Origin: Candidatus Berkelbacteria bacterium
Lineage (GTDB): Bacteria > Patescibacteriota > UBA1384 > DTJR01
Direction of reading: 5' to 3'
DNA length: 35,454 nt
Assembly: GCA_029865605.1 (NCBI GenBank)
Contig: JAOUGE010000009.1
Span: 1-35,454, forward strand
Numbering within the stretch: the first letter of the stretch is position 1; each line of letters opens with the position of its first letter. This document shows positions 1 through 35,454 of this stretch, one piece after another. A program made the translations under genes and the position numbers. The notes beneath the pieces were generated by a model. That model worked only from the letters and a program-made list of their open reading frames with translations, ran no database searches and was not told where the DNA came from.

Positions 1-2
1 TT

Positions 3-332
3 ACCGGTCGCCCCGACGAGCAGTATGAGGAGACACTTGCCTGGGCGCAAAAGCGTGTTCCCGGTGCTCGGGTCTATCTAAGCGGCGGCAAGGGCAATCC
101 TTACGCAGCAAACGAAGGCCGGGACTCGAAAGAGGAGATTGCCTGCCGGCTTGGGGCGATCTGTCTCATTGACGACAATGTGGGGGAATTCCTCGGCTGG
201 GACTGGAGCTGTAGCATTCTTCCGGTCTGCTTCGCGCAGCCTTGGAACCAGTCTGTCCCCCCTAACGTTATCCGCTGCAACTGGCAGCAGATAACCAGGC
301 TGCTCACAAGCCGCCTTACAGGCCGTCCCTAG
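3..332 (+). CDS. C-terminal part of a HAD-like 5'-nucleotidase (NT5C-like) protein, truncated by the window edge
   Basis: Frame 3 is open from the window edge to TAG at 330-332: TGRPDEQYEETLAWAQKRVPGARVYLSGGKGNP...CLIDDNVGEFLGWDWSCSILPVCFAQPWNQSVPPNVIRCNWQQI. The 'IDDN' and 'FAQPWNQ' parts resemble the 5'-nucleotidase, deoxy (NT5C) family. Absent from the ORF track because it has no start codon. Confidence 0.65.
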   Translation, partial: TGRPDEQYEETLAWAQKRVPGARVYLSGGKGNPYAANEGRDSKEEIACRLGAICLIDDNVGEFLGWDWSCSILPVCFAQPWNQSVPPNVIRCNWQQITRLLTSRLTGRP

Positions 333-363
333 CCTCGATTAATATCGTGGCGAAGGGCGGCCT
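320..363 (+). terminator. Hairpin downstream of the truncated nucleotidase gene
   Basis: AGGCCGTCCCT ... AGGGCGGCCT inverted arms with an internal CGAT/ATCG hairpin, followed by TTTATTCTTTTT. Confidence 0.45.
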
Positions 364-370
364 CCGTCGT

Positions 371-1387
371 TTATTCTTTTTCCGTCAAGTCCTCAATAAG
401 TTCTGTCTGGGTTGCTTCTAGGATGCTAACTTGGTCAATTTTTGTCGAGAGCTGGGTATAGCCGGAGGAGACTCTCTCCATTGTTTTCTTAGCATTTGAA
501 ATATGCGAGTCCAAAACCCCCAAACCATCGCCGAATTTAATATTTTCTTTTTGAATCATTTTAAGGACCGTTAGGATCTGTTTGCTCATCTCGGTTATTT
601 TTTTGCCCTCAAGACCGAGCATGATCGTCTTTAGGTAGTATAAAAATGAACTCGGGCTAGCGGGCATAACCTTTGACTTTGTCGCATAATCCAAAAGGTC
701 GGGCTGGTTGTTAACTATTTCAAAAAAAACGGATTCGGAAGGTAGGTACATAAAAGCAAAGTCAACCGTGCCCTCATCCGGCAGAATGTATTTTTTTGAG
801 ATATCGTCAACGTGCTTTTTAAAAGATCGCCTGAAATCTCTTAAGTTTACCAGTTTTGACTCATCGGATTCCGATTTTAAAAATTTATTAAACTCTTCGA
901 GGGGAGATTTAGAATCAACCGGAATAATGCCGGCATCAATCTTGATCACAGCGTCAACAACCTGGTTGTTGCGGAATTTATATTGCATTTTGTAATGCGC
1001 TGAAGGTAGGGACTGGGAAAGGATGTTCCGCAGTCCCTGCTCTCCCAAGCCGCCGCGAAGCTTCGGCGACTTCAAAAAATCTTGGAAGTTTCTTAATTGT
1101 GAACCGATCTGCTGCATTTGGCCAAGTTCTTTATTGAGGGTAGAAATAACCCTGGCGGCGTTATCCAGTCGTTCGTTGATAGCCTTGTTGGTAACGTCGA
1201 GCTTGCTATGGAAGTTTGACTGCAGGGATTGAATGTTTTGGTTTAACATCTGTAGAGCGCTGTCATTTTGGCCGGACCTGAGATTCTCAATCGTCTTTCT
1301 CAAAATTAAAATTCCGGCGACTAGGATTGCCCCAAGTATTATTGCGGCCCCTAAAATATAGTAAATAATCTGCTGCATATTTTGCAT
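371..1387 (-). CDS. rmuC: DNA recombination protein RmuC family
   Basis: N-terminal TM helix, coiled coil, then 'LRGGLGEQGLRNILSQSLP' and 'VDAVIKIDAGIIPVDSKSPLEEF', typical of RmuC. Confidence 0.9.
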   Translation of the reverse strand: MQNMQQIIYYILGAAIILGAILVAGILILRKTIENLRSGQNDSALQMLNQNIQSLQSNFHSKLDVTNKAINERLDNAARVISTLNKELGQMQQIGSQLRNFQDFLKSPKLRGGLGEQGLRNILSQSLPSAHYKMQYKFRNNQVVDAVIKIDAGIIPVDSKSPLEEFNKFLKSESDESKLVNLRDFRRSFKKHVDDISKKYILPDEGTVDFAFMYLPSESVFFEIVNNQPDLLDYATKSKVMPASPSSFLYYLKTIMLGLEGKKITEMSKQILTVLKMIQKENIKFGDGLGVLDSHISNAKKTMERVSSGYTQLSTKIDQVSILEATQTELIEDLTEKE

Positions 1388-1415
1388 TTTCCTATAATTT
1401 ACACCCTATTGCAAA

Positions 1416-2021
1416 TTAGCTATCGGGGGTAAAATCAAGTGAGTTCAGAATTTTATAATAGGTGGGGGTGTAGAGCCGGTTATTGACGGGTATTAGGTTG
1501 CTTGACCTTCCGTAATAGGTTTGGTCAAACTTCAAAAGATATATGTTGCCGTTGGCCTTAAAATAGCTAAATATCGTTGTCCCCTCGGGTTCTGATAAAT
1601 AAATCTCATATCCTTCAGCGCCATCTCGGCCGATATCTTTAAGCTGCCCTCTTCTTTTTTCCGGAAACAGTGCCAGGATCGTTTTGTCAAGCTCAAGATT
1701 TGGACTTCTGTCTTTCTCGTAGGCTACCTCGATTACTCTTGGGTCATATTGGTCGTTAATGCTGGCGGGAAAAATACTGATGATTTTAGAATCCCCCCAT
1801 ATCGTTTCTTTTGTCTTAAAGTTTTCCGGGTACGCGAAGGAGAACATGAACTCTTGGTCGGTAAACTTATTCTCGGTTTTTTGGCCTATTTTGATTGGCT
1901 TAACTGTTTCGGTTATCGAGAGAGCAACCATAACAAATATTGCAACGACGCAAACCAACGCAGCAATATGATGGCTATGTTCCGCTAACGTGAATTTATT
2001 TTTCTCCACTGTCTTTCTCAC
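1416..2021 (-). CDS. Hypothetical membrane-anchored protein
   Basis: 201 aa ORF with one N-terminal TM segment and an extracytoplasmic domain; no confident family. Confidence 0.6.
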   Translation of the reverse strand: MRKTVEKNKFTLAEHSHHIAALVCVVAIFVMVALSITETVKPIKIGQKTENKFTDQEFMFSFAYPENFKTKETIWGDSKIISIFPASINDQYDPRVIEVAYEKDRSPNLELDKTILALFPEKRRGQLKDIGRDGAEGYEIYLSEPEGTTIFSYFKANGNIYLLKFDQTYYGRSSNLIPVNNRLYTPTYYKILNSLDFTPDS

Positions 2022-2337
2022 CCAAAGTTATTACGGTCTTAATGGCTACCACTAGAGCAGCGGCCGAAACAAACGAGACGAAATCGCTTAGAATCATCTG
2101 GGTTTGTCCGGCGAACCTCCCTGTAGTAAAAAGAGCGCTGATTGAAGCGGTTCCGATCATAAGTAGAGCAATTGCTGCCACCAGGAATCTTTGGGACTCC
2201 TTCTCGCTAATATTCAGAAATCCGACTATTAGCCCCAGAACGATTAAGATAATCGGGATTCCTCCCCAATCTATAAATCCTGATAAAATTGCTAAAATAA
2301 TTCCGGCTGTAAACGTCCATCTTCCTACTTTAATCAT
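1996..2337 (-). CDS. Small multi-TM membrane protein
   Basis: 113 aa with hydrophobic helices; preceded by AGGAGGGATGAACT-ATG. Confidence 0.65.
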   Translation of the reverse strand: MIKVGRWTFTAGIILAILSGFIDWGGIPIILIVLGLIVGFLNISEKESQRFLVAAIALLMIGTASISALFTTGRFAGQTQMILSDFVSFVSAAALVVAIKTVITLGEKDSGEK

Positions 2338-2382
2338 AGTTCATCCCTCCTTTAGTTAACTTCTTATTTATTATAGCAGAAC

Positions 2383-2682
2383 TTAATATCTATTTTTATC
2401 CCTCTTTATTACCTTTTTGAAGCTTTTTCTGATTGATCTATCGAGATCAATATTTTGGGAATTAGCCAAACAAATAAGAGTATAAATGATATCTCCTATT
2501 TCTTCTTCAAGCTCCTGTCTTTTTTCTTTGCTCTTTTTCTTCTTTTCTCCATAGAGATGATTGATAAGTCGGGCCAGCTCCCCGCATTCCTCGACGAGCC
2601 TAGCTAATATGGAAAGCGGTTGCCAGTATTGCCAATTATTTTTTTTGAACCACTCATCAAGTTCTTTTTGGTATTTTTTCAT
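2383..2682 (-). CDS. MazG-like nucleotide pyrophosphohydrolase
   Basis: 'LARLVEECGELARLI...EEEIGDIIYTLICLANSQNIDLDRS', a MazG/dUTPase-fold EExxE/ExxD pattern. Confidence 0.8.
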   Translation of the reverse strand: MKKYQKELDEWFKKNNWQYWQPLSILARLVEECGELARLINHLYGEKKKKSKEKRQELEEEIGDIIYTLICLANSQNIDLDRSIRKSFKKVIKRDKNRY

Positions 2683-5540
2683 AATATCGCTTCAGGGCAG
2701 ATATCTTTAAAAGGACAATCCCGACAGCTGCGCTTGTTGGGCTTTGCTTTCATGTTATTTGATCTTATTCCCATTTCGACCTCTCTGATCATTTCTTTAG
2801 TCTTGGCTAAATCTTTATCTTGAAATATATTCTCGCCTTTTAAGCCGGACTCGATAAAATAAAGAGTGGTTTTCGGCATCCGGGAGTATTTTTGCCAGTA
2901 GGCCAAGGCGTAAATCATCATTTGGGTTGATTCCTTGATTCTCCTGTCGGCCTCCTTTTGTTCTGTTACCCTTGAGGTTTTAAAATCAACAATTTCTACT
3001 GAATCTTTTGACCCGAGGACGATATCATACCTTCCGTTTACCTTAACCTTCCCCTCGCTAAATTCAAACCTCTCTTCGACGGCGGAAGGGACCAGGTTGT
3101 TTTTGATATCTTCTTCGTAAAATCTCGTTAGCGTTTCAATCCCGGATCTCTTTCTTTCCTCTTCCTGCTCTCTTGAGATAAATCCGACATTATTAAAAGC
3201 GGCAATGAAGTCTGAAGTTAGTTGGTCAAAACTTACCTTTTTCTTGGCGATTTTTCTTAAATAGTAGTGGCTTAAGGCGGCGTGAATAGCTGTGCCATAC
3301 ATTAGAGCGTGGTTTTCAAGTAGCGGGATGTTGAGGATATTGACATAATAGAATTTTTTTGGGCAGGTAAAGTAATCGTCAATTTGTTGTCTTGAGAGGC
3401 GAAGTGTTTCTTGGGTGAATTTTTTGGGTAGGTTTTGGGTTGCTCCGCCCGCCTTTTTAAAGCGCTCGATCCTCTCATATGGAGAGAGCTTGTGGGTTAG
3501 TTTTTGGGGGTTGGGCTCATCAAAAAATTCGAGAACGAACCTCGATAATTTTTTTGATCGTTTCCCGCCATAATCTTCAGCGGCAGTTAAAAATAAATAA
3601 TCTTTTGCTCGGGTTGTCCCGACATAGAAAAGCCTTCGTTCTTCTTGAAGGTGATAATCCCCGACCGGCAGACGCTCCTTGATAAATTCCTCTGGTATCG
3701 GTAGTTGGTCTCGCAGGTTTCTGGATGGAAACCGCTCCGACACACAGTTAACAATGAAGACTGCCTTCCACTCTAGACCTTTGGCGCCATGAACGGTTAA
3801 AATATTGACTACGTCAAGATCTGGGTCTATTTCGGGTGTAGCGACTTCATTCTCAAACTCAAGGATCAGCTCCAGATTTTCAAGAAAAGCCAGCACTCCC
3901 CTCTCTCGGCTAGCATGATTAAACTCGTTTATACGGTCGAAGAATCTTGCTATGCGACTCATCTTCAGCTCGTTTTCTGCCGTTGTTTCCTTCGAAAGCT
4001 TATTCAAGTATTTCTTCTCGGTGAGAAACCGATAAAGCACTTCACCGACAGGTTCACTTTTAAGTTTCCTGTAATTTTCCAAGTCGGATATTAAGATCCT
4101 TAGTTTTCTGTGCCCTGGCGAACGATCCACACAGATGATTTCTCTTATCGCCCTGTTTTTTCTTTTAGCTTGGGTGTAAAGTCTGCTCATTATTTCGTCT
4201 GGTACCGAGTAAAGCTCGCTCGCAGCTAACTGATAAAAAGAAAGGTTGTCATCATCATAGACCAAACATTTTAAAAACGAGACAAGCATTTTTATTTCCG
4301 GATGGGAGTAAAGGTCGGTTTTTCCGGAAAAGAGATAAGGAATGCCAGCTAAGTTGAGTGATTGAATAAACGGCTCAGCCTGACTGTTTGATCTAATAAG
4401 AATGGCAAAGTCATTATATGATAATCCCTTTTTCTTAAGCTCTGCTATTTTACTTATTGTTTTATCCGCTTCGCAAGAAAGAGTGTTGCAGAAAATCAAC
4501 TCCGGCTCAGACCCGTTTTTAAGAGCCAGCAGTTTTTTGTTGAGTTTATTTTTAACCTCCAGCCTATCTGGATTATTATGCTGGATTAGCTTGTAGGCGG
4601 CATCCAAGATTTCTTGGGTTGAGCGGTAATTTTTATTTAAAACAATTTGTTTCGCCCTAGGGTATGTTTTTATGAAATCGAGAATATTTGAAATTGCTGC
4701 TCCTCTGAACCGATAGATGGACTGATCGTCGTCGCCGACGACGGTAATATTTAGATGCTTTTTGGCCAGTAATTTTACGATTTCGTTTTGAGCAAAGTTG
4801 GTGTCCTGGAACTCGTCAACCAGAATAAACTTATATTTTTCCTGGCATTCTTTTAGAACGCGGGTGTTTTCTTTTAGCAGTTTATGGGTCAAGAATAATT
4901 GATCGCCGAAATCTAAGTTTCCGTTTTGGATCATCAACTGGTTATATTTTTCGTATGATATTACCAGCTCGAGTGTTCTTTCAGCTTCAACCAATTCTTC
5001 CTGGGTCGACTTCTTCTTTTTAGCTAATTGGTATTTTTTTCTAGCTAGGCCGATATATTCTTCAGGTTCGACCAATTCATCTTTTAGTCTTGAAAAATGA
5101 TTTAGCATTGCTTCGATAAATGAAGTCGGATTATTGGGGGGTCTAAAGTGCTTAAGCTTAAAGGCGTAGAGGTTTTGGCGAAAAAATATTGCTCTTTCGG
5201 TATCGGTTAGAACATTGAAGTTTGCCGGAAGAGAAAGCTCAATGGCATAATCTCTGATTAAGCGATCGCCAAAGGAATGGAAAGTTGAGATATTAGTGTC
5301 GGTAAAACCGTAGGGGACGAGTTGGTCTACCCGCTCTTCCATTTCCTGAGCCGCTTTTTCAGTAAAAGTGAGAGCTAAGATTTCTGCTGGCTCGGCTATT
5401 TTTTGAGCGATTAGGTAAGCAATTTTGCGGGTAATGACCGTTGTCTTGCCCGTCCCTGCGCCGGCAACGATAAGGCAAGGGCCGTGAGTGCATTTTATGG
5501 CCCGGGTTTGGTTGGCATTTAATCCCTTGAATAAGTCCAC
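2679..5540 (-). CDS. UvrD/PcrA-type superfamily 1 helicase with C-terminal RecB-like PD-(D/E)XK nuclease domain
   Basis: Walker A 'VAGAGTGKTTVI'; 'VDEFQDTN'; 'GDDDQSIYRFRGA'; 'NYRSTQEI'; 'LTVHGAKGLEWKAVF'; C-terminal 'VDFKTS' plus Cys motif 'RSCRDCPFKDIC'. Confidence 0.95.
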   Translation of the reverse strand: MDLFKGLNANQTRAIKCTHGPCLIVAGAGTGKTTVITRKIAYLIAQKIAEPAEILALTFTEKAAQEMEERVDQLVPYGFTDTNISTFHSFGDRLIRDYAIELSLPANFNVLTDTERAIFFRQNLYAFKLKHFRPPNNPTSFIEAMLNHFSRLKDELVEPEEYIGLARKKYQLAKKKKSTQEELVEAERTLELVISYEKYNQLMIQNGNLDFGDQLFLTHKLLKENTRVLKECQEKYKFILVDEFQDTNFAQNEIVKLLAKKHLNITVVGDDDQSIYRFRGAAISNILDFIKTYPRAKQIVLNKNYRSTQEILDAAYKLIQHNNPDRLEVKNKLNKKLLALKNGSEPELIFCNTLSCEADKTISKIAELKKKGLSYNDFAILIRSNSQAEPFIQSLNLAGIPYLFSGKTDLYSHPEIKMLVSFLKCLVYDDDNLSFYQLAASELYSVPDEIMSRLYTQAKRKNRAIREIICVDRSPGHRKLRILISDLENYRKLKSEPVGEVLYRFLTEKKYLNKLSKETTAENELKMSRIARFFDRINEFNHASRERGVLAFLENLELILEFENEVATPEIDPDLDVVNILTVHGAKGLEWKAVFIVNCVSERFPSRNLRDQLPIPEEFIKERLPVGDYHLQEERRLFYVGTTRAKDYLFLTAAEDYGGKRSKKLSRFVLEFFDEPNPQKLTHKLSPYERIERFKKAGGATQNLPKKFTQETLRLSRQQIDDYFTCPKKFYYVNILNIPLLENHALMYGTAIHAALSHYYLRKIAKKKVSFDQLTSDFIAAFNNVGFISREQEEERKRSGIETLTRFYEEDIKNNLVPSAVEERFEFSEGKVKVNGRYDIVLGSKDSVEIVDFKTSRVTEQKEADRRIKESTQMMIYALAYWQKYSRMPKTTLYFIESGLKGENIFQDKDLAKTKEMIREVEMGIRSNNMKAKPNKRSCRDCPFKDICPEAIL

Positions 5541-5547
5541 ATCAGTC

Positions 5548-5856
5548 TTATTTTAAAGCTCGCACGAGCTCTTCTTTTGAAACTACACCGTTGAGCTGAT
5601 CTGTTATTTTACCGTCTTTAAAGATTAGAATCGTTGGAATTGATATTATCTGAAACTTACTGGCCAGCTCGGTTTCTTGATCAACATCCACTTTATAAAT
5701 CTCCGCTTTGTCCTTAATTTCTTCGGCAAGTTCCTCAATTATTGGCGCCATCATCTGACAAGGTCCGCACCATGAGGCAAAAAAGTCAACCAGAACGGGT
5801 TTACCAGATTTTTTTACTTTTTTATCAAAGTCAGTTTTTGTAAGACTCTTTGCCAC
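5548..5856 (-). CDS. trxA: Thioredoxin
   Basis: 'VDFFASWCGPCQMMAPIIEELA' with the WCGPC active site. Confidence 0.95.
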   Translation of the reverse strand: MAKSLTKTDFDKKVKKSGKPVLVDFFASWCGPCQMMAPIIEELAEEIKDKAEIYKVDVDQETELASKFQIISIPTILIFKDGKITDQLNGVVSKEELVRALK

Positions 5857-6329
5857 GTCATGCCTCCTTCGGTTATTTTTTTATATATTGTGTAAATACT
5901 GAAAATAAGGGCGCAGAACAGGATGTCCGATAGCAGAGTATTCCGGTAGAAGGGAATTGCTTTGATGTAGCAATCCAAAAACCCTGGTAATGTTTGAGGA
6001 TACCAGCCACTCACCCAAACGCCAAAATTAGAAACAAGAAAAAAGGATACTGAACCGACAAGTGGAGCCCCGATAAACCCAATAGGCCCCTTTTTCGAGA
6101 GGATACTGGCTAGTGGGTAGGCCAGGAAACCGAGATACACAAAGGGGGTATAACTGCCGAATCCAAGAAAAATATCGGATATAAACATAGTCAAGATTAC
6201 AAAAGCGGCGGCCGCTGCCACACCTTTCTTGTTTCCAATAAAAACCGTTGCGGCTCCGATAGGTACAAAATTCGCCGGGTGAGGGATAAACCTTGATAGG
6301 GTTGAAACAAAAATCAAAACATAAAACAT
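5814..6329 (-). CDS. DUF6580-like membrane protein
   Basis: 'SRFIPHPANFVPIGAATVFIGNK...MFISDIFLGF' multi-TM pattern. Its 3' end overlaps the thioredoxin start. Confidence 0.7.
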   Translation of the reverse strand: MFYVLIFVSTLSRFIPHPANFVPIGAATVFIGNKKGVAAAAAFVILTMFISDIFLGFGSYTPFVYLGFLAYPLASILSKKGPIGFIGAPLVGSVSFFLVSNFGVWVSGWYPQTLPGFLDCYIKAIPFYRNTLLSDILFCALIFSIYTIYKKITEGGMTWQRVLQKLTLIKK

Positions 6330-6389
6330 CGTTTTTGATGGCTAATTCAATATATCAATAGTTTATTTAACAATCTTTGTCAAATAGAA

Positions 6390-6968
6390 CTATTTTAACG
6401 GGGCGGTTGAGACCGCTGATTCGTCGTCTGGGCAAAAAATGCTTAATACGTCGAACTGAATTAGGCTAATATTTGATGGGATATTAAGCTCAAAATTTCC
6501 ATTCTCCGACGAAACTGCTGTTGAGATCGTTTTGAGATCCGCTAAATGCCTTTTAGCATCGTTGGACATTGTCAGGGCCAAGACTATTGCGCCGCACGAC
6601 CCGTTATACGAAAAGGAACTCACAGTTATTTTATTATAGGCATTGATTTGGGCTGTGCCTTTGATGCCGTATTTCGTTGATTTGGAAAAGCTTGAGGTTA
6701 AACCAATTTTTTTCCCTTCCAGGGCGGAAAGACTTGATTGTTGGGTAGAGAATGAATCTTGGGTAGAACTGGTTTTGTTATAGCTGTATAGGGCCGGATC
6801 GGTTAATTGCCCTCTAACAAACCCTTTCGTTTTTAGCCAAGGATCAATTTCGCTGATTTCTCTTTCTCCCAGAGTCTGCTCTGTCGTAGTCGGAGCCTTG
6901 TTTGAGCATCCCGCCAGCGCCAGAGCAAAAGCTAAAAATGTTAGGGTAAGAACTTTCTTCATTTGCAT
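6390..6968 (-). CDS. Putative lipoprotein of unknown function
   Basis: Lipobox-like 'LALAGCSNK' after a hydrophobic signal. Start is more likely the second ATG (MKKVL..). Confidence 0.7.
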   Translation of the reverse strand: MQMKKVLTLTFLAFALALAGCSNKAPTTTEQTLGEREISEIDPWLKTKGFVRGQLTDPALYSYNKTSSTQDSFSTQQSSLSALEGKKIGLTSSFSKSTKYGIKGTAQINAYNKITVSSFSYNGSCGAIVLALTMSNDAKRHLADLKTISTAVSSENGNFELNIPSNISLIQFDVLSIFCPDDESAVSTAPLK

Positions 6969-7021
6969 TTATTATACAGTGTTTTTATTTCCAAAGTAAT
7001 CGGCCGTATTTTCAGACCGAT

Positions 7022-7561
7022 TCAGTAGTCAACCCCCTCTATCGCTTTTACTCCCTTGTCGTAGAGGTGCTTTATCTTTTTCATTTCTGTTACAAGGTCG
7101 CTAAGTTCGATTAATTTGCTTATTTTGGGTCTGCCGGTTAAAACAATTGTTAAAGACGCGGGCTTGCTCTTGATTGTCTCGATGATTTCCTCCAAACTAA
7201 TAAGTTTTTTAGAAACCGCCCAATTGATCTCGTCAAGAACCAGAATGTCAATTTGACTGTTTAAGGCGGTTTTAACCGCTTTAAGTCCGAGCTTAGCCGC
7301 TTTGATGTGTTTTGTAAGTGGAATTTCGTCCTTTGGGTGCCCAATAAAGCCGAGGCCGTATTTTTCGATTTTAACCCCCGGTATTTTTTCGACCACTTTC
7401 TCTTCGGCGCTTTGCCGTCTCCCCTTGATAAATTGAATGATTTTAGTTTTTTTGCCTGCTCCCGCCGCTCTTAGGGCTAGTCCCAAGGCAGCTGTCGTCT
7501 TTCCTTTTCCATCACCAAAATAGGAAATTATAATCCCCTTTTCTGCATATTTGCTTTTCAC
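7022..7561 (-). CDS. cobO: Cob(I)yrinic acid a,c-diamide / corrinoid adenosyltransferase (CobA/CobO/BtuR family)
   Basis: 'GDGKGKTTAALGLALRAAGAGKKTKIIQFIKG' P-loop and 'DILVLDEINWAV'. Confidence 0.9.
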   Translation of the reverse strand: MKSKYAEKGIIISYFGDGKGKTTAALGLALRAAGAGKKTKIIQFIKGRRQSAEEKVVEKIPGVKIEKYGLGFIGHPKDEIPLTKHIKAAKLGLKAVKTALNSQIDILVLDEINWAVSKKLISLEEIIETIKSKPASLTIVLTGRPKISKLIELSDLVTEMKKIKHLYDKGVKAIEGVDY

Positions 7562-7577
7562 CTTACCCCTTTAACTT

Positions 7578-10500
7578 TTAGCTGCAGCCTGTTGTTGCCC
7601 CGCAATTAAGGCATTTATAGCACTTTCCGTTTAAAACCATGGTGGCCGAGCCGCATTCGAGGCACATTTCTCCCGAGAAGCCGAGCTTAGAGCTCAAGTT
7701 TTCCAGGTTCCTGGCGGGGTCAGATTGGGCCTGTTTGAAAAATAGCCGCCCTGCCTCGTGCCCGTTTTCATCGGCTTCCTTTTCTTTTTCGAACGGTAAT
7801 TCTACTGCTTTGGTTTTGCCTTCTAGGAACTTTTTTTGGAACCACTGGGCGATGTAATCGGATATTGAGGAAGCGCTCTGCACATCCGGATCCCCCGTAT
7901 AACCCATCGGCTGAAATCTCATATGCTTTAGCTGGGAGATGATTGTTTCAAGGGGAACGCCGTATTGGAGGCCGATCGAAACCATCTTGGCGAATGAATC
8001 AGCCATGCCAGCGGCAAAACTTCCCTGCTGATTCATGACAATAAAGAGCTCTCCGGCTCTCCCGTCGTTATAAAGGCCGACCGTAAAATACATTTTATGT
8101 CCGCCAATAGAAACTTTTCTCGTGATCGACATTCTCTCTTTAGGCATTCTTTGCCTGACTGGTTTATACTCAACAACCGTTTCACTTGTTTCTTCCTTAG
8201 TTTTTATTTCCTTAGAGGTCAGCGGTTGGGAAACTTTTGATCCATCACGGTAAATAGCTATGGCCTTCAAACCCAATCGCCAGGATTCCATATATACCTT
8301 TTCTATTTCCTCTTTAGTCGCTTCATTTGGCAGATTTACGGTTTTTGATATTGCACCGGAGAGAAAGGGTTGGGCTGTGGCCATCATCTTAATATGCCCA
8401 TCGGCTAGGATAAATCTCTTTCCTATTTCGCCGCATTTGTTGGCGCAATCAAATATTGAGAGGTGTTCCTCCTTAAGATATGGAGCGCCTTCAGCGGACA
8501 TCGAGCCGCAAATTGCCCTGTTTGCCTCTGAGATTTGCTCTTTTGAAAATCCAAGCTCTGAAAGCAAGTTGAAGTCTGCGCTCGAGGCCTTGGTCTGGCT
8601 GATACCCCACTTGGCCAAATTATCTTTAGTAACGATATCAGGACTATTAAAGGTCTGGCTGATGTCGAAGGAACCCGAAAGGCGCGATCCTATTAATTTA
8701 ATATCTGCTTCGGTCAAGCCCTTCTGCAGTAGAGAAGTCCTGTTTACGTGTGGTGCGTTTTCTAGGCTTCCCGAACCGATTATATATTCAATGATTTTAT
8801 CTATTTGCTCCTCTTTGTATTTAAGATTTTTCAGGGCTCTGAGGACGGACTGGTTAATGATTTTAAAGCATCCCCCACCGGCGAGCTTTTTAAATTTGAC
8901 TAGAGCATAATCGGGCTCAACGCCTGTTGTGTCACAATCCATTACTAATCCGATTGTCCCCGTTGGGGCAAGCAGTGTCACTTGAGCATTTCTAAAACCG
9001 TACCGTCCGCCATCAAGCAGAGCTTTGTCCCAGGCTTCCCGAGCTGCTTTAAGAATGTATTCGGGCTGGTTTTTTTCCTCAACAATAAACGGCTTGATGG
9101 TTAAGTTTTCATACTCGTCCTTTTTTGCGTTATAGGCCGCCCTGCGGTGGTTTCTTATTACCCTTAACATATCCGCCTTGTTTTTTTCATATCCTTCGAA
9201 GGGCTTGGCTTCTTTGGCCATTTCTGCCGACGTAGCGTAGGCGGTTGCGGTCATTAGTGAGGTTATAGCAGCGGCGATTCCTCTTCCTCGGTCGGAGTCG
9301 TATGGTTTCCCCGCGATCATAAGTAGTGCGCCAAGGTTTGCGTAGCCGAGGCCCAGCGGCCTGTAAAGATAGCTGTTTTTAGCGATTTCATATGAAGGAA
9401 ATTGGGCCATCAAAACCGAGATTTCTAGAACGATTGTCCACAGTCTTACTGCATGCTGGAAGGCTGTAATATTAAATTGGTTATTTTTCTCATCGTAAAA
9501 TTTAACCAGATTTAATGAAGCTAAATTGCAGGATGAGTCATCGAGAAACATAAATTCGCTGCAGGGATTTGAAGCGTTGATTCTTCCCGAGGAAAGGCAG
9601 GTATGCCAGTTATTAATATTAGTGTCAAACTGGAGACCCGGGTCGCCACAGCGCCAGGCGGCATCAGCAATTTTATCCCAAAGTTGTTTTGCCTTGACAG
9701 TTTTCGAGATGTGCTCGGGATTGGTCCGCCACCTAAGGTGCCATTCTCCTTCTTGCTCGACCGCTCTCATAAAATCATCCGTTACTCTTATAGAGTTGTT
9801 CGAATTCTGACCGGAAACGGTCTGGTAGGCCTGACCCTCAATCCCGCCGGTATAGCCTGCGGCGATTAGAGCAGCCGCCTTTTCCTCTTCTTTGTATTTC
9901 CACCCGATAAATTTCTCAATATCGGGGTGGTCGATATTTATAATCACCATTTTTGAGGCTCTTCTGGTTGTCCCTCCTGATTTTATTGCGCCCGCTCCCC
10001 TGTCAAATATTTGTAGCCAGCTCATAAGCCCGGACGATTTTCCTCCGCCCGAAAGGGGCTCTCCTTCTGCCCTAAGACTTGAAAAGTTCGTTCCATTTCC
10101 GGAGCCGTACTTAAAAATCCTCGCCTCTTTTATAGCTAAATCGAAGATCCCCCCGCTGTTTACCAAATCGTCCTTTATTGATTGGATAAAGCAGGCATGG
10201 GGCTGGGGCCTTGTATAGGCATCTTCAGACTGTTTTAATTTTCCCGTTTTGGGATCGGCATACCAATGACCTTGGGCGGGACCGGTAATTCCGTAGCGTA
10301 GTGCCAGGCCGGTATTGAACCACTGGGGGGAGTTAGGCGCACCGTATTGATGCAATAACATATAGGATAATTCATCCTCAAAACGGTCAGCATCGGTCCT
10401 CGATGTAAAGTACCGAAACTTCTCTCCCCACCACCTCCAACCGTAAGCAAGCCTTTTAATTATCTGCTTAACCGACTGTTCGGCTCCTAGTTTTGGTTTG

Positions 10501-10820
10501 CCGTCTTTGTCTAAAATAGGCTTTCCATATTTGTCGTATTGAGGAACTTGGCTTTTTCTTAGGTATTTTGAGATGAGAATGTCTGAAGCCAGTCTCGACC
10601 AATTTCTGGGTATTTCTATGTCATTCATCTCAAAAACGACAGATCCGTCAGCATTGCTGATTTTCGAGCTTCTTAGTTCATATTGAGTCGATTCAAAAGG
10701 GTCTTCCCCGAGTTTTGTGAAAAATCTTTCTATTTTTAAACCCTTCTTGTTTCTTGACGGCCCGCCTTTCTTTTTCCCGCTTGGCGTTTTTGTTTGAACT
10801 CTTACAGCGACTTTTGGCAA
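7578..10820 (-). CDS. nrdJ: Adenosylcobalamin-dependent (class II) ribonucleoside-diphosphate reductase
   Basis: 1080 aa: '[13 protein letters not shown]', '[21 protein letters not shown]', '[34 protein letters not shown]', and a C-terminal Cys cluster '[28 protein letters not shown]'. Confidence 0.96.
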   Translation of the reverse strand: [1080 protein letters not shown]

Positions 10821-10836
10821 TTCCCCTCCCTTTTTT

Positions 10837-11283
10837 CTAGTTGCTCTTTAGCTTGGTAAGCTCCTCTTGAAATGATTCTATCTGTTCGAAGTTTTTGTAA
10901 ACACTTACAAACCGTAGATATGATATTTCATCTAGTTTGCGTAGTCTATTAATGACCAAATTACCTATCTTTTTTGTCGAGATCGCCGGCTCTGCTGACT
11001 CGATTACTTTTTGCTCTATGTCGTCAACTATTTCACTTAATAGTTCTGGGCCTATTCTCCCGCTGGCAGCGGTTTCCATCCCTTTATAAATTTTATCCCT
11101 GTCAAACGGCTCTACCCTGCCATCTCGCTTGGTTACAGAAAGTCGAACGTGCTCTATTTTTTCGTAGGTGGTGAATCTGAACTGACAGCTTTCACACTCC
11201 CGCCTTCGTCTTATTGTTCTTGAATCGACATCACGTGAGTCTATCACTTGAGTGTTAGTTGATTTGCACTTTGGGCAGGTCAT
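10837..11283 (-). CDS. nrdR: Transcriptional repressor NrdR
   Basis: 'MTCPKCKSTNTQVIDSRDVDS...RRRRECESCQFRFTTYEKIE' zinc ribbon plus ATP-cone. Confidence 0.97.
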   Translation of the reverse strand: MTCPKCKSTNTQVIDSRDVDSRTIRRRRECESCQFRFTTYEKIEHVRLSVTKRDGRVEPFDRDKIYKGMETAASGRIGPELLSEIVDDIEQKVIESAEPAISTKKIGNLVINRLRKLDEISYLRFVSVYKNFEQIESFQEELTKLKSN

Positions 11284-11341
11284 TTTTTCTATTTTTTAGC
11301 GTTTTTATAGTTTACCGGCAGTTTTCAGATGAATTTAAAAA

Positions 11342-11388
11342 GCACAATATATAGTGCTTTCCTAAATATAAACCACAATATAGTGTTG
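11342..11388 (-). promoter_or_regulatory. Tandem NrdR boxes in the nrdR-nrdJ promoter
   Basis: GCACAATATATAGTGC (11342-11357) and CCACAATATAGTGTTG (11373-11388) both match the NrdR-box palindrome; CACAATAT cores start 31 bp apart. Confidence 0.85.
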
Positions 11389-11392
11389 TCAA
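11365..11392 (-). promoter_or_regulatory. Sigma70-type promoter of the nrdR operon
   Basis: Minus strand TTGACA (11387-11392), 16 nt spacer, TATATT (11365-11370). The upstream NrdR box lies in the spacer. Confidence 0.75.
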
Positions 11393-11514
11393 TATATCGA
11401 TGGTCGATAAGTCCGATTACAGTTAAAAAATGCCGCCTCATTTATCCTAGCATCGGAGGGCGAGGTCATACCAAATGACTTCTTTGGTTTACTGATTATC
11501 GGAGGTCTAGAGTG

Positions 11515-12645
11515 CTATTTTAGCTTTCGTCTTATAAAGGCCGGGACTTCGAGTTCATCTTCTTCCGTCTCTGTTTCATATTCGTTTTCTTCAGCATATG
11601 AAGGATAGCTTGGAGTTGGCTGGGCAGCAGGAGTTTGTATTGTTGAAATTGGCGTTGATTCGATCATTGGCGGTCGGGCTGGTTTCTTTGTCTCTACGCC
11701 TTCGTCGAATCCGGTAGCAATAACGGTTATTTTAACCTCTCCCGACATTGATTCGTCAACAATTGCGCCAAAAATGATATTGGCGTCAGGATCGGCAGCT
11801 TCGGTAATTATCTTTGCTGCTTCATCAATTTCGTACATGCTCATATCGGGGCCGCCAGTGATATTGAAAAGTATCCCCTTTGCTCCATCTATCGATAACT
11901 CCAGAAGCGGTGAATCAATTGCTGCTCTGGCTGCTTCGATTGCTCGATTATCTCCCGATCCTCGTCCAATCCCCATCAGCGCCGACCCCGCATCAGCCAT
12001 AATCGTTTTGACGTCGGCGAAGTCAACGTTTATTATTCCGTGCAAAGTGATTAAATCGGATATGCCCTGAACGCCTTGGCGCAGTATATCGTCGACAACC
12101 GTGAAAGCGTCTGTAAGGGAAGTTTTTTTGTCGATAACCTGCAGTAAGCGGTCGTTGGGGATGACGATTAGAGTGTCAACCTTATCTCTTAATTCCTCGA
12201 TTCCTTCGTCGGCAACCTTTTTGCGGCGCATTCCCTCGAAGCTGAAGGGCTTCGTTACTATGCCAACGGTTAGGGATCCTAATTCTCTAGCAATAGCCGC
12301 AGCTACTGGTCCTGCTCCAGTCCCGGTGCCACCGCCGGCTCCATAGGTTACAAATACCATATCCGAGCCCTTTAATGCCTCGTATATTTCTTCCTTGTTT
12401 TCCTCAACGGATTTCTTGCCGATTTCTACAGATGATCCGGCGCCGAGGCCTCGGGTAGTTTCTTTGCCAATTTGAATTTTAACTGGGGCGGGATTGTTAA
12501 CGAGCGCTTGAGCGTCGGTATTGATTGCTACAAACTCGACGCCCTTCAATTTTGCGTCTATCATTCTTTGAACCGAGTTTCCCCCGGAGCCGCCTACTCC
12601 TACAACTCGTATCGTAGCAAATGTTTCGAGATCGTCTTTTATCAT
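11515..12645 (-). CDS. ftsZ: Cell division protein FtsZ
   Basis: '[13 protein letters not shown]', tubulin signature '[12 protein letters not shown]', and C-terminal '[11 protein letters not shown]'. Confidence 0.98.
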
Positions 12646-12656
12646 CTCTAAGCCTT

Positions 12657-13907
12657 TTACGGAATGAAATTTTTAAAAATCTCCTTTACCCTGCTGAAGG
12701 CCCCTCCCATTTTCTTTAAATTGGTGTTTGCCCTTTTTCCATTAGACACGCTTGTTTGTATTTCGTCAAGACCCCAGATAAGAAGTCCGATGGCTGTAGC
12801 GTACTCTGGATCGTCTAGTTTGTCAACAATTCCTGAAACCTCGAAAATGGGCTGGCCAATCTGGACGGGCAACCCGAGCGATTTTTTAGCTAGTTGCTGT
12901 AAGCCTTCAAGCCTGGCTCCTCCTCCAGTAATAACCGCTCCGGCTGGTAGCATTTCATCTTTTTGAATGGATTTAAGCTCGTCTCTAATCATACCAAAGA
13001 GCTCGCTTAGTCTTGCCGCGGCAATTTCGCAAATATATCTCCGGTTGGGTCTTTCCTTTTCTCCCCTCTCAAACTCGGCAAGGTCTATCTTTTCAGATTC
13101 TCTCACTTCTTCTATGTCAACATTTACTTTACTGGTTTTTATTTTTTCAGCGCCGTCAATTGAAATTTTTAACCCAATGGCAATATCATTGGTGATGTGA
13201 TTTGAGCCGATCGGAATTACTTTTGAGTGGATTAGTGAACATTCTTCATAAACCGCGATCGAGGTGTTCGACGCTCCAATATCAATTAAAACCGTGCCGA
13301 TTTCTTTTTGTCTTTTGGACAGATATACCTTAGCTGAAGCAAGTGGAGCAAATACCATTCCCTCTATTTCTAAGCCTGACTGGGTAATGGCTTTGCTCAG
13401 GCTTTTCAAGGCCATCGTTGAGCAGCCTATCACGTGAGAGATGACCTCGAGTCTTATTCCGGCCATACCGATGGGGTTTTTGATATCTGTTTGCCCGTCA
13501 ACGATATATGACTTAGGGATTGAATGGATTATTTCGTAATTAGGGGGAAGGGCGACTGAATTTGCAGATTCAGTCACTCTTTCGACGTCTTCTTCTTGAA
13601 TTTCGCTATCAGCCCGGCTGACGGCAACGACACCCTTTGAGTCAACCGATATGATTTGGTTGCCGCTGATTGAGGCAAAACAGCTTATAAGTTCCGTTCC
13701 GCAAGTTCTCTGGGCTTCCTCGATTGATGCTGAAATGGCGCTGACAGTGTCTTCGATATCAACGACACAGCCCTTTCTCAAGCCGGAGTTTGGCGCTCTT
13801 CCAATCCCGGTTATATTAATCATTCCTTCTTGAATCTGCCCGACAATTACGGTTACTTTGGATGTCCCGACATCTAGGGCTACAACAAGCCCCTCATCTT
13901 CCTTCAA
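12657..13907 (-). CDS. ftsA: Cell division protein FtsA
   Basis: '[17 protein letters not shown]', '[17 protein letters not shown]' and '[14 protein letters not shown]' (actin/ASKHA motifs), adjacent to ftsZ. Confidence 0.96.
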
Positions 13908-13943
13908 CGTTCCCTCCTGACCTAATTACCTTCGCTGCTCTTG

Positions 13944-14318
13944 CTATTCTGGGTGATGAATTCCCAGCAGATGGTTTATGCCATGCCTTAATACAAAAAT
14001 AATTTCTTTTTCAAAGGATTTATTTGTCTTCTCGGCCTGCTCTTCTATTATATCACCACAGATTATCACTGTGCCAATATTTGTAGCTTTCTCTCCTGGT
14101 ACTGTCTTGAGCGGAAAACTAAGAACGTCAGTTGGATAATCCCTATTTAGATATTTTTTATTAAGACTTCTAACTTTAGATTTTCCGGCTATTTCTATTT
14201 CAAGCCAACAGTTTTTTTCGCCCCTTTTTTTAAGCCAGTCCAGCGCTTCTTTTTTAAGCACGGCTGAATAGTCGCTAAATTTTTTAATAGTTCTGACTTC
14301 TGCCTTGTTAGAACTCAT
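13944..14318 (-). CDS. ybeY: Endoribonuclease YbeY / rRNA maturation factor
   Basis: 'NKKYLNRDYPTDVLSFPL' and 'HGINHLLGIHH' (Hx3Hx5H); ends directly after the last zinc ligand. Confidence 0.9.
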   Translation of the reverse strand: MSSNKAEVRTIKKFSDYSAVLKKEALDWLKKRGEKNCWLEIEIAGKSKVRSLNKKYLNRDYPTDVLSFPLKTVPGEKATNIGTVIICGDIIEEQAEKTNKSFEKEIIFVLRHGINHLLGIHHPE

Positions 14319-14320
14319 TT

Positions 14321-14755
14321 TTAAGTTTCGGTTGACTTTCTTACAATTTGAGCTACTTTTGCTCCGTCGGCGCGTCCTTTCAGTTCGGCCATTACCGCCT
14401 TCATAACAGAACCGAAAGATTTGTCGTCTAAATCATTCAATTTACTTTTTACGACTTCTTCGATTTGAGTCTCACTAAGTTCCTCGGGTAGATAGTTTTT
14501 AATTATCTCAATTTCCTTGGTCGTCTTTGAAACTAAATCTTCTCTGCCACCAGCTTTGAATTGTTCAAGGGCCTCTTCTCTTTGTTTCAACTCGCTTTTG
14601 AGAACCTGGACTTCGTCCTGATTATTATAGCTATCGCCCTTTTCCTTGGATTTATTCAATAGAGCGGCCTTGATAGTCTGAAGTAAAACCCGCTTCTCAG
14701 CATCGCCGCCCTTATATTCCTTTATAATTTGTTCGTTGATTTGGTCTAGTATCAT
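14321..14755 (-). CDS. yqeY: GatB/YqeY domain protein
   Basis: 'LLQTIKAALLNKSKEKG...YLPEELSETQIEEVV...FGSVMKAVMAELKGRADGAKVAQIVRK'. Confidence 0.92.
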   Translation of the reverse strand: MILDQINEQIIKEYKGGDAEKRVLLQTIKAALLNKSKEKGDSYNNQDEVQVLKSELKQREEALEQFKAGGREDLVSKTTKEIEIIKNYLPEELSETQIEEVVKSKLNDLDDKSFGSVMKAVMAELKGRADGAKVAQIVRKSTET

Positions 14756-14756
14756 T

Positions 14757-14858
14757 TTAAAGATTATTTATTTCGAAGGTGCTATTTGAATATTTTGTTA
14801 AGTAATAAATAACTAAAATCAAAATCAGCACGACAGCCGCGTATATGACAATTTGCAT
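14757..14858 (-). CDS. Possible 33 aa single-TM protein (trimmed from track ORF 14757..14972)
   Basis: MQIVIYAAVVLILILVIYYLTKYSNSTFEINNL; the 5' part of the track ORF overlaps rpsU in another frame and is probably not coding. Confidence 0.4.
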   Translation of the reverse strand: MQIVIYAAVVLILILVIYYLTKYSNSTFEINNL

Positions 14859-14868
14859 CCCGAGTAAT

Positions 14869-15048
14869 CTACCACCCCCTCTTTGTTTCTGATCTCTCGG
14901 CTTTTCTTCGGGCGGAAGATCGCCTCTCTCTTCTTGACGGGCCTTTTTCTCTAAACCTTCTTTTTTTTGCATCAGTTAACACTCCGCTTAACTGAACCTC
15001 TCTAAGAAATTTTCTTACCATTACCTCTGGCGATTCGCTTTTTCTCAA
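14869..15048 (-). CDS. rpsU: Small ribosomal subunit protein bS21 (TTG start), not in ORF track
   Basis: Minus-strand translation: MRKSESPEVMVRKFLREVQLSGVLTDAKKRRFREKGPSRRERRSSARRKAERSETKRGW*. Preceded by GGGGAGGTGA; located between HIT and yqeY. Confidence 0.88.
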   Translation of the reverse strand: MRKSESPEVMVRKFLREVQLSGVLTDAKKRRFREKGPSRRERRSSARRKAERSETKRGW

Positions 15049-15116
15049 CTTTTTTCACCTCCCCGTTGCTTAAATTAATTAATAGCTGATTAATTATATA
15101 ACTTTTTGGAATTTTT

Positions 15117-15455
15117 TCAATCGCACATTCTGCCAAGGCTATGGCCGCCGAGCAGATGAAAGTGAACGTGATCTACTGTTTGCCCGGCATCTTTCAGGTG
15201 GTTGGTCACAACTCTAAATCCTGTTTTGTCAATGCCGGTTCTTTGAGCCACAATTCTAATCGCGGAAAAAATTTGCTTTAGGGCAAGGCCGACCTTCTTT
15301 TCATGGGCGGATTTTCCGAGATGTGATTTGGGGAAAATCAAGGCGTGAACTTTTGCCTTAGGGTCAATATCGTAAACCGCGATTACATCCTTATCTTCCC
15401 AGATAATATCGGCTTTTATCTTCTTTTTTGCGATTTGGCAAAAAATGCATTCCAT
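15117..15455 (-). CDS. HIT family (histidine triad) nucleotide-binding protein
   Basis: 'CIFCQIAKKKIKADIIWEDKDVIAVYDI' and 'HVHFHLLGG'; ATG at 15455, or TTG at 15461 as in the track. Confidence 0.94.
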   Translation of the reverse strand: MECIFCQIAKKKIKADIIWEDKDVIAVYDIDPKAKVHALIFPKSHLGKSAHEKKVGLALKQIFSAIRIVAQRTGIDKTGFRVVTNHLKDAGQTVDHVHFHLLGGHSLGRMCD

Positions 15456-15478
15456 AAGCAAAATTTAACATTATACCC

Positions 15479-15506
15479 TTGACAAATCAAATTATTGTGT
15501 TATAAT
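15479..15506 (+). promoter_or_regulatory. Sigma70-type promoter of the lytic transglycosylase gene
   Basis: TTGACA (15479-15484), 16 nt spacer, TATAAT (15501-15506). Confidence 0.75.
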
Positions 15507-15511
15507 GTAGC

Positions 15512-15585
15512 TCTTCTCCAAATGGAGAAGATTTTTATTTGCGGCGGCCTCCAGTTGGCGCAAGGAAACTGGAGAATCGCAACAA
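15512..15585 (+). promoter_or_regulatory. Structured 5' leader: terminator-like hairpin then a hairpin occluding the Shine-Dalgarno
   Basis: CTTCTCCAAATGGAGAAG-ATTTTTATTT, then CTCCAGTT..AACTGGAG where GGAG is the likely SD for the ATG at 15586. Confidence 0.5.
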
Positions 15586-16185
15586 ATGAATAAACATATA
15601 GTCCAAACTGCGTTTTGGATCGCTATAATACTAACAGTTGCGACCACCTCGATGGCCGCTAATTTTAGTTATGAGGACACAACCCAAGGTGTTAAGCTCG
15701 CTAAGCGCTCTGGCGCAATCTTCGAGTTGGAGATTAATAAGGTTGAAATCAAGCCTGGTTTATCCGAAATACAAAAGAAAAACGCTCGAGTTCAAACCGC
15801 AGTTAGGACCTCGCCGGTTATTTCTGAAATTCTTTCTCTTGAGCAATTAAGGGCTCTTTATAAAGAGGCAGGAGCGAAATACGGCATTGACTGGAGGCTA
15901 ATTGAAGCTGTTCACCAGGTTGAGTCAGGGAAATCTGGTTCAACTTGTAAGTCAAGCTATGCCGGTGCCACCGGGCCGATGCAGTTCCTTCCTTCTACTT
16001 TTAGGGTTTATGCTGAACCCGGCTCAAATATCTGTGACTTGAGATCTTCGATTTTTGCCGCCGCCAACCTTTTAGCACGAGCCGGCGCTAGCTCAGGCGA
16101 TATTGATTCAGCCCTATTCTCCTATAACCACTCACTTGCTTATGTGAGGTTGGTTAAGAGTGTCATGGAGAGTATCCGGGTCTAA
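15586..16185 (+). CDS. Lytic transglycosylase (SLT domain)
   Basis: Signal peptide; 'IDWRLIEAVHQVESGKSG...SYAGATGPMQFLPSTFRVYA'. Confidence 0.88.
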   Translation: MNKHIVQTAFWIAIILTVATTSMAANFSYEDTTQGVKLAKRSGAIFELEINKVEIKPGLSEIQKKNARVQTAVRTSPVISEILSLEQLRALYKEAGAKYGIDWRLIEAVHQVESGKSGSTCKSSYAGATGPMQFLPSTFRVYAEPGSNICDLRSSIFAAANLLARAGASSGDIDSALFSYNHSLAYVRLVKSVMESIRV

Positions 16186-16188
16186 GGT

Positions 16189-17238
16189 CTAAATGAAGCT
16201 GGGGCTGACCTCTGGCGGTATTATTTCATACCAAGTGGTTCCGGGGTTAAACTCGATCTCAACTCCGGCTTCAGTGTAAAATTTGGTCCTTGAATCGCGG
16301 GCCGGCTTTTTCCAAGTAGCCGCAATTACCTCCCCGTCTCTGAGTACAGTCGCCTTGCCGGAGCCGGTCGTGGTGAAAACCCAGTTTTGGCTGCCGTAGC
16401 TGCCGTGAGGCTGCAGAGTCCGAGTCACGGTTTGAATGATTATATTTTCGGCCGTGATTTGCTTGCCGCTGGTTAAATCTTTATGTTCTTTTCCGGCTAA
16501 AAACCTGGCGTATTTATTCTCGGTTGGACTATACGACCATCTTACCTTATACGAGGCGGATGAGAAGTTAATCTCGACGCCCTTTCCGGCTTGGTTGGCC
16601 GGTCCGCTTGCTTTAAACTTCATCGTTTCAAAGTTTGATGAACTTGTGTCGTATTTTTTGGAAGCGGCATATTCGTATAATTTATCTGTTGATGAGTAGA
16701 GCGTGTGCTCAGAGGCGACCCCTCTTCCCTTCTGGTCCCTCCAGAAATATTTTTGGGAATGGTTCAAATCTTTAATTTGGTAATTACCGATATTGGCCAA
16801 GGCGTCTTCGTTGCCGCCGGCATGGGCAAAAAAGGCATCGTATTCTTTAAGCCAGTCCATAAAAAACAGCCTTGCGCTTCGGATCGGGCCGATCTCCTTT
16901 GTGTCTTTAGGGCCATAAATAGCTAGATATCTTGTTATTCCCCCTTCGGTTATTGCTTCATAAACCAAGCTTGCATCAATTAATCCTGACTGGGGCCTCG
17001 CGTCGGGATGGTTTTCTATTACTACTGCCAGGGGGTGGCGTAGCGCTTTTTGTTTGTCTTTATATGAAGCGCCGTCTAGCATACAGAGAGTTAATTGCTC
17101 TGGGGTTGTGCTTGCTTCTTCGGCAGTGTTCACAGCGGATTCTTTCTTGGGATAATATTTTGCGGCGATAGCCCCGCCGATAATAAAAACGCTAACGATG
17201 ATTGAAATTATTAGAGCCGTTTTATATTTTTTATTCAT
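16189..17238 (-). CDS. DUF3048 (YerB-like) domain protein, membrane anchored
   Basis: 'HPLAVVIENHPDARPQSGLIDASLVYEAITEGGITRYLAIY...IGPIRSARLFFMDWLKEYDAFFAHAGGN'. Confidence 0.9.
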   Translation of the reverse strand: MNKKYKTALIISIIVSVFIIGGAIAAKYYPKKESAVNTAEEASTTPEQLTLCMLDGASYKDKQKALRHPLAVVIENHPDARPQSGLIDASLVYEAITEGGITRYLAIYGPKDTKEIGPIRSARLFFMDWLKEYDAFFAHAGGNEDALANIGNYQIKDLNHSQKYFWRDQKGRGVASEHTLYSSTDKLYEYAASKKYDTSSSNFETMKFKASGPANQAGKGVEINFSSASYKVRWSYSPTENKYARFLAGKEHKDLTSGKQITAENIIIQTVTRTLQPHGSYGSQNWVFTTTGSGKATVLRDGEVIAATWKKPARDSRTKFYTEAGVEIEFNPGTTWYEIIPPEVSPSFI

Positions 17239-17635
17239 TGTCCCCTTCCTTTATTAAGTTTAAGCCAATCTCGGCGTCATGGTATCTTGATATTTCTTCA
17301 TCGCTTTCTAAAATAGCATATTCAAAAGTTGCCCCGACTTGGGCTTCTGCCAGATGTCCACCGGAACTGTTAAAGTTTGTGTCGCAAACGGTTATGTGGG
17401 GATGCAGCTCGCTTTTGCCCTCGGGGTTTTTAGCAATAATCGCCATAAACCCGGCTACTTCCAAAGGGCCCGTAAATTCTTTTTCCAGATAGGTTTTCGT
17501 TTCGAGGTTGTAGATTTTAAGCCTGGCTGAATCTAGTGCTCCAATACCTAAAACCAAGCCGCCCTCCATCTTTTCGACTATCCTGTTTAATGAGCTCACA
17601 ACCTCATCTCCTCTTTTTAATCTTGAGATTTTCAT
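17231..17635 (-). CDS. PPC (DUF296) domain protein
   Basis: 'GIGALDSARLKIYN...HPHITVCDTNFNSSGGHLAEAQVGATFEYAI'. Confidence 0.85.
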   Translation of the reverse strand: MKISRLKRGDEVVSSLNRIVEKMEGGLVLGIGALDSARLKIYNLETKTYLEKEFTGPLEVAGFMAIIAKNPEGKSELHPHITVCDTNFNSSGGHLAEAQVGATFEYAILESDEEISRYHDAEIGLNLIKEGDNE

Positions 17636-17645
17636 TATTAAGCAA

Positions 17646-18281
17646 CTAGTGCGTGTGTTTTAGAGCGTACAATATAAAACTTACCACAATCAGCGCCCCG
17701 AGACAAAAAATCAAGGTAAGTAGAATCGGGCTAAGGTATGAGGCCAGTTTTTCTTGAAAAATAATCAGAGAAATAGCTAGGATGAAATAGCTGATGAAAG
17801 CATTTTGAAAATCTTCATAGCTTGGAAGCATCGTTAGAACCACGGTGATTATTAAATAAAAAAAGAATAGAGTGGCAAAGACCTTGTTAGCGCTATTGAG
17901 TCCTGAGAGGTTGAAATCTGCAAATTTTTTAATGAGGATAAAGTAGACGACCGCTAGTCCGCTTGCAAGCGGCGCAATCGAGATTATCAAAATCCCCAAA
18001 ACCGGCAGCTTGGGCGCTTCGTGTTTTACGAATCCGCCCGTTTTGGAAAAGAGCTTGAACGAACTTATTTTGGTAAAAGTGATGGCGCAGCCTGCAATGT
18101 GGGAAAGTTCATGTAGGATTACCCCGGGGAATAAGACTGCGTAAAATATTGTTGATTTAGAGCTTAATTGTTTTAAAAGAATTTCTTTAAAAAAATAGAC
18201 TAAAAAAAGAGCGATTATTATTAATATCGCTGGTTTGCCTGTATAGATCTGGCTACTTTGAGCCCAGGGCAATGACGGCAT
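17646..18281 (-). CDS. M50-like integral membrane zinc metalloprotease
   Basis: 'FPGVILHELSHIAGC' (HExxH inside a TM context), multi-TM. Confidence 0.65.
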   Translation of the reverse strand: MPSLPWAQSSQIYTGKPAILIIIALFLVYFFKEILLKQLSSKSTIFYAVLFPGVILHELSHIAGCAITFTKISSFKLFSKTGGFVKHEAPKLPVLGILIISIAPLASGLAVVYFILIKKFADFNLSGLNSANKVFATLFFFYLIITVVLTMLPSYEDFQNAFISYFILAISLIIFQEKLASYLSPILLTLIFCLGALIVVSFILYALKHTH

Positions 18282-18840
18282 CGTAGGTGCCTACAGTTGT
18301 ATCGGAGTTTTCAATTTTGCCGGTGTAGTAGTCTTTAATCACATCTTTGAGGGCGTTGGCTAATTCTTCTTGTCCGGTTTTATAAAAAATAATTGTTTCG
18401 GCGTAGGTTTTTGAAGCGTTTCCGATTGATTCCACCTTAAAACCTTTGTCCTCAAGGACCTTTTTGATCTTGGCTGCCTCGCCGGAGATGCCGTTGCCGT
18501 TTGCTACTCTGATTTTCTCGTCTGTGTATTTGAATGTAGTTGTCGTTGGCGAACTTGTGGCAGCAACAGATGCTGTGGGGCTCGGGCTCGTTTGCACAGT
18601 CACTGTTTCTTCAACCGTAGGCGTAGTGCTTTCTTCTTTGGATCCTCGGTCGCCGCTGTAAAGAATATATAAAGCCGAGCCGACGGCCACTACGACAGCA
18701 ATTATACCAATTATCAGATAGAAAATTCCTCCACCACCAGAGGACGGCTCTTTAAAGCCGTGATCAAATTCATCTTTTTCCTCTTTTGGCTTGTCTTCCA
18801 GTTCTTTTTTAGGGTCAATTATATCAAGAGATTTTGCCAT
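18253..18840 (-). CDS. LytR C-terminal domain protein with single TM anchor
   Basis: 'IRVANGNGISGEAAKIKKVLEDKGFKVESIGNA', typical of LytR_C. Confidence 0.85.
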   Translation of the reverse strand: MAKSLDIIDPKKELEDKPKEEKDEFDHGFKEPSSGGGGIFYLIIGIIAVVVAVGSALYILYSGDRGSKEESTTPTVEETVTVQTSPSPTASVAATSSPTTTTFKYTDEKIRVANGNGISGEAAKIKKVLEDKGFKVESIGNASKTYAETIIFYKTGQEELANALKDVIKDYYTGKIENSDTTVGTYDAVIALGSK

Positions 18841-18872
18841 AGCTTGATTATAGCATAAATTTTTACTGTCAA
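18841..18872 (-). promoter_or_regulatory. Extended -10 promoter, apparently leaderless transcript
   Basis: Minus strand TTGACAGTAAAAATTTATGCTATAATCAAGCT-ATG: TGCTATAAT is 6 nt before the start codon. Confidence 0.65.
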
Positions 18873-18889
18873 CTCACCTCTTCTCTTTT

Positions 18890-19034
18890 TAAAGGAATAT
18901 TTCTGTGCAACGAGAGGCGGGTAATGGCGTATCTTGGCTGAGAGGCAGTTCTTCTTGAGGAACATCCGCAAAGGCGCAGTCCGCCGCTGGAGCGGATAAG
19001 CCGTTTCCGAAAGGAGCGACTGACTCTCAATGAT
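18890..19034. ncRNA. Candidate structured RNA of unknown family
   Basis: GC-richer non-coding island with multiple nested inverted repeats (GTTCTTCTTGAGGAAC, TCCGC..GCGGA, TTTCCGAAAGGA, CAGTC..GACTG, GAGAG..CTCTC). No ORF; family and strand unresolved. Confidence 0.4.
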
Positions 19035-19039
19035 TTAAT

Positions 19040-19645
19040 CTAGTGAAATTTTCTTATTACTCCTCTTACCCGCCCCTGCACCAATGCTCGCCGGGTATAA
19101 ATCGGCTTGTAGCTTTTGTTAGCCGGTTGGAGTCTAATCCTGGTTTTTTCTCTGAAAAATCTCTTTAAGGTAACGTTTTCGTTATCAACCAGGGCCACTA
19201 CGATATCGCCGTTTCTCGGATGATTGGTTTTCTCGATAATCACGTAATCACCATCGAATATGCCGTCTTCAACCATGGAATCGCCGGATACTTTTAGGGC
19301 AAAGACGTTTGGCCCCATCATATCGCGTGGGATTTCAATAGTTTCGTTGGTTCTGATTGCTTCAATTGGTTTTCCGGCCGAGATGATGCCAATCAGAGGT
19401 ATTTCAAAGGCTCGCTCCTCCCATGAGGGGGTGAGCTGGAGCGAGCGGGCATTTCCGTCTTCTTTGGTCAAATAACCCTTTGCTTCAAGGACGCTGATAT
19501 ATTCAGCTACAGTAGCTACCGAGGTGAATCCCAGCTCGGAGGCTACCTCTCGATAGCTCGGAGCATAATTATTTTCTTCGATAAAGGACTTAATGTAGTT
19601 GTAGATCCCAAGCTGCTTTTTTGTGAGAGGGAGTTGCTTTTTCAT
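19040..19645 (-). CDS. lexA: LexA repressor
   Basis: 'LTKKQLGIYNYIKSFIEENNYAPSYREVASELGF', AG cleavage site 'ISAGKPIEA', 'KVSGDSMVEDGI', 'GDIVVALVDNENVTLKRF'. Start taken at the internal ATG (the track begins at 19666). Confidence 0.94.
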   Translation of the reverse strand: MKKQLPLTKKQLGIYNYIKSFIEENNYAPSYREVASELGFTSVATVAEYISVLEAKGYLTKEDGNARSLQLTPSWEERAFEIPLIGIISAGKPIEAIRTNETIEIPRDMMGPNVFALKVSGDSMVEDGIFDGDYVIIEKTNHPRNGDIVVALVDNENVTLKRFFREKTRIRLQPANKSYKPIYTRRALVQGRVRGVIRKFH

Positions 19646-19702
19646 TAATTTAACGCTACCAAACAAATCCCGAACTTGTCAATACCTCGATCTTGCTTAG
19701 TA

Positions 19703-19730
19703 TTGACCCTGAGCCTGTCGGACGGGTCAA
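19703..19730. terminator. Palindromic repeat / terminator-like hairpin downstream of the GH18 gene
   Basis: TTGACCC TGAGCCTGTCGGAC GGGTCAA; contains the CCCTGAGCCTGTCG-type palindrome. Confidence 0.5.
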
Positions 19731-19736
19731 CCCCCA

Positions 19737-20849
19737 CTATTTTTTGAACGTTTCTTGGATCGCCTGCCAATTTCCCGGGTCTTCCCGGCCGAGGCGCCAT
19801 ATTCCTATTCCCTGCAGAGAATATTTTTTAGCTAGTTCTGCTCTCGATTTAACCGACTCGCTGTTATTAAACCAGACCTCATGGTTTTTGTCTTCCTTCT
19901 GGTAGCTAAAGTATGATTCCTTCGATGCGCCGTCGGATTTAACCGTCGGATTATTTTTCTTGACTATCTTTTGAACATCCTGCCAGGTCAGATCTGTTGC
20001 ATTTTCTTCAACCCAGTCATAACCGTAGAATGGCACGCCGAGATAGATTTTTTCCTTAGGGATTTCTTTGACTGCTAGCTTAATCACATCTTCCGTCCAG
20101 TCAAGCGGTGAAATTGCCCCTGCCTCTGAAGTTGCCCAGTGATAGTCGTAAGTCATAATTTTAACTTCATCGCAGATTTTGCCGAGCTCCGTCCAGTCTT
20201 GGGCCTGCGGCCCATCCCATGTCCCCGGCTCTTCGGTTTTAGCATGAAGAGCCGTTGCTAAGGTTTTGTTTTGTTTTTTTAGCTCAACTGAAAGTTTGCT
20301 CATAAATGATGTATAGGCCTCTTTGTTCTTAGCCAACAGGCTCTCGTAGTCAATTTCTATCCCGTCATAGCCGTTCTTTTCTACCAGTTTTAAGATGTTT
20401 CTAATATGCAGATCGATTTTGGCCGAATCTGTTATTATCGGCCCCACTAAGTCCGGATCGCTGTCATTGGTAATTGTAGCGACCACTTTTATTTTATTGG
20501 CTTTGGCAAACCCGATTATTTCTTGGTCTTCCGCGCCGGCGAGCTTTTCGATACTGCCGCTTTCTTCCACTCTGTACCAGAAGGGCCTGACTGATGAGAT
20601 TGAGGCGGCATTTTGCTTTAAGCTTTCAAATCCTTTTTCTTGGTCCCACCAAACAAGCCAGGCATTTACTTTCTGGCTTAAGTCTAACTTTGCAACCGCA
20701 GCCGGGCTTTTTGATGCTGTCGCTGTAGTTGTTGTGGGTTGCTCTGCGGTCTTTTTGCTAAGTCCCGATAAGCTGTAATAGTAACCGCCGGCAAATCCGG
20801 CAATTAATCCTAGTATTAGAACCAAAACTAATGCTAGTCCCCTTTTCAT
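19737..20849 (-). CDS. Glycoside hydrolase family 18-like (YaaH-type) protein
   Basis: 'NGYDGIEIDYESLLAKNKEAYTSFMSKLS', 'KIMTYDYHWATSEAGAISPLDW', 'IYLGVPFYGYDW'. Confidence 0.9.
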   Translation of the reverse strand: MKRGLALVLVLILGLIAGFAGGYYYSLSGLSKKTAEQPTTTTATASKSPAAVAKLDLSQKVNAWLVWWDQEKGFESLKQNAASISSVRPFWYRVEESGSIEKLAGAEDQEIIGFAKANKIKVVATITNDSDPDLVGPIITDSAKIDLHIRNILKLVEKNGYDGIEIDYESLLAKNKEAYTSFMSKLSVELKKQNKTLATALHAKTEEPGTWDGPQAQDWTELGKICDEVKIMTYDYHWATSEAGAISPLDWTEDVIKLAVKEIPKEKIYLGVPFYGYDWVEENATDLTWQDVQKIVKKNNPTVKSDGASKESYFSYQKEDKNHEVWFNNSESVKSRAELAKKYSLQGIGIWRLGREDPGNWQAIQETFKK

Positions 20850-20862
20850 TTTCTTTCCTAAC

Positions 20863-21144
20863 TTACATCTTACTAAATAATTTTCTTAACTCCACTTTGG
20901 CTTGATTAAGGGTTTTCTTCTGGCTCGCTGGCAGACCCTTCCCAGCCCGGTTGATGTAAAAGTTAAGCATTGACATTGCCGACTGAAACGGGTGGGCTTT
21001 CTTTCGAGAGCTTTTTTCGGCGGACCGTTTAAGGGAAAGAGCGATTTGGTGCGGGTCCCCGGATATAAAGACCCCTTCTTCCAAGTCAAGAGCATTGCTT
21101 TTCTCCGTAACCTCTTTCGACCAATATTTTTTCTTTGTTGCCAT
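20863..21144 (-). CDS. DUF3175 domain protein
   Basis: 'KKKYWSKEVTEKSNALDLEEGVFISGDPHQIALSLKRSAEKS...MSMLNFYINRAGKGL'. Confidence 0.8.
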   Translation of the reverse strand: MATKKKYWSKEVTEKSNALDLEEGVFISGDPHQIALSLKRSAEKSSRKKAHPFQSAMSMLNFYINRAGKGLPASQKKTLNQAKVELRKLFSKM

Positions 21145-21173
21145 AGGACCTTCAGCTTCTTAATGGGTACAAA

Positions 21174-23282
21174 TTAGGAACCTGTTTCGGGCAATATATT
21201 GGTAATTTCAGATGACGGTGATTCTTTAACCTCGAAGGTTTTAGCTGAGTATCCGCCATAGTAGGTAAAAGAAATTTCACCTGAATTGTTAGATTGAAAT
21301 GACCCGAAATAGTTCCCGTCAACGTAGACGGTATAGTCAGTAATTGCCTTAAGCTCGCCGATAGTATGCGAAGTGATGATATTGCTTGCTGAACCATCCT
21401 CCGTCCATTTTTTATAGTAATTTCCCGAAGTCTGCCAAGTATCAATCGTTAGATCAATTGAGCCTGTGTTCGGTGTTACTGCTAAGTTAACCGTCTCGAG
21501 CGTTCTTGTCTGTGAGGCAGACAGGTTTACTGAAAAGCTATCATTGCCGGCTGATAAAATTTGATTTGTGATTCCTAAAAATGGGTGATTCAAATTGGAA
21601 AAATTTAAATCGGTGTTCTGAGAGGATAGTAAAGGATTCTCAAGGGTCAGGGAAAAATTGGCGTTATCCGATTTTTTGACCGCTGACTTTATTATTAAGT
21701 TATCGTTTGAAATGTTAAACAAAGCTAAAGCAGAGGGATATGAATAAGTAAAATCAGCATAGCTTGTCTCCGCAGGAGTGCTGCGCCAATGCGGATCACC
21801 GTTCGCTCTTAACTTCAAAGCTAGCCAATACCAATGCCAAGGATAGTCAATAGACCAATTAAAGCCAGTAAGATTTCTGTTAATAAAGGCATAGCTTACA
21901 GCAGAAGGTACTGTTAAGCTGACGTCCCTGGTTGTGGAATAGGTAACAAACCTTTCAATACCTAATACTCCGGAGGTATTTAAAGTGTACCAAGTGTTAG
22001 TATCAACCGCTGTAAGATTAGCCAAGGGATAGTTTGGAATAATATCGGGGGAATTTTGAATCCAGGCCCCACAGGTCCACTCTTCAGTTTTAGTTGGCAG
22101 GGAAAAAATTAGAGACTTTGCATCGTTACCGCTTGGCTGACCATGAACAGGATTCGTTCCCCTTAAATAAAATCTGGTGGTGACTGTTTCCAATGAGCCA
22201 GTAAAGAAAATGTAATTTCTTTTGCTTAGATTGTTGTTGGTGTCAGTTACAGTTACATTAAGAGTATATATTCCGCTTAGCCCCGGGGCAAAATTTCCTG
22301 TTAAATTATTGCTTGACTTATTAATTGCGATGGGTTCAGTGGGAGAGGTGGAGATGCTGTAAGCACAATCAGCGCAGGCAGCCCCAGTAGCATTAAGCAT
22401 AAAAATATTATAACTGATAGATTCACCCACATTCCTTGTCCTTGTTTGTTCTGTGAAGCTTATCATTTTCGGCTTGGCAGAATGTAGAAATTGATTTGAT
22501 GATATAGTATTTGTCCCAGAACCTGTTAAATCTTCATTTGAATTATAAACTTTGTTATTACTTATAGTGTTTGTTGAGGCAGATAGATAAAAGGCAACAG
22601 CTGAAGTTCTGATGGTATTATTACTAACGTTATTGCCAGTGCTTGTTCCTTCTAAGCTAATTGCTTTTTGTTGATAGATAAAAGTGTTATTGCTTATCGT
22701 GCCGGAATTAGCATTGCTTATTCGCAGCCCATTATGATTTTGGTTAAAGTTATTTGCCGAAATTATGGCTGAATTGGAGGAAGATAGAAACATATCGCAG
22801 CTCCCCAGGCCGGTGGATTTACCTAAAGTATTTCCAGAGATATTGGCAGAGGGAGAAGATTCAAGGCGAAGATTGTAAAAATTCTCTTCCGATACATTAT
22901 TTTGAATAATAGGAGAATCACTATTTAATAAATAGATGCCATAATCAAACCCGCTGATTTTATTGAAATTTATGATAGTAATATTGTCCCATCCGCCAGC
23001 ACCATTCGTAATACCATCATTTAAAATATCTGTCCCAATAATTGAATGGCCATTGCCGTTAATAGTAATGCCAGAAGCTCCGATTATTAAACCGTTAGTC
23101 GCCGGACAATTGAGATCAGAGCTTAGTGTATAATTAGAAGTCACTGTATCACCGCAAACACAAGGAGTGACCCCGCCGCAGTTTGCCGCCTTGGTCTTTG
23201 CTGGAGGATAGAATATCAACAAAATAATCCCAACAATGGCCCCGAGCAGAAATATTATTATCTTGGGTGCTTTCACGTCCAC
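21174..23282 (-). CDS. Secreted right-handed parallel beta-helix (NosD/PbH1-like) surface protein ending in LPETGS
   Basis: N-terminal signal/TM; repeated 'IISANNFNQNHNGLRISNANSGTISNNTF' beta-helix turns; C-terminal 'ITNILPETGS*'. Confidence 0.85.
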   Translation of the reverse strand: MDVKAPKIIIFLLGAIVGIILLIFYPPAKTKAANCGGVTPCVCGDTVTSNYTLSSDLNCPATNGLIIGASGITINGNGHSIIGTDILNDGITNGAGGWDNITIINFNKISGFDYGIYLLNSDSPIIQNNVSEENFYNLRLESSPSANISGNTLGKSTGLGSCDMFLSSSNSAIISANNFNQNHNGLRISNANSGTISNNTFIYQQKAISLEGTSTGNNVSNNTIRTSAVAFYLSASTNTISNNKVYNSNEDLTGSGTNTISSNQFLHSAKPKMISFTEQTRTRNVGESISYNIFMLNATGAACADCAYSISTSPTEPIAINKSSNNLTGNFAPGLSGIYTLNVTVTDTNNNLSKRNYIFFTGSLETVTTRFYLRGTNPVHGQPSGNDAKSLIFSLPTKTEEWTCGAWIQNSPDIIPNYPLANLTAVDTNTWYTLNTSGVLGIERFVTYSTTRDVSLTVPSAVSYAFINRNLTGFNWSIDYPWHWYWLALKLRANGDPHWRSTPAETSYADFTYSYPSALALFNISNDNLIIKSAVKKSDNANFSLTLENPLLSSQNTDLNFSNLNHPFLGITNQILSAGNDSFSVNLSASQTRTLETVNLAVTPNTGSIDLTIDTWQTSGNYYKKWTEDGSASNIITSHTIGELKAITDYTVYVDGNYFGSFQSNNSGEISFTYYGGYSAKTFEVKESPSSEITNILPETGS

Positions 23283-23495
23283 CTTCTTTCCTAGATTATA
23301 CCAGAATGGTTACCGGATACTCTTGCAAGGTACGAACAGGCGACGCCAGACATTATATTGTTATTACTGATAACTGACTTAATCGTTGTTGCCGGTAGTA
23401 GTCTGGCGACGCTAAAAAGGATTATAAATATGCCGATTATTGTACTTTTTACTATGAGCAGCTTTTTATAATTTATAACCCCCATCTAGTGTTTT

Positions 23496-24281
23496 CTACA
23501 TTGGTCTTAAAGTTCCGGCGAAAACTTGCCAAGCGAGTAGCGACTTGGCGACAAGGCTTAAGATGATATAAGCTTTTTCTCCGTAGAGATAGTCCTGCCA
23601 GCGCCCGACTTTTTTGTATTGGAGAACTTGGTTGATGGCAAAGCAGTTAAAGAAAATAAAAATCGAGAAGTAAATCCAGTAGACAAAGTTCGGGGCGCGG
23701 TACTCTCCTTCTCCGGCAGCGAAAAGATAAATTGCGATTGCAACCCACGGAATAATTCCGGCGATACAGCCGAAAATAAAAGACGTCCAGTCGGTCTTTT
23801 CTGTAGTTTGGTTGTGAAGCTCCATCAGCCAACCGAAAAGGATCATCGAGGCATTAAGACCAAAGAGGACGATTAGGGTTGAAAGTTCATATATTCCAAC
23901 CAGCATGGCAATAATGATAATCATCAGCGACGAGCTGAAGGCATATTCAATCCAACGGGCAGGATTAATGTGGTTGGCGAGTTTCTTAATGTACCATCCG
24001 TAAAAAACGGTTGAGACGGCAAAATGAGCTATCGCGGAAAGAAAAAGAAATGCCGCTACGGCCGGGCCTATTTGCAGGTTAAATATCATTTCCGGAGCTG
24101 GCTGAAGCGATTGAGTGCTCGCATTGAAGTTTAAAAAGTTTCCGATTACTGGCAGCGAAAAATCACTTGACAGTATGAGCATCACCACACTCTGTGCTAA
24201 GTGCAAAAATCCCATTGCTATATTCCACCCCCTAAGGTTTCGCGCTGATTTTTCCGGGATCGTGGTTTTCTCTTTTGTCAT
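23496..24281 (-). CDS. Heliorhodopsin
   Basis: 261 aa, seven TM; 'LRGWNIAMGFLHLAQSVVMLILS', 'INPARWIEYAFSSSLMIIIIAML' (E112), 'FFNCFAINQVLQYKKVGRWQDYLYGEKAYIILSLVAKSLLAWQVFAGTL' (retinal Lys K246). Confidence 0.95.
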   Translation of the reverse strand: MTKEKTTIPEKSARNLRGWNIAMGFLHLAQSVVMLILSSDFSLPVIGNFLNFNASTQSLQPAPEMIFNLQIGPAVAAFLFLSAIAHFAVSTVFYGWYIKKLANHINPARWIEYAFSSSLMIIIIAMLVGIYELSTLIVLFGLNASMILFGWLMELHNQTTEKTDWTSFIFGCIAGIIPWVAIAIYLFAAGEGEYRAPNFVYWIYFSIFIFFNCFAINQVLQYKKVGRWQDYLYGEKAYIILSLVAKSLLAWQVFAGTLRPM

Positions 24282-24326
24282 CTTTTTCTCCTCTCTGTGA
24301 TTTTCATTTTGGCACTTTAATTTTTA

Positions 24327-24944
24327 TTATTCTATCCCAAAATTCTCTAAAAAATAACCTTCGCTATATTTTTCGAAATTAAATTGTTTATTCGCTTCTT
24401 TGTTCAGAATATGAATATAGTCGTAAAAGTCTTTTTCAGAAAAAAGATTAAGCCCTAAGTCTTTGCAAACCTTACCAATCCTTTCGAGCGCTTTTTCTTT
24501 ATTTTCTTGAGATGTCATAATTTCCGCCTCGAAAAAATAACTGTGATTTGGCACCTCAACTAGCGAAAATTCAATTCCTTTATATTTATAAATTTTACCC
24601 CGCCTGATCACGCTGACTCCTTTTGTAAAGCCCATCGCGCCCATCATCATGATCATTTTGTGAAATTCGCCCGGCTTTCCAGTTAAGCAGAATTCGCGGC
24701 GGTTTTCATCAACTGCTCCCCACTTCCCCTTTTTGATAATAATTTCTGGAATGCCGTTTGTATTTCTAACCCTGATGTCGGTATTGCAATTTTCAACCAG
24801 ACTTCCAGTGTCTGGATCGGGGTAGCAAATCGCAAATCGATTTTTGTCGGCGACGAATTTACCTTCCTCAGAGAGCTTTTTTTGCAATTCTAAAAACTGC
24901 TTTTCGGTCAGCGGCCCTCGAATCTCAACTTCGGTATTTTTCAC
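24327..24944 (-). CDS. CYTH-domain (adenylate cyclase class IV / triphosphatase-like) protein
   Basis: 'VKNTEVEIRGPLTEKQFLELQKKL', 'DIRVRNTNGIPEIIIKKGKW', 'GIEFSLVEVPNHSYFFEAEIM'. Start trimmed to GTG 24944 because the track's N-terminus overlaps the next ORF. Confidence 0.65.
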   Translation of the reverse strand: MKNTEVEIRGPLTEKQFLELQKKLSEEGKFVADKNRFAICYPDPDTGSLVENCNTDIRVRNTNGIPEIIIKKGKWGAVDENRREFCLTGKPGEFHKMIMMMGAMGFTKGVSVIRRGKIYKYKGIEFSLVEVPNHSYFFEAEIMTSQENKEKALERIGKVCKDLGLNLFSEKDFYDYIHILNKEANKQFNFEKYSEGYFLENFGIE

Positions 24945-24982
24945 GCTCCTTACCGTTAAACTAAGACCTAACAGAAGCTTGT

Positions 24983-25165
24983 TTACATCTTTAAAAACTC
25001 GAGCAGCTTGTATACAAGAAACGCTGGCCAGACGAGGGCTTTGATAAATCCCCACACTCCTTGCCAAAAACTATCCGCGTGCTGGATGAAGTAAACCGCA
25101 GCCCCAATAAACGCCAGTCCGTAAACTCCGCCGGAAGCTCCATGCCCGTGCCATTTTTTAGCCAT
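24983..25165 (-). CDS. Small membrane protein
   Basis: 60 aa: MAKKWHGHGASGGVYGLAFIGAAVYFIQHADSFWQGVWGFIKALVWPAFLVYKLLEFLKM. Confidence 0.65.
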   Translation of the reverse strand: MAKKWHGHGASGGVYGLAFIGAAVYFIQHADSFWQGVWGFIKALVWPAFLVYKLLEFLKM

Positions 25166-25189
25166 ATTTTCCCTTTCTCTGATTGTTAA

Positions 25190-26212
25190 TTATTTTTTTG
25201 GCTCGTCGCTTTTTGTTGGTTCATTTATGACTTTATATACCATAATATATTTGTTGTCGCCAATCTTTGTAACACCCGGGTCGTTCGGAGGCAGGCTGCC
25301 GGGGCGGTTAAAATATGTGCTTCCTCTGGTAAATTTAATGCCATCAGCGGAAGTAGCTATGCCGATTCCGCCTTGGTCTGGGGTTGCACCGACCATTGGA
25401 CTATATAGATAAAATTTAGAGCCGTCATGATAGATGCTGGGTATAAACCCTTTGTCAAACGCGGTTCCCCTGTCAGTGAAACTTATTCCATCATCTGAAG
25501 TTGCAACGGTGATGATGCCTTCTTTGCCGCAGTATAAGTACCAGGTATCGTTTACCTTAATTACATCCGGATCGAATATTGCATTATCAGCAAACCGATA
25601 TCCATCATCCATCTTGAAATTCACACCATCATTGGAAGTCGCTGAATAGATGTAATTGGGTTGAGTTTGTTTAGAGTCTTTTTCTTGCTCTTGCTTTTGC
25701 GAAGATACACGTCCGGCGCCGATGTCGAAGAAAAAGAGCTTCATTGTGCCATCCTCAAGCAGGAGCAGAGAGGGGTCGGCAACTGTTTTTTGGCCAAGCC
25801 CTTCGATATTTGCAATTGTTTTTTCTTGCCAAGTTTTGCCTTCATCTGAAGAGCGTATCAGAGCTAATTGTTCTGGCTTGCCATCTTCGGAAAAGTCAAG
25901 AAAATAGACATAAACTATACCGTTACGGTAGATTGCCTCTGGAACACTAGCGTGTCTGGCCAATAGATTATTCGAGTCTGTCCAATTCAAAAGATCGACG
26001 CTGGTAGCATAGTAGATATCGTGGCTGTACGGGCTGTCGGCCATTTGCGACCACTCATACAAGTTGCTATTTGTGGGGGTATCGCTTTCTTCTGCTTTCC
26101 TTTGGCTTGTCTTAACGGGATCAATCACACTTTTTCTATAAAGCCAGAATGCCAAACTAGCAACAGCCAATGTCAAAACCACGATTAACCCAATTAACCA
26201 TTTTTTTGCCAT
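25190..26212 (-). CDS. Membrane-anchored five-bladed beta-propeller protein (GH43/GH32/sialidase-like fold)
   Basis: N-terminal TM; repeats such as 'PYSHDIYYATSVDLLNWTD', 'FDPDVIKVNDTWYLYCGKEGIITVATSDDGISFT', 'GGIGIATSADGIKFT'. Confidence 0.75.
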   Translation of the reverse strand: MAKKWLIGLIVVLTLAVASLAFWLYRKSVIDPVKTSQRKAEESDTPTNSNLYEWSQMADSPYSHDIYYATSVDLLNWTDSNNLLARHASVPEAIYRNGIVYVYFLDFSEDGKPEQLALIRSSDEGKTWQEKTIANIEGLGQKTVADPSLLLLEDGTMKLFFFDIGAGRVSSQKQEQEKDSKQTQPNYIYSATSNDGVNFKMDDGYRFADNAIFDPDVIKVNDTWYLYCGKEGIITVATSDDGISFTDRGTAFDKGFIPSIYHDGSKFYLYSPMVGATPDQGGIGIATSADGIKFTRGSTYFNRPGSLPPNDPGVTKIGDNKYIMVYKVINEPTKSDEPKK

Positions 26213-26251
26213 TTTTCCCCCTAATTATTAATTTAACTCTACCACAATTTG

Positions 26252-26857
26252 CTACTTCACCCTTCGTAACTTATAGCGAAAGTTTTCTAATACTATCAAC
26301 AAAAAAATAATGCCAACGATTGCAACGGCTGTCTGATATCGCTCAAGTGGATATTTTGCTACGAGAAAATAGATGGGAATCAACGAAGGAATTAGGAAAG
26401 GAAGCACTTTGGTAACACTCTCTACCCTGAAAGGCTTTTTTTGTTCAGCAAAAAATTTCTCCCAGCCCAAAATATTACTTTTATACTTATTGTCTAAACG
26501 GGGCTTAATTTGTTCGTGAAAATATTTGGGGATTGATTCGAGCGAGCTCTGGTTTGTTTGATAACTGAATGCTAACAGATCCATTACAATCGGTATCAAC
26601 AGGAGAAAAGTGTAAATCGTTTCTTTTTTTACCTCAAGTGTTACCATACCGAAAAACATTACTATAAAAACAACCCAAAAAATAATTGCTAGGTTTATAG
26701 TGTGGTTCAAAAATATAATCCGCTCGCTTAGTTCGTGGCGGAGATTTTCGAATTCTAAAATGTACCACATCTCCTCACCATCTTTGAGTTCCTGCCTGCC
26801 TGTTGGAGTTTGCGGTTTTATTTTTTGTCGGCCAATAAGCGATTCAAGGTTTCTCAT
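26252..26857 (-). CDS. Hypothetical four-TM membrane protein
   Basis: 201 aa ORF with paired TM hairpins. Confidence 0.6.
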   Translation of the reverse strand: MRNLESLIGRQKIKPQTPTGRQELKDGEEMWYILEFENLRHELSERIIFLNHTINLAIIFWVVFIVMFFGMVTLEVKKETIYTFLLLIPIVMDLLAFSYQTNQSSLESIPKYFHEQIKPRLDNKYKSNILGWEKFFAEQKKPFRVESVTKVLPFLIPSLIPIYFLVAKYPLERYQTAVAIVGIIFLLIVLENFRYKLRRVK

Positions 26858-26971
26858 GGTTACTATTTATTTTTATAACTTTCTGATCAATAACACAATA
26901 ACCCTGACTACTCAATCAACACAAGAATAAATCAGCTGCTTGGTGCTAGCGGTAAGCGCTTAATCCCAAAG

Positions 26972-27100
26972 CTATTTCTTCTTAATTTTCCTTGGCTTCT
27001 TTTTGAATCCTTCAGTTGCATAGTACAGGGCAACCTGTTTTTTGGTGTATTTTCGCCCCGAGAAGCTCACATACTTGTCGCCGGCCTTTTTAAACGGCAT
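26972..27100 (-). CDS. 42 aa basic small protein, not in ORF track
   Basis: MPFKKAGDKYVSFSGRKYTKKQVALYYATEGFKKKPRKIKKK*; preceded by TGATATAATAAAAAC-ATG (-10 element 6 nt before ATG). Confidence 0.6.
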   Translation of the reverse strand: MPFKKAGDKYVSFSGRKYTKKQVALYYATEGFKKKPRKIKKK

Positions 27101-27189
27101 GTTTTTATTATATCACCCCAAGAGGGTATCGACATAGGGGGCCAAATCTGTTATTATTTCTCTGCTGAACAAGGAGGTGAATAGGCATC

Positions 27190-27489
27190 GTGTCGAGAGA
27201 ATACCCGCAGTGGGATCGCGAGGTCACGGTCGATGGGGTGGTTTATCGGGTCTCATTCGACCAGGCCGAGTCACAAGCCAGCGGCGAGTGTAGCCGCCAC
27301 CCCGGGGTCCCAGCCGTCCTGGTGAAGCACATCACTCTCTACGAGATCCGCGATGAGGATGATGTGCCAATCGATAGGGGCAGGGATACCGAAGCGCTTA
27401 GGGCTAAGGTGCTCGAAGCGCTGGGGGACAACCAGCCGTACTGCGAAGGTTGTCTCGAGAAGGAGCTGGAGAATGCCGTAGCCGGCTAG
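27190..27489 (+). CDS. GC-rich hypothetical protein, 99 aa
   Basis: SD AAGGAGGTGA before GTG; followed by strong hairpins. Confidence 0.65.
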   Translation: MSREYPQWDREVTVDGVVYRVSFDQAESQASGECSRHPGVPAVLVKHITLYEIRDEDDVPIDRGRDTEALRAKVLEALGDNQPYCEGCLEKELENAVAG

Positions 27490-27510
27490 CGCCGGCAGCA
27501 CTAGTCCCAA

Positions 27511-27542
27511 GGGATCGTCTAGTAGACGATCCCTGCTGTTTT
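27511..27542 (+). terminator. Intrinsic terminator
   Basis: GGGATCGTCTAGTAGACGATCCC followed by TGCTGTTTT. Confidence 0.75.
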
Positions 27543-27648
27543 ATAAATCGAACATCTGCGCCAATTGGAGGCGGTGGCGCGAAGGAGTTGCTAGTCTTTT
27601 CACAGGGTGTATAGTTTAATGGTAAGAAACAACTAATGAAGGAGTATC

Positions 27649-27822
27649 ATGGATGAGGGTCAAAAAGTGGCGGAAACGGGCCACTGTATGAAGTGTAAGG
27701 AGAAAAGAGAGATGAAGGATTGCGAGGAAGTTGAAATGAAAAACAAGCGTAAGGCGATGAAGGGTGTCTGCACGGTGTGCGGAACAAAGATGTTCAAAAT
27801 CCTCGGTACCAAGAAAGCCTAA
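27649..27822 (+). CDS. DUF5679-like zinc-ribbon small protein, not in ORF track
   Basis: MDEGQKVAETGHCMKCKEKREMKDCEEVEMKNKRKAMKGVCTVCGTKMFKILGTKKA*; CxxC...CxxC; SD GAAGGAG upstream. Confidence 0.8.
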   Translation: MDEGQKVAETGHCMKCKEKREMKDCEEVEMKNKRKAMKGVCTVCGTKMFKILGTKKA

Positions 27823-27839
27823 GTTAGCTCACAAAAAAC

Positions 27840-27876
27840 AAAAAACGCCCATCCGTACGGAAAGGGCGTTTTTTGT
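27840..27876. terminator. Bidirectional intrinsic terminator between convergent genes
   Basis: AAAAAACGCCC..GGGCGTTTTTT. Confidence 0.8.
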
Positions 27877-27891
27877 TTAGAATAGTTTGAA

Positions 27892-28167
27892 TTATTCTGC
27901 TGCCGGTGCGTCTGTTGCTTCGGCTTTTGGTGCACTTGCTTCTTTGGCTGCTGGTGCTCCTGTTGCATCTGCTCTAGACACATTCGTGGCATTGTCGCCT
28001 TTTGGACTTGAAGTAACTTCGAATTGGACCTTGTCGCCCTCTTTCAATTCTTCGAATTTTACATCCTTGAGCTCGTTGGAATGAAAGAATAAATCCTTGT
28101 CATTTCCCTCAACTGCTATGAATCCAAATCCGCGATCTGTCAAACGCTTGATTGTTCCTGTTTGCAT
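27892..28167 (-). CDS. Cold-shock domain protein with Ala/Pro-rich C-terminal tail
   Basis: 'MQTGTIKRLTDRGFGFIAVEGNDKDLFFHSNEL...LKEGDKVQFEV' (RNP motifs). Confidence 0.95.
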   Translation of the reverse strand: MQTGTIKRLTDRGFGFIAVEGNDKDLFFHSNELKDVKFEELKEGDKVQFEVTSSPKGDNATNVSRADATGAPAAKEASAPKAEATDAPAAE

Positions 28168-28353
28168 GATATATATCCTAGTTAATGATTTTTACATTTA
28201 GATTGTATAAAAAGATAGTTCGACCATTCAACCCACTTTATACTAAAATGTAAGTTGATTGTATCATATTATTTACCTTTTGTCTGTAGATGAGCGTCAA
28301 ATTCCATTTTCCCCCTGGAATCCTATCCCCGATTAATTTATTTCAGACCCTTT

Positions 28354-28776
28354 TCATTTTTTCTTTGTTGGTTTCTGCCTTTTCTTAGACCTCGCGACTA
28401 ATTCCTTGTAGCCAGTCTCTCCATCAAACTCTCTTACAAATTCCAGGTTCTCAATTTCACCTATAACAACTTCGGCAGTAGTGCCAACAATTGATCCGTT
28501 TTTTAGATGCCCGCCAAAAGTTTTGCCGTCCTCGCTTGAAAGGCAAATGTGGATATGGCTATTTCCTGCCCCTACTGTTCCAACCAAGGAAACAATCTCA
28601 AAGCTCCCCTCCCATGTTTTGATAATTTTAGCGTTGGCCATTCGCAAGACGGCTTTTTTAAGATTCCCAACGCAGGTGAGAACTATGCCTGCCAGAATTT
28701 TTCTTTCCTGAACATATTTATCAATTTCCTCTTTGAAATTCAGCCCAGGGCGTAAACGGAAAATATGAGTTTGCAT
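28354..28776 (-). CDS. PPC (DUF296) domain protein
   Basis: 'FRLRPGLNFKEEIDKYV...GIVLTCVGNLKKAVLRMAN...SLVGTVGAGNSHIHICLSSEDGKTFGGHL'. Confidence 0.9.
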   Translation of the reverse strand: MQTHIFRLRPGLNFKEEIDKYVQERKILAGIVLTCVGNLKKAVLRMANAKIIKTWEGSFEIVSLVGTVGAGNSHIHICLSSEDGKTFGGHLKNGSIVGTTAEVVIGEIENLEFVREFDGETGYKELVARSKKRQKPTKKK

Positions 28777-28843
28777 AAATTTTATTTTAACGATATTAAT
28801 ATGACCACATAACAGTAATATTTAAAAGATTATCGTTTCACAT

Positions 28844-28885
28844 TTATTTTTCATTCGGACTCTTGTGGGGATAGCAGCAAAGCAT
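28844..28885 (-). pseudogene. C-terminal remnant of the Cys-rich small protein family
   Basis: MLCCYPHKSPNEK* versus LCSYPHKNPNNKS* of 29291..29515, with a closely matching ~25 nt core. Confidence 0.55.
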
Positions 28886-28909
28886 AATTTTTAAACATTG
28901 ACGCCTCGC

Positions 28910-29251
28910 TTAAATGCCAAGCTCAGCAAGAGCATGAGTTAAAAGCATTTTACCGCGTTTGATATCCTCCGGGTTCTTTATCCGCGAACGAAACTGCGTC
29001 TCTTCAATGTATTTGTCAAAATTCTCAAGTTCTGCCATGACCTGCTGCGAGAAAAGACCCACCTCAATTCCCATTTCAATCCAAGAAATAACATTCTGAA
29101 ACCATTGATTTCGTGCCTTCGTTCGAAGGCCGCTTGTGCTGTCTACAATCTGGTCGGGAATCTCGTCAGACCAATCATCCCTGAGCGAGCGCAGCTCAGT
29201 TATTATCTGCTCTCTTCGCCCCTCTACGCTTCTCGGCCCTCTTTCATTCAT
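28910..29251 (-). CDS. Hypothetical protein
   Basis: 113 aa helical ORF. Confidence 0.6.
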   Translation of the reverse strand: MNERGPRSVEGRREQIITELRSLRDDWSDEIPDQIVDSTSGLRTKARNQWFQNVISWIEMGIEVGLFSQQVMAELENFDKYIEETQFRSRIKNPEDIKRGKMLLTHALAELGI

Positions 29252-29290
29252 AGTATATTACTAGTTTCTTGCTAATCTAAGAATGATATT

Positions 29291-29515
29291 CTAGGATTTA
29301 TTGTTTGGGTTTTTGTGGGGATAGGAGCATAGCACGGTGTCTAGATACTCGATCCCGCAAAAATAATCGCAGATCGACGTATTCTTCACCGCGCATTTAT
29401 GATTCTTCGTCCCTTCCTTCTCATTCCGCGGACACCTTGTCTGCTTCCAGGGGGTTTTATCTCCGGAAGTCAGATCGATGTCCATATTCCCACCCTTAAG
29501 CTTTTTGATTTTCAT
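29291..29515 (-). CDS. Cys-rich small hypothetical protein
   Basis: 'RCPRNEKEGTKNHKCAVKNTSICDYFCGIEYLDTVLCSYPHK', with related fragments elsewhere in the window. Confidence 0.65.
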   Translation of the reverse strand: MKIKKLKGGNMDIDLTSGDKTPWKQTRCPRNEKEGTKNHKCAVKNTSICDYFCGIEYLDTVLCSYPHKNPNNKS

Positions 29516-29547
29516 GCCTCAACTTTAGCACAAAATTCTTGACTCTT

Positions 29548-31053
29548 TTATTCTACCGGCGTTAATTCCTTCCAGTCCCAGTAATAGCCGGGACTGTCAT
29601 GAGTGTCAGTACCAACAACTCTATTTAAACCGTCTGTCCAATAATATTTAGAAGTGTTAGGAACGGTATAATTTTCTCCGGTTGATGGATCGTAAACATC
29701 TTGCACGCCCAAAATTGCATCACTCCATTTATCTGACAACTCGTCTTGTGTTGATGAACGGTATTCAAAAGTTGAAGAAATTATATCTGAAATCTCTGAT
29801 TGTGTTTGACTTATTATCTGTGATCTTTTGGCAACTTGAACTTGCTCATTTTTTACCCATGTCGGGTCGAGCTTAAAAGACCGATCCATCGCCGTGGCGA
29901 TTTCTTCTACTTTGCCGATCTCACCTTCCGGCGCCCAATAATGCGTCATTCCGGCAGTCCATAAACTTGTTCCCGCTATGCTAATGCCTTGTTCAATAAC
30001 AATGACTTTATGGGTTTTGCCATCGCCGGACAAAGTACCCTCGGCAGCGGTTGTCTGCGTCACATAAGGAGGTTTGGGGACTTTCTTCACAAGATCATCA
30101 CGGGATTTGACCGAATCAACATTGAGATTTAAATTTTTTGCGAGGACTGTCTCAATGTAATTTTGGGCATTTTTTTCCGACATCACGATCATATCCTGTG
30201 AAACACCGCCCGACGGATTATAGTGAGAGCCCTCCCCGAAACCGGCAAATTCCAATATTTGGTTGGGAACCGTATAAATTGGAGGGTATGGATTTTCAAT
30301 TTGAATACCCTTGTCGCCACTGGTGGCAATAATTTTTAAGGCGGCGTCAATATAGGGTCTGACCACGCCCCCCTCAATATTCCAGCCGCTGGGTACATTA
30401 ACAGTAAACGCTCCTTCTTTCGGATCTTTCCAAGAAACAAGCTTAACTAAATTATCGACCTTTTCCGGATTCTTTAATTTAGCATCATAATTGAATGAGG
30501 ATAAGGTCTTCATTAGATCGGGCATATTGTCTTTTAACTGATCGCTGGGGGAGGCAAATCCGGAAACGAAATAGCTTTTTCCATCGCCATTAATATTTAG
30601 GACCCCCATCATATCACTGCCGGTGTATTTTATCTTACAAACAATGGAGCTGTATTTATCAATGGACTTCTGATCCAGAATTTGGAAATTGCTGAACGAC
30701 TTCTCAAAATAACTCCTTGCATCTGCTAGAACTTCTTCTTTTGTTTTTTCCTGCGGATAAATCATAGTTAGGGCGAAAACCGTTTGTTCGTCGGTTTTTT
30801 CAGGGTTAGGCCCGATTTTGATTAGTCCCCAGTCGCTAACATTTATTTTCCAGTTTTTGGGCATTTGGACAGCAAAACCGCGCTCGTCTTTGTAGTCAAT
30901 CCAATCTTTTGTCGCGCTCTGTCCCTGGGATGATTTTGACGAGTTTAGCTTTTTAATCAAAAAATAAGAACCTAAAATAATTCCCGACAGAACGATAACC
31001 AACAAAACCACTATTAAAACAGTTTTTGGCCGTTTTCGGTTAGGACTATCCAT
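29548..31053 (-). CDS. Membrane-anchored extracytoplasmic protein with PsbP-like repeats
   Basis: Start trimmed to MDSPNRKRPKTV (31053); TM then 'DYKDERGFAVQMPKNWKINV' and 'WKDPKEGAFTVNVPSGWNIEGG'. Confidence 0.65.
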   Translation of the reverse strand: MDSPNRKRPKTVLIVVLLVIVLSGIILGSYFLIKKLNSSKSSQGQSATKDWIDYKDERGFAVQMPKNWKINVSDWGLIKIGPNPEKTDEQTVFALTMIYPQEKTKEEVLADARSYFEKSFSNFQILDQKSIDKYSSIVCKIKYTGSDMMGVLNINGDGKSYFVSGFASPSDQLKDNMPDLMKTLSSFNYDAKLKNPEKVDNLVKLVSWKDPKEGAFTVNVPSGWNIEGGVVRPYIDAALKIIATSGDKGIQIENPYPPIYTVPNQILEFAGFGEGSHYNPSGGVSQDMIVMSEKNAQNYIETVLAKNLNLNVDSVKSRDDLVKKVPKPPYVTQTTAAEGTLSGDGKTHKVIVIEQGISIAGTSLWTAGMTHYWAPEGEIGKVEEIATAMDRSFKLDPTWVKNEQVQVAKRSQIISQTQSEISDIISSTFEYRSSTQDELSDKWSDAILGVQDVYDPSTGENYTVPNTSKYYWTDGLNRVVGTDTHDSPGYYWDWKELTPVE

Positions 31054-31102
31054 CTCCCCCCTCGCTTTTTTATTAGTAATTTTATAATAGCTTATCTTGC
31101 TT

Positions 31103-31171
31103 CTACGAAGTATCGTCTCCCGAAGCCAAGTCAATGTCCATATTCCTACCCCTGAACTTTCCGATTTTCAT
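31103..31171 (-). pseudogene. N-terminal remnant of the Cys-rich small protein family
   Basis: MKIGKFRGRNMDIDLASGDDTS* versus MKIKKLKGGNMDIDLTSGDKTP of 29291..29515. Confidence 0.6.
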
Positions 31172-31185
31172 GATTACTGATAAAT

Positions 31186-31938
31186 TTATGCGCTATATAC
31201 TTTCATCCAATTATCAACCGTAATTTTTTTTGAGAAATGGTTAGTTAGCCTCGGGCTTGAAATTATTTCTCCTTTTATCATTTCGATCCCATTTTCGAGG
31301 CGTTCTATGTATCGAAAAGGATTTATTTTGTATTGAACAAGCAAATATTTTTCCTCTTTATAAAAATTTTGTATCTCAGGTTTAGACACAATATTCCATT
31401 CCTTACTCTTGCTTAACGCGAAAGTAATTTTGATAAAATCGACTAACCTTTTTTCCATTCGCCATATACCATTCCACTCAGGACTTTGAGAGAGATAGCC
31501 GATTAACTCTTTAAACATCCCTCCCGTATTGTTTTCGTTATTTTTATAAACACGTGTATATAATTGAAAATTATTATGTTCCAACCCGTTTCTGAGTGCT
31601 CGAAGTCCCAACATTTGCATAGCATCTTTCCCCAGATAAGTTTCATAGAATTGTTTATATTGTTCCGGTTTTATTTTTTCCTTGCAATATATTATCTCAG
31701 CTAAACCTGAGACGGCAATATTCGATATGATAATCGCAGAAAGATAAGTTTTGTGATAAATTGATTTTTTAATGCCAGGAATTTCTCCGGAGAGAAAAAG
31801 CATTTGCCTTCGGAGTAGATAGAGGGGCGAGTAAGCGACGATAACACTACCACTTAATTTTTTGTATTCCGCATGGTATTCGACCTCGTCTTTTTTTGGA
31901 TCGAAAAAGTACAGTTGAAGTTTTTCGTCTAAATTCAT
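31186..31938 (-). CDS. Hypothetical protein with HEPN-like Rx4H motif
   Basis: 'MLGLRALRNGLEHNNF' (R116-x4-H121) in an all-helical context; SD CGAGGAGCAAGTTA-ATG. Confidence 0.6.
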   Translation of the reverse strand: MNLDEKLQLYFFDPKKDEVEYHAEYKKLSGSVIVAYSPLYLLRRQMLFLSGEIPGIKKSIYHKTYLSAIIISNIAVSGLAEIIYCKEKIKPEQYKQFYETYLGKDAMQMLGLRALRNGLEHNNFQLYTRVYKNNENNTGGMFKELIGYLSQSPEWNGIWRMEKRLVDFIKITFALSKSKEWNIVSKPEIQNFYKEEKYLLVQYKINPFRYIERLENGIEMIKGEIISSPRLTNHFSKKITVDNWMKVYSA

Positions 31939-31970
31939 TAACTTGCTCCTCGATGATTTTTATTTCTGAC

Positions 31971-32990
31971 TTATTCTAGATTTTCCGGAATTTCCGGAAA
32001 TGCTAATGTTTCTCTGCCTAACTCAGGATTGCCAGTTATTATTTTGCCGATTTCCAGCCTTACTGTCTGCACGTTATTATGAATTGCAGAGTACAGCCTA
32101 TACCGTTCTTGCCAGGTTTTTTTATGTGAGTTAATTTCTTGAACCATCAAGCTGTATGCCTCTTCCGCTTTTTTTGCCGAATCGCTCATATGAATTTTAA
32201 ATTCTCCCGATTGCATATATTTTAGAATAGCTCTCCCGGTCTCTTGATATTTTTCCCCTGTCAATTTTAATTTATACATTTCTATAATTGCTCCCCTTAA
32301 CCAATTAGCAACGTCAAGCATACAAAGTGGTCCTACAATAATAATTTCGTCTTCAATGAAAAAGTTGGTTTTTCCGTTTTTTATCGCATGTGTTACGATA
32401 ACTCCATAGTCGGCTTTAGCTTCTTCTTTGTGGCGCTTGATTTCATCTGTAAAACTGTTTTTATATTCCGAAGTTTTTTTGCATTCATACAATATACTTC
32501 CGATTACTTTATTATCAAATACTATTTCCTGTATTGCATCACCCCTTTTGCCGGTCGGCTTAATATTATCTTCCGTAAATGTCTCATTAAGCATTGCAAT
32601 AACCTCTTTTTCATAATCAAATCCCGCCGTTTGAGGAGTTTTTCCTTCTTTAAGCTGTTTCTCTAGTTCTTGAATCTTTTTACCGTATATCTGAATATCC
32701 CTTGTCCTTTTTTCAAGAAGTTTAGACATTCTAGTACGCTCGTTTTTTTCTTTTTCTTGCCCTCTTTTAAATCCAGCTTCTGAAGCTGCTTTTGATATTT
32801 TTTTGGTATCTTGTTTATACTTCTTTTCTCTCTCCTCTTCCCGTTTTTTTAGATCTTGAATTTGTTTTTTTGCCTCTAGTGCTGACTTCTGTTGTTCGTC
32901 CCATTGCCCAGTAATTCTAATCCATCTTTCTTTTGATAGAATACTTTTGCATAACGGACACTTATAGTTTGGCGTTTGCTGTTCAGACAT
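31971..32990 (-). CDS. DUF2130-like protein (zinc finger, coiled coil, PD-(D/E)XK-like nuclease fold)
   Basis: N-terminal 'YKCPLCKSIL'; long Lys/Glu coiled coil; 'KRGDAIQEIV...ILYECKKTSEYKNSFTDEIKRHKEEAKADYGVIVT'. Confidence 0.8.
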   Translation of the reverse strand: MSEQQTPNYKCPLCKSILSKERWIRITGQWDEQQKSALEAKKQIQDLKKREEEREKKYKQDTKKISKAASEAGFKRGQEKEKNERTRMSKLLEKRTRDIQIYGKKIQELEKQLKEGKTPQTAGFDYEKEVIAMLNETFTEDNIKPTGKRGDAIQEIVFDNKVIGSILYECKKTSEYKNSFTDEIKRHKEEAKADYGVIVTHAIKNGKTNFFIEDEIIIVGPLCMLDVANWLRGAIIEMYKLKLTGEKYQETGRAILKYMQSGEFKIHMSDSAKKAEEAYSLMVQEINSHKKTWQERYRLYSAIHNNVQTVRLEIGKIITGNPELGRETLAFPEIPENLE

Positions 32991-33034
32991 TTTTACTACC
33001 CAATCTTTATCGGCAAAATCATTTCACCCCAAGA

Positions 33035-33769
33035 TTATTTTCTGACTTTCTTCTTTAGTTTTTTTCTTGCTAAATCGGCTTCTTCTCCTTCAAGAATTTC
33101 TCTTTTTATAACATTTTTTGATAACGTTTCCCTTATTTCCTCGGTGTCAATTCTCGTTTTGGGAAATAGCTTTTTGACTTCCCTTCTCAAGACGTCTATC
33201 ACTTCGTCTGACATCAGTAGGTTGCCTAATACATATCTATTTGTAGTCTGACTTTGGTCATAGTAGTCGCTTAGAGCAGATTTCGCGAGACCTTCTTTTG
33301 TTAACGAAAATAGCATCTCTAGGTCTTTTTCTAACCTTGGACTCAGATCTTCTAGGGCAAACTGGGAGACCAATTCTTTATTGATCGGTTTGGTAAATGA
33401 AACTTTATAAATATGCCATTCACGGGCGTTTGTGAGTATAACCCAATCAATTCCTTTGTTCGCAGCATAGTCAATCGCCTGCTTAATATGGTAGTCTTTC
33501 AAGTCAAGCCCGATTGCTTTTAATTCAAGCAATAGTTTGATCTTTTTATTAATCGATACAGCCAAATCGCAAAAAGTTCCCCTAATAGCACTTTCCGTTG
33601 TTATCTCGGTATATTTATCATAGCCAAGTATATCGCAAAGCATGTCAGTAACAATCAGGGACGTATCTGATTCATTGATATCTTTTGCTGTCGCGCTTTT
33701 GACGATTCTTTGATATTTTCGTAGATTCTCCGAAAGGCGTTTTTTAGTTCTTGTAGGAATGAACATCAT
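33035..33769 (-). CDS. HsdR N-terminal-like (type I restriction R subunit N-term) endonuclease-domain protein
   Basis: 'RGTFCDLAVSINKKIKLLLELKAIGLDLKDYHIKQAIDYAANKGIDWVILTNAREWHIYKV'. Start trimmed to ATG 33769 (TAAGGAATATT-ATG); the track starts at 33856. Confidence 0.8.
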   Translation of the reverse strand: MMFIPTRTKKRLSENLRKYQRIVKSATAKDINESDTSLIVTDMLCDILGYDKYTEITTESAIRGTFCDLAVSINKKIKLLLELKAIGLDLKDYHIKQAIDYAANKGIDWVILTNAREWHIYKVSFTKPINKELVSQFALEDLSPRLEKDLEMLFSLTKEGLAKSALSDYYDQSQTTNRYVLGNLLMSDEVIDVLRREVKKLFPKTRIDTEEIRETLSKNVIKREILEGEEADLARKKLKKKVRK

Positions 33770-33904
33770 AATATTCCTTATTTTATTTTTTATTTCCAAA
33801 TTTTCTATCTCAAACCCTACTCTCTTCAGGTTAAATATACAATGCTTGCGGAGCAAGCTCCTTCCCCAAAAGTCAATGATTTGTAGTTGATGGGTAAAAG
33901 TGTC

Positions 33905-33997
33905 GTTCAGGAAGGGTAATTTACATTCCCGCTTCTGATAAAAGCTCGCAAACCTGTCGAGAAAGTTTGTCAGAAAGGGAGTGTAAATTTCCTGTTC
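33905..33997. repeat. Long imperfect inverted repeat with internal pseudoknot potential, flanked by GTTC
   Basis: AATTTACATTCCC..TTCTGA / TCAGAA..GGGAGTGTAAATT; interior CTCG-AAAC-CGAG-GTTT; GTTC at 33905-33908 and 33994-33997. Confidence 0.6.
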
Positions 33998-34026
33998 CTA
34001 GAACAAGCGTGCTAAGTGGTGGGGGC

Positions 34027-34072
34027 GTGGGGGCAGGAGAAACGCTTCGCAAGTAGTGTCTCCTGCCCCCAC
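34027..34072. repeat. Perfect 14-bp GC-rich inverted repeat
   Basis: GTGGGGGCAGGAGA (34027-34040) / TCTCCTGCCCCCAC (34059-34072), 18-nt spacer. Confidence 0.8.
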
Positions 34073-34075
34073 ATT

Positions 34076-34096
34076 AAAAGGCGGATTCAATCCGCC
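34076..34096 (-). terminator. Intrinsic terminator of the DUF6512-like gene
   Basis: Minus strand GGCGGATTGAATCCGCC followed by TTTT. Confidence 0.65.
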
Positions 34097-34137
34097 AGTA
34101 TTGAATTAAATTTTATCTAACGAGTTCGTTGAGTTTT

Positions 34138-34692
34138 TTAAGAATTTTTTTCGTAGATCCCAAAACTTCCTTCGACCGGATCTTTAAACAACCCGACTTT
34201 CGGTGGATCAATTGTGGCATAGATGAAAAAGGCAAAAACTACCGTAAGAATAATGGCTGAGAGAATATTAAGGCCTTTAAACTCAAATTTTTTAAACTTC
34301 CCTACTAAAATTGCATAGCCGAGCCATTTGGCGAGAATGGCTCCGACAACAAATGAGCCGATGTCAAGCGCGAGAATGCTCTCGCCGGTGAAATAAGTAT
34401 AGATATAGAAAAACGCGATAATAAAAATAATCCCGACACCGGCTTGTTTGAGCAGCGAAAAACAAAAATTACTCACTTTTCCTTTGAGATAATACCACTC
34501 AATAAAAGCAAAAATTATAAGGGGTGTCATAATAAGTTTCATATGTTCCCAGACACTTTCGTTGACTGGTGTGATTAGCCCTACAATAAAATTATTGCCG
34601 CTTAGCCCATAGGCAAAATGCAGTAGGGTACCCAGCACCACTACGACCACCGCACCAATAATCGACAGATTTCTAATAGGTTTTTTGTCCAC
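34138..34692 (-). CDS. DUF6512-like multi-TM membrane protein
   Basis: 'LLHFAYGLSGNNFIVGLITPVNESVWEHMKLIMTPLI'. Confidence 0.8.
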   Translation of the reverse strand: MDKKPIRNLSIIGAVVVVVLGTLLHFAYGLSGNNFIVGLITPVNESVWEHMKLIMTPLIIFAFIEWYYLKGKVSNFCFSLLKQAGVGIIFIIAFFYIYTYFTGESILALDIGSFVVGAILAKWLGYAILVGKFKKFEFKGLNILSAIILTVVFAFFIYATIDPPKVGLFKDPVEGSFGIYEKNS

Positions 34693-34768
34693 TGTTCTCC
34701 TTTGGTTATGTTCAAATCTTAACTATTTTAGATAAATTGCGCAACTGAGTATGTGTTTTAAATGACAA

Positions 34769-34793
34769 CGGCCGCGACGGGGAGTCGCGGCCG
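34769..34793 (-). terminator. GC-rich hairpin terminator
   Basis: CGGCCGCGAC..GTCGCGGCCG downstream of the GC-rich gene 34810..35238. Confidence 0.6.
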
Positions 34794-34809
34794 GGTACGG
34801 CGAAGCGAT

Positions 34810-35238
34810 CTAGGCGGGAACGGCTGCGTCGAGGTTGAGCAGCCACTCGACCATGACAGCGCGGTCGATGAAGTCGAGCTTCATCCATATGGCCGCTGCA
34901 GCCTGCTGCGCCGGCGTGCGCCGGAATGAGGTTCGGGGTGCCGTGAGGTGCTCGGCGCAGTGCCAGAGGCATTCCATCTGGATGTCGGGTTCCTTACGTT
35001 TGCAGGCACAGGCGTCGTACATGACGAGCGCCACCGCTCGCTCAGCGGCCTCTTCCTTCTCGTCTTCGTCGAGCCCTGCCCACGCTTCGCAGGCCAGATC
35101 GTTTGTGCCTCTGATCTCATCAAAGGCCATGTCGGAGCTGCTAACAAGCAGCTCAAGTGTCTGAGGATAGCTGGAAGCTTCCCCAAACACCTGTTGGATG
35201 ATGATCTTCGCCAACTGGCAGACATCCATCTTTGTCAC
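34810..35238 (-). CDS. GC-rich hypothetical protein, 142 aa
   Basis: SD GAGGTGACAAAG-ATG; helical acidic protein MTKMDVCQLAKIIIQQVFGEASSYPQTLELL...; preferred over competing frames because of its SD and terminator. Confidence 0.65.
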   Translation of the reverse strand: MTKMDVCQLAKIIIQQVFGEASSYPQTLELLVSSSDMAFDEIRGTNDLACEAWAGLDEDEKEEAAERAVALVMYDACACKRKEPDIQMECLWHCAEHLTAPRTSFRRTPAQQAAAAIWMKLDFIDRAVMVEWLLNLDAAVPA

Positions 35239-35383
35239 CTCTGTATGCGCGTGTTCACCGCTGCCGAAATACTACTCTGTTCAGGTTAAAAATTCAAGAA
35301 AAACAACACTCTCGGTTGACTTTTATGGTTGGATAAGATAAGGTTCTTATCTGCCGTACCAACCGCTCAAGGAGGGACCAGGC

Positions 35384-35454
35384 ATGGACTTTGACAGAAT
35401 CGTCGATCGCTACAAGTGCTACGTTGTCTCTCGCTTCGGTCCCTCAAGACTGCT
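35384..35454 (+). CDS. 5' end of a gene truncated by the window edge
   Basis: SD AAGGAGGGACCAGGC-ATG; MDFDRIVDRYKCYVVSRFGPSRL... open to the edge. Confidence 0.55.
   Translation, partial: MDFDRIVDRYKCYVVSRFGPSRL

Follow-up and report, generated by a model that had tools for sequence, protein, structure and literature searches.

Retinal isomerization, transfer of the Schiff base proton, and a slow photocycle are established for other heliorhodopsins (HeRs). Bulzu et al. 2021 found the family to be confined to monoderms (PMC8612252). Chiriac et al. 2022 screened 1326 CPR genomes for HeRs, with records from Saccharimonadia, ABY1, Microgenomatia, Dojkabacteria, Kazan-3B-28, UBA1384, CPR2, and CPR3; the motif SLVAK heads the list of the commonest HeR motifs in CPR (PMC9166423). 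HeRs of other organisms regulate an ABC transporter, a glutamine synthetase, and a photolyase (PMC11109279). The closest described systems include TaHeR from a Thermoplasmatales archaeon (PDB 6IS6) and the HeR 48C12 (PDB 6SU3). The SacR rhodopsins of Saccharibacteria are CPR rhodopsins likewise thought to be reliant on external retinal, but they are type-1 light-driven pumps and not HeRs (PMC9296517).

The HeR gene described here lies in a window of 35,454 nucleotides, the whole stretch of DNA that was analyzed, which is contig C10 of a 22-contig, 794,328-base assembly (genome G000) of 91.7% completeness. Its product, although new, is an ordinary representative of a family that was already known. 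A HeR in a patescibacterial genome is expected and not surprising, because HeRs have been published from Patescibacteria and occur among the sampled relatives. The gene shares the family, the TM7 motif SLVAK, and the broad host group with the HeRs of Chiriac et al. 2022 (PMC9166423) and differs in species and locus.

Identity and retinal site of the heliorhodopsin

23496-24281, minus strand: HeR gene, 261 aa, ATG start, with R109, E112, H27, H86, and S242xxxK246 (family models, alignment, and predicted structure)

The initial annotation read this open reading frame as a heliorhodopsin, and it is practically certain that the gene encodes such a type-3 rhodopsin. The family model PF18761 matches residues 16 to 258 over model positions 1 to 242 of 242 with 347.9 bits (E value of 3e-104; Pfam cut-off of 26.7), and the NCBIfam HeR equivalog NF038020 reaches 361.4 bits (cut-off of 100). 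The start codon is preceded by AGGAG at a distance of ∼9 nucleotides. Crystallized HeRs align with the protein without large gaps, with pairwise identities of 57.7% to TaHeR and 49.4% to 48C12. TaHeR is archaeal, and its loop between TM5 and TM6 is four residues shorter, while 48C12 belongs to a separate supported branch of the HeR tree.

An AlphaFold model built from a 40-sequence alignment (pLDDT of 93.3; pTM of 0.88) shows seven long helices, with 6IS6, 7CLJ, and 6SU3 as the best PDB matches. The ten best matches are HeRs without exception, with TM-scores of 0.85 to 0.90 (0.90 for 6IS6), compared to about 0.45 to 0.63 for type-1 rhodopsins. The protein thus has the fold of both TaHeR and 48C12. 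With the N terminus placed inside, the loops contain 8 lysine and arginine residues inside versus 2 outside, a charge count that would fit such a topology.

Lys246, Ser242, Glu112, Arg109, His27, and His86 were confirmed by position, and the residues that the initial annotation had put in equivalent places (Lys246, Glu112, Arg109, and His27/His86) align exactly. Residues N20, H27, H86, R109, E112, Y113, S116, S242, and K246 are invariant in the alignment of the window protein with 39 other HeRs. The TM7 motif is SLVAK (S242-L-V-A-K246), and the retinal-site motifs are identical to those of TaHeR and shared with 48C12. K246 lies inside the helix of residues 231 to 254 of the model, which is TM7, so that the lysine is in the expected register. 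Computation from the sequence shows an intact retinal site, with K246 as the predicted Schiff base lysine, E112 as the putative counterion, and R109 and H27/H86 in place.

Host, distribution, and phylogeny

The contig also encodes FtsZ, with identities of 87% and 84% to the proteins of two genomes of the same family and of 82% to that of a genome of the same order. The contig therefore belongs in the bin, and a binning error was ruled out. The HeR loci of three relatives (L056, L069, and L084) are identical in DNA to NCBI records named Candidatus Berkelbacteria, and the locus L064 is identical to MWBO01000059.1 (ADurb.Bin280, which NCBI places in candidate division WS2). These matches point to a host near Berkelbacteria, and the patescibacterial origin suspected from the window alone is borne out by them and by the agreement of FtsZ.

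Of the 99 genomes sampled among relatives, 33 contain a HeR above the cut-off; in a phylum-wide sample of 380 genomes, 55 do. A PF18761 match in the genome G102 proved to be a false positive, an ABC transporter. In the tree, the window HeR groups with those of L058 and L064 (support of 100/99), its closest HeRs at 78% identity, and is nested in a clade of ten HeRs, all of the same class (support of 98/87), which agrees with its assignment to the family. The HeRs of Berkelbacteria-type genomes (L056, L062, L058, and L064) are 68 to 79% identical to it and fall in one supported clade, but the flanking genes are distinct in every genome. The window HeR thus adds one well-supported patescibacterial member and leaves the picture of the family unchanged.

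The tree took in HeRs only, with neither a type-1 outgroup nor a viral HeR. This bears on the idea that the protein transports protons like some HeRs of giant viruses. Proton-transporting viral HeRs exist, as mentioned in PMC11109279, where Hososhima 2022 is cited. The window HeR groups with the prokaryotic HeRs, which in a tree of this composition is no direct test, and prokaryotic HeRs are reported to be without pumping (PMC8612252). A proton-transporting role is considered extremely unlikely.

The HeR and FtsZ phylogenies disagree. The same-family genome G001 shows 87% identity to the host in FtsZ and 68% in HeR, whereas the class-mate G040 from another family is closer in HeR (about 79%) than in FtsZ (72%). 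The sequences suggest either an exchange of HeRs within the class or old paralogues that were sorted differently. Together with the patchy presence in 33 of 99 genomes, this disagreement favors a transferred passenger gene that has hardly any selected function in the host, or none. Such a passenger is quite improbable, as the reading frame is intact and all functional residues are retained in a streamlined genome, and the copies of most relatives are likewise intact. HeR genes split by frameshifts or accompanied by extra C-terminal fragments were observed in L135 (977-1787, plus strand), L084 (near 8000-8770), and L082 (near 8000-10250); errors of sequencing or duplicates in decay could account for them.

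Three other genomes of the phylum (L136, L137, and L138) share a syntenic block that holds tailed HeR-like genes and is unrelated to the window. Tailed genes are found at L100:862-1791 (plus strand), L109:1492-2442 (minus strand), and L099:992-1933 (minus strand). Their proteins carry an N-terminal tail of 50 to 60 residues, rich in Lys, Ala, Thr, and Ser and histone-H1-like, and a vWA/pseudopilin-like gene lies upstream in two of the three loci. Apart from the tail, the protein of G408 (L109) has the canonical residues (SLVAK, E, and R), and that of G181 (L099) retains D and K. In the positional counterpart from G229 (L100), the Schiff base lysine and the counterion are both lost (WIGL and VLVSAVAW), with an intact reading frame and a PF18761 score of still 150 bits. 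A search of the literature, which was not exhaustive, found no description of a lysine-less tailed HeR. This relative, with the fold and the tail but no retinal site, may work without light. A very divergent HeR-like membrane protein of 247 aa from the same phylum (L098:853-1596, minus strand) scores 22 bits with PF18761, below the cut-off.

Retinal supply

The initial annotation saw no retinal-biosynthesis gene in the window and proposed that retinal is scavenged, a reading that holds when the search for blh and crt genes is extended to the rest of the genome, each search including a positive control. The phytoene synthase (SQS_PSY) family is undetected in the host genome (7 control genomes positive), and a member is present in just 9 of 53 HeR-positive genomes. 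No Blh/Brp-type dioxygenase (BCD) was found in the 53 HeR-positive genomes, and a BCD search with a Natrinema genome as the positive control gave a match in Natrinema and none in the host. An RPE65-type oxygenase was detected neither in the host nor in the sampled relatives (2 controls positive). These absences in the host rest on an assembly that is 91.7% complete, so that a retinal gene may lie in the missing part.

Because the known retinal-synthesis genes are undetected genome-wide, we infer scavenging of retinal by the host as the best reading. A HeR is reported to take up externally added retinal fast, via an opening (PMC9296517). A patescibacterial HeR in a host with no detected known route to retinal fits the idea that retinal is a shared commodity.

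Another cofactor may be borrowed by the same organism. An ATP:corrinoid adenosyltransferase (BtuR/CobO; 7022-7561, minus strand) adjoins a B12-dependent ribonucleotide reductase (7578-10820, minus strand), with a DUF6580 membrane protein (5814-6329) nearby. Cobalamin salvage is a possible explanation of this group.

Gene neighborhood and possible function

The HeR gene is part of a run of genes in one direction, in which it stands between the CYTH-like and the beta-helix genes:

26252-26857, minus strand: 201-aa protein without a family, first of the co-directional run (ORF list and Pfam)
25190-26212, minus strand: membrane-anchored GH43-type beta-propeller, 340 aa (PF04616, 37.2 bits; cut-off of 32.2)
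24983-25165, minus strand: small membrane protein of 60 aa, an ORF with a ribosome-binding site and no family match
24327-24944 (ORF listed to 25067), minus strand: CYTH-like protein of about 205 aa when read from the probable GTG start, a weak domain assignment
21174-23282, minus strand: secreted beta-helix (NosD-like) surface protein, 702 aa (PF05048, 59.9 bits; PF13229, 35.6 bits)
20863-21144, minus strand: DUF3175 protein, 93 aa (PF11373, 140.6 bits)
19737-20849, minus strand: GH18 family protein, 370 aa (PF00704, 111.8 bits)

The GH18, DUF3175, NosD/beta-helix, and GH43-type propeller assignments, which had been named as neighbors at the outset, lie above the Pfam cut-offs, but the CYTH-domain enzyme of the same list does not: PF01928 reaches 14.5 bits (cut-off of 23.2), and the cyaB model reaches 36.8 bits (cut-off of 57.95; E value of 3e-9). 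This gene probably starts at GTG 24944 and not at TTG 25067, because the 60-aa membrane protein ends at 24983 and AAGGAG precedes the GTG codon. Given this start, the gaps flanking the CYTH-like gene are 38 and 45 nucleotides; the HeR gene and the beta-helix gene are 213 nucleotides apart. A 64-aa ORF after the HeR gene (23291-23485) was rejected as a gene because it matches no family, lacks a good ribosome-binding site, and has no detected relative. The window contains no Rfam match and no tRNA. In a scan for promoters and terminators, the counts were close to or lower than those expected from shuffling.

The genes around patescibacterial HeR loci and named loci were compared all against all. 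None of the genes flanking the window HeR falls in a cluster, and the clusters found elsewhere are loose and not widespread; the significance implied for the listed neighbors is lost with this result. The sole clustering window gene near the HeR encodes a LexA-type repressor (19040-19666), shared with one or two other loci. Since the HeR-flanking genes are unshared with other HeR loci, they do not speak for any particular function. No known partner (glutamine synthetase, photolyase, ABC transporter, or kinase) is adjacent on the same strand, and no photolyase was found in the host genome. The 33 HeR-bearing genomes of the relatives sample have no common neighbor, so gene context alone will not show the role of the HeR in this patescibacterial group. 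Gene order around HeRs differs across the loci of related genomes, and the context-based argument of Bulzu et al. for a sensor is therefore little supported here.

The immediate neighbors allow a reading in which the HeR is a light-gated regulator of its operon, acting with the small membrane protein and the CYTH-like enzyme, possibly a class IV adenylate cyclase or a triphosphatase, so that light alters a nucleotide or polyphosphate signal. The genes are co-directional with gaps of 24 to 45 nucleotides, and the cyaB match has an E value of 3e-9. This regulation is very unlikely: the CYTH-like matches fall under the curated cut-offs, the gaps exceed the criterion of <10 bp of Bulzu et al., the neighbors cluster with no genes beside other patescibacterial HeRs, and even the closest HeRs (L058 and L064) have different neighbors. 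A light-controlled enzyme module composed of the HeR, its CYTH-like neighbor, and the membrane protein of 60 aa is highly improbable. If it did exist, a nucleotide or triphosphate signal would take its input from the HeR, in a bacterium that has a small genome, probably depends on a host, and obtains its retinal from outside.

A second proposal couples the sensor to two-component signaling via an unlinked histidine kinase, a link put forward by Bulzu et al. (PMC8612252). The only HisKA kinase detected in the host (L107:3830-5653, plus strand; contig 18 of the assembly) has a predicted 7TM input region (HisKA_7TM, 42.6 bits), and HisKA occurs in 31 of 33 HeR-positive versus 50 of 66 HeR-negative genomes (Fisher p = 0.03, a value that ignores phylogeny, genome size, and completeness). 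The association is weak, two HeR-positive genomes are without HisKA, and the kinase of the host lies on a separate contig from the HeR, which leaves this coupling unlikely.

The reading preferred here, a functional HeR with an intact retinal site and borrowed retinal that acts as a light sensor or regulator, is considered fairly probable by analogy with other HeRs, a judgment that covers retinal binding and the sensory role jointly. From knowledge inherited from the family, the protein would not be a pump. Following established HeR work, the N terminus would lie in the cytoplasm. Retinal would come from neighbors, from prey, or from the cells of a host and would attach to K246, where light would isomerize it. 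The Schiff base proton would then move to the His27/His86 region, near E112, and a slow photocycle would lead to a long-lived state, the cytoplasmic face of which may alter the activity of a partner protein. The genome points to no particular partner, since there is no conserved neighbor and no photolyase and the HisKA-type kinase is unlinked.

Elsewhere in the window, a gene at 2679-5540 (minus strand) encodes a UvrD/PcrA-type helicase of 953 aa with a fused C-terminal Cas4/PD-(D/E)XK nuclease domain.
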